NCBI GenBank assembly: GCA_017454375.1
Contig: JAFTDB010000005.1
Coordinates: forward strand, 1 to 64,000
Direction of reading: 5' to 3'
Length of the DNA stretch: 64,000 bases
Origin: Acholeplasmatales bacterium
GTDB lineage: Bacteria > Bacillota_I > Bacilli_A > Acholeplasmatales > Anaeroplasmataceae
Each line of letters starts with the position of its first letter. Position 1 is the stretch's first letter. A program made the translations under genes and the position numbers. Below the pieces are notes generated by a model, which saw only the letters and a program-made list of their open reading frames with translations, searched no databases and was not told where the DNA came from. Shown piece by piece: positions 1 through 64,000 of this stretch.

Positions 1-45
1 ATATAAAATATATATAATATGTATATAAGATATCGAGGTGTTATT

Positions 46-708
46 GTGAAAAAAAGAGTAATAATTATTGTGTGTTCATCAATTGCTACAGTTGTTTTAT
101 TAGCAATTGTTATCCCTTTAATGATATTAGGTATTAGAACCGCCAACCTCACTTCTGATTATTCATATTTAAAAAATGATGAAAATTATTCAGAAAAAGT
201 AGAAGTACAAGGCTTAAACCTAGTAACCCAACATGTATCATGTGGCTATGCCTCTATAGAAATGGTATCTGAGTATTATGGTAATAAGGTTACTGAAGAT
301 GATTTAGATTCACGTAATAGCTCAGTATCTACATCTTCATCAAGTGGCTTTTTAAATGAAATAAATAAATCTATTTTGTCAAAAAAGTTTGTTATGAAGT
401 CATATTTAAAGCATGATGATATGCTAAAAGAAATATATGGATCTTTAAAGAAAGGTAATCCAGTAGTCCTTGAATGGTCTGCCAAATATAAAGAAGAATG
501 GACTTTGCATTTTTCTGTAATTACTAGTTTGGATATAAAAAATGATACTGTAACAGTATATAATCCATATGGCTATATTGAGAATTTGAAACTTGATGAA
601 TTTTTAGATAGATCATCTTTTAATGCATATAAGAATATTCCTTTCTTTTTAAGCTTTGGATTTGCTTTTGGAATGTTTGGCAAAAACACAATTTTTTATG
701 CAGAATAG
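46..708 (+). CDS. membrane-anchored C39-like cysteine peptidase family protein
   Basis: The protein of about 220 residues has one N-terminal hydrophobic segment (roughly residues 5-27) and then an extracellular domain resembling the C39-like (papain-fold) peptidases. The likely catalytic Cys lies in HVSCGYASIEMVSEYYG, and a His follows in WTLHFSVI ahead of an aspartate-position motif YNPYGY, which has Asn instead of Asp. I chose the GTG at 46 because GAGGTG sits 5 bases upstream and a TATAAT-like box is at 13-18; an in-frame ATG at 19 lies too close to that box. No leader-peptide or ABC transporter gene is visible, so bacteriocin export is not indicated. The substrate is unknown. Two other C39-like proteins occur in this window. 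Confidence 0.7.
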   Translation: MKKRVIIIVCSSIATVVLLAIVIPLMILGIRTANLTSDYSYLKNDENYSEKVEVQGLNLVTQHVSCGYASIEMVSEYYGNKVTEDDLDSRNSSVSTSSSSGFLNEINKSILSKKFVMKSYLKHDDMLKEIYGSLKKGNPVVLEWSAKYKEEWTLHFSVITSLDIKNDTVTVYNPYGYIENLKLDEFLDRSSFNAYKNIPFFLSFGFAFGMFGKNTIFYAE

Positions 709-730
709 TTGATAAAATAGTAAAGGTGCT

Positions 731-850
731 ATGAAATTAATTGAATTAAGAAAAGAAGATGTATGTTTGAATTTGAAAAAGTAATGAAATAATTGCTGAT
801 ATATCCAAAGAAATATTAAAGAAGAGAAGGCTTAATACAACCAAGTATTA
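731..850 (+). pseudogene. decayed small ORF, possibly an N-terminal remnant of a PTS EIIA-like gene
   Basis: An ATG at 731 has an AAAGGTG ribosome binding site. It reads MKLIELRKEDVCLNLKK and stops at 782-784. Removing one A from the AAAAA run just before the stop would extend the frame to KSNEIIADISKEILKKRR and on to a stop at the terminator. The start loosely resembles PTS fructose/nitrogen EIIA proteins, but the match is too short to be certain. It may be a degraded gene end or a non-coding tail of the upstream transcript. Confidence 0.25.
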
Positions 851-859
851 AGCTTTTTT
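830..859 (+). terminator. rho-independent terminator
   Basis: A 9-bp perfect stem GCTTAATAC/GTATTAAGC with a 6-base loop is followed by six T residues. It ends the transcript of the C39-like peptidase and the decayed ORF behind it. Confidence 0.85.
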
Positions 860-883
860 CTATTTAAAAGCATTTTAAATGAA

Positions 884-912
884 TTTAAAAAGTTTAAAAT
901 CTAGTGTATAAT
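884..912 (+). promoter_or_regulatory. promoter ahead of the broken acetyltransferase
   Basis: A perfect TATAAT at 907-912 has a weak -35 TTTAAA at 884-889, with 17 bases between them. The first downstream start is the ATG at 943, preceded by TGAGGGAA. No terminator is seen between here and the kinase at 1541, so this promoter may also feed the signalling operon. Confidence 0.55.
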
Positions 913-942
913 AAATAAAAGGTTAATTTTTGAGGGAACATA

Positions 943-1511
943 ATGCAGGAATTTTTAGAAAAAATAGATAGAGATGGATTTATTTATAAAAATGATTCAA
1001 CTCATATATATGCTGAAAAAGAAATGATTAGATCTCTCATGATTTGTCACTTAAAATAAGCTTATTAAGACCAACTGATTCAAATTATAAGGATCTTTTA
1101 GAAGAATTACTCCAAGATAAGGTTGATTCATCTGTGGCTATAGTATCACCATTTTATTGTGATTTTGGCTCACGCCTTAAGCTTGGCAAGAATATTACTA
1201 TTAATAAAGGGGCAACAATATTTTCAGCTGGAATAGTAGAAATAGAAGATGATGTATTAATTGGTCCTGATGTAAAGATTATTAGTGTTAATCATGATTT
1301 AGCTTATAGACATAATAAAATACTATTTAAAAAGGTTACTATTAAAAAGAATGCCTGGATATGTGCTGGTGCTATAATCTGCCCTGGAGTTACAATAGGT
1401 GAAAATAGTGTAGTTGGTGCTGGGGCTGTTGTAACAAAGGATGTTTTAGATAATACTGTAGTTGGTGGGAATCCAGCTAGATTTATAAAGAATATTGAAA
1501 ATATAAAATAA
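943..1511 (+). pseudogene. maltose/galactoside O-acetyltransferase family, frameshifted near position 1050
   Basis: A sugar O-acetyltransferase of the left-handed beta-helix (hexapeptide) family split over two frames. Frame A starts at ATG 943 with a good ribosome binding site, reads MQEFLEKIDRDGFIYK and on to EKEMIRSLMICHLK, and stops at 1057. Frame B covers about 1044-1511 and carries the rest: PFYCDFGSRLKLGKN, hexapeptide turns, an NHDL active-site region and the C-terminal VVGGNPARFI. Frame B has only a TTG start without a ribosome binding site. Joined, the two make about 189 residues, the normal family length. A single-base indel, or less likely a -1 slip on CTTAAAATAA, explains the break. 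A sequencing error is also possible. Confidence 0.75.
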
Positions 1512-1540
1512 TAAAAATATTTTATAATTTAAGGAGGCGA

Positions 1541-3691
1541 ATGATTATGATGAAAAGAATTTGGATTATAATTGTTAACGTCTTTATTATGCTTGTGATG
1601 ATGCTTTTTGTAATAATATATTCTAATATTGAAGCAAAAGAAAATACCAAAAGGCAGGTTGAGCATTTTGAAAATACGACAATCACTATGGAGCATGTCA
1701 CTCAAAATTATTTAGAGGGAGAACAGCGTATATGTGATGTTTGGGCACAATACATCAACAATAATAATTTAACAATTGATGGTGCGATTTCTTTTATTAG
1801 AAATTCACATGTGCTTGAAAATACCTCAGCTCACATTGTGTATAAGGATACACTTACAGGCTTATCGACAAGATTAAATATAACGACTAATGATTATTTA
1901 GTTAGCTATGTAGATATTGATCTATTTAATGATGTAGGGTGGATACATAATATTGGTGAATCAATTAATGTATCTCGTGCTTATACTAATAAAGCTAATG
2001 GAGAACAATCTATAGCCTTCTGTAATTTTATTATGCTAAATGATAATGGAAATAAAAGAGAAGGTATCCTTCTTAGAATTCTTCCTATTTCAGAATTAAA
2101 GGAAAAATGGGTATTTCCTCAAGAGGAATTTAAAGAAGCAGAGCTTTCTATAATCGATAATAATGGCGATTATATTATTAAAGGCCATTCATTTAAAAAT
2201 TCAAGCTTCTTTGAATTTTACAAATCATATAATAAGGTTGATTCTAATTCTCAAGAATTATTTAATAAAATAACTTCATCAACTGGTTCATTTATAATGC
2301 TTAACTCTCGTGGTAATGAGTGTATTCTTTCATATACACCATTTGCTGAGACTGGCGGTTGGACCTTACTGAGCTTGATGCCTATTGAATATTTAGTATC
2401 AAATACGCAAAACTGGATTTTGATTGGCTTTGTTTCTTTAGGCTTAATCTTATTATTCATTTTTGATTTAGCCTTTATGATCTATTTTAATAAAAAGCTA
2501 GAAGCATCAGCTTTAGAAGCTGATTTAGCTAATAAGGCTAAAACAGATTTCTTATCGACTATGTCACATGATATTCGTACGCCAATGAATGCGATAATAG
2601 GCTTTACTACCATTGCTAAAAACAATATTGATGATAAGAAAAAAATTGAAGAGAGCCTTCATAAAATTGATTTAGCAAGCAATCATTTATTAACACTAAT
2701 CAATGATATATTAGATATATCCAAGGTAGAAAGTGGTAAATTATCTTTAGTACCACAGGATATCTCTATAATTTCAATAGTAGAAAACCTTAAAAATATA
2801 TCACAATCTACTGTTAAAGAGAAAAATATTAATTTTAGCTTTAATGTAGATAATATAGAATATGAATATTTATATGCTGATCAGCTTAGATTAAATCAAA
2901 TATTTATTAATATTTTATCTAATGCCTTAAAATATACAGAGCCTGGTGGTAGTGTATGTGTCAATATGAGGGAAGAGGAAAGTGATGTTCCTGGCTCTAT
3001 TAAATTAATATATCAGGTAACTGATACAGGTATTGGAATGAGCCCAGAGTTTATGGCCAATATGTATCAGCCATTTTCACGTGAGACTGATAGTAGGGTC
3101 AACAGTATTCAAGGTACAGGCTTAGGTCTTGCGATAACTAAAAAGATGGTTGATTTAATGAATGGCACAATTGATTGTGTAAGTGAAGTAGGTAAAGGTA
3201 CAACATTTACTGTCACATTAAATATCAGCGTTTTATCACAAGAAAAGAATAATGATAAAGAAAAAATAAGTATAAATGAAAATGATTATTCAGATTTAGA
3301 AGGCTTAAATATCTTAGTTGCTGAAGATCATGATATTAACTATGAAATCATATCAGCCTTACTTCAAATGTATGGTATAAAATCTGAACGTGCTTTAAAT
3401 GGATATGAATGTGTAGAAAAATTAAAATCAGCTGAAGCTTTTAAATATTCACTTATTTTTATGGATATACAAATGCCTATTATGAACGGACTTGATGCGA
3501 CAAGGGCGATAAGGTCACTTGAAGATCCTGATAAGAAAAATATTCCAATTATCGCAATGACTGCGGATGCTTTTTCTGAAAATATCAGTGAATGCTTAAA
3601 TGCGGGGATGAATGGTCATATTGCTAAACCTGTTGATATTAGTATTGTCATTAAAGAAATTAGAAAGCTAAAGGAGGAAATTAAAAAATGA
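1541..3691 (+). CDS. hybrid sensor histidine kinase (sensor-HisKA-HATPase-REC)
   Basis: Membrane sensor kinase of about 716 residues. A first membrane helix (residues about 4-25) and a second (about 290-315) enclose an extracellular sensor of about 265 residues. HisKA follows, with the phospho-accepting His343 in [15 protein letters not shown]. The ATPase domain has N and G boxes ([29 protein letters not shown]). A C-terminal receiver has the phospho-acceptor Asp642 in [11 protein letters not shown]. The strong site AAGGAGG at 1531-1537 suits ATG 1547 or 1550 better than the first ATG at 1541. The stop overlaps the start of the solute-binding lipoprotein, indicating translational coupling and a shared function. 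Its receiver needs an HPt partner, which is encoded at 6670. Confidence 0.93.
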
Positions 3692-4962
3692 AAAAGATAA
3701 TTTATATGTTTTTAGCATTATTTGTATTAATGTTTATGGTATCTTGTAATACATCAAAAAATGAAGAATTTAAGCCTCTTTTAGATAAGAATAGGAAATG
3801 TGATATTAATATAATTGGTAGCTATGATAATTTTGAAGCCTTAGAAGCTGAATTTGATAGGTTTAATGAATATTATCCTAATGTAAATTTAAGCTATGTA
3901 AAGGTAGATGATTATAATAATGCCTTATCTAGTGTGCTTGAAGGTAAGGATAAGCCTAATATTTTCTTTTCCTATACCTGGATGATAGGAGATAGTAAAT
4001 ATGATTCAGTTATTAAGCATATGGAGGATTTATCTAATCAAAGCTTAAAGCTTGATTTAGATTGTATACGTCAAGGCTTAATCAATAAAACTGAAAATAA
4101 AGTATTGATGATTCCAGTATTTTCTAGAACCTATGGTATGATGGTTAACAATAATTTATTTAAAAAAGAAAATTTAGAAATACCTACTACCTGGGGAAAG
4201 CTTGTTAGTGTATGTAATTCATTTAAAGAAAAAGGCTACAAAAGCCCGATGATGGGCTATAGCGTAAGTTCATCAAGCTGTCTTATGAATACCATTGCTT
4301 ACCCAGCATTTGTAGCTGAGCTTGCTAAAAATCCTGAAGCCTTAAAGCTAGCTAATGATTTAGATCCAAAGGCTGGCCCTTATATGCGTAAGGCATTAGA
4401 GGCAGTTGATAGTATTATGAAAAGCGGGGCTGTAGATTTAGCTCTATGTGATTTAATTGCTGATAATTATAAAAAGGTTATATTAAGATTTTTTGAAGGC
4501 GATGTTCCTATGATGATTTCAACAGGAGATACTGTATCTGGAACTAAAAAAAGAGAAAATGAATCAGAAGCATTCAAAAATAATCCTTTTAATTATACAT
4601 TTGTCCCAATCCCTTTGACAGAAGATGGAGGATATTTTATAGATAGCCCATCTATTGAATTTTCTGTCAATAAGGATTGTGATAATTTAGATATGACTAA
4701 TGAATTTATGAGATTTTTAATCTCTAATAAGGAATTAAATGAAATGGCCTCAATTAAGCGTTTAGTAACGCCAACTAAGGATATGTCATTTGAGTCTGTA
4801 TATGCTCCATTTGCTTCAATTTCAAAGGAGAAAACATTCTCTCCTGAGGTAATTGGAATTAAAGATCCACTATCTCGCCAAATTAGAGTGGCATCCTTCA
4901 AGGTTGGTAGAGGAGAATTAAGTATTGATGAAGCGATAGCTTTATATGGAACATTCAAATAA
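3688..4962 (+). CDS. extracellular solute-binding lipoprotein (family 1, sugar type)
   Basis: A lipoprotein signal peptide ends in the lipobox MVSC, with the lipid-bearing Cys at residue 20. The mature part of about 400 residues has the pattern of ABC-transporter sugar-binding proteins: an early [20 protein letters not shown] segment, then the [16 protein letters not shown] hinge region, and later [12 protein letters not shown]. No permease or ATPase gene is nearby. The gene overlaps the kinase stop by ATGA, and the next gene is a response regulator. I therefore infer a sensory role, presenting a ligand to the kinase sensor domain, rather than uptake. The ligand cannot be read from the sequence; a carbohydrate is likely from the family. 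Confidence 0.88.
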
Positions 4963-4992
4963 TTAATATCATTTCTGTAAAGAAGGGATAAG

Positions 4993-6669
4993 ATGAAGAA
5001 TATTATTAATAAGCTAAAAAGATATATTTTAATAGCTGAAGATGAATATATTAATCAAGAGATATTAAAAGAAATCTTAAAAAATGAATATGAGATATTA
5101 GTAGCTAATAATGGTCTTGAGGCATTAGAAATATTAAAGACTAGCACCAAGCCTATTTCATTAATACTTCTTGATATTAATATGCCTTTAATGGACGGCT
5201 TTAGCGTCATTCAAGAAATAAAAAAAGATAAAGAAAATATGAATATTCCCATCATTGTTATCACTGGTGATAAGGAAAGTGAGCTTGAAGCACTAACCCT
5301 TGGGGCAGTTGATTTTATCACTAAGCCATTTGACTTAAATGAAGTCATTATGGCTAGAGTTAACCGCTCAATTGAATTATCTGAAAAAAGAATAATTGTC
5401 AGTGCGGCTGAGCGTGATGAATTAACTGATGTCTATAATAAGCATATCTTTGAAGAATATGTCGGTAAGATTAATAAATATAGACAAGATATTAAAAAGG
5501 ATATGATTGTTTTAAATATATCCCATTTCCATTTATATAATGAGCTTTATGGTAAGGAAGAAGGAGATAAGGCCTTAGTATATATTGCCTCTATCCTTAA
5601 GGATATCGCAAGATGTAATGATGGTATTGTATCAAGATTACAACGAGATGTTTTTGCGATATATCTTAATCATCAAGAAAATTATGATGAATTCATCACT
5701 AAAATTACTAATGATTTAAAAGAAAAATATAATATAAATATTACTTTTAAGATTGGTATATATTTTGTTGATGATTTTAATGAGGGTGCTGAAGAATGTA
5801 TAAATAGAGCTAAAATGGTATGTGATGAAATTAAAGAATCTAGTACTAAATTTTATAATATTTATAATGATGAGGATCAGCAAAAACAATTATTTAAAGA
5901 AAAACTAACTCATGACTTTAAAAGAGCTATCGATAATAAGGAATTTAAAGTTTATTATCAGCCTAAAATTTCCATTTTAGGTGATAAATATAAATTAACA
6001 TCAGCTGAGGCCTTAGTAAGGTGGGTTCATCCTGAGCTTGGGTTTATCTCTCCAGGTATGTTTATTCCTTTATTTGAAGAAAATGGTAATATTAAAATAT
6101 TAGATCAATATGTTTGGAATGAGGCAGCAAAACAAATAAAAATATGGAAGGATAAATTTAATATCATCATTCCTATATCTATAAATGTCTCTAGAGCTGA
6201 TATGTTTGATGAATCAATTGTTGATATTATTAATAATATCGTTAAGGATAATGGTATCAAACAAAGTGATTTATATTTAGAAATCACTGAATCAGCCTAT
6301 AATAATGAAACAGATCAAATTATAGGCATTATTGAAAGATTTAAAGAATTAGGCTTTAAAATAGAAATAGATGATTTTGGTAGTGGTTATTCATCACTAA
6401 ATACCCTAGCTACCTTGCCTTTTGATGTATTAAAGCTTGATATGAAATTTGTTCATGATATGTTTAAAAATGATAAAACCTTAAAAATGGTAGAAATTGT
6501 ATCTGAAATAGCCAAGCATTTAAATGTTAAATTAATTGCTGAAGGTGTTGAAACTAAAGAACAATTAGATATGCTAAAAAAATTAAAATATGATATTATC
6601 CAAGGCTATTATTTTTCAAAGCCTGTGGATAGTTTAGAATTTGAATTATTCTTTAATAAGGAGTTTTAA
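4993..6669 (+). CDS. response regulator with degenerate GGDEF and intact EAL domain (c-di-GMP phosphodiesterase)
   Basis: Soluble protein of 558 residues. The N-terminal receiver (about 10-125) has Asp61 in LLDINMPLMDG and an acidic patch AEDE. The central GGDEF-like domain (about 140-300) has QRDVF in place of the GGDEF signature, so cyclase activity is unlikely. The C-terminal EAL domain (about 305-550) keeps the expected catalytic elements: AEALVRW, INVSRADMF, LEITES, IDDFGSGYSSL, LKLDMKFV, IAEGVET and IQGYYFSKP. It should therefore hydrolyse c-di-GMP under control of receiver phosphorylation. It lies 30 bp after the lipoprotein gene and abuts the HPt gene, so it is the likely relay output. 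Confidence 0.92.
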   Translation: MKNIINKLKRYILIAEDEYINQEILKEILKNEYEILVANNGLEALEILKTSTKPISLILLDINMPLMDGFSVIQEIKKDKENMNIPIIVITGDKESELEALTLGAVDFITKPFDLNEVIMARVNRSIELSEKRIIVSAAERDELTDVYNKHIFEEYVGKINKYRQDIKKDMIVLNISHFHLYNELYGKEEGDKALVYIASILKDIARCNDGIVSRLQRDVFAIYLNHQENYDEFITKITNDLKEKYNINITFKIGIYFVDDFNEGAEECINRAKMVCDEIKESSTKFYNIYNDEDQQKQLFKEKLTHDFKRAIDNKEFKVYYQPKISILGDKYKLTSAEALVRWVHPELGFISPGMFIPLFEENGNIKILDQYVWNEAAKQIKIWKDKFNIIIPISINVSRADMFDESIVDIINNIVKDNGIKQSDLYLEITESAYNNETDQIIGIIERFKELGFKIEIDDFGSGYSSLNTLATLPFDVLKLDMKFVHDMFKNDKTLKMVEIVSEIAKHLNVKLIAEGVETKEQLDMLKKLKYDIIQGYYFSKPVDSLEFELFFNKEF

Positions 6670-7008
6670 ATGCTAAGTGTAGAAAAATTAAATGAATTTG
6701 GTGCTGATACTATAAGTGGCATTAAAAGATGTGCAAATAATGAAGAATTGTATTTAAGGCTTGTAAAGATGGTTCCTTCTAATAAAGGGTTTAGTGATTT
6801 ATATGAGGCAATAAAAAATAATTCATTAGATGAAGCATTTTTGGCTGCCCATGGACTTAAAGGTATTTTAGCAAATCTATCTTTAGATCCTATTTTAAAT
6901 CCGATAAAAGAGATAACAGAGCTTTTAAGAAATAAAGAAAATATTGATTATTCTAAATATCTTTTAATAATTGAAGAAAAAAGAAAATTATTAGAAGAGA
7001 TGCTATAA
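6670..7008 (+). CDS. HPt (histidine phosphotransfer) domain protein
   Basis: A stand-alone, mostly helical protein of 112 residues. His61 lies in the HPt signature FLAAHGLKGILANLSL, where the AH-x-LKG pattern marks the phosphorylated histidine. It starts directly after the stop of the EAL gene with no gap. HPt proteins carry phosphate from a hybrid kinase receiver to a second receiver. Both partners, the kinase REC (Asp642) and the REC-EAL protein (Asp61), are in the same operon. Confidence 0.9.
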   Translation: MLSVEKLNEFGADTISGIKRCANNEELYLRLVKMVPSNKGFSDLYEAIKNNSLDEAFLAAHGLKGILANLSLDPILNPIKEITELLRNKENIDYSKYLLIIEEKRKLLEEML

Positions 7009-7021
7009 GAGGTGAATTATT

Positions 7022-8059
7022 GTGGATAACACCAAATATTTTGATATGGAATTCCATAGAGGTGGAAGGGATTCAAGACCTGAAAATACATTATATTCCT
7101 ATTTTTATGCCATAGAAAACGGGGCTACAACCATTGAGTGTGATATGCAGCTAACTAAGGATAATGTAATTGTAATGTCACATAATCCAATTTTAAATAC
7201 TGATATTACAGTTGATGAATTTAAAAATAGAATTCCTAAAAATAAATATTTTATTAATCAATTAACATTAAAAGAATTAAAGAAATTTAATGTTGGTATG
7301 ATGGATAAGAATTGTGATTATTATAAATTACATGGAAAAAGCCAGGTTGCAGTTGATACAACTATTCCAACATTAAGAGAATTATTTGAACTTGTCAGGG
7401 ATTGCAGTAAGGATATTAGGATGAATATAGAAACTAAAACATATCCTGATAAAGCACTTGGTGAGCTTTATATTCATAATTCTAATATGAAAATAATGGT
7501 TAATGAATTTTATAAATTAGTTAAGGAATTTGGCTTTGAAAAAAGAGTAATGCTTCAATCATTTGATTGGTCTACATTATTAATGATAAAAAAATTAGAC
7601 CCTCAAATTGAGACAGTAGCATTATATTGTGAGGAAGAAGCGTGGGGTAATGATTCAATGACCTTATGGTTAAACAAAAAAGAGGCATCTCCATGGCTTG
7701 CAGGAATTAACATCCATGATTTTAATGATTCACCAGTTGAGGCAGCACATTACCTAGGGATTGATGATATATCCCCATATTTTGCAGAATTAAGTAAGGA
7801 AGATGTAATAAAGGCACATAGCTATAATATGAAGGTTATTCCATGGACAGTAAATAAAATAGAGGATATGAAGATGCTTTATGAAATGGGCGTTGATGGA
7901 ATTATTTCTGATAAGGGCTGGCTTTTAAGAGAATTTTTAGAATCAGCTGGAGCTAAAATATATAATAAAAGAAATATTGAATCAAAATATAAATTAGAAA
8001 TTGATCATTATGATATAGATGATTTAAAAAATCTAAATGGTGAAGATGCATCTTATTAG
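7022..8059 (+). CDS. glycerophosphodiester phosphodiesterase family protein
   Basis: Protein of 345 residues with GDPD family motifs: EFHRGGRDSRPENTLYSY (catalytic first His and Glu-Asn), IECDMQLTKDN (metal-binding Glu and Asp) and VMSHNP (second His), then a barrel ending in VIPWTVN and GVDGIISD. No signal peptide is visible, so it probably acts in the cytoplasm on glycerophosphodiesters. It is longer than the usual 240-260 residues, with an insert near residues 85-115 and a C-terminal extension of about 45 residues. The GTG start at 7022 is supported by GAGGTG upstream. It lies 13 bp after the HPt gene and is probably in the same operon; its link to the relay is unknown. Confidence 0.88.
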   Translation: MDNTKYFDMEFHRGGRDSRPENTLYSYFYAIENGATTIECDMQLTKDNVIVMSHNPILNTDITVDEFKNRIPKNKYFINQLTLKELKKFNVGMMDKNCDYYKLHGKSQVAVDTTIPTLRELFELVRDCSKDIRMNIETKTYPDKALGELYIHNSNMKIMVNEFYKLVKEFGFEKRVMLQSFDWSTLLMIKKLDPQIETVALYCEEEAWGNDSMTLWLNKKEASPWLAGINIHDFNDSPVEAAHYLGIDDISPYFAELSKEDVIKAHSYNMKVIPWTVNKIEDMKMLYEMGVDGIISDKGWLLREFLESAGAKIYNKRNIESKYKLEIDHYDIDDLKNLNGEDASY

Positions 8060-8119
8060 AATTTAGTGGCTGAAATGTATGGAAAGAATTAATTTATCTT
8101 GATTTAAAAGGGTGATAAA

Positions 8120-9049
8120 ATGATTATTAATACAGGACAAAGAACTGATATTCCTGCATTTTATTCTAAATGGTTTATAAATAGAATAAAAGAAGGTTAT
8201 GTTTTAGTAAGAAATCCATATTATCCAAAAAATGTTACTAAATTTAAATTGAATCCAAAAGTAGTCGATGTTATAGGCTTTTGTACAAAAAATCCAAGGC
8301 CAATGCTAAATTATTTAGATGATTTAAAGGATTTTGGACAGTTTTGGTATATATCAATTACAGGCTTTGATCGTGATTATGAGCCTAATGTACCACCAAT
8401 TGATCAAGTTATTTCTGATTTTAAATATTTATCAAATAAAATAGGAAAGAACAAGGTGGCTTGGAGGTATACTCCAATAATTATTGATGAAAAATATACA
8501 TTAAAAAGACATATTGAGACATTTGAATATATTGCATCAGAGCTTGATGGATATACAAGCTTAGCTGTATTTGGATTTATAGATATTTATCCAAAGCTTG
8601 CAAAAAACCATCCTGAGATTAAAGATACTGATGATGCAACAAAAATAGAAATTGCTAAAAGATTTTTAGATATAGCAAATAAGCATCATATGGAATTAAG
8701 ACTATGCTCAAAAGAAAAATGGCTAAAAGAATATGGAATAGATGTAGATGGCTGTATGAGAATAGAGGATTATGAAAGAAGTATATCTTCTAAACTTGAT
8801 ATAAAACAGAAGATGGAAGCTAGAAAAGGTTATTGTGCTTGCTATTTATCAAATGATATTGGCACATATAATAGCTGTCCACACCTATGTAGGTATTGTT
8901 ATGCTAATGGAGATAAGAATTTGATTATGTATAATTATCATCAGCATGATGAGAATTCACCTTTGTTAATTGGCCATTTAAATAAAGATGACATAGTAAA
9001 AGAAGCAAAACAAGAATCCTATATTGATAAGAGAATAACTTTGTTTTAA
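8120..9049 (+). CDS. DUF1848 family protein
   Basis: Protein of 309 residues matching the DUF1848 family: it starts INTGQRTDIPAFYSKWF, continues with NPKVVDVIGFCTKNP, and ends in a cysteine cluster (GYCACYLSNDIGTYNSC and then PHLCRYCYAN). The C-x-C ... C-x3-C-x2-C arrangement suggests a metal or Fe-S site. The biochemical function of the family is not known to me. Ribosome binding site AAAGGGTGAT precedes ATG 8120. It lies 60 bp after the glycerophosphodiesterase gene and may be the last gene of that transcript. Confidence 0.85.
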   Translation: MIINTGQRTDIPAFYSKWFINRIKEGYVLVRNPYYPKNVTKFKLNPKVVDVIGFCTKNPRPMLNYLDDLKDFGQFWYISITGFDRDYEPNVPPIDQVISDFKYLSNKIGKNKVAWRYTPIIIDEKYTLKRHIETFEYIASELDGYTSLAVFGFIDIYPKLAKNHPEIKDTDDATKIEIAKRFLDIANKHHMELRLCSKEKWLKEYGIDVDGCMRIEDYERSISSKLDIKQKMEARKGYCACYLSNDIGTYNSCPHLCRYCYANGDKNLIMYNYHQHDENSPLLIGHLNKDDIVKEAKQESYIDKRITLF

Positions 9050-9065
9050 AACATAGTTTAAATGG

Positions 9066-9090
9066 CAGGTGATTTATCACCTGTTTTTTT
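9066..9090 (+). terminator. rho-independent terminator after the DUF1848 gene
   Basis: Stem CAGGTGA/TCACCTG with a short loop is followed by seven T residues. Confidence 0.9.
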
Positions 9091-9127
9091 ATTGCAAAAA
9101 AAAGTTAAAAAAATATGTAAAATATTG

Positions 9128-9156
9128 TTGACACTCTGTATACCTCGTGATATGAT
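9128..9156 (+). promoter_or_regulatory. strong sigma-A promoter of the padR operon
   Basis: A consensus TTGACA at 9128-9133 and TATGAT at 9151-9156 are 17 bases apart. The spacer contains GTATAC, and further GTATA-containing copies lie just downstream, as expected for an autoregulated PadR operon. Confidence 0.85.
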
Positions 9157-9184
9157 GTATAGCGTAAAAGGAAGTATAGCGTAA
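9157..9184 (+). repeat. tandem 11-bp direct repeat GTATAGCGTAA, candidate PadR operator
   Basis: Two identical copies of GTATAGCGTAA (9157-9167 and 9174-9184) are spaced with a period of 17. They start right after the -10 box and end just before the padR ribosome binding site. A third partial copy, AAGTATAA, follows. The position fits a repressor site covering the transcription start. Confidence 0.6.
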
Positions 9185-9197
9185 GGAGAAGTATAAT

Positions 9198-9506
9198 ATG
9201 GATGCACAATTAAAAAGAGGTGTACTCGATGTGTGTGTTCTGGCAGCCATTAGAGGGGAAGACTCTTACGGATACAAGATCATCAAAGATGTCAGCCCAT
9301 TCTTGGAATTATCAGAATCGACGCTTTATACAATATTAAAGAGATTAGAAGAAGCTGATATGCTGATAGTTAAATCTGTTGAGCATGCTGGAAGACTGAG
9401 AAAGTATTACCACATAACGGACAAGGGTATTAAAAGAATTGAAGAGTTTAAAAATGAGTGGAAAGAGATTATGATGATATATTCATTTATCATCAAGGGG
9501 GAATAA
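9198..9506 (+). CDS. PadR family transcriptional regulator
   Basis: Winged-helix regulator of 102 residues of the short PadR subfamily: LKRGVLDVCVLAAIRGEDSYGY, then the recognition helix region LSESTLYTILKRLEEADML, then the wing GRLRKYYHITDKG. Small PadR proteins bind DNA as dimers and often respond to envelope stress or drugs. The genes just downstream (HAAS domain, DUF4097) form a widespread PadR-linked module. The start at 9198 has AAGGAGA upstream. It probably represses its own promoter through the direct repeats at 9157-9184. Confidence 0.93.
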   Translation: MDAQLKRGVLDVCVLAAIRGEDSYGYKIIKDVSPFLELSESTLYTILKRLEEADMLIVKSVEHAGRLRKYYHITDKGIKRIEEFKNEWKEIMMIYSFIIKGE

Positions 9507-9508
9507 TT

Positions 9509-10120
9509 ATGAAAAAGAAAGAGTTTTTAACTGAACTAAGATATCGTTTAAGAGGCCTTCCTAAGGATGAAATCGATCAAAGAGTTGAATTCTATAGCGA
9601 AATGATTGATGATTCCATTGAGGATGGCTTAACTGAAGAAAAGGCTGTTGAAAATATCGGTAGCATTGATGAGGTAGTAAGAACAGTTGCTTCTGAAACA
9701 TCATTACTTAAGATTATGAAGCATCAAAGAGAATCTAGGCCTAGAAGAAGAATTAGACCTTGGGAAATCGTATTATTAATATTAGGATTCCCATTATGGT
9801 TCCCACTTCTAATCGTATTTTTAGTATTATGCTTAGTATTATGTATTCTACTTTGGATATTACCAATCGTTACATACTCTGCATTTGCAGGCGTACTTGC
9901 AGGCGGAGTTGGTAGTATTGCAATTGGTGTTGCAAACGCAGTTAACGGTAAATTAAGCTTTGGTGGCTTATATGCAGGTGCTGGTATTGCAGCAGTAGGC
10001 GCAGCAATCTTGATTTTCTTTGTAGCATTACTTGCAACAAAGGTAACAATTAAGCTTAATAAGCTAATCTTCACTGGTATAAAGGTAAGTTTCATCGGAA
10101 GAGGTGAGAGACATGAGTAA
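9509..10120 (+). CDS. DUF1700/HAAS-domain membrane protein
   Basis: The N-terminal helical HAAS signalling domain (KKEFLTELRYRLRGLPKDEI and on to EDGLTEEKAVENIGS) is followed by a basic stretch RESRPRRRIRPWE and three to four membrane helices, some Gly/Ala rich. The family is typically encoded next to a PadR regulator and is thought to sense or transmit envelope state. I chose ATG 9509, 2 bp after the padR stop and behind AAGGGGGA, not the upstream in-frame ATG at 9458 that lies inside padR. Confidence 0.87.
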   Translation: MKKKEFLTELRYRLRGLPKDEIDQRVEFYSEMIDDSIEDGLTEEKAVENIGSIDEVVRTVASETSLLKIMKHQRESRPRRRIRPWEIVLLILGFPLWFPLLIVFLVLCLVLCILLWILPIVTYSAFAGVLAGGVGSIAIGVANAVNGKLSFGGLYAGAGIAAVGAAILIFFVALLATKVTIKLNKLIFTGIKVSFIGRGERHE

Positions 10121-11003
10121 GGCAAAAATCGCATTCTTAATAATTGCATTAGTATTAATTATCGCTGGTGGCACACTATTTGGTGTATGTTACGCTAGAG
10201 GTGCTAGATACGATGACAATATTCAATTTGTAAATAAAACATATGATTTAACAGAAGAATTCAATAGTATTGATCTAGAACTTGGTATGTCAAAACTTGA
10301 AATAGTAAAGGCTGAAACTAATAAAGTAGAAGTAAGCGAAACTGATAAATTCCATCATGAGGTTAAGGTAGTTGAAAATAAATTACAAATTAAGACTATC
10401 GATGACACTCAGTGGTATGAAAAATTCTTAATCTTTGGTGATAAATACAGTGTTAAAATATCTTTAAATAAAGATGTATATGATTCATTAAATGTTAAAA
10501 ATGGTACTGGTAGCCTAACAATTTCTAATCCATTCACATTTACAAACTTCACTGTTGAAAATGGTACTGGTGGTGTTAAGGCATCTAACTTAACCATAAC
10601 AAGCCTTAAGATTAATTCTGGTACAGGCTCTGTAGATTTATCTAATATTACAGCTGGTAATATTGATATTAATACATCAACTGGATCTAAGACAATCCAA
10701 GATGTACATGCAACAAACATTAAATTAACAGGTTCTACAGCTTCTAATAGATTAACTAATGTAATTGCTGATAATGAATTATATGTTAAATCATCAACTG
10801 GTAGCATCAAATTTGATGGTATAGATGCCGCAACAATTTATATGGAATCATCAACTGGTAGTATCAGAGGTTCTGTACTAACTGAAAAAACATTTATACC
10901 TCATTCATCTACAGGTAGCGTACGTGTACCAACTAATACAACTGGTGGTACTTGTACACTTAAAACATCTACAGGTAGTATTGATGTAACAATTAAAGCC
11001 TAA
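10113..11003 (+). CDS. DUF4097 family membrane-anchored beta-solenoid protein
   Basis: An N-terminal membrane segment (IAFLIIALVLIIAGGTLFGV) is followed by an extracellular region of about 265 residues. That region holds about nine repeats with a turn motif GTGS or STGS, every 17-25 residues, typical of the DUF4097 putative-adhesin beta-solenoid. Start ATG 10113 is preceded by GAGGTG at 10101-10106; the GTG at 10104 lies inside that site. It overlaps the HAAS gene end by 8 bp, so the three genes are one operon. Function in the family is unresolved (surface or envelope stress). Confidence 0.85.
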   Translation: MSKAKIAFLIIALVLIIAGGTLFGVCYARGARYDDNIQFVNKTYDLTEEFNSIDLELGMSKLEIVKAETNKVEVSETDKFHHEVKVVENKLQIKTIDDTQWYEKFLIFGDKYSVKISLNKDVYDSLNVKNGTGSLTISNPFTFTNFTVENGTGGVKASNLTITSLKINSGTGSVDLSNITAGNIDINTSTGSKTIQDVHATNIKLTGSTASNRLTNVIADNELYVKSSTGSIKFDGIDAATIYMESSTGSIRGSVLTEKTFIPHSSTGSVRVPTNTTGGTCTLKTSTGSIDVTIKA

Positions 11004-11008
11004 TTAAG

Positions 11009-11036
11009 TCCGAGGATTTCCTCGGATTTTAATTTT
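11009..11036 (+). terminator. terminator of the padR operon
   Basis: Perfect stem TCCGAGGA/TCCTCGGA (loop bases partly used) is followed by TTTTAATTTT. Confidence 0.85.
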
Positions 11037-11061
11037 ATGTAATGATTCATTATATATTTAA

Positions 11062-11070
11062 TGATATAAT
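11062..11070 (+). promoter_or_regulatory. extended -10 promoter of the DUF2804 gene
   Basis: TGATATAAT is a TG-n-TATAAT extended -10 element, 21 bp upstream of the ATG at 11092. There is no clear -35, as is common for extended -10 promoters. Confidence 0.6.
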
Positions 11071-11091
11071 TATCTAAAGGGGCTGAATATT

Positions 11092-12120
11092 ATGCAAAAG
11101 GAATTAAAAGAAAGAGGATCATTACTTAATGAAAAAGGTGATCTATGTGAGGCTGGATTCTCTTTTAGAATGGTCAAGGAATATGATAGAACTAAGATAA
11201 AGGCAGGCAAATCTAGAATCAAGGAATGGGATTATTATTACATAGGTAATAATCTACACGGTGTTGCCTTTACGATTGATGATAATTATCTATATGGTCT
11301 TGGTAGTGTCTCTATTTTAGATTTTGTTAATAAAAAATATATAACTAAAAGTAGTATGAAATTTTTAACAAAAGGTAGGGTAGGATTCCCTAGTAATTCA
11401 AGCGAAGGAGATATTACCTGGAAGGATAAGAATTATTATCTACATTTTGTTAATAAGGATAAGAAAAGAACTATCGATGTTAAAATCAATAAATATGAAG
11501 ATAATGAACCATTTGAAGCTCATTTTGATTTAGAAGAAACAATGGATGATTCAATGGTTATTGCGACACCATTTAATAAGAAAAAACACTTTTACTATAA
11601 CGAAAAGAAGAATTGTATGAAGGCATCAGGCTATTACCAGTTTAAAGGAAAAAAAGTAGAATTCTCACCTGATGATTCATTTGGTATTCTAGACTGGGGT
11701 AGAGGTGTATGGACATACAAGAATACCTGGTATTGGAGTGGTATGTCAGGTAAGTCTGGAGATAAGCTAATTGGCTTCAACCTAGGTTATGGCTTTGGTG
11801 ATACAACTAATGCCTCAGAAAATATGCTATTTTATGATGGTAAAGCATATAAGCTTAATGATGTGGAATTTATAATACCTAAGGATAGTAAAGGTAAATA
11901 TGAATATTTAAAGCCTTGGAAGATTAAATCAAAATCTGGTGATATTGATTTAGATTTTACACCTATATTAGATAGATGTGATGAGACTAATCTATACATC
12001 TTAAAATCATTCCAGCACCAAGTATTTGGAACCTTTAATGGTGTCATTAAAGTAGATGGTGTAGAAGCTAAAATAGAAAATATTGTATCTTTTGCTGAAA
12101 GAGTTACAAATTATTGGTAA
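11092..12120 (+). CDS. DUF2804 family protein
   Basis: Protein of 342 residues with DUF2804 hallmarks: an N-terminal KEYDRTKIKAGKSRIKEWDY, a central FGILDWGRGVWTYKNTWYW and repeated beta-rich segments. No signal peptide is visible. It is unrelated to its neighbours by sequence and has its own promoter and terminator. The family resembles lipocalin-like beta-barrel proteins, but I know of no established activity. Confidence 0.85.
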   Translation: MQKELKERGSLLNEKGDLCEAGFSFRMVKEYDRTKIKAGKSRIKEWDYYYIGNNLHGVAFTIDDNYLYGLGSVSILDFVNKKYITKSSMKFLTKGRVGFPSNSSEGDITWKDKNYYLHFVNKDKKRTIDVKINKYEDNEPFEAHFDLEETMDDSMVIATPFNKKKHFYYNEKKNCMKASGYYQFKGKKVEFSPDDSFGILDWGRGVWTYKNTWYWSGMSGKSGDKLIGFNLGYGFGDTTNASENMLFYDGKAYKLNDVEFIIPKDSKGKYEYLKPWKIKSKSGDIDLDFTPILDRCDETNLYILKSFQHQVFGTFNGVIKVDGVEAKIENIVSFAERVTNYW

Positions 12121-12124
12121 AAAT

Positions 12125-12145
12125 AAGCCCTTATGGGCTTTTTTT
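12125..12145 (+). terminator. terminator after the DUF2804 gene
   Basis: Stem AAGCCC/GGGCTT with a TTAT loop is followed by five further T residues. Confidence 0.88.
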
Positions 12146-12157
12146 AATTCGATCATA

Positions 12158-12166
12158 TGATATAAT
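12158..12166 (+). promoter_or_regulatory. extended -10 promoter
   Basis: TGATATAAT, the same extended -10 sequence as at 11062, lies 30 bp before the ATG at 12196. Confidence 0.55.
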
Positions 12167-12195
12167 AATAAAAAGATAGATTGGAGGTGTATATT

Positions 12196-12864
12196 ATGCG
12201 CCCAGTTGATTATCAGGCATATTATGCTGGTAGGGAAAAAAGATATAATTTCATGATGATTACAATGGCAGATCTTGTAAGACATATCGCAATAATTATA
12301 TCTGGGCTTTCAATGCTTGCAGTAATAGTAGTTTTCCTAACTAATGTAATAGGCTCTAAGCTTGATGAAATTGATATAGCTAATATACCTCTAGAATATA
12401 AAATTACTAGTACAGATAATTATTTTGAGTATCAAAATAATGGCACCTCAGCAGAATACTCAATTGCCTATATATTAAGAGAAATAAAGAAGAATGCCAA
12501 AGGCAGTGAAATAGAAATAGAAAGACCACTTGGTCTATTAACACCTAGAACTGTTAGTATAGTACTACGTAATCGTGGTGTTAAAGCATATGCTTATCAT
12601 GGTAGCTATAATACAATAAGAAAGAGACTAACACTTGGCATTCCTATTATTGTATATCTAAAGATAAATGAAAAATTTGAATATGCAGTATTAAAAGGAT
12701 ATGATGATACGTTTTTTTATTTAGTAACATCATCTGAAGAATTAAAAAATGAAGATGGTGGTTGGTATAATATGAAAATAGGCATTGATGAATTTTATTC
12801 TTATTGGCATACTGATTCATATTTAGCAAATAATTTATATGTTGCATTTGAAAGATATAAATAA
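12196..12864 (+). CDS. membrane-anchored C39-like domain protein, probably inactive
   Basis: Protein of 222 residues. A cytoplasmic N-terminus of about 28 residues and one membrane helix (VRHIAIIISGLSMLAVIVVF) precede a C39-like fold. The block where family members have a catalytic Cys reads NGTSAEYSIAYILREI, with no Cys. Where His is expected before the last strands it reads KFEYAVLKGYDD. Later features such as GIPIIVYLKI and the FYSYW end resemble C39-like domains. I infer a non-catalytic binding protein. Start ATG 12196 has GGAGGTG 6 bases upstream. It is a single-gene unit between its own promoter and terminator. Confidence 0.6.
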   Translation: MRPVDYQAYYAGREKRYNFMMITMADLVRHIAIIISGLSMLAVIVVFLTNVIGSKLDEIDIANIPLEYKITSTDNYFEYQNNGTSAEYSIAYILREIKKNAKGSEIEIERPLGLLTPRTVSIVLRNRGVKAYAYHGSYNTIRKRLTLGIPIIVYLKINEKFEYAVLKGYDDTFFYLVTSSEELKNEDGGWYNMKIGIDEFYSYWHTDSYLANNLYVAFERYK

Positions 12865-12869
12865 TAAAG

Positions 12870-12894
12870 AATAGGTTCACACGAACCTATTTTT
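12870..12894 (+). terminator. terminator after the inactive C39-like gene
   Basis: Perfect 9-bp stem AATAGGTTC/GAACCTATT with an ACAC loop, then TTTCT. Confidence 0.85.
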
Positions 12895-12918
12895 CTATAA
12901 TTAAGAGATTTAAAATTA

Positions 12919-12947
12919 TTGAAACATGGCTTTATATAAAGTATAAT
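12919..12947 (+). promoter_or_regulatory. sigma-A promoter of the LURP-one gene
   Basis: TTGAAA at 12919-12924 and TATAAT at 12942-12947 are separated by 17 bases. The start codon at 12985 follows AAAGGGAGGA. Confidence 0.8.
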
Positions 12948-12984
12948 TTAATTATAGACATACGTTACAAAGGGAGGAAAACAT

Positions 12985-13509
12985 ATGGATCTAATGATTA
13001 AGAATAAGTGGGTGTCACTTGGTGGTTCATCTACAGTAAAAGATATGGAAGGAAAGGATGTATTTTTTGTAAAAGGTAGGATCTTTTCATTTACTAGAAA
13101 GAAATTCATCCAAGATATGGACGGTAACCTTAAATTTGTGGTTAGAAACAAATTCTGGAGACTATTCCAAAGAAAAGCTTTCGTTATCGATGCTAATGGT
13201 GAAACAGTGGCAACTGTAAGAAGAAAGATTTTCTCTTTACATGATCATTATTTTGTATATTCTAGTTTAGGTGATTTACAAATTAGAGGTAACATTTTAT
13301 GTTATGATTATCACATTACATTAAATGGTGAAGAAATTGGTCATATCGCTAGAAAAATATCACTAAGAGACTCTTTCGTATTAACAATTGATGATAAATA
13401 TGATGCTGCTACATTCGTTGCTCTAGTTATCGCAATCGATAATATTACTGATAGAAGACAATCTGATAACTCATCTTCATCATATTCAAGCAGCAGCAGT
13501 AGCAATTAA
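12985..13509 (+). CDS. LURP-one-related (LOR) family protein
   Basis: Protein of 174 residues matching the LURP-one-related family: alternating short strands with repeated patterns such as FSFTRKKFIQDMDGNLKF and RKIFSLHDHYFVYSS, and a C-terminal hydrophobic helix region (ATFVALVIAIDNI). The fold is a Tubby-like beta-barrel. The end is a Ser-rich tail of about 14 residues. Bacterial members (YxjI type) have no defined activity. The strong ribosome binding site AAAGGGAGGA suggests high expression. Confidence 0.82.
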   Translation: MDLMIKNKWVSLGGSSTVKDMEGKDVFFVKGRIFSFTRKKFIQDMDGNLKFVVRNKFWRLFQRKAFVIDANGETVATVRRKIFSLHDHYFVYSSLGDLQIRGNILCYDYHITLNGEEIGHIARKISLRDSFVLTIDDKYDAATFVALVIAIDNITDRRQSDNSSSSYSSSSSSN

Positions 13510-13514
13510 TAAAT

Positions 13515-14072
13515 ATGGAAGAAAAAGACAATTTAGAACAAACTGAAAAAATAGGCTTTAATTCTGCACCGCCAGATCCCAAAATAAAAGGTAAGAAATT
13601 TAAATCTGTTGTTGAAAGCACACCTATTCGTAAATGGAGTAGATTATTTGTTGTTTTAGGTATTATATTTACTATCTTAACTAGTATGTATTTATTCTTA
13701 CCTGTATTCAACGGATTATTCATTTTTATTGTAGCAATAATCATTATAATAATTATTGCCTGTGCAGTAGTATTTACCTTGTTTTTTGGCTTGCTATCAG
13801 AAGGGTTTAGACAGTGGATTGGAAGTACCTGGTCCATAATTGATAAGCTTGTTAATGTAGGAAATAACATACCTAGCTTAAGCCCATATTTCCCAGCTTT
13901 TGCTTATCCTGCCATATTCTTTGATGTTATGGCAATCATCTTATCAAGCATCGGCAGAGCATCAGAGAAAAAGGGCTATGTTAGCTACATTATAGCTATG
14001 TCAATTCATTTGGTTATAGCAATCATTTATTTAGTTGGATACTATGTAAATGGTTGTCAAATAGTTCATTAA
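13515..14072 (+). CDS. multi-pass membrane protein of unknown function
   Basis: Not recognised. Protein of 185 residues with a charged N-terminus of about 45 residues (including FNSAPPDPKIKGKKF) and about four membrane helices (near residues 47-67, 69-92, 121-141 and 155-175). It starts 5 bp after the LURP-one stop without a clear separate ribosome binding site, so it is probably translated from the same mRNA. A shared terminator follows. Confidence 0.75.
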   Translation: MEEKDNLEQTEKIGFNSAPPDPKIKGKKFKSVVESTPIRKWSRLFVVLGIIFTILTSMYLFLPVFNGLFIFIVAIIIIIIIACAVVFTLFFGLLSEGFRQWIGSTWSIIDKLVNVGNNIPSLSPYFPAFAYPAIFFDVMAIILSSIGRASEKKGYVSYIIAMSIHLVIAIIYLVGYYVNGCQIVH

Positions 14073-14102
14073 TCCAGCATAATTTGCTGGATTTTCTTTT
14101 TT
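14071..14102 (+). terminator. terminator after the LURP-one/membrane protein pair
   Basis: Stem AATCCAGC/GCTGGATT is followed by TTCTTTTTTG. It overlaps the last base of the stop codon. Confidence 0.85.
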
Positions 14103-14180
14103 GTTACGAAAAAGTAACGAAAATGTTGATTTATAGGCATATTTTTAACATTTTATCCTATCTTTTGTCTTTTTTTTCTT

Positions 14181-14201
14181 ATGATTATGTAATATAATCA
14201 T
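14181..14201 (+). promoter_or_regulatory. promoter -10 inside an inverted repeat, ahead of the rluA-type gene
   Basis: The perfect inverted repeat ATGATTAT/ATAATCAT has a 5-base centre. TATAAT at 14193-14198 lies within it, 35 bp before the ATG at 14233. The -35 is not clear. The repeat could be an operator or chance symmetry in AT-rich DNA. Confidence 0.5.
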
Positions 14202-14232
14202 AAAGATGAATGTTTAGTTTTTAGGTGGATTT

Positions 14233-14889
14233 ATGAAGATATATTATGAAGATAATCATATCATCGTTATATATAAGCCAAAGGGCTATTTATCACAGCC
14301 AGGTGATAAAGACCTTCCAGATATGTATAACGAAATAAAAAATTATTTAAAAATTAAATATAATAAGCCAGGAGATGCTTATTTAGGAATAGTCCATAGA
14401 CTAGACTTGAATACTGATGGTATTATGGTGTATGCCAAAACATCCAAGGCTAGTGCGAGATTATCTAAGGATATCACCTTAAATAATTTCAATAAGCATT
14501 ATTATGCTGTAGTTGAGGGTAAGCTAGATAACCAGGACTATGTTAAATTAATCCATAAATTATCTAAAAATGAAAAAGAGAAAAAGAGCTATTTAGATAA
14601 TCAAAATGGTAAAGAATCTATCTTAAGCTATAAAGCTATTAAGAATTACCAAATAGGTGGTAGTGATGTAACACTTATAGAGGTGGCACTTGAAACTGGT
14701 AGATTCCATCAGATTAGATCCCAAATGAGCTTAATTGGTCATCCACTTTATGGTGATATAAAGTATGGAAGTAAAAATCATGTAGAATATGAGAAGTTCC
14801 CACTTACTGCCTACAGATTAGAATTAATCCATCCAGTAAGTAAAGAAAAAATGATATTTGAGATGAAAGAAGATGAATTATGTTATTAG
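14233..14889 (+). CDS. RluA family pseudouridine synthase
   Basis: Protein of 218 residues, converting uridine to pseudouridine in rRNA or tRNA. The catalytic Asp is in IVHRLDLNTDGIMVYAKT; other family motifs are YYAVVEG and GRFHQIRSQMSLIGHPLYGD. It lacks the N-terminal S4 domain of RluD-type enzymes, so it is the short RluA/YhcT-like form. The target base cannot be predicted. The end overlaps the phoH start by 10 bp, so the two are co-translated. Confidence 0.92.
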   Translation: MKIYYEDNHIIVIYKPKGYLSQPGDKDLPDMYNEIKNYLKIKYNKPGDAYLGIVHRLDLNTDGIMVYAKTSKASARLSKDITLNNFNKHYYAVVEGKLDNQDYVKLIHKLSKNEKEKKSYLDNQNGKESILSYKAIKNYQIGGSDVTLIEVALETGRFHQIRSQMSLIGHPLYGDIKYGSKNHVEYEKFPLTAYRLELIHPVSKEKMIFEMKEDELCY

Positions 14890-15836
14890 ATGTTAAATTT
14901 AATACCGCTAATGAAATAAAAGAAATATGTGGATTTAAAAATAAGAATATTCGCTTAATTGAAGAATTATATGATACTAATATTGGTGTTAGTGGAGATA
15001 ATATTTATGTCGATGAGCGTGAAGGATTAGAAATTGAAAAGCTTGAAAGATTATTTAGAATTCTAATCACTATGGTTGATATGTCTAATAATATTCAAGC
15101 TAAGGATATTATCTATGTTAAGAGTGTTATTGAACGTAATTTAGATGAAGAATACATCAATTTTATTAAGACACGTAAGCCATTATTTTACACATACGCT
15201 AATAAGCCAATCTTCTCTAAGACATTAAAACAAGATGCTTATCTAAAGATGCTAGATGCTAAGGATTTGGTATTCTCAATTGGTTCTGCAGGTACAGGTA
15301 AAACTTACTTAGCTGTATGTTACGCAGTAAGAGAATTAAAGAAGAATAATGTAGATAAGATTATTTTGACTCGTCCTGCCGTAGAGGCTGGTGAATCACT
15401 AGGCTTCCTACCTGGTGATTTAAAGGAAAAGGTAGATCCATATCTAACACCTTTATATGATGCCCTACATGACTTTTTAGGAGTTGAAATGACTAACTCA
15501 TATATTGAGCGTGGAGTTATTGAAATTGCCCCACTAGCTTATATGAGAGGTAGAACACTAGATAAATCAGTTATTATCCTAGATGAAGCACAAAACGCAA
15601 CAATTGCCCAATTAAAGATGTTTTTAACACGTCTTGGCTTCGCTTCAAAGATGATTTTAACTGGTGATATTTCTCAAATTGACCTACCTTCTAATAAGAA
15701 ATCAGGCTTGAAGGTATGCTCAGATTTACTTAGCGATTTATCTGAGGTTGGTAGCTGTATCTTCGAATCAGAGGACGTAGTACGTCACCCATTAGTATCT
15801 AAGATTATTGATAGATTCGAAAAAATAGGAGAATAA
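14880..15836 (+). CDS. phoH: PhoH family ATPase
   Basis: Protein of 318 residues of the PhoH family (RecA-like ATPase, RNA-linked). The N-terminal KH-like region precedes the ATPase core with Walker A GSAGTGKTYLA, ILTRPAVEAGESLGFLPGD, Walker B VIILDEAQNA and the arginine motif LTGDISQIDLP. Family members are usually next to ybeY and linked to ribosome or rRNA maturation. Here the next gene, 1 bp downstream, is instead a protein with a uL15-like tail. Confidence 0.94.
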   Translation: MLLDVKFNTANEIKEICGFKNKNIRLIEELYDTNIGVSGDNIYVDEREGLEIEKLERLFRILITMVDMSNNIQAKDIIYVKSVIERNLDEEYINFIKTRKPLFYTYANKPIFSKTLKQDAYLKMLDAKDLVFSIGSAGTGKTYLAVCYAVRELKKNNVDKIILTRPAVEAGESLGFLPGDLKEKVDPYLTPLYDALHDFLGVEMTNSYIERGVIEIAPLAYMRGRTLDKSVIILDEAQNATIAQLKMFLTRLGFASKMILTGDISQIDLPSNKKSGLKVCSDLLSDLSEVGSCIFESEDVVRHPLVSKIIDRFEKIGE

Positions 15837-15837
15837 G

Positions 15838-16668
15838 ATGATAGATTATAGTAAGATTTATGTTAATGATTTTAATTCATATGACAATAAAGGTAACGAA
15901 AGAAAAATAGTTAAGAAATTTAAAACTAAGATTATGTATGCTCCATATGATGTTAAGAAATGCTACAATGAGCTTAAAAATATTTTCTTAAAATATGGAT
16001 TTAAAGATAAATATACAACTAGATTTGAAACTTTTAAGAAAAATGATTTAATGTTTAGGTTTAATTTAAATAGAACTTCTTTTAAATTATATTTAAATCA
16101 AAATAATGAAGAATCTAAATATCATATCAAATATACTGATTCAACTAGTTTAGAAAAAACACCTTATTTCATTAAATTAAAGAGTGATAGAAGCTTAAAA
16201 TTCACAAAGGAATTAGTTCTAAACCTAATTAATGAAAGAAGATTTAGAGAGGTTAAAAACTTTAAAGAGGTTGATTATTTACCACTTTTAATACCTAATG
16301 GAGAAGTAATTATGCAAAAATTAGGATTAAAAGATTATTATCTATATGATGATATTACTTTAAAGAACATTCCAAAGGATATCCCTTATAGCTTTGAAAA
16401 ATATGTTCCTGTATATCATAAACCAAAAAATGAGGAAAAAGTTTATCATACATTTTATATAGATGAGCTTTGTGATATCTTTGATGATTATTCAGTTGTA
16501 AGTGTTGAAACACTACAAGAATTAAATCTTATGGGAAACGGTAATGCTTTAAGAGTTAAGGGTAGAGGCAAAATAGATAAGAAATTGATTGTTTTTGCTG
16601 ATGAAATTGATGATGAAGCATTACGTATGATAATTCATACAAATTCAACAGCAGTATTAGTTGACTAG
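15838..16668 (+). CDS. uncharacterised protein with a uL15-like C-terminal domain
   Basis: Protein of 276 residues, Lys-rich. The first 220 residues are not recognised. The last 55 or so (from VVSVETLQELNLMG, then ALRVKGRGKIDKKLIV, to ALRMIIHTNSTAVLVD) follow the pattern of the C-terminal domain of ribosomal protein uL15 (VDLETLKEAGL ... VKVLGKGEL ... LTVKAH ... AKEKIEAAGG). It is not a full uL15, because the glycine-rich RNA-binding N-terminal half is absent. Its place between phoH and prfB supports a ribosome-linked role, which is inference. ATG 15838 is 1 bp after the phoH stop. Confidence 0.6.
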   Translation: MIDYSKIYVNDFNSYDNKGNERKIVKKFKTKIMYAPYDVKKCYNELKNIFLKYGFKDKYTTRFETFKKNDLMFRFNLNRTSFKLYLNQNNEESKYHIKYTDSTSLEKTPYFIKLKSDRSLKFTKELVLNLINERRFREVKNFKEVDYLPLLIPNGEVIMQKLGLKDYYLYDDITLKNIPKDIPYSFEKYVPVYHKPKNEEKVYHTFYIDELCDIFDDYSVVSVETLQELNLMGNGNALRVKGRGKIDKKLIVFADEIDDEALRMIIHTNSTAVLVD

Positions 16669-16690
16669 CTTACTTATAGGTAAGCTTTTT
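16667..16690 (+). terminator. terminator after the uL15-like gene
   Basis: Stem AGCTTAC/GTAAGCT starts inside the stop codon and is followed by TTTT. Confidence 0.8.
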
Positions 16691-16725
16691 GCGTTTTTAA
16701 TATTTAGTTTATTTTAGGGGTTTTT

Positions 16726-17817
16726 ATGGAAAAATATGAATTAAATAAATTTATAAATGAATATAAAAAAAGAGTTTCTGATTTGAATGAAGCTTTACAG
16801 ATTGATGATAAAAAGAAACAACAAGAAAAGTTAGCCCTTAAAATGGCTGAAGCAGACTTTTGGAATGATCCAAGTAAAGCAAATGAAATCATTAATGAAT
16901 CTAACTCAATTAGAAATGATATCGAATCATATGATGAAATAGATAGAATTTTATCTGATATTTTAGAGATGTCTAAATCAGATGATGAAGAGCTTCAAAT
17001 GCTTTTAGAAGAAGAAATTGAAGAATTAAAGGATAAGGTATCTGAATTTGAAAAAAGAGCCTTGTTAAATGGTAAGTATGATAATTCTAACTGTATTTTG
17101 GAACTTCATCCAGGTGCTGGTGGTACTGAATCAATGGACTGGGCTTTAATGCTATTTAGAATGTATCAAAGATTCTCAACTAGACGTGGATACAAATTTG
17201 AGGTACTTGATTACCAGGCTGGTGATGAGGCAGGTATAAAAAGTGTTACTGTCTTAATATCTGGTGAATTTGCGTATGGCTATTTAAAGAGCGAGCGTGG
17301 TGTACACCGACTTGTAAGAATCTCTCCATTTGATGCGAACAAAAGAAGACATACATCATTTTGTAGCTGTGATATAGCACCTCAAATCAATGATAATAGT
17401 GAAATAGAAATCAAGGATGAGGATATCAGAATTGATGTATTCCATTCAAGTGGTGCTGGTGGCCAATCAGTTAATACAACTGACTCAGCAGTACGTATTA
17501 CACACTTCCCTACAAATATTGTAGTAACTTGCCAAAATGAACGTAGTCAGCTACAAAATAAGGAAATGTGCTTTAAGATATTACGTTCTAAGTTATTAGA
17601 GCTTGAGCTTAAAAAGCGTGAAGAAGAGCTTAAGAAGATTCGTGGCGAATCAATGAAGATTGACTTTGGTAGCCAAATTAGAAGCTACGTATTTACTCCA
17701 TATACATTAGTAAAGGATCATAGAACAGAATTTGAAACATCTAATGTTGCAGGTGTAATGGATGGTAATTTACTTCCTTTTATGGAAGCATATTTAAAGT
17801 TTAATGCAGGTGAATAA
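16726..17817 (+). CDS. prfB: peptide chain release factor 2
   Basis: Release factor of 363 residues acting at UAA and UGA stop codons. The discriminator SPF in VRISPFDANKRRHTSF marks it as RF2, and SSGAGGQSVNTTDSAVRI contains the GGQ peptidyl-hydrolysis motif. The reading frame is continuous through LNEALQIDDKKKQ, where many bacteria carry the programmed CUU-UGA frameshift, so that autoregulation is absent. Its presence shows that UGA is read as stop here. The gene overlaps no other but is followed 1 bp later by yitT. Confidence 0.95.
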   Translation: MEKYELNKFINEYKKRVSDLNEALQIDDKKKQQEKLALKMAEADFWNDPSKANEIINESNSIRNDIESYDEIDRILSDILEMSKSDDEELQMLLEEEIEELKDKVSEFEKRALLNGKYDNSNCILELHPGAGGTESMDWALMLFRMYQRFSTRRGYKFEVLDYQAGDEAGIKSVTVLISGEFAYGYLKSERGVHRLVRISPFDANKRRHTSFCSCDIAPQINDNSEIEIKDEDIRIDVFHSSGAGGQSVNTTDSAVRITHFPTNIVVTCQNERSQLQNKEMCFKILRSKLLELELKKREEELKKIRGESMKIDFGSQIRSYVFTPYTLVKDHRTEFETSNVAGVMDGNLLPFMEAYLKFNAGE

Positions 17818-17818
17818 G

Positions 17819-18808
17819 ATGTTAAGTGATATGGAAAAGCAAGAAATTGTAGAAGCAATTGAAAATAAAGATGTTAAAAAAGAAGAAGATAAGAAAAAAA
17901 GAATTAAAAATAAGGCTAAGCAATATTTGATGATTACCTTAGGCGTTTTAATTTTGGACTTTGGATTTTATTTCTTCTTAGATCCAGCCTATATTGTATC
18001 TGGTGGTACTATGGGTTTATCAATCATATTTACACCTATGATTCATAATTTTTGGCCATGGTTTACAAACTCAATATTCTTATATATAGTTGATGTTATA
18101 GCCTTAATTTGTGGTTTAATCTTCCTAGGTAAGGATTTCTTTTTAAAGACTATTTATGCAACATTATTATCTCCAACAATTATCTTCTTATTTGAAAGAG
18201 GACTTAACCCTAATTTCTTCTTACAAACAATTGAAGATCCAACAACTGTTAAGATTGTAGCCATGATTATTGGTTCATTATTTGTAGGTATTGGTGTCGG
18301 TGTAGCTATTAAAAATGATGGCTCTACAGGTGGTATGGATGTCTTCCAAAAGATGATTAATAAGCTAGCTAAGGTGCCTATGAGTGTAGCAATCTATTTC
18401 ACTGACTGGGTAATAGTTTTACTTGCAGGCTTTGTTAAGAATGCTGAATTCACTTATTATTACCAAATCGCAAGTGTTGTATTTGGCTCAATTGGTGTCT
18501 TCATGCAAGCTTACATCATTGATATGATTTGTATGTCAGGTAGAAGCCGTAGAACTGTTTATGTTATTACAGATTATCCAGATAAGATTAAGGAATTAAT
18601 CTATAGTGAGCTTGATAGAGGTGTTACATTCGCTTCAGTTGTTGGTGCTTATACTGGAATTGAGCGTACTATGGTAATTTGTACAATGGATAAAAATGAA
18701 GCTTATAAGATTACATCTGAGGTATCAAAGCTAGATCCTCATTCATTTACATTTGTTTCATATTGTAAGGAAGTAAAAGGATATTACGAAAAACGAGGAA
18801 TCATATGA
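17819..18808 (+). CDS. YitT family membrane protein (DUF2179 C-terminus)
   Basis: Protein of 329 residues: a charged N-terminus, five to six membrane helices (first AKQYLMITLGVLILDFGFYF) with the family signature YIVSGGTMGLSIIF and NDGSTGGMDVFQK, then a soluble DUF2179 domain (RRTVYVITDYPDKIKELI) at the end. The family is common in Bacillota with several paralogues per genome; transport function is unproven. ATG 17819 is chosen because AGGTGA lies just upstream; an earlier in-frame ATG at 17804 is inside prfB. Confidence 0.92.
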   Translation: MLSDMEKQEIVEAIENKDVKKEEDKKKRIKNKAKQYLMITLGVLILDFGFYFFLDPAYIVSGGTMGLSIIFTPMIHNFWPWFTNSIFLYIVDVIALICGLIFLGKDFFLKTIYATLLSPTIIFLFERGLNPNFFLQTIEDPTTVKIVAMIIGSLFVGIGVGVAIKNDGSTGGMDVFQKMINKLAKVPMSVAIYFTDWVIVLLAGFVKNAEFTYYYQIASVVFGSIGVFMQAYIIDMICMSGRSRRTVYVITDYPDKIKELIYSELDRGVTFASVVGAYTGIERTMVICTMDKNEAYKITSEVSKLDPHSFTFVSYCKEVKGYYEKRGII

Positions 18809-19401
18809 TTGTAAAATCTTTAAAGAAGTCTAAGAAAAAAGATTTATATAATGTAGTCATTGATGAAATGAGCCTAGAATTATCTGAAAATATTATCGTA
18901 AAATATCGCATTGTTAAAGGAAAAGAGGTTGATAAGGCAATACTTAAAGATATTATTAAGGATAATAATTTAGATGCTTTATATTCTAAAACTATGGCAT
19001 ATGCGATTAGATACAATAAGGGCAGTGCTGAGATAAGAAAATATCTAGAGAAAAAAGAAACATCTGATTTTGAAATTGAATTAATTATTAAAAGATTAAT
19101 TGAATCCAAAATTATATCTGATTTAGACGTAGTAGAGGGCCTTGTTTCATCATATGTTAGGAATGGCAATGGTATATTACTTATTAAAGAGAAATTATAC
19201 CAAAAGGGCTACTCTAAGGAATTAACTGATTTAGCTTTAGAAAATATAAATTATGATATGTATTATCAAAAGATGAATAATCAATACACTAAAGCCTTAA
19301 AAGCTCAAAAAAAGGGTGATGAATTTGAGCGTATGATGAAGGCTAAGAATGCAATGCTAAGAAGAGGATATACATATTCTGATTTAGAGAAACTAAATTA
19401 G
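18805..19401 (+). CDS. recX: RecX family regulatory protein
   Basis: Protein of 198 residues made of tandem three-helix RecX repeats. Key segments are TMAYAIRYNKGSAEIRKYL, IELIIKRLIESKIISDLDVV and GILLIKEKLYQKGYSKELTD. RecX binds RecA filaments and modulates recombination. The start ATG overlaps the yitT stop. recA itself is not in the window. The N-terminal 60 residues are a basic segment as in other Bacillota RecX proteins. Confidence 0.88.
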   Translation: MIVKSLKKSKKKDLYNVVIDEMSLELSENIIVKYRIVKGKEVDKAILKDIIKDNNLDALYSKTMAYAIRYNKGSAEIRKYLEKKETSDFEIELIIKRLIESKIISDLDVVEGLVSSYVRNGNGILLIKEKLYQKGYSKELTDLALENINYDMYYQKMNNQYTKALKAQKKGDEFERMMKAKNAMLRRGYTYSDLEKLN

Positions 19402-19415
19402 TTAGTATTTTAGTG

Positions 19416-19444
19416 TTTAATAAAGTGTTAAATTATTGTATAAT
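19416..19444 (+). promoter_or_regulatory. probable promoter of the glycogen genes
   Basis: TATAAT at 19439-19444 has a weak TTTAAT at 19416-19421, with 17 bases between. The first gene downstream, glgB, starts at 19480 behind GGGAGGGGA. Confidence 0.5.
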
Positions 19445-19479
19445 TTAAATAATAGATATCATTTAGGGAGGGGAAATAG

Positions 19480-21504
19480 ATGGTAAGAGATAAGATTGAC
19501 GGCAATTTTTTGTATTTTTTTGATCAAGGTGAGTGTTACAACGCCTATGATATTTTCGGTGCCCATGTCGTAAAGGATGCTAAAGGCAACATAGTCGGCT
19601 GTGAGTTCTGTTTGTTTGCTCCAAACGCAAGACGTGTAGAAATCGTCGCTGAATGGAATGGCTTTTTCCCAAATTCACAAGAACTTTACTGTATCGATGA
19701 AAAAGGTATTTGGTATGCTTATTTAGAGGGTAATCTTGAATGGGGTAGATATAAATACTTAATTACTACTCATCAAGGTGAACAAATCTATAAGGCTGAC
19801 CCATATGCTTTCTATGCTGATTTAAGACCTTCACAAGATTCAAAGGTATACGACATTGATGGTTATGAATGGCATGATCAAAAATGGATGAAAAACCATG
19901 AGGTTACATATGAAAAGCCATTATTGATTTATGAGCTACATATGGGTTCATGGAGACGTAAGCCAGATAATTCATTTAATATGTTTACTGACATTGCGCC
20001 TATGTTAATCGATTATTTAAAGGATTTTGGCTATACTCATGTTGAGGTAATGCCAATTTATGAGCATCCACTAGATATGTCTTGGGGATACCAAGGAACT
20101 GGTTATTATGCAGTTTCATCTCGTTATGGTGTTCCAAAAGACTTCATGTGGTTTGTTGATCAGCTTCACCAAGCTGGTATCGGTGTAATTATGGACTGGG
20201 TTCCAGGACATATTTGTCGTGATGGACACGGCTTATACCGCTTTGATGGATCATTCTTATATGAATATGAGAAGGCAGAAGACCGTGAAAACTATGAATG
20301 GGGTACTGCAAACCTAGACTTAGGAAAGGGTATAACTAGATCATTCTTATATTCAAATGCAATGTTCTATATGAATTATTTCCACGTAGATGGATTTAGA
20401 ATTGACGCAGTAAGTAATATAGTATATTGGATGGGTAATGTACATAAAGGCACAAATGAAGGGGCTTGTGACTTCCTACGTAACCTATCTAGATTATTAT
20501 TTGCTAAGGATGACAGAGTATTATTGATGGCTGAGGATTCATCAGCATTTGATGGTGTAACTAGACCAGTTGATATGGGTGGCTTAGGCTTCAACTACAA
20601 ATGGGATATGGGTTGGATGAATGATACATTAAAATATTTCAAGAAAGACCCAATTTACCGTAAGTATCATCATCATATGTTAACATTCTCTATGGTATAT
20701 AATCACCATGAACAATTCTGTCTACCTTTATCTCATGATGAGGTAGTACATATGAAGGGCTCTTTACTAAATAAGATGCCTGGTGATGAATGGCAAAAGT
20801 TTGCCAACTTCCGTACATTAATAGCTTATATGATGACTCACCCTGGTAAGAAATTATTATTCATGGGTAATGAGCTTGCATCATATGATGAATGGCATTA
20901 TGAAAAGGAATTACCATGGAACATCCTACAATTCCCTAACCATGACGCTTCATGCCGTTTTGTTAAGGAATTAACAATGATGTATAAGAATGAACCAGCA
21001 TTATGGGAACAAGACTTCCGTGATGAAGGCTTCCGTTGGATTGATGCAGATAATGCTGACCAATCTTTATATTCTTATATTAGATATGCTAAGGATCCTA
21101 AGAATCATTTATTAGTTGTTATGAACTGTACTCCTAACACATATGATAATTATCGTATGGCCTGTGAAGATGCAGTAGAATATGTAGAAATCATGAACAC
21201 AGATAGAGATATCTATGGTGGTTCTAATCGTATTAACCCATTCCCACTAAAGGTTGAGAATGTATGGCAATATGGTAGAGAGCATTCAATCATGATGACT
21301 ATTCCACCTCTTGGTGTATCTATTTTGAAGGCTGTTTATCCAAAAGAAACTAAAAAGGCAGCTCCAAAAGCTAAAAAAACTGCTGCTCCAAAGGAAAAAA
21401 AGGAAGAAACTAAAGTAGAAAAAAAGGCTTCACCAAAAGCTAAAAAGACTACAACAGCAAAAAAATCAACAACAACTACTAAAAAGGCTACCAAAGTAGC
21501 TTAA
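19480..21504 (+). CDS. glgB: 1,4-alpha-glucan branching enzyme with Lys/Ala/Thr-rich tail
   Basis: GH13 glycogen branching enzyme, 674 residues, forming alpha-1,6 branches. The N-terminal CBM48-like domain (NARRVEIVAEWNGFFP) precedes the catalytic barrel with the nucleophile Asp in VDGFRIDAVSNIVYWMG, the acid Glu in LMAEDSSAF and the transition-state Asp in LPLSHDEVVHMKGSLLNKMPG. The C-terminal domain ends near PPLGVSILKAVYP. After it comes an unusual tail of about 55 residues built from KKAAPKAKK, KTAAPKEKK and KKSTTTTKKATK segments. glgP follows 69 bp later. No glgA or glgC is in the window. Confidence 0.95.
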   Translation: MVRDKIDGNFLYFFDQGECYNAYDIFGAHVVKDAKGNIVGCEFCLFAPNARRVEIVAEWNGFFPNSQELYCIDEKGIWYAYLEGNLEWGRYKYLITTHQGEQIYKADPYAFYADLRPSQDSKVYDIDGYEWHDQKWMKNHEVTYEKPLLIYELHMGSWRRKPDNSFNMFTDIAPMLIDYLKDFGYTHVEVMPIYEHPLDMSWGYQGTGYYAVSSRYGVPKDFMWFVDQLHQAGIGVIMDWVPGHICRDGHGLYRFDGSFLYEYEKAEDRENYEWGTANLDLGKGITRSFLYSNAMFYMNYFHVDGFRIDAVSNIVYWMGNVHKGTNEGACDFLRNLSRLLFAKDDRVLLMAEDSSAFDGVTRPVDMGGLGFNYKWDMGWMNDTLKYFKKDPIYRKYHHHMLTFSMVYNHHEQFCLPLSHDEVVHMKGSLLNKMPGDEWQKFANFRTLIAYMMTHPGKKLLFMGNELASYDEWHYEKELPWNILQFPNHDASCRFVKELTMMYKNEPALWEQDFRDEGFRWIDADNADQSLYSYIRYAKDPKNHLLVVMNCTPNTYDNYRMACEDAVEYVEIMNTDRDIYGGSNRINPFPLKVENVWQYGREHSIMMTIPPLGVSILKAVYPKETKKAAPKAKKTAAPKEKKEETKVEKKASPKAKKTTTAKKSTTTTKKATKVA

Positions 21505-21532
21505 ATTTTGATAAAATAATAGAGGTTTGTGT

Positions 21533-21544
21533 GTTTGCGCAAAC
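21533..21544. repeat. 12-bp palindrome between glgB and glgP
   Basis: GTTTGCGCAAAC is a perfect palindrome in the 69-bp gap and the most GC-rich part of it. It is too short and lacks a T-run to be a terminator. It may be a protein site or a processing hairpin. Confidence 0.35.
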
Positions 21545-21573
21545 TATAGATTTATTAATTTAAGGGGAAAGAA

Positions 21574-24000
21574 ATGAAATATAATAGTTTTGATAGCGTT
21601 GCGGAATTTAAAAAACAATTCGTTTATAAACTAGAAAACAAATACGCTATAGATTTTAGTGAGTCTACGCCTTATCAACAATACGTAGTACTTGGCGAAA
21701 TGCTAAGATACTATATTGCTGCTGACTGGCATAGGACTATTCAAACATTAAGTGAAAATAAAATGAGAAAAGTATTCTACTTTTCAATGGAATTCTTGAT
21801 GGGTAGAATGATTACTAACAATTTAATGAACGCTGGAGTTTATCCAATTGTTAAAAAAGGCTTGGCTGAGCTTGGTATTGATATCAATGAGGTTGAACAC
21901 CAAGAAACAGATGCAGGTTTAGGTAATGGTGGTCTTGGTAGACTAGCTGCCTGCTTCATGGACTCAGTTGCATCTTTAGGTTTACCAGTATTTGGTAACT
22001 GTATCAGATACCGTTATGGTTTCTTCGAACAAGGTATTAAAAATGGTTACCAAGTTGAACATCCAGATAGATGGTTAAAGGATGTTAACGTATGGGAAAT
22101 CAGAAAAGATGATGAAGCTATTGAAATTCCATATTATGGATATATCGATATTAATACAGTAAATGGTAATTTAGTTGTTAAGCATAGAAATGCTGAATAT
22201 GTAAAGGCAGTTCCATATGATATTCCTATTGTTGGTGATAATAACCACGTAGTTAATAGCTTAAGACTATGGAGTGCTGAACCAGCTAATGTATATCCAG
22301 ATGATGCATTTGAATATCACAGAAAATTACGTGAAATTTCTTCCATGCTATATCCAAATGATGATACAGAAGATGGTAAGATTTTAAGATTAAAACAACA
22401 ATATTTCTTCGTTGCAGCTGGTGTTAACTCAGTTGTTAGATTCCATAAGAAGGTTTATGGTACAGTTACTAATTTCGATAAGAAGGTAGTATTCCATATC
22501 AACGATACTCACCCAGCACTAATTATTCCAGAATTAATGAGAATATTAGTTGATGAAGAACATTTAGAATGGGAAAAGGCATGGCAAATTACTAAAAATA
22601 CATGTGCTTATACAAACCATACTATTTTAGCTGAAGCCCTAGAAAAATGGCCTGTACACCTATTTAAAACATTATTACCACGTATTTATACAATTACTGA
22701 AGAAATTAACCGTCGTATCCTATTAGAGATTGAAGAGACTTATGGTCCAAATTCTCCAGAAGCTTACGAAATGGCTATTATTAAGGATAATAGAGTACAT
22801 ATGGCTAACCTAGCCATCCATGGCTCATTTAGTGTAAATGGTGTTGCTGCTCTTCATACAGAGATTCTAAAGAATATCGAAATGAAGGCATTCAACGACT
22901 ATTATCCAACTAAGTTCAACAATAAGACTAATGGTATTACTCACCGTAGATGGTGCTTACATATCAATCCTGAATTAGTTGATATCTTTAAAAAAGTTTG
23001 CCCTGATTGGGTAAAAGACCCTGAAAATGAGCTTGTTAAGCTATATCCACTTGCTGAAGATAAAAAGATTCAAGCTGCTTTTGCTAAGATGAAGGCTGCT
23101 AGAAAACGTGATTTAGCTAATAAGATTTTCAAATCTCAAGGTGTATCTTTAGATACAAACTCTATTTTTGATATTCAAGTTAAGAGACTTCATGAATATA
23201 AACGTCAATTAATGAATGCTCTACATATCATGTATATCTATAATAGATTAAAATCAGATCCTGAATTCAAAGCTAATTATTATCCACATAGCTTCATCTT
23301 TGGTGCAAAGGCTGCTCCAGGCTATTATTTCGCTAAGAAGATTATTAAATTAATCAATACAATAGCTGATAAGGTTAATAACGATGAAGAAACTAATGAT
23401 TTATTAAAGGTAGTGTTCGTAGTTAACTACAACGTAACTTACGCTGAAACTATTGTACCAGCTGCAGATGTATCTGAACAAATCTCTACAGCATCAAAAG
23501 AAGCTTCAGGTACTTCAAACATGAAGTTCATGATGAATGGTGCAATCACTTTAGGTACTCTTGATGGTGCTAACGTAGAAATCAAGGATTTAGTTGGTGA
23601 TGAAAATATCGTAATCTTTGGTATGGATGCTAAGGAAGTTACAGATTTATATGCTAACGGTAGCTATGAGCCAATGAAATATTATGAAAATGATCCTCGT
23701 ATCAAGCAAGTAATTGATCAATTAACAAATGGCTTCTTTGAAAGAGTAGATGAAAATGAATTTGCTGAAATTAGAGATAATCTATTATATCAAGATCATT
23801 ATTTCATTCTAAAGGATTTTGATTCTTATATCAAAGCACATGAAAAGATCAATGAACTTTATAAGAACCGTCAACAATGGTTAAAGATGTCAATCATCAA
23901 TACTGCTAAATCAGGATTCTTCACAACTGATAGAACAATGAAGCAATACAATGATGATATTTGGCATGTAGAACCATACAAATTTAATAATAAGAAGTAA
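21574..24000 (+). CDS. glgP: glycogen/maltodextrin phosphorylase
   Basis: GT35 phosphorylase of 808 residues, releasing glucose-1-phosphate from alpha-1,4-glucans. Motifs: FYFSMEFLMGRMITNNL near the start, DAGLGNGGLGRLAACFMDS, NDTHPALIIPELMRIL, and the PLP-binding region EASGTSNMKFMMNGAITLGT, where the Lys holds the cofactor. Length is normal for the family. Ribosome binding site AAGGGGAAAG precedes the ATG. With glgB it forms a glycogen remodelling pair; a terminator closes the unit. Confidence 0.96.
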   Translation: MKYNSFDSVAEFKKQFVYKLENKYAIDFSESTPYQQYVVLGEMLRYYIAADWHRTIQTLSENKMRKVFYFSMEFLMGRMITNNLMNAGVYPIVKKGLAELGIDINEVEHQETDAGLGNGGLGRLAACFMDSVASLGLPVFGNCIRYRYGFFEQGIKNGYQVEHPDRWLKDVNVWEIRKDDEAIEIPYYGYIDINTVNGNLVVKHRNAEYVKAVPYDIPIVGDNNHVVNSLRLWSAEPANVYPDDAFEYHRKLREISSMLYPNDDTEDGKILRLKQQYFFVAAGVNSVVRFHKKVYGTVTNFDKKVVFHINDTHPALIIPELMRILVDEEHLEWEKAWQITKNTCAYTNHTILAEALEKWPVHLFKTLLPRIYTITEEINRRILLEIEETYGPNSPEAYEMAIIKDNRVHMANLAIHGSFSVNGVAALHTEILKNIEMKAFNDYYPTKFNNKTNGITHRRWCLHINPELVDIFKKVCPDWVKDPENELVKLYPLAEDKKIQAAFAKMKAARKRDLANKIFKSQGVSLDTNSIFDIQVKRLHEYKRQLMNALHIMYIYNRLKSDPEFKANYYPHSFIFGAKAAPGYYFAKKIIKLINTIADKVNNDEETNDLLKVVFVVNYNVTYAETIVPAADVSEQISTASKEASGTSNMKFMMNGAITLGTLDGANVEIKDLVGDENIVIFGMDAKEVTDLYANGSYEPMKYYENDPRIKQVIDQLTNGFFERVDENEFAEIRDNLLYQDHYFILKDFDSYIKAHEKINELYKNRQQWLKMSIINTAKSGFFTTDRTMKQYNDDIWHVEPYKFNNKK

Positions 24001-24008
24001 AAAAAATA

Positions 24009-24031
24009 GGATACGCAAGTATCCTTTTTTT
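24009..24031 (+). terminator. terminator after glgP
   Basis: Stem GGATAC/GTATCC with a GCAA tetraloop, followed by seven T residues. Confidence 0.92.
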
Positions 24032-24045
24032 GAAATTGGTGAATT

Positions 24046-25755
24046 ATGTTAGAATTTAAGAATATAGATGATTATAAAAATCAAATAAGTAAATATAAGA
24101 CAATAACTACAATATTATCAATTAATAGGCTAATATTGTCTTTTGTTGTTGTAGTTTTAATAGTTTTACTTTTTTCACTACAAGAATACGTCTTATATTC
24201 AATTTTATCATCTATATTTTTCATTCTTACAATACTTTTTATAGTATTAACTAATCCAGTTTACAATCATTATAATCATTTAAAGAATATCTTAAAGGCA
24301 TATGATAATCATCTTAATAGAAGAAAGCTTGATTTACATAAATTTTATGATACAGGTGCAGACTTCTTAGTAAAAGATGATTATAAGCTATATGATTTAG
24401 ATATCTTTGGTAAGGATTCAATCTATCAATACCTAAATGTTAGTAAAACATATGAAGGAAGAAAAAATCTCGCAAATGTTTTAACTAATGGTAATGATAA
24501 TAAAGATAAATCATCTATCTTAGTATCAAAACTTTCTTTAAATGAAGATATTATTAAATTAGAGGCTGATTTATATGATTTTAATAAGGAAGCAAAAAGT
24601 GCTTCATCAGATGATTTAAATTCAATTGTCTTAGTTGATGAGCATATTAATTATTTATCTTATTTACCACTTATAAGCTATATAGCTACTATAGCTATGT
24701 TAGTGATTATACCTATTTTAGGTATTTCATGGCTTTATATCATTATTCCGCTACTATTTAATATATTATTATCTAAATTCTTTATCCACTCTGATATATT
24801 TAATCTAAATTCATCACTATATTCAGATATTATTTCTAATGATTTAAAGATTGTATCTGATTTTAATAAGCTAGATATCGATGATGAATATTATAAAGAA
24901 TTAAAAGAAGAAATAAATAATGATGTATCAAAAGCTATAAAGCTTAAAAAGATGTATTCTATCTTATCAACAAGACATAATATTATCTTTAATATCTTAT
25001 TTAATACAATTTTTATAATAGATTTTATGATTATTATGATCTATAAGAATTATCATAAAAAATTAATTAGTGCCGATAAATTATTTAAAAATATTGGCGT
25101 TATAGAAGGATTAATGTCACTTTCTAATGTGGGTATAGATAATGATATCTATACAGTCCCTGAAAAAGGTGATGAATATAAATTTAAACAATTATATCAT
25201 CCACTAGTTAAGGAATGTATACCTAATGATTTAGAATTTAATGGTGGTATTATTCTAACTGGATCTAACATGAGTGGTAAGACTACCTTCATGCGTACAA
25301 TTGGAGTTAACCACATACTTGCGAGAGCGGGTGGTGTGGTACTTGCCAAATCATTTACTTATCCTGATTATAAGATATTAACATCACTTAGAACTAACGA
25401 TTTATTATCTGAAGGTATTTCTACGTTCTACGCAGAAATATTAAGAATGAAGAAGATAAATGAGGCCTTAAAGAAAGAAAAGATAGTTATTTTAATTGAT
25501 GAAATATTTAAAGGAACTAACCGTGAGGAAAGATTAAAGGCGGCAGAGTTTTTAGTTTCTAAATTTAATTCAAATAAGGCTATCTTTATAATATCTACTC
25601 ATGATTATGAGCTATGTGATTTAAATGATATTACTAATTATCATTTCGAAGAATCATATGTAGATGATAAAATATCATTTGATTACAAAATAAAAGTAGG
25701 TAAATCTACATCTAAGAATGCATTATACCTACTTAAGCTTGCTGATATTATCTAA
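24046..25755 (+). CDS. membrane-associated MutS-like ATPase
   Basis: Protein of 569 residues. Two pairs of membrane helices (about residues 25-65 and 210-245, with another hydrophobic stretch near 320-335) flank a helical region. The C-terminal MutS-type ATPase (about 380-569) has Walker A ILTGSNMSGKTTFMRT, STFYAEILRMKKI, Walker B VILIDEIFKGTNREER and the STHDYELCDL segment. The mismatch-recognition domains of MutS are absent, so it is one of the membrane-bound MutS-like proteins seen in Bacillota, function unknown. Its 3' end overlaps the convergent HAD gene by 27 bp. Confidence 0.82.
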   Translation: MLEFKNIDDYKNQISKYKTITTILSINRLILSFVVVVLIVLLFSLQEYVLYSILSSIFFILTILFIVLTNPVYNHYNHLKNILKAYDNHLNRRKLDLHKFYDTGADFLVKDDYKLYDLDIFGKDSIYQYLNVSKTYEGRKNLANVLTNGNDNKDKSSILVSKLSLNEDIIKLEADLYDFNKEAKSASSDDLNSIVLVDEHINYLSYLPLISYIATIAMLVIIPILGISWLYIIIPLLFNILLSKFFIHSDIFNLNSSLYSDIISNDLKIVSDFNKLDIDDEYYKELKEEINNDVSKAIKLKKMYSILSTRHNIIFNILFNTIFIIDFMIIMIYKNYHKKLISADKLFKNIGVIEGLMSLSNVGIDNDIYTVPEKGDEYKFKQLYHPLVKECIPNDLEFNGGIILTGSNMSGKTTFMRTIGVNHILARAGGVVLAKSFTYPDYKILTSLRTNDLLSEGISTFYAEILRMKKINEALKKEKIVILIDEIFKGTNREERLKAAEFLVSKFNSNKAIFIISTHDYELCDLNDITNYHFEESYVDDKISFDYKIKVGKSTSKNALYLLKLADII

Positions 25756-26475
25756 AAAGTCTACAAAACCTGACTCATTATTGGCTTTAGAAGTAATCAT
25801 ATCAACCTTTGATTTTAATTCCTCACTAGCATTTTTCATTGCTACCTTGACTTCACATTGACTTATGAATTCATAATCTAAGGCTGAGTCTCCTATACCA
25901 TATGTATGAGCTTTAGGATATTTATTTTTGTAATATTTAACAACTTCAACTTTCTTGATGAAGTTGTTTTTTATTTTCATTAAGGAAACTTTAGCATCCT
26001 CACCGATTATTTCACTACTTAGACCTGATTTTTTAACGAAGTCAATCAAGTCTTGTTTCTTAGTTAAATCTACTGCGATTACATAATAATGAAGGTCATG
26101 TAATCTTTTTTGTGTTTTAGGATATAAGCTCTTTATATTTTCGATATATTTATAGACATATCCACCTTCATCACCTTCACCATAGGCAGTGTAGATAGAA
26201 TCTTTAAAATAATCATTAAAAGCTTCAATTATATATTTACTGATAGTTGTTTTCTTTTGCATACCATCTTGGTAATATATACCTTCATAGGTTGAAAATA
26301 TATCTATTTTTAAGTTGTATGAATCAACATACTCTTTTACTTCGGCAATCTTTGAATCAGTTAATATGACAATTTTATTGCAAACTAAAAAATCATTTAG
26401 AGTTTTTAGCTCAAAAAGAGATATCTTTTTATCACATTTTAGGGTACCTTCAAAGTCAGAAAATACTATATTCAT
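25729..26475 (-). CDS. HAD-superfamily phosphatase
   Basis: Protein of about 248 residues. Motif I reads FSDFEGTLKC with Glu where most HAD phosphatases have the second Asp. Motif II is VILTDS. The late motif GIGDSALDYEFI supplies the metal-binding acids of a Cof-type (type IIB) phosphatase. The ATG at 26475 follows GGTGAT with 4 bases between; further in-frame ATGs lie at 26478 and 26493. It is the only reverse-strand gene between 1 and 52 kb. It converges on the MutS-like gene and overlaps its last 27 bp. Confidence 0.8.
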   Translation of the reverse strand: MNIVFSDFEGTLKCDKKISLFELKTLNDFLVCNKIVILTDSKIAEVKEYVDSYNLKIDIFSTYEGIYYQDGMQKKTTISKYIIEAFNDYFKDSIYTAYGEGDEGGYVYKYIENIKSLYPKTQKRLHDLHYYVIAVDLTKKQDLIDFVKKSGLSSEIIGEDAKVSLMKIKNNFIKKVEVVKYYKNKYPKAHTYGIGDSALDYEFISQCEVKVAMKNASEELKSKVDMITSKANNESGFVDFLDNISKLK

Positions 26476-26555
26476 CATATCACCATGGCTCATTATATCA
26501 CAAAACGCTTTAAATCAACATTTTTTTGTATAAAAAACGATATTTTCCTTTTAAT

Positions 26556-26580
26556 TTAATTATAAATAATTTATAATTAA
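26556..26580. promoter_or_regulatory. inverted repeat overlapping a -10 box, divergent promoter region
   Basis: Perfect 11-bp arms (TTAATTATAAA / TTTATAATTAA) with a 3-base centre end inside TATAAT (26572-26577), 20 bp before the ATG at 26598. It could be an operator for the following operon, but the region is almost pure AT. Confidence 0.45.
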
Positions 26581-26597
26581 TTTAATGGGGTAAAACT

Positions 26598-27506
26598 ATG
26601 AATTTTTTATTTAAATTATGGATTTTTGATTTTAATATCGCATCTTTAATAAGTTTCCTAGTCGGAATCTTTTTTGGCGTTGTATTAGTATTCCTAATTT
26701 ATATCCTAGTATGTGTTAAATCAATGGGTAGTAAGAAGTTCTTAGTTAAGAAACAGGCTGAGGGCTATAAAGAGGATGAGGTTAGAGAATTAGTAATTAA
26801 TGCTCAAAACGAATTCAAGGATAAGACCTTAAGAAAAAATACTCCTAAGATTAAATATTGTACAACAATTTGTAAGGATTTAGCTTATGAGATTGCAGCA
26901 AGCTATTTCCCTAATAGCAAGTACCCACTTTTAGAATTAAGTATTGATGAAGTTACATTGTTACTCGAATATATAAGAGAAAGAATTGATGAAATATTAT
27001 CAAGACGAGGATTGCGTCTAATTCGTAAATTAAGAATATCTACAATTGTAGATATCTCAATTAAGGGTGGTAAATTTGCAAAATCTAATACCTACAGAGT
27101 AGGTAAGGATATAACTAAGACAGCAAGTGCTATATCAAAGGTTATTAATTTAGTTAACCCAATTTATTGGGGTAAGAAACTAATTATGGATAATTCCATT
27201 AATGCGATACTTAATAAGCTATATTTAGTAGCAATCGCTGTAGTTGGTGAAGAGGTATTTAAAATCTATAGTAAAAAGGTATTTGATACTGAACCGCAAA
27301 TTGAAACTAATATTAATGAGCTATTATCATCAATAGATGGTGATGCAAAAGACTTTGATGAAGCAGAAAATGCAGTTTTGAATAATGTATTCACACCTGA
27401 GGTAGCCTTCAAGCGTAATACATATCAAGGTACATATATTGATAATGATTATAAGAGTATATTCAATTCAATGATGAATTTTATGGATGTAGGTGATAAG
27501 AAATGA
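26598..27506 (+). CDS. membrane-anchored protein of unknown function coupled to ftsK
   Basis: Not recognised at family level. Protein of 302 residues with one long N-terminal hydrophobic region (about residues 10-42, IASLISFLVGIFFGVVLVFL and on), then a soluble helical domain with LELSIDEVTLLLEYIRERID, a basic patch RRGLRLIRKLRIST, and LVNPIYWGKKLIMDNSINAI. Its TGA stop overlaps the ftsK ATG, so the two are translationally coupled. The neighbouring FtsK has no membrane domain; this protein could provide the anchor, which is inference. Confidence 0.7.
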   Translation: MNFLFKLWIFDFNIASLISFLVGIFFGVVLVFLIYILVCVKSMGSKKFLVKKQAEGYKEDEVRELVINAQNEFKDKTLRKNTPKIKYCTTICKDLAYEIAASYFPNSKYPLLELSIDEVTLLLEYIRERIDEILSRRGLRLIRKLRISTIVDISIKGGKFAKSNTYRVGKDITKTASAISKVINLVNPIYWGKKLIMDNSINAILNKLYLVAIAVVGEEVFKIYSKKVFDTEPQIETNINELLSSIDGDAKDFDEAENAVLNNVFTPEVAFKRNTYQGTYIDNDYKSIFNSMMNFMDVGDKK

Positions 27507-29806
27507 AAAGAAAAAAGATAGTATTTGAAGATGATCAAAAGTTTTCAATTCCCCAAGTGTATAGACCTAGGGAGCATATGAAAGATGATAAAACCTATCG
27601 TCCATCATCTGTAGCTAGTCCATTCCATGGATCTAATGTAGTAGATAAGCAAACTTATCTTGATAATTCTGGTACAGTTAATATTGATGAACCACTAGAT
27701 TATGCTAGAAAAGATGAAGATAAGCATTTATCTAAAGAAGATTTAGTTAAAAAATATGGTACTGAATTCTATGAATTTGATATTTTAAATAATGAAAAAA
27801 TAGCTCAAGCACAAATTTTTGATGATAAGAAGATTGATAAAAAGCACGAGCTAGGTACAGCTAAAGAAATTACGTATTCTTCAGCAGCTGAGCGTAAAAA
27901 GGCTGAGGGTGACTTTAGATTTAATAGCTTTATTACATCTTTAGATGATTTAGATAAGGATTTAGAGGAGCCGGTAGTTGAAGAGCCAACTATCGCACCT
28001 GAGGAAGAAGAATTCAAGATTAATGTTGAAACTAATGAAGAAGAAATGCGTTATAACGATGAAGCATTCAATCTTCCTAAGGTTGAGCCTAATCCAATTC
28101 CTAACTATGTTAGTGAGGAAGAAAAAGAAGAATTTAATCCTGAAGAGCTTAAATTTGATGAATTACCTGATTTAAGCGTTGATATGAGGGATTTAGATAG
28201 TGATAATGAAGATTTAAAGGAAGAGCCTGTAACTTCATTTAATGATGAATTTAATGAGCCTACACAAACTTACCAAGAGCCAGTTAGACCAGCCTCACCT
28301 GCTGAGCCTACTCATGTAGAGGAAGACAAACCAGCTGAAGAAAACAAGAAGGTTGATTATTCTAATTATTATGTTCCATATGATAGATTCTTCTCTAAGA
28401 GAACTAAAGATGTTGATGAGCATCCACAATGGCTTGAAGAAAAGAAAGAAATTATCAATAGAACATTAAAATCATTTGATGTTGATGGTGAAGTAATCAA
28501 TTATGTAAAAGGTCCATCATTTACATTATATGAAATAATGCTTGCTGAAGGCGTTAAGGTTAATAAGATTAATTCTATTCAAGTTAACCTATTAAAGGAC
28601 TTACAAACTAAATCTATTCGTATTCTAGCTCCAATTCCTGGAAAGAATACTGTAGGTATTGAAGCTCCAAACGATGAAACTGATATCGTTATGTTTGGTG
28701 ACTGTATTAATGAACAATTTATTAACGATGGTAAGCCACTTAATGTAGTGCTTGGTAAAGATATTTATGGTAATGCAATTTACCAAAATATTCCTGATAT
28801 GCCACATGCCCTAATCGCAGGTGCTACACAATCTGGTAAATCAGTATCTATTTCTACAATTATTTTATCTTTAATTGTAAAGAACTCACCAGATGTATTA
28901 AAGCTAATTCTAATTGACCCTAAGAAGGTTGAATTCTCATTCTATGCAGGATTACCTCACTTAGTTACTCCAGTTATTACTGAGCCAATTTACGCTGTAG
29001 AAGCTTTAAAATGGGCTTGTAAGGAAATGGATAGACGTTATGATGTATTTGCCATCAATAGATGCCGTAAATTATCAGATTATAACGCTAAGAGAAAAGA
29101 AAATCCATCTCTTGACCCTATGCCATTCATCGTTATTATCGTTGATGAGTTCAATGATTTAGCTATGCAATGTGGTCAAGAATTAAATGACTGTATCGTA
29201 CGTTTAGCTCAAAAGGCTAGAGCCTGTGGTATCCACATTATCCTAGCTACACAACGTCCAACAGTTAACGTAATTAATGGTACAATTAAGGCTAATATAC
29301 CATGTCGTATTGCCTTCAGAGTTACATCAGCAGTAGATTCTAATACAATCCTAGATGAGGCTGGTGCTGAAAACCTACTAGGTTGGGGTGATATGTTAAT
29401 TAAGAATAATGGTGATCCAATCAGAGCACAAGGTGCTTATGTACCAGATTCAGAAATCGAAAAGGTTTGTGACTATCTAGCTGAAAAATATGATCCTTCA
29501 TATATTTTCACAGATGAAGACTTAAAGAATATCGTTATCTCTAATAACCAAAAGGCCACTGGTGGCGGAGATGGTGGAGATGAAGATGACGAATTATTAT
29601 ATGCAGTAGCAGAATTCTGTTTAGAACAACAAAACTGCTCAATCAACGCAATTCAAACAAGATTCTCTTTAGGCTTTAGAAGAGCCTCTAGTATCGTTAA
29701 TAAGCTAGAATCATTAAAGATTGTATCTGGTCGTCAAGGTACTAAGCCAAGAGATATCTTAGTAGATATGCTAGAGCTTAGAAAAATATTTGGAATTGAT
29801 GAATAG
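27503..29806 (+). CDS. ftsK: FtsK/SpoIIIE-type DNA translocase without membrane domain
   Basis: Protein of 767 residues. The first 290 or so are hydrophilic, rich in Asp, Glu and Pro, with no membrane helix, unlike the usual four-helix FtsK N-terminus. The motor follows: alpha domain (PHAL-type core preceded by FDVDGEVINYVKGPSFTLYE), Walker A GATQSGKS (residues about 439-446), Walker B FIVIIVDEFNDLAM, ATQRPTVNVINGTIKANIP, and a gamma winged helix (INAIQTRFSLGFRRASSIVNK) that would read KOPS/SRS sites. It should pump chromosome DNA during division. It overlaps the membrane protein gene upstream by ATGA and is followed 8 bp later by the signal peptidase gene. Confidence 0.9.
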   Translation: MKRKKIVFEDDQKFSIPQVYRPREHMKDDKTYRPSSVASPFHGSNVVDKQTYLDNSGTVNIDEPLDYARKDEDKHLSKEDLVKKYGTEFYEFDILNNEKIAQAQIFDDKKIDKKHELGTAKEITYSSAAERKKAEGDFRFNSFITSLDDLDKDLEEPVVEEPTIAPEEEEFKINVETNEEEMRYNDEAFNLPKVEPNPIPNYVSEEEKEEFNPEELKFDELPDLSVDMRDLDSDNEDLKEEPVTSFNDEFNEPTQTYQEPVRPASPAEPTHVEEDKPAEENKKVDYSNYYVPYDRFFSKRTKDVDEHPQWLEEKKEIINRTLKSFDVDGEVINYVKGPSFTLYEIMLAEGVKVNKINSIQVNLLKDLQTKSIRILAPIPGKNTVGIEAPNDETDIVMFGDCINEQFINDGKPLNVVLGKDIYGNAIYQNIPDMPHALIAGATQSGKSVSISTIILSLIVKNSPDVLKLILIDPKKVEFSFYAGLPHLVTPVITEPIYAVEALKWACKEMDRRYDVFAINRCRKLSDYNAKRKENPSLDPMPFIVIIVDEFNDLAMQCGQELNDCIVRLAQKARACGIHIILATQRPTVNVINGTIKANIPCRIAFRVTSAVDSNTILDEAGAENLLGWGDMLIKNNGDPIRAQGAYVPDSEIEKVCDYLAEKYDPSYIFTDEDLKNIVISNNQKATGGGDGGDEDDELLYAVAEFCLEQQNCSINAIQTRFSLGFRRASSIVNKLESLKIVSGRQGTKPRDILVDMLELRKIFGIDE

Positions 29807-29814
29807 GAAATAAT

Positions 29815-30711
29815 ATGGTAGATAAATATAAATTTAGAGGAACCAAAATCAGAATATTATTTTACTTAATACTATTTTTAGGTATTTTTCTTTATACTGC
29901 CTTTAATTTAAAGCATATTTTAAACTTTAGCTCAGTATTTAGAAATTATTTTGGTGCCTTTAAATTGGCTAGTATTATTGTCTATTTCGTAACATTAGAT
30001 TTCTTACTAGCGTATTATGTTTTATTATTCTTCTATACCTTATTCAAAGGAGAAGAAGGATATAATAGAATTTGTTATTTAGACAAGAAATTAAATATAT
30101 TAGAATTTATATTTAAATGCTTCGCAATATTGTTGTTTTTCATGTTTTATATCGTTACGCCTTGTAGCGTAGCTGGTATGTCAATGGAAAATACATTTAA
30201 AGATAGCGATAATATCATGACTTTAAATGTTTATTGGGAACTAAAAGATGGAGATGTAGTAGTATTTAACGCATCTAATTATACAAATGACCATAGCTTA
30301 TATATTAAAAGAATTATAGCTAAAAAGGGTGACCGTGTAGAATATATACCTGAAACTGGTCAAATCCTTGTTAATGGTAATTTAGTTAAGGGAGTTAATA
30401 ATCCAGAAGAAGATCAATTAATTTCTTTAAATGAATTTGTTACTATTAGATTGTCATTTGCATATAATTTACAGGAGTTAAAAGCAATGGGCTTATCTGA
30501 AACAGATAAATCTACCTTAACTGCTAAATTATTTAACTATTACCCTAATCCATATAGCTTTAACATAACAAATGATAAATATATTATAATGGGCGATAAT
30601 CGTGGCAATTCTAAAGATTCTCGTTCGTTTGGTTCAATAAATCGAGAGGATATTTACGGAAAGGTATTCTTACGTTTTTATCCATTTAGCGATTTTAAAT
30701 TTTTTTGGTAG
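29815..30711 (+). CDS. lepB: type I signal peptidase with extended membrane domain
   Basis: Protein of 298 residues. Ser123 in AGMSMENTF is the nucleophile and Lys165 in SLYIKRIIAKKGDRVEY the general base. The later box MGDNRGNSKDSRSFG completes the S26 family signature. Three membrane helices precede the catalytic domain (near residues 13-33, 50-76 and 94-115), where Bacillus SipS has one. It removes signal peptides at the outer face of the membrane. It lies within a tightly packed operon. Confidence 0.92.
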   Translation: MVDKYKFRGTKIRILFYLILFLGIFLYTAFNLKHILNFSSVFRNYFGAFKLASIIVYFVTLDFLLAYYVLLFFYTLFKGEEGYNRICYLDKKLNILEFIFKCFAILLFFMFYIVTPCSVAGMSMENTFKDSDNIMTLNVYWELKDGDVVVFNASNYTNDHSLYIKRIIAKKGDRVEYIPETGQILVNGNLVKGVNNPEEDQLISLNEFVTIRLSFAYNLQELKAMGLSETDKSTLTAKLFNYYPNPYSFNITNDKYIIMGDNRGNSKDSRSFGSINREDIYGKVFLRFYPFSDFKFFW

Positions 30712-30721
30712 GATGTAATTT

Positions 30722-31180
30722 ATGTATTTAAAAGAATATTTGAAACAATTTAAAGACAAGAAGATAAAATTATTTGTCGATATGGATGGAGTAATCGTAG
30801 ATTATGAATTCGGTGCTCCTGGTGATTATGATATCAAAAGACCACTTTTTGATAGTATTAAAAAGCTAGAAGAGGTATCTAAGCTTCCTAACGTAGAATT
30901 ATTTATATTTTCAGTTACTAGAAAGAATGTAGGCTATGATCAAAAGCAAGGATGGCTTGATAGATTCGCTCCATTCTTCAAAAGAGAAAATCGTATAATC
31001 ATCTCTAGAGAGGCAAATAATTATACAGAATCATCACTTTTAAAGGCTCAGGCAATGGCTGAAATGGAACGTGATGGTAGTGTAATGATTTTAATTGATG
31101 ATGATCCTAGAAACCTTAATAAGGTTCATGAATTAAATGATGATGTTTATTTATTAAAGGACACTGTACTTGTAGATTAA
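30722..31180 (+). CDS. 5'(3')-deoxyribonucleotidase-like HAD protein
   Basis: Protein of 152 residues. Motif I LFVDMDGVIVDYEFG has both catalytic Asp residues; FIFSVTRKN corresponds to motif II and MILIDDDPRNL to motif IV. The short cap and overall size resemble the NT5C family, which dephosphorylates deoxynucleotides, but polynucleotide or other small phosphatases are possible. The operon places it between lepB and acetyltransferases. Confidence 0.7.
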   Translation: MYLKEYLKQFKDKKIKLFVDMDGVIVDYEFGAPGDYDIKRPLFDSIKKLEEVSKLPNVELFIFSVTRKNVGYDQKQGWLDRFAPFFKRENRIIISREANNYTESSLLKAQAMAEMERDGSVMILIDDDPRNLNKVHELNDDVYLLKDTVLVD

Positions 31181-31181
31181 T

Positions 31182-31703
31182 ATGCCAAACTTATCTCTTT
31201 ATGTTCCTAAAATTGAAGATTATTGGTACGAACAAGAATTACTTTCTGACCCTTTAACTATGTCTTACAATGCCGGCTATGATGTTTCATATGCTGGCTA
31301 TCATTTTGATACAGGGTGTATAGATTTCCCTCTAAATAGATGGGAAGAGGCATACGATAAGAGAGTAAGATTCAATAAATATTTTGCGTATTTACGTGAT
31401 GATGAAGCAAATATTTATGTAGGTACAGTTAATTTTCAATACAATCCAAATGACGACATTTATGAATGTGGTATAGTCATTGAGGCAAAGTACCGTAATC
31501 AGGGATTTGCCAAAATTGGACTAGAGCTTATGTTTGAAGAAGCACGTAAGGAAGGCATTAAGGAGCTATATGATAATTTTGAGGTAGATAGAGGACATAC
31601 CTTAGAACTATTTAAAAGTGTAGGATTTGAAGTTTATAAGCTAACTACTTGGAAGAAAAATAATAAATATGTCCAAGGCGTAATAGTGAGAAAAGTATTG
31701 TGA
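31182..31703 (+). CDS. GNAT family N-acetyltransferase
   Basis: Protein of 173 residues. The acetyl-CoA binding region is VIEAKYRNQGFAKIGLELM, with R/Q-x-x-G-x-A in family position, and VGTVNFQYNP upstream forms the preceding strands. The N-terminal half (YVPKIEDYWYEQELLSDP) is characteristic of a GNAT group that is common in Bacillota but without known substrate. The ATG lies 1 bp after the nucleotidase stop. Confidence 0.8.
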   Translation: MPNLSLYVPKIEDYWYEQELLSDPLTMSYNAGYDVSYAGYHFDTGCIDFPLNRWEEAYDKRVRFNKYFAYLRDDEANIYVGTVNFQYNPNDDIYECGIVIEAKYRNQGFAKIGLELMFEEARKEGIKELYDNFEVDRGHTLELFKSVGFEVYKLTTWKKNNKYVQGVIVRKVL

Positions 31704-31706
31704 GGA

Positions 31707-32264
31707 ATGAATATGGAATATTCATATATTGAAACTAATAGATTAATACTTCGTAAATGTAAAGCATCTGACCTAGACCCAATCTGGAAGAATGCTTGGA
31801 TACACCCTGAGGTTGCAGAATTTATGTTACAGCCTGTAACTAAAACCTTAGAGGAAGCTAAAGACAGACTACGTAGAACTCATGAATATCAAAAGTATAA
31901 TGAGGCTTATTTTGTATGCCTTAAGGATAATGATGAGCCAATTGGCTTTTGTGGTATTAGAAAGCTTGATGAGGGTGTATATGCTGATTCAGGCATTTGT
32001 ATAGGACCAAAATATCAAGGCAAAGGCTACGGTAAAGAGGTTGTCAAAGCTTTGTGTAAGCAGGTTTTTGGCATCTTAGGTGGTGGAATGTTTTTCTATA
32101 GCTGTTTTAAGGAAAATACTAAATCAGCTAATCTATGTAAATCATTAGGCTTTGTATTCTTTAAGGAAGAAAACCTTGTAAGAGATTATGATAATTTAGA
32201 ATACAAATCAGAATCATATTATATGTCATCTGATATGTATGAAAAGCTTGCAGAAAATTGGTAG
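31707..32264 (+). CDS. GNAT family N-acetyltransferase (RimJ/RimL-like)
   Basis: Protein of 185 residues beginning ETNRLILRKCKASDLDPIW, typical of the RimJ/RimL acetyltransferase subgroup, with the acetyl-CoA loop GPKYQGKGYGKEVVKAL and the late segment NLCKSLGFVFF. Substrate may be a protein N-terminus or a small amine. Ribosome binding is by GTGAGGAATG region right after the preceding stop. Confidence 0.85.
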   Translation: MNMEYSYIETNRLILRKCKASDLDPIWKNAWIHPEVAEFMLQPVTKTLEEAKDRLRRTHEYQKYNEAYFVCLKDNDEPIGFCGIRKLDEGVYADSGICIGPKYQGKGYGKEVVKALCKQVFGILGGGMFFYSCFKENTKSANLCKSLGFVFFKEENLVRDYDNLEYKSESYYMSSDMYEKLAENW

Positions 32265-32272
32265 GTGATATT

Positions 32273-32965
32273 ATGAAAATAACAGTTATCAATGGACAAA
32301 ATCATAAAGGTAGCTCATATAATATTGGTAAGCTACTTGCATCTAAGTTTGAAAATGCAGAGATTACTGAATTTTTCCTGCCTAGAGATTTAAATCATTT
32401 TTGTTTAGGCTGTTATAGCTGTGTAGTTGATGAATCAAAATGCCCAGTTTATGAGGAAAAGAAACGTATTATGGACTCTATAGAGGCATCTGATTTATTA
32501 ATTTTCACAACTCCTACATATTGTATGAGAGCGTCTGCCCCTATGAAGGCATTTATAGATTTGACATTCACATACTGGATGCCACATAAGCCTAGAGCAT
32601 CAATGTTTTCAAAAAAGGCAGTAGTTATCACAACTGCCGCAGGATCAGGTACTAAGAGTGCCATTAAGGATATCTCAAATACCTTATTCTATTGGGGTGT
32701 ACCATATGTTAAAGGCTATGGTAAGGCAGTACAAGCCATGAACTGGGATATGGTAAAGGATGAGAAGAAAGCTAAAATCAATAAAGATATTGATAAATTA
32801 GCTAAAAAAATAATGAATAAGAAGAATGTACGCCCAGGATTTAAGACAAAGTTTATGTTTAATATTATGCGTATGATGCAGCTAAAGAACTGGGGTTCAT
32901 CTCCTGAAGAGAAAATATATTGGGAAACACAAGGCTGGCTTGGAAAAGGTAGACCTTGGAAATAG
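32273..32965 (+). CDS. NADPH-dependent FMN reductase/flavodoxin-like protein
   Basis: Protein of 230 residues with an FMN-binding N-terminus ITVINGQNHKGSSYNIGKLL and the FTTPTYCMRASAPMKAF loop seen in the NAD(P)H-dependent oxidoreductase family. CLGCYSCVVDESKCP adds three Cys of a possible metal or redox site. ATG 32273 follows TAGGTGAT; an in-frame TTG at 32258 is inside the previous gene. Confidence 0.85.
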   Translation: MKITVINGQNHKGSSYNIGKLLASKFENAEITEFFLPRDLNHFCLGCYSCVVDESKCPVYEEKKRIMDSIEASDLLIFTTPTYCMRASAPMKAFIDLTFTYWMPHKPRASMFSKKAVVITTAAGSGTKSAIKDISNTLFYWGVPYVKGYGKAVQAMNWDMVKDEKKAKINKDIDKLAKKIMNKKNVRPGFKTKFMFNIMRMMQLKNWGSSPEEKIYWETQGWLGKGRPWK

Positions 32966-32977
32966 GATTTGATATTA

Positions 32978-33508
32978 ATGCTAAAACTTATAGAAGCAGA
33001 TGAAAGATATTTAGAAGAGTATAAGGAAGCTTATCTAGAATCTTTAAAAGAAATAGAAAAAGGTAATATATCTAATCATGATCTAATATTTATGAATCCA
33101 GATGAGTATGACGTAGTAAAGTATTACAAGACATGTAAGGATCAATCTAAGCTACCATCATATTATGTACCAGCTTATGGCTATTTTGCTGTAGATGGTG
33201 ATAAATTCATTGGGGTTATCGAGATTAGAGTTAGATTAACATCTAATCTGCTTAGATATGGTGGCCATATAGGATATGGAATTAACCCAAAATATTGGAA
33301 TATGGGGTATGGCAAACAATTACTTAAATTAGCATTAAATGAACATAAAGATTTAATTGAAGAAGATAAAATCTTAATTACATGTGATGATGATAATATT
33401 CCATCAGCTAAAATAATAGAAGCATGTGGTGGAATACTTGAAAACAAAGTAGAAAATGAAGATGATGGAGAAAGATTCATCACTCGTAGATATTGGATAA
33501 AGAAATAG
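32978..33508 (+). CDS. GNAT family N-acetyltransferase
   Basis: Protein of 176 residues. The acetyl-CoA region is GYGINPKYWNMGYGKQLLKLAL, with GGHIG before it and ILITCDDDNIPSAKIIEACGG after it, as in the YpeA-like GNAT group. ATG 32978 is preceded by AGGA; an in-frame TTG at 32969 is less likely. This is the third acetyltransferase in a 2.3-kb stretch of the operon; the three are distinct and not recent duplicates. Confidence 0.83.
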   Translation: MLKLIEADERYLEEYKEAYLESLKEIEKGNISNHDLIFMNPDEYDVVKYYKTCKDQSKLPSYYVPAYGYFAVDGDKFIGVIEIRVRLTSNLLRYGGHIGYGINPKYWNMGYGKQLLKLALNEHKDLIEEDKILITCDDDNIPSAKIIEACGGILENKVENEDDGERFITRRYWIKK

Positions 33509-33520
33509 GAAGTGATATCA

Positions 33521-34390
33521 GTGAACGACAATGTAAATAATAAGAATATAAACTGGTACCCAGGACATATGGAAAAGGCTAAAAAGGAAGTTATTAATAG
33601 CCTAAAGCTAGTTGATTTAGTAATCGAGCTTTTAGATGCTAGAATTCCTTATGCATCAGCCAACCCACTTGTTGATGATATTGTTAAGAATAAACCACGT
33701 ATTAAGTTATTAAATAAGGCTGATATGGCTGATAAAGAAATAACTAAATTATGGATAGAAGAATATAAGAAAAAAGGTATCTATGCCCTAGATATAGATT
33801 CTATTTCTAAATATAATCTAAAGAAGATTGATGAGGTATCTAAATTAGTCTTAGCTGAATTAATTAAAAAAAAAGAGGCAAAGGGTATTAAGGCCCAATC
33901 TATTAGAGCCTTAATTATTGGTATTCCTAATGTTGGTAAATCAACATTAATTAATTCCTTATCATCTAAAAAGAAGGCAAAGGTTGGAAACAAACCAGGC
34001 GTAACTAAGGTATTAAGCTGGTTAAATATCACAGATTTTCTACAAATATTAGATACTCCAGGTATCCTATGGCCTAAGTTTGAAGACCAAACTGTAGCTT
34101 ATAAGTTAGCTTTAACTGGCGCAATCAAGGATGATATATTAGATATCGAGGATTTAGCTTATAAAGGAATTAGCTTTATGAAGGAATTATATCCAAATCG
34201 TATTTGTGAAAAATATAAGCTAGAGGATTTAGAAAAGGAAGATTATATAATCTTAGAGGATATTGCCAAGAATATGAATTTATTACTTAAGGGTGGTAAA
34301 CCAGATACCTTAAGAGCAGCAAAATTATTTTTAAATGATTTAAGAAATCAAAAGTTGGGGGCAATTAGTTATGAAAGACCAGGAAATTGA
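33521..34390 (+). CDS. rbgA: ribosome biogenesis GTPase RbgA (YlqF)
   Basis: Circularly permuted GTPase of about 289 residues needed for late 50S assembly. The order of motifs is G4 first (LLNKADM), then G1 GIPNVGKSTLINSL, then G3 DTPGILWP. N-terminal INWYPGHMEKAKKEV is the RbgA signature. The C-terminal ANTAR-like helical domain ends near LRAAKLFLNDLRNQKLG. I chose GTG 33521 because AGGAAGTGAT lies upstream; a GTG at 33512 is within that site. It overlaps rnhB by 20 bp, the order known from B. subtilis ylqF-rnhB. Confidence 0.95.
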   Translation: MNDNVNNKNINWYPGHMEKAKKEVINSLKLVDLVIELLDARIPYASANPLVDDIVKNKPRIKLLNKADMADKEITKLWIEEYKKKGIYALDIDSISKYNLKKIDEVSKLVLAELIKKKEAKGIKAQSIRALIIGIPNVGKSTLINSLSSKKKAKVGNKPGVTKVLSWLNITDFLQILDTPGILWPKFEDQTVAYKLALTGAIKDDILDIEDLAYKGISFMKELYPNRICEKYKLEDLEKEDYIILEDIAKNMNLLLKGGKPDTLRAAKLFLNDLRNQKLGAISYERPGN

Positions 34391-35018
34391 TTTATATAAA
34401 TATGAAAACAACCTACTAGATAGCGGCTATGAGCGTATCTGTGGTATCGATGAGGCTGGTCGTGGATCTTTAGCTGGACCATGTGTTGTAGCTAGCTGTA
34501 TCCTACCTCCATTTTTAAGAATTGATGGAATCAATGATTCTAAGCAATTATCTCCTAAAAAAAGAGAACAATTATATAAAATAATTATTCGTGAAGCTAT
34601 TGCCTATAAGGTAATCTTCATTCCAGAAGAAGAAATTGATAAGCATAACATCTATCAAGCAACTAAAAAAGGAATGATAGATGCCGTAGAAGGACTAAAG
34701 GTAAAGCCTGATTATGTATTAATTGACGCCATGCCTATTAGTCAAATTGATATTCCACATGAATCTATCATTCATGGTGACGCTCTATCTGCCTCAATTG
34801 CGGCTGCCTCAATCATCGCAAAGGTGGAAAGAGACCATTTTATGGATAAGATGGATATCAAGTACCCTAACTATGGATTCAAGCATAATAAGGGCTATGG
34901 AACGAAGGCTCATATGGATGCAATTATGAAGTTTGGTCCATGTGAGATTCACCGTAAGACTTATGAACCTGTAGCTTCCTATTTACTAAAGGATAGACAA
35001 ATTAAGTTTGATTTTTAA
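34371..35018 (+). CDS. rnhB: ribonuclease HII
   Basis: Protein of 215 residues that removes RNA from RNA-DNA hybrids. Catalytic acids are in ICGIDEAGRGSLAGPCVVA and VLIDAMPI; other signatures are NDSKQLSPKKRE, SIIAKVERDHFMD and YGFKHNKGYGTKAHMDAI. It is the last gene of the long operon and is followed by a terminator. Confidence 0.95.
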   Translation: MKDQEIDLYKYENNLLDSGYERICGIDEAGRGSLAGPCVVASCILPPFLRIDGINDSKQLSPKKREQLYKIIIREAIAYKVIFIPEEEIDKHNIYQATKKGMIDAVEGLKVKPDYVLIDAMPISQIDIPHESIIHGDALSASIAAASIIAKVERDHFMDKMDIKYPNYGFKHNKGYGTKAHMDAIMKFGPCEIHRKTYEPVASYLLKDRQIKFDF

Positions 35019-35040
35019 AAGCTCGTGAGGGCTTTTATTT
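35017..35040 (+). terminator. terminator after rnhB
   Basis: Stem AAAAGCTC/GGGCTTTT (one G-U pair) with GTGA loop, then ATTTTTTT. Confidence 0.85.
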
Positions 35041-35109
35041 TTTTATCCATCTTTATATATATATTATATATATAGGAAATTTTGTGAGAAATTAAGTGAT
35101 TTTTTGTGC

Positions 35110-35138
35110 TTGACAAGGCGATATTTTGGTATTATATT
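35110..35138 (+). promoter_or_regulatory. sigma-A promoter of topA
   Basis: TTGACA at 35110-35115 and TATATT at 35133-35138 are 17 bases apart. The ATG at 35159 follows GGAGGCGG. Confidence 0.85.
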
Positions 35139-35158
35139 CTTAATTCTGGAGGCGGAAA

Positions 35159-37588
35159 ATGAACACTAAAGTAATTATAGTAGAATCTCCAAGTAAATCT
35201 CATACAATCGAAACTTATTTAGGATCTGATTATGAAGTGTTATCTTCTAAGGGCCATATTAAGGAATTAGCCACTAAAGGTCATGGTGGTTTAGGAATCG
35301 ATATCGAAAATGGTTTTATCCCTTCTTATGAAATAATTCCTGAAAAGAAAGCTTTAGTAGATGAATTAATCAGAAAAACAAAGGGTAAAGAAGTATTCTT
35401 GGCAACCGACCCCGACCGTGAGGGAGAGGCGATTGCTTATCACTTAGCCAATGTACTTGGCTTAGATACAGCTTCTAATAACCGTATTGAATTCCATGAG
35501 ATTACAAAAAAGGCAGTACTTGAAGGATTAAAGAATCCTCACACTATCGATTTAAAGCTTGTTGAATCACAAGAAACAAGAAGAATGATTGATAGAATCT
35601 TAGGATTTAAATTATCAAAATTATTAAAATCAAAAATTAAATCAACTAGCGCAGGTCGTGTACAATCAGTTGCGTTATTATTAATAGTTCAATTAGAGAA
35701 TGAAATTTTAGCTTTTATTCCTACAAAATATTACGAAATGGAAGCTATTATTAATGGAGTTAAGCTAAAGCTTAATGAGATTGATGGCGTTAAATATGAT
35801 TCAAAGAATCGTATAACAAAGCGTGAAATTTTAGAGGATTTAAAATCTAGATTATTATCATTTAGAGTATGTAATGTAGAAACTAAAGAGGTTAGAAGAC
35901 AATCTAAGCCTACATACACTACATCTACACTACAACAGGATGCATCTAGTAAGCTTAATTTCTCACCTTCTAAGACTATGAGACTTGCTCAAGAGCTTTA
36001 TGAAGGTAAGAAGATTGGTGATGAGACAGTCGGTTTAATTACCTATATGCGTACTGACTCAACTAGACTTTCTAATGATTTCATAAAAGAAGCAAATGAA
36101 TGCATTTTAACTAATGCTGGTGTTAATTATATCGGTAGAACTAAAACTACTGAACAAAAGAATATGCAAGACGCACATGAAGGTATTAGACCTACATCTG
36201 CGTTTAGAAAGCCAGAGCTTGTTAAGAAATATTTAACTCCTGATGAGTTTAAATTATATTCATTAATTTATAAGCGTACCTTAGCTTCTTTAATGACTAA
36301 TGCAGTATTTAATCAAACTAAAGTTGAGTTTGAAAATAATGGTTCACTTTGGTCAGCAAGTGGTATGGAGCTTATCTTTGATGGTTACCTAAAGGTATAC
36401 GGAAAAGATGATGAAGAATTAGAGAATCCACTTCCAAAATTCGCTTTAGGAAGCGAATTTAACGCATCTGATATTAATATATTAGATAAGGAAACTGAAC
36501 CTAAACATCGTTATACAGAAGCATCTTTAATCAAGGATATGGAAGAGCTTGGTATTGGTAGACCATCTACTTATGCGTTAACTATTGAAACACTTTTAAA
36601 GCGTGGATATGTAACACTAGATAAGAAGTCTTTAGTACCAACTGAACAAGGTGTTTTAACAACTAATAGTCTTCAAGATTATTTCCAAGATGTTATTAAT
36701 GTTAAATACACAGCCTTGATGGAAGAAGATCTAGATAAGATTGCTAATGGTGAATTAACTAAGAATGAAGAAATGAATAATTTCTATGATAAATTCATTC
36801 CAATCTTTGATTATGCTAAAGAGAATATGGATAATAAATATCCAATTGAAACAGATGAAATCTGTCCAGTATGTGGCAACAAATTAGTTATCAGATATGG
36901 TAGATTTGGAGAATTCACTGCTTGTAGTAATTACCCTACATGTAACTACATCAAGAAGGAAGAAGCTAAGATTATTGATTCTAATGTAGTTTGCCCTAAC
37001 TGTGGTAGCGGACACCTAGTATCTCATATGAATGGTAAGGGTCAATTATTCTATGCATGTAACAATTATCCTACATGTAAAACAACATATTCTGACCTAC
37101 CTACAAATGAGGTTTGTCCAGAGTGTGGAGCAATGATGCTTGAGGATAAATCAGGTAGACGTTATTGTTCAAATAAGTGCTACCTAAAGGATTTATTCGT
37201 TTGTCCTGAATGTGGTGTTGGTCACCTAATTCCTAGGGAAGCAATGAGAGGTAAGAATAAAGGAAATACCTTCTACGCATGCGATAATATCAAGTGTAGA
37301 ACAATCATCAATGATACCCCAACAGCTGAGGTTTGTCCTAAGTGTGGTGGTATGATGGTTAAGGATAAGGAAGGCAACCTATACTGTTATAAAAAGTGTG
37401 ATGAAAAGACTGAAGTAGTCCTAAATGAGGGCGAGGTATTATGCCCTAAGTGTGGTAAAGGCCATTTCGTCTTAAGAACTGCATCTAAGGGTAAGAATAA
37501 GGGTAGTAATTTCTATGCTTGTTCAAATTTCCCTAAGTGTAAAAACATCTTATCAGTAGAAGAATATAACAAATTATTACAAAAATAG
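35159..37588 (+). CDS. topA: DNA topoisomerase I with six C-terminal zinc-ribbon units
   Basis: Type IA topoisomerase, 809 residues, relaxing negative supercoils. Toprim domain at the start (VIIVESPSKSHTIETYL, ATDPDREGEAIAYHL). Catalytic Tyr near residue 296 in GLITYMRTDSTRLS. STSAGRVQSVALLL and ELGIGRPSTYALTI are further family boxes. The C-terminus has six Cys-rich units, beginning CPVCGNK, CPNCGSG, CPECGAM, CPECGVG, CPKCGGM and CPKCGKG, alternating long and short forms. B. subtilis TopA has fewer. The stop codon lies inside the first copy of the 42-bp direct repeat. Confidence 0.96.
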   Translation: MNTKVIIVESPSKSHTIETYLGSDYEVLSSKGHIKELATKGHGGLGIDIENGFIPSYEIIPEKKALVDELIRKTKGKEVFLATDPDREGEAIAYHLANVLGLDTASNNRIEFHEITKKAVLEGLKNPHTIDLKLVESQETRRMIDRILGFKLSKLLKSKIKSTSAGRVQSVALLLIVQLENEILAFIPTKYYEMEAIINGVKLKLNEIDGVKYDSKNRITKREILEDLKSRLLSFRVCNVETKEVRRQSKPTYTTSTLQQDASSKLNFSPSKTMRLAQELYEGKKIGDETVGLITYMRTDSTRLSNDFIKEANECILTNAGVNYIGRTKTTEQKNMQDAHEGIRPTSAFRKPELVKKYLTPDEFKLYSLIYKRTLASLMTNAVFNQTKVEFENNGSLWSASGMELIFDGYLKVYGKDDEELENPLPKFALGSEFNASDINILDKETEPKHRYTEASLIKDMEELGIGRPSTYALTIETLLKRGYVTLDKKSLVPTEQGVLTTNSLQDYFQDVINVKYTALMEEDLDKIANGELTKNEEMNNFYDKFIPIFDYAKENMDNKYPIETDEICPVCGNKLVIRYGRFGEFTACSNYPTCNYIKKEEAKIIDSNVVCPNCGSGHLVSHMNGKGQLFYACNNYPTCKTTYSDLPTNEVCPECGAMMLEDKSGRRYCSNKCYLKDLFVCPECGVGHLIPREAMRGKNKGNTFYACDNIKCRTIINDTPTAEVCPKCGGMMVKDKEGNLYCYKKCDEKTEVVLNEGEVLCPKCGKGHFVLRTASKGKNKGSNFYACSNFPKCKNILSVEEYNKLLQK

Positions 37589-37622
37589 GCAATTCGTTGC
37601 CTATTTTTTATTTTTTCTTTAA
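37581..37622. repeat. 42-bp direct repeat, copy 1
   Basis: It starts in the last codons of topA and contains the whole terminator hairpin and T tail, ending CTTTAA. It is identical over 42 bases to 39442-39483. The flanking bases differ on both sides. Confidence 0.95.
37583..37616 (+). terminator. terminator after topA (first copy)
   Basis: Stem ATAGGCAA/TTGCCTAT with a TTCG loop and a TTTTTATTTTTT tail. It is part of the 42-bp direct repeat and is identical to the terminator at 39444-39477. Confidence 0.92.
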
Positions 37623-37659
37623 ATAGTAATTAAACCATCTATTTTTTAACCAAAATTAA

Positions 37660-37668
37660 TGATAAAAT
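37660..37668 (+). promoter_or_regulatory. extended -10 promoter of the cassette
   Basis: TGATAAAAT (TG-n-TAAAAT) is 35 bp before the peptidase ATG at 37704. The cassette therefore appears to bring its own promoter. Confidence 0.5.
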
Positions 37669-37703
37669 ATAGGAAACAGTATTTTTGGAAAGGTTTAAAA
37701 TTT

Positions 37704-38975
37704 ATGAAAAATATTGTATTTTTGTTATTAAGCATTGTAGGTGCTGTTTTTTCAACTGTTGTTGAAACTATTGATATAATTGGTAATTCTGTAGAAAGTA
37801 CAATTCAATTTATCAATTCCTCTTTTGATAGTCTGACTAACTACCTTTATTCAACTGGTTATGATATTAATATTTATAAGATGGAAGATTACGATATTCA
37901 AATAAGTTCTATTACAGGTGAAGAAAAAGGAAAAATATTATTGTTTAATGATGGAGAATTCTACATGACAATAAGTGATGATTCATTACTATATAGTTGT
38001 GATTTTAAGGCTGATGACTCATTTGTTGATAATGCAAGGTCTGGAAAACTTGTCTATAACGTAATTACTGGTTATTTAAAATATGATGAAAAAAATAAAA
38101 CGTATGTTCCTGATGGAGAGTATATAAGCGATTACCCATTTGCATGCTTTAGTGCTTATAAAGGGCAAGAAAGTCCTGGCGCAGGACGTATATCTAATCC
38201 GGATATATATGTTTCTGATAGGTATGGAGAAGGATGGGCAAAGGATTCAGAAAAGACACTTACTTATGAAATTCGTCAAAATGGACCCCAAAAAAACATG
38301 GAAGGATTTTCACAATTTAATCTTTCCTGTTATTACAAAAATAATAGTAATGGTGATCCTTTAAGTGAAGGAAATTGTTGTACAGTAGCTCCATTTACAA
38401 TTATTAGATACCTTATGAGAAAGTATCATAGAGATGATAATTATGCTGATTCACATTATGAGGTTTATAATCCAGAAATTGAGGAACCAAATATCTATAA
38501 TAATAAGAATATAGGCCAACCAAATTCGCCATTTTTTTTAAGGTCCGAACATGATAGAAGATGGTGTGAACTTTACCGTAGGACTAGAAAAAAGACATAT
38601 GATATGTATGGTACTGTAGAAGGCCTAAATTTAGGACAATCTTCAGGTATTGTTGAAGCAGTTATGGGTTTATACGGGGATAGTATAGATGGAATTGAAG
38701 AGATAAACTGGCAAGTCCATTTGAATGATTATATATCTGAAATCAATCGAGATATGCCACTTATGTGGAGTATTATGGGAGGAGATTATAATGGACCACA
38801 TACGATGTGTGTGGCTGGCTATCAAATTTGGTCAAGAACAAGTGGATGGTGGATTTTTCAAAAAAAAGAATATATAAATTTAGCAGAAGTAAGAGATGGT
38901 TGGACTACAGAACAAAGATATTTTGACTTTAAAGCTTTTGTAAGCTCTGGGGCATTTGTACGATTTGCTTACTAA
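37704..38975 (+). CDS. secreted C39/papain-like cysteine peptidase family protein
   Basis: Protein of 423 residues. An N-terminal signal sequence (MKNIVFLLLSIVGAVFST) is followed by a region of about 200 residues of unknown type. A peptidase-like domain begins with GNCCTVAPFTIIRYLMRKY, in which one of the adjacent Cys is the probable nucleophile. The likely catalytic His is in NGPHTMCVAGYQ. The segment NLAEVRDGWTTEQRYFDF resembles the end of C10/C39-like domains. ATG 37704 is supported by GGAAAGG; the in-frame ATG at 37659 lies upstream of the promoter's transcription start. It lies in the direct-repeat cassette, 18 bp before a lipoprotein gene. Confidence 0.7.
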   Translation: MKNIVFLLLSIVGAVFSTVVETIDIIGNSVESTIQFINSSFDSLTNYLYSTGYDINIYKMEDYDIQISSITGEEKGKILLFNDGEFYMTISDDSLLYSCDFKADDSFVDNARSGKLVYNVITGYLKYDEKNKTYVPDGEYISDYPFACFSAYKGQESPGAGRISNPDIYVSDRYGEGWAKDSEKTLTYEIRQNGPQKNMEGFSQFNLSCYYKNNSNGDPLSEGNCCTVAPFTIIRYLMRKYHRDDNYADSHYEVYNPEIEEPNIYNNKNIGQPNSPFFLRSEHDRRWCELYRRTRKKTYDMYGTVEGLNLGQSSGIVEAVMGLYGDSIDGIEEINWQVHLNDYISEINRDMPLMWSIMGGDYNGPHTMCVAGYQIWSRTSGWWIFQKKEYINLAEVRDGWTTEQRYFDFKAFVSSGAFVRFAY

Positions 38976-38993
38976 AAAAAGAAAGGAGTATAT

Positions 38994-39437
38994 ATGTTTA
39001 AGAAAATATTTTTAATCTTAATCTTCATATTAACACTAGTATCTTGTAATCCAAGCGGTGTAGTAATCTATGTTCCAGGGGCAAATATCAAAACCAGTGA
39101 TTATAATTTGAAATATGAATCATTGGTTTTTGAAGATGAATTGGTTACTGTTAATCTAGTTTTAGATATTTATAACATGGATGATTATTCAAAATTTTAT
39201 AAAGCAGAGGTATCATATAAGCCAACAAAAGATGGTACATACATAAATGTCATTCAACCAATAGAAATCATTTTTAATGGCAATTTGATGAATACAGATG
39301 AAGAATTTATTAGTTTCCCTGATAAGTATACAAAAATAACGCTTAAATATCCTGTACAAGTTAAAGATAAAAGCATGAATTTTAAATTTGGAAAAGACAT
39401 TGTTAAACTTGAGTTAACTCTAAAATATACTAAATAA
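38994..39437 (+). CDS. small lipoprotein of unknown function
   Basis: Lipobox LVSC with the lipidated Cys at residue 18 after a short hydrophobic signal. The mature part of about 130 residues is beta-rich (alternating strands such as YESLVFEDELVTVNLVLDIY and KYTKITLKYPVQV), perhaps an Ig-like or LEA-14-like domain. No Cys other than the anchor is present. The strong site AAAGGAG precedes it. It is probably co-translated with the peptidase and could act as its partner or inhibitor, which is a guess from position. Confidence 0.7.
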   Translation: MFKKIFLILIFILTLVSCNPSGVVIYVPGANIKTSDYNLKYESLVFEDELVTVNLVLDIYNMDDYSKFYKAEVSYKPTKDGTYINVIQPIEIIFNGNLMNTDEEFISFPDKYTKITLKYPVQVKDKSMNFKFGKDIVKLELTLKYTK

Positions 39438-39441
39438 GTAT

Positions 39442-39483
39442 AAAAATAGGCAATTCGTTGCCTATTTTTTATTTTTTCTTTAA
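39442..39483. repeat. 42-bp direct repeat, copy 2
   Basis: Identical to 37581-37622. It starts 4 bp after the lipoprotein stop. Its last bases (TTTAA) overlap the -35 position of the ftsY promoter. Confidence 0.95.
39444..39477 (+). terminator. terminator after the lipoprotein gene (second copy)
   Basis: Same stem ATAGGCAA/TTGCCTAT, TTCG loop and T-rich tail as after topA. Confidence 0.92.
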
Positions 39484-39507
39484 TACCATAATAAATTATG
39501 GTATAAT
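39479..39507 (+). promoter_or_regulatory. ftsY promoter with inverted repeat
   Basis: TTTAAT at 39479-39484 and TATAAT at 39502-39507 are 17 bases apart. An 8-bp inverted repeat TACCATAA/TTATGGTA (39484-39491 and 39496-39503) fills the spacer and enters the -10. The start codon is at 39531. Confidence 0.6.
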
Positions 39508-39530
39508 ACAAATAATTGTGAGGTTTTTTT

Positions 39531-40499
39531 ATGGGATTATTTAATATTTTTAAACATAAAGACAAAAAAACTAAAGAAAAATATAAATTAGGACTTCATA
39601 AAACAAGAGAAGGAGCTTTAGCTTCACTTAATGAGATATTGTCAAAATCAAGTAAAATTGATGATGAATTATTTGATAGTCTAGAAGAAATATTTATTAC
39701 ATCTGATATCGGTGTTGATACAGTTATAGATTTTATTGATAAGCTTAAAGAGGAAGTTAATCATAAAAAGATTACTAATCCAATTGAGCTACAAGAAATC
39801 ATCATTGATAAGATTTTTGAAATATATCTAAATGGTGAAATTGTTAATGCCAACCTACAGCTTAACAAGGAAGGCTTATCTGTTGTTTTATTTGTTGGCG
39901 TAAATGGTGTTGGTAAAACAACATCAATTGCCAAGATTGCTAACCAATACAAAAAGCTTGGTAAGAAGGTTTTACTAGCTGCTGGTGATACATTTAGAGC
40001 TGGTGCTATAGAACAGCTATCTGTATGGGCTAAAAGAATTGGTGTAGACATTGTAACTAAGCCAGCTGGCTCTGATCCATCAAGCGTTATGTATGATGCG
40101 ATTAAGAAGGCTAAAGAAGAAGGCTATGACCTACTTTTATGTGATACTGCAGGTAGACTTCAAAATAAAGTCAATTTAATGGCTGAATTATCTAAGATGA
40201 AAAGAGTATTAACATCATTTGATGAGAATGCATTATGTGAGACATTACTAGTAATCGATGCTCAAACAGGCCAAAACGGTATGTCACAAGCTAAGGCATT
40301 CAAGGAAGCTACTGATGTTACAGGTATTATCTTAACTAAGCTAGATGGTACATCTAAAGGTGGTATAGTACTTGCTATCCGTCATGAAATGGGTATACCA
40401 ATTAAGTATGTAGGACTTGGTGAAGGCGTAGATGATTTAGAGGTATTTGATATCGAAGATTATCTATATGGCTTATTTGCTGATTTCTTTGAGGAATAA
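39531..40499 (+). CDS. ftsY: signal recognition particle receptor FtsY
   Basis: SRP GTPase of 322 residues. The NG domain starts almost at once, without the long acidic A-domain of E. coli FtsY. Motifs: [15 protein letters not shown] (G1), [27 protein letters not shown] (G3), [10 protein letters not shown] (G4) and the closing [13 protein letters not shown]. It receives the SRP-ribosome complex at the membrane. It is followed 1 bp later by ylxM and then ffh, the standard Bacillota order. Confidence 0.96.
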
Positions 40500-40500
40500 T

Positions 40501-40791
40501 ATGGAAAGAGATATTATTATAAGTCTTTATGACATTTACCATAATCTTTTAACTGATAAGCAAAGAATGTATTTTGAGGATTATTATTATGCTGATTTAT
40601 CACTTTCAGAGATTGCAGATAATTATAATGTCAGCAGAAATGCAGTTCATGATCAGCTAAAGAGAACTGTTATTGAGCTTGAGGAATATGAAAATAAGCT
40701 ACACCTACAAGCTAAATTTCAAAAATTAGATAAAATTGAGTGTGATGAGGCTATAAAGAGCCAAATCACTGATATATTGTGGGAGGATTAA
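40501..40791 (+). CDS. ylxM: YlxM family DNA-binding-like protein
   Basis: Protein of 96 residues with a sigma-region-4-like helix-turn-helix: LTDKQRMYFEDYYYADLSLSEIADNYNVSRNAVHDQLKR. It is always found next to ffh in Bacillota and stimulates the SRP GTPase cycle in some species. ATG 40501 directly follows the ftsY stop; the longer frame upstream is inside ftsY. Confidence 0.93.
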   Translation: MERDIIISLYDIYHNLLTDKQRMYFEDYYYADLSLSEIADNYNVSRNAVHDQLKRTVIELEEYENKLHLQAKFQKLDKIECDEAIKSQITDILWED

Positions 40792-40792
40792 C

Positions 40793-42214
40793 ATGGCCTT
40801 TGATAATTTAAGTTCTCGCTTACAAATGGGCTTAAGAAGAGTTACTGGTAAGGGAAAATTAAATGAAAATGATATCGAAGAAATGCTTCGTGAAATAAGA
40901 CTATCTTTACTTGAAGCCGATGTTAACTATAAAGTTGTTAAAAAATTCTTAGCTAATGTTAAAGAACAAGCATTAGGTGAAAAGATTTTAAAGGGCTTAA
41001 ACCCAGGTCAACAAGTAGTTAAGGTCGTAAGAGAAGAATTAAAGAGAACTCTTGGTGATGAAGCATCTGAATTAAATATTAAAAATGGTCGTACTATTAT
41101 AATGGCAGTCGGCTTACAAGGTGCAGGTAAAACTACAGCTGTTGGTAAAATGGCTCTATTCTATCGTAAAAAGCTTAAAAAGAAGCCTTTATTAATTGCA
41201 GCTGATATTTATCGTCCAGCCGCAATCGACCAATTAAAAACAATTGGTAAGCAAATTGATGTACCTGTATTTGATATGGGTGTTAACACATCAGCTGTTA
41301 AGATTGTTACTGAAGGTTTAAAATATGCAAATCAAATTGATTCTGACTTTGTAATCATCGATACTGCGGGTCGTCTACAAATCAATGAAGAACTAATGCA
41401 AGAATTAATTGATGTTAAGAATTGCTGCCACCCTGATGAAATCTTATTAACAGTAGATGCCATGGCTGGTCAGGATGCAGTAAATGTTGCAACTGCCTTC
41501 CATGAGAAGCTAGATGTTACAGGTATCATCTTAACTAAGCTAGATGGTGATACACGTGGTGGTGCTGCCTTATCTATTAAGGAAATGACAGGAATTCCTA
41601 TTAAGCTTGCATCAAATGGTGAAAAGCTTGATGCTTTAGAGATTTTCTATCCAGATAGACTTGCTGATAGAATCCTAGGTATGGGTGATGTATTATCTTT
41701 AATTGATACAGTTACAGAAAACATCGATGAGGATGAAATGAAGTCACAGGCTGAAAAGATGATGAGTGGCTCATTTAACTATAATGACTTATTAAAGCAA
41801 TTTAAGATGATTAAAAGAATGGGCTCTTTATCAAAAATCTTAGGCTTCCTACCTGGTATGGGTAATATGAAGCAAGCTATGAGCCAGGTTGATGATAAAG
41901 CCTTCGATAAGATAGAAGCAATTATCTTCTCTATGACTGAAAAGGAAAGAAAGCATCCAGAACTTATCGATAAGGATTTCAAGCGTAGAGAAAGAATTGC
42001 CAGAGGTTCTGGTCGTTCAATTCAAGAGGTTAATAAGCTTCGTGAAACACTAGAAACTATGAAGAAGTCTATGAGACAAATGAAAAACATGGATGAAGGC
42101 CAGCTTAAGAATATGGAAAGACAAGTTAAGTCAGGCAATTATTCAGCAATGCCAGGTGCCCAAACTAAATATAAAAAGGGCAAGGGTAAAGGAAAAGGTA
42201 ATTTTAGGTTTTAA
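40793..42214 (+). CDS. ffh: signal recognition particle protein Ffh
   Basis: SRP54 homologue of 473 residues. NG domain motifs: GLQGAGKTTAVGKMA, AADIYRPAAIDQL, DTAGRLQINEEL, TKLDGDTRGG. The Met-rich M domain (from about 300) has LPGMGNMKQAMSQV and RIARGSGRSIQEVNKL, which contacts SRP RNA. The tail is Lys/Gly rich. The scRNA (ffs) gene is not seen in the window. Confidence 0.97.
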   Translation: MAFDNLSSRLQMGLRRVTGKGKLNENDIEEMLREIRLSLLEADVNYKVVKKFLANVKEQALGEKILKGLNPGQQVVKVVREELKRTLGDEASELNIKNGRTIIMAVGLQGAGKTTAVGKMALFYRKKLKKKPLLIAADIYRPAAIDQLKTIGKQIDVPVFDMGVNTSAVKIVTEGLKYANQIDSDFVIIDTAGRLQINEELMQELIDVKNCCHPDEILLTVDAMAGQDAVNVATAFHEKLDVTGIILTKLDGDTRGGAALSIKEMTGIPIKLASNGEKLDALEIFYPDRLADRILGMGDVLSLIDTVTENIDEDEMKSQAEKMMSGSFNYNDLLKQFKMIKRMGSLSKILGFLPGMGNMKQAMSQVDDKAFDKIEAIIFSMTEKERKHPELIDKDFKRRERIARGSGRSIQEVNKLRETLETMKKSMRQMKNMDEGQLKNMERQVKSGNYSAMPGAQTKYKKGKGKGKGNFRF

Positions 42215-42216
42215 TT

Positions 42217-43086
42217 ATGAAATTAATTTCAGGTATTTATAATGATAAACAATTAAATAAATATCTAGATTTTATTGATGGAGCCATATTAATGGTTCCT
42301 CATTTTTCTTTAGTTTATGAAGATTTAGATCTAAATAAAGCTATATCTAAGATGAAAAAGCTAGGTAAAACAATCATTTTATCTTTAAATAAGATATTTA
42401 CAGAAGATGAAATAGATGAAGCTTATAAGTTCTTAGATGAATATAAGAATGAAGAAGTACTATTTTATGTAGCTGATTTAGGCTTAATTAAGTATGCTAA
42501 GGATAATAATATCTTAGATAAAATAATTTATAATCCTGAGACAATGATTACTAATTATTTAGATTTAAGCGTATATATGGGCTTTAATTTAGATGCTTAT
42601 GGTATTTCTAATGAAATTACTATTGAGGATTTAAAAACTATCTATGATAAGACTAAGGCTCCGCTATTTTATCTTGGCTTTGGTAAGAGATTAATGTTTT
42701 ATTCTAAGAGAAAATTATTATCTTTATATAAAGAAAAATATCAAACTAAATTCAGCTTTGATGATTTATATCTAAAAGAAGAAACTAGAGATGATAAATA
42801 TAAAATCATTGAGAATAATAATGGTACAATGATTTATAGAAGCTATTTCATATCACTTCATAAAGAATTAGATGATTTATTATTCTTAAAATATTTCTAT
42901 ATAGATCCACTAGATTTAGAAGAAGATGATTATTTAAATGCTTTAAGTGCTTATCATGATTATCTATATAACATCATAGGCCATGATGAATTTATTAAGA
43001 AAATAGATAGTTTAAATCTAAATATCAGTGATGGATTTGCCTATAACGATAGTGTATATCAAAAGGAGGATCTAAAGAATGGCTAA
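42217..43086 (+). CDS. U32 peptidase-like short paralogue (YrrN-type)
   Basis: Protein of 289 residues resembling the small partner of U32 peptidase pairs: an N-terminal barrel half (GAILMVPHFSLVYEDLDL, TIILSLNKIF, YNPETMITNYLDLSVYMGF) and then PLFYLGFGKRLMFYSKRKLL. The Cys cluster of the larger partner is missing. In B. subtilis YrrN and YrrO together are needed for 5-hydroxyuridine at tRNA position 34. It overlaps the next gene by 8 bp, consistent with a complex. Confidence 0.72.
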   Translation: MKLISGIYNDKQLNKYLDFIDGAILMVPHFSLVYEDLDLNKAISKMKKLGKTIILSLNKIFTEDEIDEAYKFLDEYKNEEVLFYVADLGLIKYAKDNNILDKIIYNPETMITNYLDLSVYMGFNLDAYGISNEITIEDLKTIYDKTKAPLFYLGFGKRLMFYSKRKLLSLYKEKYQTKFSFDDLYLKEETRDDKYKIIENNNGTMIYRSYFISLHKELDDLLFLKYFYIDPLDLEEDDYLNALSAYHDYLYNIIGHDEFIKKIDSLNLNISDGFAYNDSVYQKEDLKNG

Positions 43087-44266
43087 GTTTGAACTTTTAG
43101 CTCCTGCTGGAGATTTAGAAAAATTAAAATTTGCGATCCTTTATGGTGCTGATGCAGTATTCATTGGTGGTAAGAGATTTTCACTTCGTTCTAGAGCTTC
43201 TAATTTTACTTTAGAAGATATTAAAGAGGGCTGTGATTTCGCTCATGCCCACAATGCTAAAATTCATGTAACATGTAATATTGTAATGCACAATATCGAT
43301 GTTGATGGAGTGTTAGATTATCTAAAAGATCTAGAGAGTTGTGGTGTTGATGCGATTATAACATCATCTTTATACATCCTAGGCTTAGTTAAAAAGCATA
43401 CTAAGATGGAGGCTCATGTATCTACTCAACAATCTGTTTCTAATGATAAGGCAATCGCCTTACTAAAGGAAATGGGAGCGGACAGAGTAGTACTAGCTCG
43501 TGAGCTTACACTTTCTGATATAGAGAATGCTAAGAAGAAGTCAGATGTAGATTTAGAAGTATTTATCCATGGTGGTATGTGCTCATCCTTCTCTGGACGT
43601 TGTATGTTATCTAACAATATGACTAATAGAGATGCTAACCGTGGTGGATGTGCTCATAGTTGTAGATGGGGATATGATATCTATAAATTAGATAAAAAGA
43701 TATCAAATGAGATATTTACAGCCTCATCAAAGGATTTATGTGCATTAAGATATATTCCAAAGCTAATTGATTTAGGTGTTAATTCATTTAAAATTGAAGG
43801 TAGAATGAAATCACTTCATTATATCTCAACTATCGTTAATACTTATCGTAGATTAATAGATGAATATCTAAATACTGGTAAGATTAATGATATGGATCAA
43901 TACGAAAAAGATATCCTAAAGGCTGAAAATAGAGAGACTGCGACAGGCTTTTTGGGTGGAAAGATTACAATTGATAATCAATTATTTGATTTAAATAATC
44001 AATCCCCTACAAAAGAATTTGTTGGTATCTGTAGAGATTATGATTTAGATAACCACACAGCAATTATCGAGCAACGTAATTATTTTGAGCCTAATTCAAA
44101 GCTTGAGGTATTCACACCAGAAGAGACTTATATTATTGATGTAGAGGACATCAAGGATAGCGATGGTAATGTACTGGATGCTGCACGTCACCCACATCAA
44201 ATGATCTATTTTAAAACAGAAAAGCCAATACCTGTTAATTCAATGCTAAGGCTTGTAATGGAATAG
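43079..44266 (+). CDS. U32 peptidase family protein, tRNA hydroxylation (YrrO/TrhP-type)
   Basis: Protein of 395 residues. N-terminal LLAPAGDLEKLKFAILYGAD and GGKRFSLRSRASNF are family hallmarks. The signature EVFIHGGMCSSFSGRCML, then NRGGCAHSCRWGYDIY, provides the Cys set that binds a 4Fe-4S cluster. FKIEGRMKSLHYI follows. U32 family members of this type act in prephenate-dependent hydroxylation of tRNA U34. Prephenate would be supplied by the nearby aro operon. It lies in the ffh operon. Confidence 0.88.
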   Translation: MAKFELLAPAGDLEKLKFAILYGADAVFIGGKRFSLRSRASNFTLEDIKEGCDFAHAHNAKIHVTCNIVMHNIDVDGVLDYLKDLESCGVDAIITSSLYILGLVKKHTKMEAHVSTQQSVSNDKAIALLKEMGADRVVLARELTLSDIENAKKKSDVDLEVFIHGGMCSSFSGRCMLSNNMTNRDANRGGCAHSCRWGYDIYKLDKKISNEIFTASSKDLCALRYIPKLIDLGVNSFKIEGRMKSLHYISTIVNTYRRLIDEYLNTGKINDMDQYEKDILKAENRETATGFLGGKITIDNQLFDLNNQSPTKEFVGICRDYDLDNHTAIIEQRNYFEPNSKLEVFTPEETYIIDVEDIKDSDGNVLDAARHPHQMIYFKTEKPIPVNSMLRLVME

Positions 44267-44269
44267 ATT

Positions 44270-44938
44270 ATGATATATGAATATAAAGACCTTAAGCTAG
44301 ATGTAGAACAAATCATAAAAAGAAGTAATAGACATACTTATTTTAGATTCACATCTAAAGATAAGATGGTTATTACAACACCTAGAGAGCTTAGTGTTTC
44401 TAGTGTTTATGAGATAATTGAGAAGCATTATGATAGAATCATAAAAATCTTATCAAAATATGATAAAAATGATGATGTTATACATCTTTTAGGACGAGAA
44501 TATAAATTAATATTAAGAGAATCAAATTCTGAATATGTTTATGTAGATGAAGATAATTTTTATGTAAATTATAAGAAATTAGCTAATATAGAAAAGCTAA
44601 TTCATAAATATTATGCAGATATCTTAAATGAGATAATTAAACGTAAAAGTGAAAAGCTAATTAAGGAATTCAATATTAGATTTACGGTTAATTATCAAAT
44701 AAAAAACACTAAATCATATTTTGGTGAATGCTTTTACAAGAAGAATTTAATTGTTTTAGCAACTAAACTAGCCAAATATGATGAGGTTTATATAGAATCA
44801 GTCTTATATCATGAATTTGCTCACTTTTATGTTCATAATCATCAAAATGAATTTTATGAATTATTAGAGAGTCATTATCCAAATTATCGTAAAGTAAATC
44901 ATGAATTAAGAAAAATTAGATATAATGATAAATTTTAG
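44270..44938 (+). CDS. YgjP-like metallopeptidase domain protein
   Basis: Protein of 222 residues. The zinc motif HEFAH in VLYHEFAHFYVHNHQNEF and the downstream HYPNYRKVNHELR fit the YgjP/SprT-related DUF45 family. N-terminal sequence LKLDVEQIIKRSNRHTYFRF and TTPRELSVSSVYEII belong to the same family. Typical members are about 230 residues. Substrate unknown. The ATG lies 3 bp after the U32 stop. Confidence 0.85.
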   Translation: MIYEYKDLKLDVEQIIKRSNRHTYFRFTSKDKMVITTPRELSVSSVYEIIEKHYDRIIKILSKYDKNDDVIHLLGREYKLILRESNSEYVYVDEDNFYVNYKKLANIEKLIHKYYADILNEIIKRKSEKLIKEFNIRFTVNYQIKNTKSYFGECFYKKNLIVLATKLAKYDEVYIESVLYHEFAHFYVHNHQNEFYELLESHYPNYRKVNHELRKIRYNDKF

Positions 44939-44958
44939 GTCATAAAATGTGAAATTTA

Positions 44959-44987
44959 TTGATTTTTAATTATAATTTCATTATAAT
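44959..44987 (+). promoter_or_regulatory. sigma-A promoter of greA
   Basis: TTGATT at 44959-44964 and TATAAT at 44982-44987 are 17 bases apart. The ATG at 45016 follows AGGAGA. A second TATAAT 11 bases upstream lacks a good -35. Confidence 0.8.
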
Positions 44988-45015
44988 TTAAATATTAAGA
45001 AATAGGAGATTTAAT

Positions 45016-45459
45016 ATGCAAAACTCAAAACAAATTGATTTAACTAGAAATGGTAAATTAGAATTAGAAGAAGAATTAAATAGAAGAAAAAATCAAGATA
45101 GAACTAGAATTGCAACAGCAATTAAAGAAGCCAGAGAACAAGGTGACTTATCTGAAAATGCTGATTACTCATCAGCTAGAGAGGAACAAGCTTTAAATGA
45201 AGCAAGAATTCAAGAAATTGAAAACATCTTAAAGCATGCTCATATCGTTGATATCATCTATGTTAAGGTTAAATACCTAGACCTAGGTAAAGAAGTTGAT
45301 TATGAAATTTGTGGTTCTGAATCAGATCCATTCCATAATAAGATTTCTAATGATTCACCTCTTGCTAAAGCAATTATGAATCATAAAAAAGGCGATAAGT
45401 TCATAATGACTACTGAATCTGGCAAGGATGTTAGATTAGAATTATTATCAATTAAATAA
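45016..45459 (+). CDS. greA: transcription elongation factor GreA
   Basis: Protein of 147 residues. The N-terminal coiled coil contains IKEAREQGDLSENADYSSAREEQ, whose D and E tip residues enter the RNA polymerase channel to trigger transcript cleavage. The C-terminal FKBP-like domain has YEICGSESDPFHNKISNDSPLA and KKGDKFIM. Single gene with its own promoter and terminator. Confidence 0.95.
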   Translation: MQNSKQIDLTRNGKLELEEELNRRKNQDRTRIATAIKEAREQGDLSENADYSSAREEQALNEARIQEIENILKHAHIVDIIYVKVKYLDLGKEVDYEICGSESDPFHNKISNDSPLAKAIMNHKKGDKFIMTTESGKDVRLELLSIK

Positions 45460-45469
45460 TTGATTCAAT

Positions 45470-45500
45470 AATACACTAGTGTTTCATTAGTGTATTTTGT
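45470..45500 (+). terminator. terminator after greA
   Basis: Perfect 9-bp stem AATACACTA/TAGTGTATT with a 9-base loop, then TTGTTT. Confidence 0.82.
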
Positions 45501-45515
45501 TTATAAGGGGCGGAC

Positions 45516-46361
45516 ATGAAATTTAAAATACTTGTCAGTTCATCATCAGGACTAGACTATATACCACATTCCAACTCAATAGGTATTATCCACGATATTA
45601 TTCACTATTCAGAAGATGAAGAATATGCTGATTTCATTGAAATGAAAAGTGAAGCTTTTTATAATCGTCTAAAATTCGATAAGAAGTCTGTACCAACTGT
45701 GCTTCCTGCTACACGTGAGGAAATTGTTGAACAAATTGAAAAAGCTTTAAAAGATATATATGACTTTGTAATTATCATTTTACCAGCTAAAGGAATAGTC
45801 GATTATGAAGAAAGAATGGAAGAAGTTAAGGTTGGATTTGAAAACTCAGTAAGAGTAATTCAATCTAATTTGGTGGGATATGCTTTAGCTAGTATGATTA
45901 TTGATTTGGAAAAATCATTAAAATCTAGCACTGATTATGAGGCTGCAATAAGTGTATTTGATAAGGCCAACAATGAGAGTGTTACATTATTTTATTCACC
46001 ACTTAAGGATTTTAAGATTAATTTTGATGAATATGTAATTGATGAACAATTCTTTTATAATGATAAAAATGGTAGCATCTATATGCTAGACTGTTCAACT
46101 CTTGTAAAGCTTAAATTAAAAAGTGAAAAGCATCCTATTAAGGAGCTATTTAAACGATATTTGGCTTTAGGTGCTGACTTATCAGTAGTACCATTTATCA
46201 TGTATTCTTCAGAATATTCAAGATATAATGACTATTTTGAAATGAAGATACTTGGTGTTTATAAGAAATTAAAGAAAATTAAATCTTATCCATTACCACC
46301 ATCAATTGGAGCACTAATTGGTGCCAATGTAATAAGTATTGGATTTGTTAATAAAAACTAG
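45516..46361 (+). CDS. DegV family fatty-acid-binding protein
   Basis: Protein of 281 residues. DegV pattern: an N-terminal KILVSSSSGLDY, then SVPTVLPATREEIVEQIEKA, then FVIIILPAKGIVDYEER (position of the S-G-T-x-Q loop in other members) and C-terminal PLPPSIGALIGANVISIGF. DegV proteins bind fatty acids and act with FakA. The first gene of the transcript that continues into the aro genes; ribosome binding site AAGGGGCGG. Confidence 0.85.
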   Translation: MKFKILVSSSSGLDYIPHSNSIGIIHDIIHYSEDEEYADFIEMKSEAFYNRLKFDKKSVPTVLPATREEIVEQIEKALKDIYDFVIIILPAKGIVDYEERMEEVKVGFENSVRVIQSNLVGYALASMIIDLEKSLKSSTDYEAAISVFDKANNESVTLFYSPLKDFKINFDEYVIDEQFFYNDKNGSIYMLDCSTLVKLKLKSEKHPIKELFKRYLALGADLSVVPFIMYSSEYSRYNDYFEMKILGVYKKLKKIKSYPLPPSIGALIGANVISIGFVNKN

Positions 46362-46374
46362 GAGGAAATAAAAT

Positions 46375-47388
46375 ATGATTATTCGTGCTAAACAAAATAT
46401 AACTGAAAGTGAACTTAAGAACTTAAAGGAATATTTTACTTCCAAGAATTTTCAATTAATTGATGCTTCAAGTGAAAATGTTAAGGTATTTGGTATCATT
46501 GGTGATACTTCTAAATTAATTGAACAAGATATCTATACAATTCCAGGTGTAGAAGCTGTAACTAGAATTCAAGCTCCTTACAAAAAAGCATCTAAGGAAT
46601 TCCATCCAGAACCAACAATTGTTGATGTTAATGGTGTAAAAATTGGTGGAGATAACTTTGTAGTTATCGCAGGTCCATGCTCAGTTGAGAGTAAGGAACA
46701 AATTATCTCTATTGCAGAAGAAGTTAAAAAGAGTGGTGCTAAGATTCTTCGTGGTGGTGCATTTAAGCCCCGTACAAGCCCTTATGCATTCCAAGGCTTA
46801 GAGGCAGAAGGCTTAGACTTACTTTTAGAAGCAAAAAAGGCTACAGGTCTTCCTATCATCACTGAAATCATGAGTGAGGATATGATTGATCGTTATGTTA
46901 AGGATGTTGATATCATCCAAGTTGGTGCTAGAAATATGCAAAATTTCCACCTTCTAAAGGCTTTAGGAAAGACTAAAAAGCCAATATTGCTAAAGCGTGG
47001 CTTATCTGCAACTATTGAAGAATGGCTAATGGCTGCCGAATATATCCTAGCTGGTGGTAATCCAAATGTTATCTTATGTGAAAGAGGCATTAGAACATTT
47101 GAAAAATACACAAGAAATACATTAGATATTTCAGCTGTACTTGCAGTAAAAGAATTATCACACCTACCAGTCATCATCGATCCATCTCATTCAGGTGGTA
47201 GATGGGCAATGGTACCAGGCTTATCTAAGGCATCACTAGCAGTAGGTGCGGATGGACTTATTGTTGAGGTTCATAACGATCCTGAACATGCATTATGTGA
47301 TGGTGCTCAATCATTAAAGCCTAAAAAATTTGATGAAATGATGGGAGTATTAAAACAAATCGCTCCAATCGTTGGAAAAAAGATCTAA
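46375..47388 (+). CDS. aroF: 3-deoxy-7-phosphoheptulonate synthase (DAHP synthase)
   Basis: Protein of 337 residues, first step of the shikimate pathway (PEP plus erythrose-4-phosphate). A ferredoxin-like N-terminal regulatory domain of about 70 residues precedes the barrel, as in the Thermotoga-type enzymes that are usually inhibited by Tyr or Phe. Key motifs: VIAGPCSVESKEQIISI, RGGAFKPRTSPYAFQG, GARNMQNFHLLKALG, LCERGIRTFEKYTRN and IIDPSHSGGRW. It starts the aromatic part of the operon behind AGGAGG. Confidence 0.95.
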   Translation: MIIRAKQNITESELKNLKEYFTSKNFQLIDASSENVKVFGIIGDTSKLIEQDIYTIPGVEAVTRIQAPYKKASKEFHPEPTIVDVNGVKIGGDNFVVIAGPCSVESKEQIISIAEEVKKSGAKILRGGAFKPRTSPYAFQGLEAEGLDLLLEAKKATGLPIITEIMSEDMIDRYVKDVDIIQVGARNMQNFHLLKALGKTKKPILLKRGLSATIEEWLMAAEYILAGGNPNVILCERGIRTFEKYTRNTLDISAVLAVKELSHLPVIIDPSHSGGRWAMVPGLSKASLAVGADGLIVEVHNDPEHALCDGAQSLKPKKFDEMMGVLKQIAPIVGKKI

Positions 47389-47389
47389 A

Positions 47390-48217
47390 ATGAAAGCCTT
47401 AATTGTCGGCTTAGGCTTAATGGGTGGAGCCTACGCATTAAAGCTTAAAAATAAAGGATATGAGGTATATGGTACTGATTTATCTGATGTTGCCATAGAT
47501 TATGCGATTAAGCATGAATATGTGCTTGATGCCTCAAAAAATCCTTTAAAATATATTCCTGACATGGATTTGATAATTTTATGTATTTACCCTACTAATA
47601 TCTGTGAATTTTTAAAGAAGTATCATGACTCTTTTAAATCAGATTTATTAATCACAGATATTTCAGGTGTTAAATCAAGCTATTTAGAGCGTGCATGTGA
47701 GCTTGCAAAGCCTGCTTCATATCTAGCACATCATCCTATGGCAGGAAGGGAAAAGAAGGGCATAATTTATTCGCATTTATGCGATTTTAAGGATGCCAAT
47801 TTTATTATCACGCCTATAAAAGCTGATGATAAGAATATTGAAATTCTAAAGAAATTAGGTGCTGATCTAGGCTTTGGTAATATCAAGATTATCGATTATA
47901 AGACTCATGATGAGATGATTGGATTCACTTCTCAATTAACTCACGCAATCGCTGTATCACTTGTTAATTCAGATAAAAGAGATGATACAAAGGACTTCAT
48001 TGGTGATTCATACCGTGATTTAACTAGAATCGCAATGATTAATGAAGACTTATGGAGTGAATTATTTTTAGAAAATAAAGATAATCTACTTAAGCATATA
48101 GCTAATTTTGAATCTGAAATCGATAAGATGAAAAATGCGATTAAAAATAACGATACAGAAGAATTAAAAAGATTATTTATTAATTCATCTAAGAAAAGAA
48201 ATGAGATGAACAAATGA
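47390..48217 (+). CDS. tyrA: prephenate dehydrogenase
   Basis: Protein of 275 residues. Rossmann loop VGLGLMGGAYALKLK; catalytic His region AHHPMAGREKKGI; HDEMIGFTSQLTHAIAVSLV helix. It makes 4-hydroxyphenylpyruvate for tyrosine. No ACT domain is present. ATG 47390 begins directly after the aroF stop; the in-frame TTG at 47372 lies inside aroF. It overlaps aroB by 4 bp. Confidence 0.92.
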   Translation: MKALIVGLGLMGGAYALKLKNKGYEVYGTDLSDVAIDYAIKHEYVLDASKNPLKYIPDMDLIILCIYPTNICEFLKKYHDSFKSDLLITDISGVKSSYLERACELAKPASYLAHHPMAGREKKGIIYSHLCDFKDANFIITPIKADDKNIEILKKLGADLGFGNIKIIDYKTHDEMIGFTSQLTHAIAVSLVNSDKRDDTKDFIGDSYRDLTRIAMINEDLWSELFLENKDNLLKHIANFESEIDKMKNAIKNNDTEELKRLFINSSKKRNEMNK

Positions 48218-49227
48218 AAACTTTAAAAATTAATTTAAAAGATTCATCTTATGAAATTGTTATAAAAAATAATTTATTAGATGAATTACCATATTATATT
48301 GAAGATTTTTACCATAATAAGAAGGTTTATGTAATAACTGATGATATAGTAGCGGATTTATATTTAGAGAAGGTTTGTAATTCTTTAAAGAAATCATATG
48401 AGGTAGAATCAGTTATCATTCCCCATGGTGAAGAATCTAAATCACTTAGAGTATATGAAGATATTTGTAAGAAGCTTTTAGGCTTTAATATCAGAAGAAA
48501 TGAATTAATCATAGCCTTAGGTGGAGGAGTTGTGGGAGATATTACAGGCTTTGTTGCTGGTACAATCTATCGTGGAGTAGATTTCATCCAAATCCCTACA
48601 ACTTTGCTTGCTGATCTTGATTCATCAATTGGTGGTAAGACAGGTATTGATTTTGCAGGTATGAAGAATGTACTTGGTATGTTTAATCAGCCTAAGCTTG
48701 TCTTAATAGATCCAACTGTATTAAAGACCTTACCAAAAGAAGAAATAGTAAGTGGTATGGGAGAATTAATTAAGCATGGCTTTATCCATTCTCCAAAGCT
48801 TATTGGTGATTTATTAAGTAAGGCTCCAATCGATGAAGAGATTATTTATGAATCATTATGCTGTAAAAAATATTTCGTAGAAAATGATGTTCATGATAAA
48901 TCAGAAAGAATGATTTTAAATTTTGGACATACATTTGGCCATGTAATAGAGCTTGAAAAAGGTTATAAGCATGGATACGCAGTCATTATTGGCATGTTAA
49001 TGGCTATGGAATATGGCATAGATTTAGATATTACAAATAATGAAGTAATTGGTACATTAAAGCGTATTTTAAACCTTTATGGTATCAAATATGAATATTA
49101 TGATTATAAAGAATATCTAAATAAAATAAAATTTGATAAGAAAAATTTAGCTGGTGAAATCAATTTTATCTTCATAGAAGATATAGGTAAGCCAGTTATA
49201 CATAAAATTAAAGAAATTGAGTTATAG
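48214..49227 (+). CDS. aroB: 3-dehydroquinate synthase
   Basis: Protein of 337 residues. Motifs: HGEESKSLRVYEDIC, NAD-binding ALGGGVVGDITGFVAGTIYRG, PTTLLADLDSSIGGKTGID, SGMGELIKHGFI and metal-binding NFGHTFGHVIELE. Second step of the shikimate pathway. The ATGA overlap with tyrA indicates coupled translation. Confidence 0.96.
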   Translation: MKTLKINLKDSSYEIVIKNNLLDELPYYIEDFYHNKKVYVITDDIVADLYLEKVCNSLKKSYEVESVIIPHGEESKSLRVYEDICKKLLGFNIRRNELIIALGGGVVGDITGFVAGTIYRGVDFIQIPTTLLADLDSSIGGKTGIDFAGMKNVLGMFNQPKLVLIDPTVLKTLPKEEIVSGMGELIKHGFIHSPKLIGDLLSKAPIDEEIIYESLCCKKYFVENDVHDKSERMILNFGHTFGHVIELEKGYKHGYAVIIGMLMAMEYGIDLDITNNEVIGTLKRILNLYGIKYEYYDYKEYLNKIKFDKKNLAGEINFIFIEDIGKPVIHKIKEIEL

Positions 49228-49234
49228 GTAATAT

Positions 49235-50494
49235 ATGAACGTAAGAATTAGACCAACGAATTTACAAGGTGATGTTGTTATACCACCATCAAAGAGCTTA
49301 TCACATAGAGCTATAATTGCGGCATCCTTAGCCTATGGTAGATCAAAAATATCTAATGTTATGTATTCAGAAGATATTAAGGCTACAATTAAAGGTATGA
49401 GAGCGTTAGGAGCTGAAATAGTAGAAGGTGATGACTATTTATTAATTGATGGTGCTTTTCCAACGCGAAAAGAGGACATAATTGATTGTAATGAAAGTGG
49501 TTCAACCTTACGTTTTTTAATTCCTATTTCTATGCTAGCGGATGGAGATATTACATTTGTTGGACACAATAATTTAGTAAATAGACCACTTGATATCTAT
49601 TTTGATTTATTTAATAAATTTGGTGTTGAATACGAAAAAAGAGATACATATCTACCTTTAAAGATCAAAGGTAAGTTATCAAATGGAGTATTTTATGTTC
49701 CAGGAGATGTATCTAGCCAATTTATAACTGGATTATTATTCTCCCTACCTCTATGTGAAGGTGATTCTAAAATAGTTATCACAACTAATCTAGAATCAAA
49801 AGGATATGTAGATTTGACAATTGATATCCTAAAAATGGCTGGTATAGAGATAATTAATAATAATTATCAGGAATTTGAAATAAAAGGTAATCAAGAATAT
49901 AAGCCTTTTGATTATATAGTTGAAGGCGATTATTCACAATCAGCATTCTTTTTAGTAGCGGATGCGCTAGGTGCTAATATCAACCTACTTAATATGAACC
50001 CACGTTCATATCAAGGAGATAAGAAAATAATTAATGATATGATGGCTTTTGGGCTTGATGTTAAATTTACAGGTACAACCTTATCGTTAAAAGGAACACC
50101 ATCACCTGCTACAATTGATTTATCATTATCTCCAGATTTAGGACCTGCCTTAACTGTACTTTCAGCCTTAACAAAGGGTGAGAGCTACTTAGTAGGGGCT
50201 AAAAGATTAAGAATTAAAGAATGTGATAGAATCACATGTATGAAAGAAGAAATCGAGAAATTAGGCGGTAAAATCGATGAACACCCAGATAGTATGGATA
50301 TTTATGGTGTAGATTCATTTAAAGGCGCTACCCTATCTTCACATAACGATCATAGAGTTGCGATGGCACTAGCTATGGCAAGCCTTAAAACAAAAGGTGA
50401 GATTGTTATTGAGGGGGCTGAGGCTGTAACTAAGTCATACCCTAATTTCTGGGAAGTATTTAAATCTTTAGGAGGCGACATTGATTATGAGTAA
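49235..50494 (+). CDS. aroA: 3-phosphoshikimate 1-carboxyvinyltransferase (EPSP synthase)
   Basis: Protein of 419 residues. Motifs: PPSKSLSHRAIIAASLA at the substrate-binding N-terminus, NESGSTLRFLIPISML, VPGDVSSQFITGLLFSLPL, EGDYSQSAFFLVADAL, RIKECDRITCMKEEIEKLGG and HNDHRVAMALAMASL. The G-S-T-L-R loop has no Gly-to-Ala change and resembles class II enzymes. Sixth step of the pathway. Its end overlaps the chorismate mutase gene by 8 bp. Confidence 0.96.
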   Translation: MNVRIRPTNLQGDVVIPPSKSLSHRAIIAASLAYGRSKISNVMYSEDIKATIKGMRALGAEIVEGDDYLLIDGAFPTRKEDIIDCNESGSTLRFLIPISMLADGDITFVGHNNLVNRPLDIYFDLFNKFGVEYEKRDTYLPLKIKGKLSNGVFYVPGDVSSQFITGLLFSLPLCEGDSKIVITTNLESKGYVDLTIDILKMAGIEIINNNYQEFEIKGNQEYKPFDYIVEGDYSQSAFFLVADALGANINLLNMNPRSYQGDKKIINDMMAFGLDVKFTGTTLSLKGTPSPATIDLSLSPDLGPALTVLSALTKGESYLVGAKRLRIKECDRITCMKEEIEKLGGKIDEHPDSMDIYGVDSFKGATLSSHNDHRVAMALAMASLKTKGEIVIEGAEAVTKSYPNFWEVFKSLGGDIDYE

Positions 50495-50765
50495 TTTAGA
50501 TGATATCAGATTAGAAATTAATAAATGTGATCTTGAATTAATTGAATTATTTAAGAAAAGAATGTCTCTAGCTAAAGAGGTAGCAAATTATAAGTTTGAG
50601 CACGATTTACCTATCTTTGATAAGGAAAGAGAAGCTAAGCTAATTGAAAAAAATATTAAAGCTTTAGATGATAAAGAATTAGAATCATATTATTTAGAAT
50701 GGTTTAACACTATGTTAAAGGTTTCTAAGGATTATCAAAATAAGATAATCAAGGAGTTGAAATAA
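50487..50765 (+). CDS. chorismate mutase (AroQ-type, short)
   Basis: Protein of 92 residues, all-helical. LDDIRLEINKCDLELIELFKKR and SLAKEVANYKFEHDLPIFDKERE carry the AroQ-fold Arg, Lys and Asp residues. It converts chorismate to prephenate. ATG 50487 follows GGAGGCG inside the aroA end; the upstream TTG at 50481 is less likely. Unlike many Bacillota it is not fused to DAHP synthase. Confidence 0.92.
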   Translation: MSNLDDIRLEINKCDLELIELFKKRMSLAKEVANYKFEHDLPIFDKEREAKLIEKNIKALDDKELESYYLEWFNTMLKVSKDYQNKIIKELK

Positions 50766-50766
50766 T

Positions 50767-51549
50767 ATGAAATATGCCTTAATTGGTGAACATCTAGGCC
50801 ATAGCTATTCAAAGATAATCCATGAAGCATTATATAAAAAGCTTGGAATTGATGCTTCATATGATTTAATTGAATGTCAGCCTGAAGAACTAGAAGATGT
50901 TTTAAATAAGCTTAAAACAGGTGAATACCAAGGCTATAATGTAACAATTCCATATAAAAAAGATGTTTTTAATTTAGCAAAGATTTTATCATTCGAGATA
51001 TTAAAAATAGGTAGTACAAACACTGTTTTAGCTAAGAATGGGGAATTAAAAGCCTATAATACAGACTATTATGGCTTTATAGATATGATTAATCACTATA
51101 ATATCGACTTTAAGGACAAGAATGTTTATATCCTAGGTACTGGTGGTGCATCCCTAGCTATAAAGGCTGCCACAATTGATCTAGGTGGTAAGTATAAATT
51201 TGTAAGTAGAAAAGTAGATTATACCATTGCCCATGATGATAAAATTACATATGAGGATTTAGAAAAGGTAGAAGATATAGATATAATAGTTAACACAACA
51301 CCTGTAGGAATGTATCCTAATGTTGGAGTCTCTCCAATTAAGGAAGAAATTGCTAAAAGAGCTAAGGTTGTAATAGATATTATATTTAATCCTAGAAAAA
51401 CAAAGTTACTTCAAGATGCAAATTCAAACTATGATGGCTTATATATGCTAGTATCTCAGGCAGTTAGATCTGATGAGATATGGCAAAATAAGAAATTTGA
51501 TATTGATATGGATGAATTTGTGCGTGAAATCGAGGAGATGATATTTTGA
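50767..51549 (+). CDS. aroE: shikimate dehydrogenase
   Basis: Protein of 260 residues. N-terminal EHLGHSYSKIIHEALYKKLG binds shikimate; NVTIPYKKDVFNLA has the catalytic Lys; AYNTDYYGF carries the catalytic Asp; cofactor loop VYILGTGGASLAIKAA; VNTTPVGMYPN. It is NADP(H)-dependent in the family. It overlaps aroC by 4 bp. Confidence 0.95.
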   Translation: MKYALIGEHLGHSYSKIIHEALYKKLGIDASYDLIECQPEELEDVLNKLKTGEYQGYNVTIPYKKDVFNLAKILSFEILKIGSTNTVLAKNGELKAYNTDYYGFIDMINHYNIDFKDKNVYILGTGGASLAIKAATIDLGGKYKFVSRKVDYTIAHDDKITYEDLEKVEDIDIIVNTTPVGMYPNVGVSPIKEEIAKRAKVVIDIIFNPRKTKLLQDANSNYDGLYMLVSQAVRSDEIWQNKKFDIDMDEFVREIEEMIF

Positions 51550-52535
51550 ATACATTCGGAAGATTATTTAGAGTAAGTATATTTGGTGAAAGCCATAATA
51601 ATTCAGTTGGCTGCCTAGTTGATGGCATTCCTGCCGGAATTAAGCTAGAGGCTGAAGACTTTTATTATGATTTACAAAGAAGAAAATCTACAGGCTTAGG
51701 AATGACTCCAAGAGTTGAAAATGATGAGGTTATCATTGAATCTGGTACATTTAATGGCTATACAACTGGCGCACCTATCCTATTAAGATTTTTAAATCAA
51801 AATATTAGATCAAAGGATTATTCAAAGCTTGTTGATATGCCAAGACCAGGACATTCTGATTTTGTCATGAATAAAAAATATAAAGGCTTTAATGATTATC
51901 GTGGTGGTGGTGCTACATCAGGAAGATTAACACTTGGTATAGTAGCGGCTGGTGTAATTGCTAAAAAGATTTTAGCTAAGGCTACATTTAAAACAGAAAT
52001 CACTAACCTACATGGTGAAGAAGATAAGACTAAATATGAAAATATCTTAAAAGAAGCAATTAAAAAGGGAGATAGTGTTGGTGGCATTTTAACTATCACA
52101 ATTAGAAATATCCCTGTAGGCCTTGGTGAAGGATATTTTGATTCTTTAGAATCAACTATGTCACACCTACTTTTCTCAGTTGGTGGAGTTAAAGGTGTTG
52201 AATTTGGTACAGGCTTTGCTGGAGCTTCAATGTACGGCAGTGAATTCAATGATTTAATTATTGATGAGAAAGGTCATACAAAGACTAACCATAGCGGTGG
52301 AATCAATGCTGGTATATCAAATGGTAATGATATTGTAGTTAAGGTATTTGTAAAGCCTACATCATCTATCTCAGTACCTCAACAAACTTACAATTTCGCA
52401 TCAAAACAAGTAGAAGAGCTAGTTATTGAAGGAAGACACGATACAGCTATAATATTGCGTGCCCAAGTAGTTTGTGAGGCAATGTGTGCTATCGCACTTG
52501 CTGATGCATATTTAATAGATAAAGCTTTAAAATAA
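51546..52535 (+). CDS. aroC: chorismate synthase
   Basis: Protein of 329 residues, shorter than the typical 360-390. Motifs: FRVSIFGESHNNSVGCLVDG, RRKSTGLGMTPRVENDEV, MPRPGHSDFVMNKKY, DYRGGGATSGRLTLGIVAAG, NHSGGINAGISNGNDI and EGRHDTAIILRAQVVCEAM. It needs reduced FMN. It is the last aromatic gene; a bidirectional-looking terminator follows. Confidence 0.95.
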   Translation: MNTFGRLFRVSIFGESHNNSVGCLVDGIPAGIKLEAEDFYYDLQRRKSTGLGMTPRVENDEVIIESGTFNGYTTGAPILLRFLNQNIRSKDYSKLVDMPRPGHSDFVMNKKYKGFNDYRGGGATSGRLTLGIVAAGVIAKKILAKATFKTEITNLHGEEDKTKYENILKEAIKKGDSVGGILTITIRNIPVGLGEGYFDSLESTMSHLLFSVGGVKGVEFGTGFAGASMYGSEFNDLIIDEKGHTKTNHSGGINAGISNGNDIVVKVFVKPTSSISVPQQTYNFASKQVEELVIEGRHDTAIILRAQVVCEAMCAIALADAYLIDKALK

Positions 52536-52565
52536 AAATATGGACTTTCGAGTCCATATTTTTAA
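52535..52565. terminator. terminator between aroC and the convergent esterase gene
   Basis: A 12-bp perfect stem AAAATATGGACT/AGTCCATATTTT with a TTCG loop. T-rich on the plus side and T-rich (complement of the A run) on the minus side, so it can serve both genes. It overlaps both stop codons. Confidence 0.88.
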
Positions 52566-53350
52566 TATCTATATATTATATTTTCTTCATATATGTAGGA
52601 AATGAAATCTGAGAATGCTTTATCCCAGCATTCCTCATTATGAATACCTTTAGCTGATATTACTAATCTAGCTTTAGTGTTATGATTTTCGAAATAATGT
52701 AAAAGCTCAATAGAAGAATTCAAGTAGATGTCTTGATCAAAGATATCATCTGATTCCTCAGCCTTACCTACATATAAAAATACCTTTCTTTGTTTATCTA
52801 TATTTTTATCTAAGAATTTATAGAAATCATCTTTAAATAAGAAGGAAGCAGTAGAGAAAGCTCCAATTGTTTCAAAGGAATCATAATTATAACCTAAATA
52901 TAGGGCTGTTATCGCAGCAAGGGAAGAACCATAGATGAATCTATGTTCTTTTTCTTTATATACATTATATTTAGATTCTATAAATGGTATGATTATTTCT
53001 ACAAAGTCTTTACAGAAGTTTTGACATACCTTGGTATTATTCTTTTTAAATTTAGCTCCAGCATATTTAATTGGCCATGGAGAATATTCATTTAATCTAC
53101 CATTTTCTGATCCAGCATTGTGGATTGCTACGCCAATTATACGCTTGCTCATCTCTTTAGCCGCAAATCCTAAATGCTTAGTAGCTCTTATAGATCTACC
53201 AAAAGCGGCATGAGAGTCTTTGAAGGCATTTTGGCCGTCTAAAAAGTATAAGGTATCAAATATTATACCTTCTCGTTGTCTAGGTAATGATATTTCGATT
53301 TTTACTTCCTTTTTAGAATTAGGAAGATATAGCTTATAACTTTCATTCAT
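52562..53350 (-). CDS. esterase family alpha/beta hydrolase
   Basis: Protein of 262 residues. DTLYFLDGQNAFKDSHAAFG and RIIGVAIHNAGSENGRLNEYSPW match the enterochelin-esterase/esterase D group. The nucleophile Ser is in FIYGSSLAAITALYLGY and the His in KGIHNEECWDKAF. No signal peptide, so it acts in the cytoplasm; substrate unknown. It reads against the aro operon and shares its terminator. Confidence 0.85.
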   Translation of the reverse strand: MNESYKLYLPNSKKEVKIEISLPRQREGIIFDTLYFLDGQNAFKDSHAAFGRSIRATKHLGFAAKEMSKRIIGVAIHNAGSENGRLNEYSPWPIKYAGAKFKKNNTKVCQNFCKDFVEIIIPFIESKYNVYKEKEHRFIYGSSLAAITALYLGYNYDSFETIGAFSTASFLFKDDFYKFLDKNIDKQRKVFLYVGKAEESDDIFDQDIYLNSSIELLHYFENHNTKARLVISAKGIHNEECWDKAFSDFISYIYEENIIYRY

Positions 53351-53405
53351 ACTACAAATTCCTCGTTATTTAAAAGTGATTATACAACAAAAGAAGAAGA
53401 AATGA

Positions 53406-53435
53406 AATAAAAAAAAGTTGCCTAAGCAACTTTTT
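53406..53435 (-). terminator. terminator after rpsD
   Basis: Minus-strand stem AAAAAGTTGC/GCAACTTTTT with a TTAG loop, running into T residues. Confidence 0.88.
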
Positions 53436-53445
53436 AATAAACAAA

Positions 53446-54048
53446 CTATCCTCTGTTATAGTATTCGACGATTTGTTGTTCGTTGATTTCTGGTAAGAAT
53501 TCGCTTCTTTCAGGTAATCTTACTAAGCTACCAACTTGCTTGTCAGCATCGAATGATAAGTAATCTGCTCTAACAACCTTAGCTTCTAATGCAGCCTTAA
53601 CAACTGCTAAATTCTTAGAAGATTCTTTCATAGAGATTGTTTGACCAGGTTGAATACGGTATGAAGGGATATCTACCTTTTTACCATCAACTAGGATATG
53701 ACCATGGTTAACTAATTGTCTAGCTTGTGCTCTAGTAGAAGCGAAGCCTAATCTGTAAACTAGGTTGTCTAAACGACATTCTAATAAGATTAAGAAGTTA
53801 ACACCAGTCTTACCAGCCATCTTAGATGCTAGTTCGAAAGTCTTGTAGAATTGTTTTTCAGACATACCATATGTAAATCTTACTTTTTGTTTTTCTCTTA
53901 ATTGCATAGCATATTCACTTGGTTTGCCACGTTTTTGACCATGTTGACCAGGTGCATATTTTCTCTTTACAATTTCTTTACCAGTTTCGCTGATAGAATA
54001 ACCTAATCTACGAGAAACTTTCCATGTTGATCCTGTAAATCTTGACAT
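53446..54048 (-). CDS. rpsD: 30S ribosomal protein S4 (uS4)
   Basis: Protein of 200 residues. N-terminal [37 protein letters not shown] and the S4 RNA-binding domain [27 protein letters not shown] identify it. It nucleates 30S assembly and binds 16S rRNA. It stands alone, outside the alpha operon, as in B. subtilis. It follows AAAGGAGG and a structured leader of about 155 bases with its own promoter, which suggests autoregulation. Confidence 0.98.
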
Positions 54049-54205
54049 ATTTAATTTTCCTCCTTTATATATTTCGGAGTAAGGTTTCTATTACTACTAG
54101 GATATCTTAAATTGGAATTTCACCATCAAGCAGCTAAGGTTACTTTTTAAACTAGTGCTTTAAGATATTTACTAATACTTTTAGAATGCTGCCTTTTACT
54201 CACGC
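54049..54205 (-). promoter_or_regulatory. structured 5' leader of rpsD, candidate S4 autoregulatory RNA
   Basis: On the minus strand the leader contains pairs that could stack: ATATCTTAAA (about 54160-54170) with TTTAAGATAT (about 54104-54113), GCAGC with GCTGC, and ACTAG with CTAGT that could form a pseudoknot. B. subtilis rpsD is repressed by S4 binding to such a leader. Assignment rests on position and pairing, not on a covariance-model match. Confidence 0.6.
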
Positions 54206-54211
54206 TGCGTA

Positions 54212-54240
54212 ATTATATCATAAATGATATCGCATTTCAA
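54212..54240 (-). promoter_or_regulatory. sigma-A promoter of rpsD
   Basis: Minus strand TTGAAA (54240-54235) and TATAAT (54217-54212) are separated by 17 bases. The expected start of transcription is near 54205. Confidence 0.88.
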
Positions 54241-54477
54241 CATAAAAATTCATTTTTTTATTCACTACTCGATTTTTAATAAAAAATACTTAAAAAACAA
54301 CAGAAATAGTAGTGAAATTGTTCTTTAAGTAAATCTTTTAAAATAATATATTAGTAGCAATAATTTAGTGAATAAATGCGAAAGGGAGTAGCGCTAACTA
54401 CTCCCTTTCTTTTGATTTGTTGACAATGACCGCCGTCATTACCTATATTATAAGCTATAAAAGTTAAAAAAACAATA
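54241..54477. other. intergenic region with two hairpins and promoter-like boxes, no ORF
   Basis: Contents: an inverted repeat TTCACTACT (54261-54269) / AGTAGTGAA (54308-54316); a 12-bp perfect hairpin GAAAGGGAGTAG / CTACTCCCTTTC (54380-54409) followed on the plus strand by TTTTGATTTG; then TTGACA (54420-54425), an inverted repeat AATGAC/GTCATT in the spacer, and TATATT (54444-54449), 18 bases away. The minus strand has TTGTTT-17-TATAAT over 54448-54476. No coding frame of note. The hairpin may terminate a short plus-strand RNA or, with a poor T-run, the msr gene on the minus strand. Confidence 0.5.
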
Positions 54478-54954
54478 TTAATCGAATAACTTGATATTTG
54501 TCTTACTTAGTTCAATCTCAATTATTTTAACTGCATCCTCTAAGTATTTAGCATCAATTTCACTAAATCTATCATAGATAGGGGCATCTATATCAAGAAG
54601 ACCAATTGTCTTACCATTTAGGTGAAGAGGTACGCATATTTCTGACTTAGAATTAGAATCACACGCTATATGGCCTTTAAATTCATTTACGTTAGCTACA
54701 ACCTGTGTTTGATTAGTTGTAATAGTATAACCACATACCCCCTTACTTAATGGAATATTGATACATGCAGGCTTTCCTACAAATGGTCCTAAATGTAGGC
54801 TGTTATCCTTTAATATATAAAAGCCAACCCAATTTAAATTATCCAAGGAATCATAAATTAGGGCAGAAGCATTCGCTAGAATTGTAAAATCATATTTATT
54901 ATCCTCAATTAAAGACTTCAATGTTACTAATAATTGTTCATATTTTTCGTTCAT
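54478..54954 (-). CDS. msrC: free methionine-R-sulfoxide reductase (GAF domain)
   Basis: Protein of 158 residues, one GAF domain. LNWVGFYILKDNSLHLGPF, GKPACINIPLSKGVCGYTI and FKGHIACDSNSKSEICVPL hold the three Cys used by fRMsr for catalysis and disulfide exchange. GLLDIDAPIYDRF closes the domain. It reduces free Met-R-sulfoxide. Ribosome binding site AAGGGAG precedes it on the minus strand. It diverges from the feo operon. Confidence 0.88.
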   Translation of the reverse strand: MNEKYEQLLVTLKSLIEDNKYDFTILANASALIYDSLDNLNWVGFYILKDNSLHLGPFVGKPACINIPLSKGVCGYTITTNQTQVVANVNEFKGHIACDSNSKSEICVPLHLNGKTIGLLDIDAPIYDRFSEIDAKYLEDAVKIIEIELSKTNIKLFD

Positions 54955-55020
54955 TTTGATTTTTCTCCCTTAATGCTGATATTTTACTAAAAAAATGGCT
55001 AAAAATCTAGCAAAAATGTA

Positions 55021-55049
55021 TTGACAATAAAAGTTAGTTGATGTAAACT
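55021..55049 (+). promoter_or_regulatory. sigma-A promoter of the feo operon
   Basis: TTGACA at 55021-55026 and TAAACT at 55044-55049 are 17 bases apart. Metal-repressor-like boxes overlap the spacer and the transcription start. Confidence 0.75.
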
Positions 55050-55079
55050 ATTTGTCGAAGTTAGTTAAACAAAACTAAC
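55033..55079 (+). promoter_or_regulatory. two candidate DtxR/MntR-type operator boxes
   Basis: Box 2, GTTAGTTAAACAAAACTAAC at 55060-55079, has perfect 7-bp arms GTTAGTT/AACTAAC. Box 1 at 55033-55051 has the same left arm GTTAGTT and an imperfect right arm AAACTAT. The AGTTAG...CTAAC style resembles sites of iron- or manganese-dependent DtxR-family repressors. Box 1 lies between -35 and -10, box 2 just past the transcription start. Confidence 0.65.
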
Positions 55080-55098
55080 CATATAAAAATTAACAAGC

Positions 55099-55141
55099 AA
55101 TCTTATCTAATATCCCTCTTAATGTATTTGTAGATAAGATT
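55099..55141 (+). other. hairpin in the feoA leader
   Basis: Perfect 11-bp inverted repeat AATCTTATCTA (55099-55109) / TAGATAAGATT (55131-55141) with a 21-base loop, between the operator and the feoA ribosome binding site. It is not followed by a T run long enough for a terminator. It could stabilise the mRNA or regulate translation. Confidence 0.55.
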
Positions 55142-55166
55142 ACTTTTACGAATGGAGAGAAATTTT

Positions 55167-55415
55167 ATGGAAAAAGATTTAAGCACCTTTAAAATAGGCG
55201 AATCTGGTGTAATCAAATTTGTCTCTGGCGAAGGAAGAGTCAGAAGAAGACTATTTGATATGGGCGTTACACCAGGTGCTCATGTTTGCTTAAGAAAGAA
55301 AGCACCTCTAGGAGATCCACTAGAAATAACTATTAGAGGTTATGAATTAACACTAAGAAAGGTTGAAGCAAAGCTTGTCTTATGCGTAATGGATGAAAAA
55401 GGAGGAAATGAATAA
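55167..55415 (+). CDS. feoA: ferrous iron transport protein A
   Basis: SH3-like protein of 82 residues: STFKIGESGVIKFVSGEG, RRRLFDMGVTPGAHVCLRKK and LGDPLEITIRGYELTLRK are the family pattern. It assists FeoB in Fe(II) uptake. ATG 55167 is chosen because GGAGAGA lies 7 bases before it; the in-frame ATG at 55152 is part of that site. The stop overlaps the feoB start (TAATG). Confidence 0.94.
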   Translation: MEKDLSTFKIGESGVIKFVSGEGRVRRRLFDMGVTPGAHVCLRKKAPLGDPLEITIRGYELTLRKVEAKLVLCVMDEKGGNE

Positions 55416-58093
55416 TGAAGCATTTTGCTCTTGCAGGTAACCCTAACTGTGGTAAAACAACATTATATAATGCCTTAACTGGTTCAACAGCTCATGTTGG
55501 TAACTGGCCTGGTGTTACAGTTGAAAAAAGAGAAGGTACATATAAGAAATTAGAAGAGCCTATCTCAATTGTAGACTTACCTGGTATTTATTCACTTTCA
55601 CCTTATACTCCTGAAGAGGTCATCTCAAGAGATTATATCGTAGAATCTAAACCAGATTGTGTTATCAATATCATTGATGGTACAAACCTAGAACGTAACC
55701 TATATTTAACTACTCAAATTTTGGAAATGGATGTTCCAGTAGTAGTTGCAGTTAATATGATGGATCTAGTTGAAAAAAATGGTGATAGAATTAACTGTGA
55801 AGAGCTTGAAAGAAAATTAGGTATCCCTGTTGTAGCTATTTCAGCTCAACATAATACAAATATGGATATCCTAATGCAAAGAGCTTATGAAGAATCAAAA
55901 AATAAAAGAGTTGGCTCAACTGTATTAGAAAATACAGAAATTAAAGGCTTAATTGAAGATGTAAAGGAAGAACTAGCTTTAGAAGAAGTTCCATCTCCTA
56001 CATTCTATGCAATTAAGCTAATTGAAGAGGATGAAATTATTGTTAAGAAATATCCTAAGGCTTTAAAGAAGGTTTTAGAATATAAACAAACATTTAATAG
56101 TCCAATCTTCGGCAATGACTTAGAAGCATTTGTTGCAGATGCTAAATATAAATATATAGTAGATAATTATTCACCTGTAAAAACAAAGGTAGAAGAAAAA
56201 GAAACAGATTCACTAGAACATACTAGAAAGATTGATAAGGTCTTAACTAATAGATGGGCTGGTATTCCAATCTTCTTAGTATTATTATTCTTAATTTTCC
56301 ACCTAACATTCAGTGAAAATCTATTTTATTTAGGTGGAATCTTCACTGCTAATGGTGTTCATCCTTCATTTGAAGGAACAATGTTTGAAGGATTATTCTG
56401 GACTGATGCCGGAATTAATTCTCCAGGTGTAATACTTCAATCATTTGTTACAAATTGTACTGATAAATTAAGTGAAGTAATTGGTAATGGTTTAGCTAGT
56501 GCTGGTACGGCATCCTGGGTAAGTGGCTTACTTGTTAATGGTATTTGTGCTGGTGTATTCTCTGTATTATCATTTGTTCCACAAATCTTATTGTTATTCC
56601 TATTCTTCTCAATTCTAGAAGATACTGGTTACATGGCAAGAGTTGCCTTCATCCTAGATAGATTATTTAGAAAATTCGGTCTATCAGGACGTGCATTTCT
56701 TCCAATGATTATGGGCTTCGGTTGTTCCGTTCCTGCCATGATTAACACTCGTACCCTTGCAGAAGAAAAAGAAAGAATTGCTACTATCCGTGTAATTCCA
56801 TTCTTCTCATGTGGTGCTAAATTACCTATCTTAACTGCCATTGCTGGTGGTATTTGTGAAGTATTTGGCTTCCCTAATGTTGATTTAATTACTTATTCAA
56901 TGTATTTAGTTGGTATTTGTACAGCCATCTTCACTGTTCTATTAATGCGTAATACATCACTTCGTGGTGAAATTCCTCCATTTATTATGGAATTACCTCA
57001 ATATCATATGCCTCAAGCTAAAGCATTATTTATTCACTTATGGGATAAATTAAAGGGCTATGTTAAAAAGGCATTCACTATTATCTTAGTTTCTACAATT
57101 ATTATTTGGGTATTACAATCATTTACATTCAACTGGAAATATATTGAACCAGCTGATGCAGTAGGCATTGTAAATGATAACTATTCATTAATCGTAGATG
57201 AAGAAGCAATCGCTTCTAAGAAACAAGAAATTGATAATGATACTTCATTATCTGCTGAAGAAAAAGCTTTAGAAAAACAAGATTTAGATGATCTACATAC
57301 AGCTTACATGGTATCACTTGTAGAGGTAGATCCAGAATTTGTAGGTGAAGATGGTGCAGCATCTGTTGAATTTGCTGATGTATATAATGCATATGCAGAA
57401 GCGAAAGAGGCTGCTGATGGCTCTGATGAACAAATTTATAATGAATTAATTCTTCCAGTTTTAAATAAAGCATTAGATGAATATAATGCGATTGTTCATA
57501 ATCCTGAATATCTAGATTCATCAGATTCAATCCTAGCTGGCATTGGTAAGATGGTTCAACCATTATTCACTCCAGTAGGCTTTGGTTCTCAATTAAATGA
57601 AAATGGTTGGGTATTTGGTGTATCAGCTGTAACAGGCTTAATTGCCAAAGAAAATGTAATTGCTACATTCTCAGTACTTGCTCAATCTGTTGTTGATAAA
57701 AATGTAAATACTGCAGAAGATTATTTAAATAAATTATATGTTGTATCTTCTGATGAAGATGGTGTTCCAGCAACTGTATCATTAATTGAAAATACAGGTA
57801 TCGAATTAAAGGGCTGGGGATTTAAAGGTTGGTCAATCCTAATTGCCTTCATTATCTTCAACATGACTACAATACCATGCTTTGCAGCTGTCGCAACAGC
57901 TCGTGGTGAGCTTGGTCATAAATATTTCAGAAATACAGTTATCTTCTGGTTAGTAACATCTTATTTAGTTGCTTCAGCATTCTATATTATGTTATCTGCT
58001 TGGTGGACATCATTTATAGTAGCTGGCCTAATCGCATTATCTGTATTCTTAATCCTCCAAATCAATAAGAAACGAGATCTAAATTTAGCATAA
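55415..58093 (+). CDS. feoB: ferrous iron transport protein B with enlarged loop
   Basis: Fe(II) transporter of 892 residues. The N-terminal G domain has GNPNCGKTTLYNALTG, VGNWPGVTVEKREG, DLPGIYSLSPYTPEE and NMMD. The membrane part has the Gate motifs (PFFSCGAKLPIL and GFGCSVPAMINTRTL). Between two membrane helices at about residues 580-700 there is a hydrophilic, acidic insert (for example SAEEKALEKQDLDDLHTAY) not present in E. coli FeoB. Ribosome binding site GGAGG. Confidence 0.95.
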   Translation: MKHFALAGNPNCGKTTLYNALTGSTAHVGNWPGVTVEKREGTYKKLEEPISIVDLPGIYSLSPYTPEEVISRDYIVESKPDCVINIIDGTNLERNLYLTTQILEMDVPVVVAVNMMDLVEKNGDRINCEELERKLGIPVVAISAQHNTNMDILMQRAYEESKNKRVGSTVLENTEIKGLIEDVKEELALEEVPSPTFYAIKLIEEDEIIVKKYPKALKKVLEYKQTFNSPIFGNDLEAFVADAKYKYIVDNYSPVKTKVEEKETDSLEHTRKIDKVLTNRWAGIPIFLVLLFLIFHLTFSENLFYLGGIFTANGVHPSFEGTMFEGLFWTDAGINSPGVILQSFVTNCTDKLSEVIGNGLASAGTASWVSGLLVNGICAGVFSVLSFVPQILLLFLFFSILEDTGYMARVAFILDRLFRKFGLSGRAFLPMIMGFGCSVPAMINTRTLAEEKERIATIRVIPFFSCGAKLPILTAIAGGICEVFGFPNVDLITYSMYLVGICTAIFTVLLMRNTSLRGEIPPFIMELPQYHMPQAKALFIHLWDKLKGYVKKAFTIILVSTIIIWVLQSFTFNWKYIEPADAVGIVNDNYSLIVDEEAIASKKQEIDNDTSLSAEEKALEKQDLDDLHTAYMVSLVEVDPEFVGEDGAASVEFADVYNAYAEAKEAADGSDEQIYNELILPVLNKALDEYNAIVHNPEYLDSSDSILAGIGKMVQPLFTPVGFGSQLNENGWVFGVSAVTGLIAKENVIATFSVLAQSVVDKNVNTAEDYLNKLYVVSSDEDGVPATVSLIENTGIELKGWGFKGWSILIAFIIFNMTTIPCFAAVATARGELGHKYFRNTVIFWLVTSYLVASAFYIMLSAWWTSFIVAGLIALSVFLILQINKKRDLNLA

Positions 58094-58094
58094 T

Positions 58095-58292
58095 ATGGCA
58101 TTATTCATTGAAATAATGACTGCCATAGCCGCTGTATCAGTTGTTGTGCTTGTTATAGGTAGATATATCTATAAGGAGCACAAGGGACTAAATCATCATG
58201 GCTGTGATGGTAGCTGCTCATATGTTGTTAAAAGAGGATTAAAGAATATTAGAAAAGAACTTGAAAAAGAACATTTTGGAAATTGCAAATAA
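58095..58292 (+). CDS. FeoB-associated Cys-rich membrane protein
   Basis: Protein of 65 residues: one membrane helix (IEIMTAIAAVSVVVLVIGRYIY), then a His/Cys segment HHGCDGSCSYVVKRG and a basic helical end. This matches the small FeoB-associated (p12-like) proteins that follow feoB in many Bacillota. It starts 1 bp after the feoB stop. It may bind iron or stabilise FeoB. Confidence 0.85.
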   Translation: MALFIEIMTAIAAVSVVVLVIGRYIYKEHKGLNHHGCDGSCSYVVKRGLKNIRKELEKEHFGNCK

Positions 58293-58309
58293 TGCAATTT
58301 CCTTTTTTT
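58278..58309 (+). terminator. terminator of the feo operon
   Basis: Perfect 10-bp stem GGAAATTGCA/TGCAATTTCC with an AATAA loop, then TTTTTTT. The stem includes the last codons of the small Feo protein. Confidence 0.93.
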
Positions 58310-58375
58310 ATGTTCATACCTTAATTCTTATGAAAATGGATTATAAAAAAGTAGCTAAATATTTATATATTTTTG

Positions 58376-58417
58376 ATATATTTTGATATGAAAAATTGCT
58401 TTACTATCAAAATATAT
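58376..58417. repeat. 13-bp inverted repeat ahead of the giant surface protein
   Basis: ATATATTTTGATA (58376-58388) and TATCAAAATATAT (58405-58417) are perfect complements with a 16-base loop, followed by GCTTTTTATT. Extra TTTTGATAT copies lie just upstream. It may be an operator or weak terminator. The rest of 58310-58565 is AT-rich with no convincing promoter. Confidence 0.5.
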
Positions 58418-58565
58418 GCTTTTTATTCACTTCATGAAAAAAATATGAAAATCATGAAAATAACACTTTAATTTTACATCTATTTTTGATAAAATATTGA
58501 CTAATTGTGGATTTTTTCGAAAGTCTGCATTTTTTAATAATAGAGAGAGGAAAAATTGAGGAGAA

Positions 58566-61500
58566 ATGAGAGGTAAATTAAGAAAAAGCATTATATTTTT
58601 GATATGCTTTGCCGTTATAGGCTTTGGCTTAGCAATATCAAATAATATTTATGCTGAAGAGACGTCACAGGTTGCTAATAATGAGACATCTAAATTATTA
58701 GTTAATGAGTCAACAACAATCACTGTTGCTACAGCTACTGAGGTTTATGTTAATGATGAATTACTTGAAGGAGACAAGATATTAACAGAAACTGGTAAAT
58801 ATGATGTTAAATATGTAAATATTAATCAAGTTATTTCAAAGGATGAAAATGGCGATGATATACTTGATGAGAATGATAATCCAGTATTTGAAGATGTAAT
58901 TACTGAATCTACTAAGACATATTACATCGTTAATCTAAGCTTTGAAGAGGACGAGGTTTATGCTAACGAATTAGAATTAAATTTAGAAGAGGTTAGCGGT
59001 GTAACTTATCTACTTAATGGTGAAGAGGTATCAGGAGATGTATTTGCAACTACAGAAGGAGTGAATACATTAACTATTAAAACAGCTCTTGAAGAGAAAT
59101 CTTATAGCTTTGAAATCTTCAAATTAACAAATAAAAAAGAACTAAATGGTAAAAGATTCACAACTATTCCAACTGTTGAATATACTTTAGGCACAAGTGC
59201 TTTAGTTTATGTAAATGATAAATTATATGATGGATCAATTACTAAAATTGGTAATTATCATTTTGAAGCAAAAAACACTAAGGGTGTTGTAATTGATGAA
59301 CTTGAATTCACAGTAGCCGCTACAGTAAGAATTAACGGTATAGAATATAAAGATATTGAATATACTGAATTAGAAATAAAAACATTAGGCTACAGTATTA
59401 ATAATTCAGGAGTTTCTTTAAAATCTAATACAAATAATTATGCCAAGATTGAATATAACCTAGAATGCAGTAAAGCTACTTTATCAAATAACGATATTTA
59501 TTCAGGCTATACTACATATAATCCAGGCTTAAATACTTTAGTATTAAATGGTGAAGGTTCATATTTCTTAACCATAACATTTAAAAATAATCCTACAACT
59601 AATATTATTTCTAACCATAAATATAATTCTGAGGTTTTACCAATTATATCTGGTGGTAAGATGATTATTAATGGTTATGAATTTTCTCAAGGAAGCACAA
59701 TTAAAACATCAGGCCTTTATGAAATGGTTATTAAGGGCTTAGAAACAGAAAGTGTTGCTACATACAAATTTGAAGTAGCTGAAGAAGAAATGAATATCAC
59801 TTCATCTTCATTTGATAGAGCTGTAATTCCAGCTAAAACAAATAACTACATGACTATTAATGGTACAAAGTATAATAGTGGAGATGTTATATCTGAGGCT
59901 GGTGAATATAAATTTGGCATCTATTATCCAACCTATAATGCATCAGATAATGTAGAAGGTGCAAAAGAATTATTAGATAGCTTTATTAAATCTAAATATG
60001 TAGCTTATAAGGAATATACATTTAAGATTAATAAGGGTATTAATATTGAAAATAATAAAGAATATTATGATTCTAAACAAATCCTATTCTCAGGTGTAGA
60101 TGAAATTGAATTAACATTTGAAGGTGTTACAACTACAATAACTGAATCAGGCTATCTTGCAAATAAGATTGGTGATTATAAGGTAGTATTTGATGGCACT
60201 ACATATAATTTTAGTATTACACCAAGCTTATTAGTATTTGAAAACCAAGTATATTTTAATAATGTAGTTGTTTTAAATGATTATGATTTTGTAAATGGAG
60301 TTAATTTCACACTTGAATGTGAAAATGGTACAACAGAGTCTAATAAATCAGAATATACTAATTCAGCTATTCTAAAGAAGAGCCTAGGAGTTGGTAGCTA
60401 TAAGCTAACTATCACAACTCTATTTGGCTATAAAAAGGAAGTTAGCTTCATCGTTATTAGCTCAAATGTAGTTAATAGAGGTGCTGCCTATAATAATGGT
60501 AAATCATTTAGCTTTAATATGTATGGCGTTAAAGCTTATTTAAATGCCCCAGAAACTTCTACAAGAAATAGATCTACAGCTTTATATCAAAATGAAAAAA
60601 TCAAGTCTGTAGGTAAGCATTATTTCATTTTTGAATTCAATGGAATTTCTACAACAGATGATGATACTGCAGTATTTTTCTATATAAGACCTATTGTCAC
60701 AAAGGATGGAGAGGCCACTACAGAAACTACCCTAAAGGGCGATTTTGAGGCTGAATTAACATTCAAGGATGGTAATGGTGAAGATATTGAAAATGATATC
60801 TATAAGCCACTTTATTTAGATGCTAACTCAAGAGCGTCTCAAATGGAAAAGGATAATTCTATTTATACATTTGATGAAATTGGTAACCATTATATCGATA
60901 TAAAGCTAGATGGTTATTCTTATAGAATAAATCTAACTATTAATTCATATTTCTATACAGATGAAATAAAAGATGAAAATAAGGTAGAATCAGCTTCTGC
61001 AGAAACTTATTTAAACACTCCAAATGTATATGAGTCAGAAGTAACATTTGTAAATGTGTTAAATGATAATTTAGCTGGCTATAAGCTAGATGATAAAGAT
61101 GAAGTAAATGGAATTAAGATCACTTCAATTGGTAACCATAAATTATATTTATATGGTACAAATAATTATAAAAAGGTCTTAGTATTTGTTGTTAAAGAAA
61201 GAGTAGAATTATCTACTAAAGAAGAACTATTACCACAAGCATCTTATGATACTTATACATACAACACCTCAATTTTAATTAAAATATTTGGTAACGGTGA
61301 ATTCTTACTTGATACAAATACTTATGAATCTGAATCATTAATTGACAAGGTAGGTAACCACCTACTAGTAATTAAAGGTGCAAATGGTTATACCAAAAAT
61401 TATAGATTTAGAATTACTGAATCATTAAAAGTTAATTATAAGGGTGTAAAATCAAATGAATTATTAACATCTTATGATGAAGCATTTGATTTTGGAATTA

Positions 61501-64000
61501 ATTATGATAAATGTGCTACATGTAAACTAAATGGTGCACAAGTTGATTCAAATATCACATCAATTGATACAATTGGTAAATACACATTAAAGATTACAGG
61601 TACTAATGATTATGTCTCTACATATTCATTTAAGGTATTACCTACCTTATCATTTGTATCAAATGAATCAGTAAGTGGTACACCACTTACATCTTATAAA
61701 CAAGAAGTAACCCCAACACTTGATAATTCTAAGGGCTTAAAATATCAAAGTGTTACTCTAAATGGCAATGCATATAATTTTGAAACTTTAGATACAGTTA
61801 ACACTTATAAGCTTATCTTAGAGGGTGTATGTGAATATAAAAAAGAATATACATTTAGTATTAAAGAATCTTTATTATATTCATTTGATAATAATACTTA
61901 TACTAATGTATTAAACCGAGTAGAGCCAAAAGATAATAATGTTGGTAAAAAGGTATATATTAAAAAAGAATTTAGTAATATTAATTATTTAAATTCTAAA
62001 TTAAATGGTGTATCAGTATCTGATAATGAACTATCTGATTTTGTTATCGTAGATACACTAGGTGACAATAAATTAGTAATTAATGATGTTACATATGAAA
62101 TTAAATTAAGAGAAATAAACACTAACCTATATTTAACTGAAGCTGATGCTACAACAAATAAGGTAGATCAAATAGAAGAAATCATCTTTAGTGATGAACT
62201 TGTTAAAGATATAAAATTAGATAATGTATCATATGATAATTCTACAATCTCTTCATTTGGTCTTCATAAGGTATTAATTAGTGGTGTTAATTATACTAAT
62301 ACATATTATTTCTATATTAATCTAGATACTAATATCATTAATGATAATGATTATTATACAAACGTAGATATCGTATCAAACGCTAAAGAGGTAGTAGTTT
62401 TAGCTAATACTACTAAGATTAATGGTGTTTTAGACACAGTTGGTACTTATAAAGTTACATTTAATGGTCTATACAACTATAAAGAGACATACACAATTAA
62501 TTTAAAATCTAAATTAATCTGTAATAATGAATTATTAACAACACTTAATACAGCTAATTTAATTAATATTGAATATGAAGCTAATACTAACCATTATAAA
62601 AATATTACTCTTAATGGTAATAATTATTCATTAGAAACAATTAATACCATCGGTAACAATAAATTAGTATTATTTGATATAAATAATAATGAAACTAAAT
62701 ATACTCTAACTATTAATTCAAATAATTATATTAATAGCACTGTATATGAAAATAAAGAAACCGCTCAAAACAATGAAGTAAATAATTTCGTATTAAATGT
62801 TAATACAGATTATTTAGGATCTGTAAAATTAGATAATAAGAATGCTCAACTTACACTTGCTAATAACCAATATGGTCTTCATATGATTAGTATAGTAGGT
62901 GTAAATGGATATCAAGCTGATTATTATTTTGATATTAAGCTTGAATCTAATTTAGAAGCTACTACATATGAATTAGAAAAAGTTATTGAAATGAATGCAT
63001 ATTTTGAGGTGGATTCAAATGTTTTATCAAAGGTTACTGAGGTAGGTAACCATAAGGCAGTAATCTCAAAATACAATATCGATTCATTTGAATATGAAGA
63101 AGTAGAATTTGTAATAACTGAGAAGGTATCTGGCTTTGAGCTAGTAAATAATAGTGTAGTTACACCAGTTATTGAAGGTAATGTATCAGGTGTTATGCTT
63201 TCTAATGTTACAAACTACCAAGCTGGTGATAAGGTTACTAAGGCTGGTAAATATACTCTTAAAGTAACTGGTAGTAATGGATATACAAATAGCTATGATT
63301 TTGAAATTAAACCAGTAATTTCATTTGAAAATTATGATTTTAATTCATTAGTTAATACTAAAGAAGTAAATATTATAAGTAATGATTCTGAATTATCATT
63401 TGAGGTTTATGTAAATGATGTCTTATTTGACACAAATAAATCAATTGATACAATTGGTAATAATAAGGTAGAAATTAAAGGATTTGATTATTCAAATAGC
63501 TATATAATTACTTTAAATGAAGTAACTAATATAACTTCATCTTCATATAAGGCTAGTGATTCATTCATACCATTAGTTACTAACCTACATACTAAATCTG
63601 TATTAGTTGATGGAAATGAATATGATTTATTACCAATAACTTTCTTTGGTAATCATGTATGTAAGGTAGTAGGTGTTAATGGATATGAAGTATCTTATAC
63701 ATTTGATATAGAATTAGATACTAATTTAATGAATGATTCAGAATACTTAAAGAATATCAATGTAGTAGCTAACGCTGATATCTATATTAATAATATAAAG
63801 ACTAATAAATCATCATTTGTAGGCTATAATGAGGTTACATTCAAAGGCTTAAATAAGGAAGCTACTTATAATGTATTAATTAAAGAATTAGTTGAAGGCT
63901 TTAATAATGATAAGTACTTAGCTAACGCCTTAATTAATATTTCTAATATCTCTTCAATTACTCTTGATGGAAAAATTAAAGAATCAGTAGATGGTAATGT
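58566..64000 (+). CDS. giant secreted repeat protein, partial (runs off the window)
   Basis: Open for at least 1811 codons with no stop by the window end. A signal peptide (residues 1-31, hydrophobic IIFLICFAVIGFGLAISNN, cleavage after YA) starts it. The rest is built from about 24 divergent units of 60-85 residues. Each has a core like I-x-x-I-G-N-x-K-L-x-I-x-G-x-N-x-Y-x-x-x-Y-x-F-x-I; examples are ITSIGNHKLYLYGTNNY near 61120, VTKAGKYTLKVTGSNGY near 63235 and SIDTIGNNKVEIKGFDY near 63445. The units look like small beta-sandwich (Ig-like) domains. Cys is nearly absent. It is probably an adhesin or stalk; the anchor would lie beyond the window. GAGGAG precedes ATG 58566 closely. Confidence 0.85.
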   Translation, partial: MRGKLRKSIIFLICFAVIGFGLAISNNIYAEETSQVANNETSKLLVNESTTITVATATEVYVNDELLEGDKILTETGKYDVKYVNINQVISKDENGDDILDENDNPVFEDVITESTKTYYIVNLSFEEDEVYANELELNLEEVSGVTYLLNGEEVSGDVFATTEGVNTLTIKTALEEKSYSFEIFKLTNKKELNGKRFTTIPTVEYTLGTSALVYVNDKLYDGSITKIGNYHFEAKNTKGVVIDELEFTVAATVRINGIEYKDIEYTELEIKTLGYSINNSGVSLKSNTNNYAKIEYNLECSKATLSNNDIYSGYTTYNPGLNTLVLNGEGSYFLTITFKNNPTTNIISNHKYNSEVLPIISGGKMIINGYEFSQGSTIKTSGLYEMVIKGLETESVATYKFEVAEEEMNITSSSFDRAVIPAKTNNYMTINGTKYNSGDVISEAGEYKFGIYYPTYNASDNVEGAKELLDSFIKSKYVAYKEYTFKINKGINIENNKEYYDSKQILFSGVDEIELTFEGVTTTITESGYLANKIGDYKVVFDGTTYNFSITPSLLVFENQVYFNNVVVLNDYDFVNGVNFTLECENGTTESNKSEYTNSAILKKSLGVGSYKLTITTLFGYKKEVSFIVISSNVVNRGAAYNNGKSFSFNMYGVKAYLNAPETSTRNRSTALYQNEKIKSVGKHYFIFEFNGISTTDDDTAVFFYIRPIVTKDGEATTETTLKGDFEAELTFKDGNGEDIENDIYKPLYLDANSRASQMEKDNSIYTFDEIGNHYIDIKLDGYSYRINLTINSYFYTDEIKDENKVESASAETYLNTPNVYESEVTFVNVLNDNLAGYKLDDKDEVNGIKITSIGNHKLYLYGTNNYKKVLVFVVKERVELSTKEELLPQASYDTYTYNTSILIKIFGNGEFLLDTNTYESESLIDKVGNHLLVIKGANGYTKNYRFRITESLKVNYKGVKSNELLTSYDEAFDFGINYDKCATCKLNGAQVDSNITSIDTIGKYTLKITGTNDYVSTYSFKVLPTLSFVSNESVSGTPLTSYKQEVTPTLDNSKGLKYQSVTLNGNAYNFETLDTVNTYKLILEGVCEYKKEYTFSIKESLLYSFDNNTYTNVLNRVEPKDNNVGKKVYIKKEFSNINYLNSKLNGVSVSDNELSDFVIVDTLGDNKLVINDVTYEIKLREINTNLYLTEADATTNKVDQIEEIIFSDELVKDIKLDNVSYDNSTISSFGLHKVLISGVNYTNTYYFYINLDTNIINDNDYYTNVDIVSNAKEVVVLANTTKINGVLDTVGTYKVTFNGLYNYKETYTINLKSKLICNNELLTTLNTANLINIEYEANTNHYKNITLNGNNYSLETINTIGNNKLVLFDINNNETKYTLTINSNNYINSTVYENKETAQNNEVNNFVLNVNTDYLGSVKLDNKNAQLTLANNQYGLHMISIVGVNGYQADYYFDIKLESNLEATTYELEKVIEMNAYFEVDSNVLSKVTEVGNHKAVISKYNIDSFEYEEVEFVITEKVSGFELVNNSVVTPVIEGNVSGVMLSNVTNYQAGDKVTKAGKYTLKVTGSNGYTNSYDFEIKPVISFENYDFNSLVNTKEVNIISNDSELSFEVYVNDVLFDTNKSIDTIGNNKVEIKGFDYSNSYIITLNEVTNITSSSYKASDSFIPLVTNLHTKSVLVDGNEYDLLPITFFGNHVCKVVGVNGYEVSYTFDIELDTNLMNDSEYLKNINVVANADIYINNIKTNKSSFVGYNEVTFKGLNKEATYNVLIKELVEGFNNDKYLANALINISNISSITLDGKIKESVDGN

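Follow-up and report, generated by a model that had tools for sequence, protein, structure and literature searches.

A giant membrane-anchored Ig-like repeat protein, probably an accessory attachment fibre, of a probably wall-less Acholeplasmatales bacterium

The largest open reading frame in the stretch of DNA studied here encodes a giant repetitive protein that we interpret as an accessory stalk of Ig-like domains, anchored in the membrane of a probably wall-less bacterium and probably serving as an attachment fibre. The window, by which we mean the whole 64,000 nucleotides analysed, corresponds to the opening 64 kb of a contig of 126,429 bases, part of a draft metagenome assembly of 1.80 Mb and 36 contigs (92.5% complete, 7.3% estimated contamination). 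It holds the first 1811 of the 3148 codons of the gene on the + strand (58566..64000), where the window end cuts the frame; on the contig the frame is complete (58566-68012) and has zero internal stops. A sequence-only reading of the window had described a giant repetitive surface protein of more than 1800 residues, encoded by the largest gene of the window in an open frame that reaches its end and follows the feo terminator. Retrieval of the full gene, which that reading had called for, confirmed the description and showed the size to be understated, as the whole protein comprises 3148 aa with a signal peptide, ~45 repeat units and a C-terminal transmembrane (TM) helix, a layout that supports a surface protein and makes its display at the surface probable. 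The gene starts downstream of the intrinsic terminator that closes the feo genes (58278..58302, + strand; 1 found vs 0.3 expected), and its base composition is mildly deviant from that of the frames across the window (GC 26.6% vs 30.7%, sd 3.5; GC3 14.3% vs 21.1%, sd 3.7).

The signal peptide occupies residues 1-30 (58566..58655, + strand) and was recognized by hydropathy from a basic start, a hydrophobic stretch at residues 8-26 and an Ala before Glu-Glu, the cleavage point being placed by eye; the same layout is common to the three homologues described below. Hydropathy revealed no further hydrophobic segment between the signal peptide and a C-terminal TM anchor at residues 3118-3136, which is encoded outside the window (contig 67917-67973, + strand) and is followed by the basic ending KNKKKGKEEK, leaving a cytoplasmic tail of ~10 residues. 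All three complete copies of the protein share an ending made of NPN, a TM segment and a basic tail, and LPXTG is absent from the last 80 residues of every copy. Searches of the window genome (92.5% complete) found no match to sortase (PF04203; control positive in three genomes) or to the penicillin-binding transpeptidase domain (controls positive). Thus, the check for LPXTG or another anchor that had been proposed from the sequence alone yielded a plain TM helix. The lack of sortase and transpeptidase matches, together with the affiliation to the Acholeplasmatales (Mollicutes), points to a cell that is probably wall-less, which would explain why the anchor is a plain TM helix. The bacterium is probably a gut or rumen dweller.

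The repeat units were delineated with a hidden Markov model (HMM) that was built from eight units, each 60-62 residues long, of the C-terminal part and then iterated on the giant protein. This model finds 45 units at E<0.01 in the real protein, compared with 4 matches in total over 20 shuffled versions of it. Inside the window there are 24 complete units, in agreement with the ~24 diverged units counted previously: units 1-10 are more divergent and carry insertions (58710..60941, + strand, residues 49-792), while units 11-24 are more regular (61047..63881, + strand, residues 828-1772). Unit 25 straddles the window edge (63924..64000, + strand, where it is cut) and 20 further units lie beyond. 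The spacing of the units is 57-91 aa, and exactly 61 through most of the C-terminal part. The consensus, SVTINISNYASVTLDGNEYESGSTIDTVGNHKLVIKGVNGYEKTYTFTI, includes the G-N-x-K-L-x-I-x-G-x-N-x-Y core that had been noted from the sequence alone.

In the C-terminal part, unit n and unit n+2 reach up to 84% protein identity, whereas most direct neighbours are ~41-62% identical, and Tandem Repeats Finder detects a period of 366 bases, equal to two units. Next-but-one similarity and a two-unit period together show that unit pairs were duplicated and, judging from the sequence, unit number changes through duplication, often as two-unit blocks. Repeats in a draft metagenome assembly raise the concern that the frame or the number of units is an assembly artefact. 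We regard the likelihood of this as next to negligible, since even the closest units compared share no more than 84% identity in DNA, so that reads can place them, and since long uninterrupted frames with colinear order occur in three independent assemblies.

To assign a fold, three units within the window (61221..61868, + strand) were aligned with homologous segments and modelled with AF2, carrying out the structure prediction of 2-3 units that had been suggested for this protein. The model is an all-beta tandem array of predicted Ig-like beta-sandwiches, a fold defined by two sheets and about 7 strands (mean pLDDT 90.5, pTM 0.83), and this well-predicted fold covers three of the ~45 units. 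The best Foldseek matches in the PDB are tandem Ig-like chains (best E 4e-6), and VIA-align gives a best Z of 6.6, for filamin C, with alpha-2-macroglobulin, Fc receptors, EA1 and intimin scoring lower. Ig-like folds among the Foldseek and VIA results include SGBP-B, IgLON proteins, filamin C, the S-layer protein EA1 and intimin; a second S-layer protein, SbsB, was also among the fold matches. As all VIA Z values are below 8, the model supports a general Ig-like fold and no family assignment. An alternative three-unit alignment made with a sliding window was out of register and was discarded. A second model, of residues 28-830 and hence of the divergent units, shows largely beta structure and lacks a large helical domain; with a pLDDT of 53.7 it was not good enough to be searched for related folds and was left out.

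Neither the whole giant protein nor 32 single units matched any Pfam model above cutoff, the whole protein matched no NCBIfam model above cutoff, and no PDB sequence gave a convincing match. Pfam did give weak matches, none of them reaching the cutoff and each confined to one or two units (UB2H, L9_C, ubiquitin-like, Ras-binding and YmzC models); these were set aside, as were profile matches to Ras in the PDB, which were at chance level, and the PHROGs results, which amounted to scattered single-unit matches. We found no description of the protein or of its unit domain in the literature. The unit therefore matches no named family in Pfam or NCBIfam, in line with the sequence-only reading, which had not recognised one, and what was found is an Ig-like fold of unnamed family on a plain TM anchor rather than a known Ig-like family on a standard one. 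The protein is of a familiar kind, but its unit domain family seems to be undescribed.

Full-length homologues are present in 2 of 99 relatives, one of 2696 aa in the same genus (G026) and one of 3365 aa in a different genus of the same family (G030), with best segments 57% and 36% identical. A further homologue (L022), in an assembly with the isolate name Tb.RUG.47, which hints at a rumen origin, is cut by its own contig end. The three complete copies are colinear. Compared with the distant copies (G030 and L022), identity is 14-32% over the outermost 300 residues, the most variable part, and mostly 31-49% over residues 301-900; over the last 150 residues it is 42-47% in comparison with G030. 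The region at 300-900 and the base are thus the best conserved, a pattern that we read, from the outside inwards, as a tip that varies, a neck that is conserved, a stalk whose number of units changes and a base that is again conserved. The G030 (L019) and L022 homologues have an extra N-terminal region of ~400 residues that is absent from the window protein and whose repeat pattern reads like that of a beta-propeller. In another family of the order, a C-terminal fragment (L035, G057:C69) has Ig-like units resembling these and ends in a TM segment; the match is weak (E ~1e-5).

The gene had been described as lying alone, which proved incorrect: a small membrane-protein gene starts 1 nt downstream of it, outside the window (contig 68014-68313, + strand). 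Each of the three complete giant genes has such a gene directly 3' of it (gap of 1 nt, overlap of 1 nt and overlap of 8 nt). The products, of 99, 131 and 106 aa, have three or four hydrophobic segments each and are mutually homologous (pairwise E 5e-22, 2e-8 and 8e-4). Strong matches to this small partner (E<1e-38) occur in 3 of 150 genomes, which are those with complete giant genes. A weaker match in G040 begins 82 bases from a contig end, and the giant gene could be missing from the assembly there; this relative (L053:73-1371), at the contig start, carries a repetitive, acidic tail of 300 residues. Terminators lie on both sides of the pair in the window genome (58278-58302 and contig 68360-68387), where the two genes, together with one for an alpha/beta hydrolase, separate feoB from thiI. 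In several relatives from the genus (L096, L104, L106) feoB is directly beside thiI, which indicates that the pair sits in an insertion. The wider neighbourhoods differ among the three complete giant copies. On this comparative evidence, we consider the two genes an accessory cassette that is gained or lost between relatives. Metal genes lie near all three complete copies, namely feoAB in the window (55152-58093) and, at the loci L018 and L019, hypAB with an iron-type ABC transporter and a P-type metal ATPase; with just three cases, a link to metal genes was set aside as probably chance. PADLOC returned nothing for the giant protein or the small partner.

We propose that the giant is a type I membrane protein, which would be exported by its signal peptide and held by the single C-terminal TM helix and the short basic tail. 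The part outside the cell would be a chain of ~45 small Ig-like beta-sandwiches, standing out from the membrane as a fibre; at an assumed 3.5 nm or so for each domain, its extended length may be in the region of 150 nm. Such a stalk would hold the variable tip away from the bare membrane, and contact would be made by the variable outer end; plant particles, the host epithelium or neighbouring cells would be the most likely targets. For the small multi-TM partner, a role in anchoring, export or signalling is probable. We favour attachment as the most likely use because a changing stalk length, a variable tip and a patchy distribution are, by analogy, common in adhesins. Speaking against it, no ligand-binding motif or enzyme domain supports attachment, and the unit also occurs in small single-copy membrane proteins that look more housekeeping- or sensing-like than adhesin-like.

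Giant Ig-like repeat surface proteins are known from bacteria, among them the Leptospira proteins LigA/LigB, which are Big-domain adhesins, as well as BapA and SiiE. By general description, these share with the giant a long surface chain of Ig-like beta-sandwiches in which the unit number changes, and the Lig type also has an N-terminal export signal; the giant differs from them in its ~65-aa unit with no Pfam or NCBIfam match, its plain C-terminal TM anchor on a wall-less cell and the presence of a small multi-TM gene beside each complete copy. Among Gram-positives, MSCRAMM-type adhesins that are sortase-anchored through LPXTG have a comparable layout, with a signal peptide, Ig-like repeats and a C-terminal hydrophobic segment with a basic tail; lacking LPXTG, a detected sortase and probably a wall, the giant falls outside that class.

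Other functions can be envisaged for a protein of this build. A dense layer of Ig-like chains might stiffen or shield a wall-less cell in the fashion of an S-layer, as the lack of a transpeptidase match in the window genome and the presence of EA1 and SbsB among the fold matches might suggest. However, a search of 100 genomes found the gene in just 3, of which two belong to a genus of 27, a distribution that would be odd for a needed coat; the unit number is free to change and there is no SLH domain, so we judge a structural coat very unlikely. The size, repetitive build and wall-less cell also recall Gli349, the long leg of the gliding machine of Mycoplasma mobile, a protein of 3183 aa with ~100-aa repeats, an N-terminal anchor, a C-terminal foot and a gli gene cluster (PMC7052211). 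Both are repetitive proteins of about 3150-3180 aa on the surface of a wall-less cell, but the giant is anchored at its C-terminus, its units of 57-91 aa (~65 aa, not 100) are shorter and its neighbours are different, with no gli gene order around it; we therefore consider a gliding leg extremely unlikely.

It is also conceivable that the giant is a sensor or receptor, with a ligand-binding tip borne on the Ig-like chain and inward signalling by the small multi-TM protein or another membrane partner. The constant position of the small partner after the giant gene in the three complete copies is in line with this, as are the multi-unit proteins of two other genomes, each encoded in overlap with a multi-TM protein of 599 aa, after which come genes for VWA, PP2C, kinase and Vps4-like AAA proteins, and a short version at a fixed place between ackA and dnaE (both described below). 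On the other hand, no kinase, DNA-binding or other cytoplasmic domain was found in the small partner, no homology between it and the 599-aa protein was detectable, and the giant itself has a cytoplasmic tail of ~10 residues. We consider a sensor unlikely and retain the attachment fibre as the probable function. A very long Ig-like stalk on a seemingly wall-less cell, with a linked partner, makes the holding and presenting of long surface fibres a testable question.

The unit is not confined to the giant. A 72-row profile of it finds matches in 102 of 395 class genomes (single-unit E values down to 2.5e-18 outside the family), so that a domain family absent from Pfam and NCBIfam is found in about a quarter of the sampled class genomes. 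A phylum-wide search matched the same class only; the sample was possibly almost all of that class, and restriction to it is not implied. Seventeen unit-bearing loci (L061:718-1992, L069:643-1992 and 15 further loci, L062-L077), from at least two families of the class, encode nearly always ~430-aa proteins with 2-4 units, and have dnaE beside 15 and ackA beside 12 of the 17, several being cut by contig ends. In the L061 and L069 proteins a signal peptide is combined with a C-terminal TM whose end is basic, and neither protein matches a Pfam or NCBIfam model. The ackA-dnaE protein thus resembles the giant in its signal peptide, unit family (single-unit E to 6e-17), C-terminal TM and basic tail, and single-unit profile matches together with this export and anchor layout place the units of both in one domain family; the ackA-dnaE protein differs in having 2-4 units only and a fixed locus. 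The ~430-aa protein gave no match against viral contigs, and next to the ackA gene of the window genome there is no gene for a unit-bearing protein. Weak unit matches in 600-750-aa proteins (E 1e-4 to 1e-6) were not relied on.

Larger forms, of 11 and 15 units, occur in two other genomes, of two genera, where the multi-unit TM protein overlaps the gene for the 599-aa multi-TM protein (L081/L084 in G156:C3, L080/L085 in G178:C102). Genes for VWA, PP2C, kinase, Snf7/PspA-like coiled-coil and Vps4-like AAA proteins follow in near-same order, a cluster that, with gene names assigned by eye, looks like a TerY-P/ESCRT-like one. A broader reading would therefore make the giant, with its 45 units, the extreme of a signalling- or defence-linked family and no plain adhesin, within a class-wide, undescribed family of membrane-anchored receptors built from a variable head, 2-45 units, a TM and a basic tail, each expanded form having its own membrane partner; we hold this to be rather unlikely. 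The domain family itself, including a membrane protein at the conserved ackA-dnaE locus, is the part of these results most worth following.
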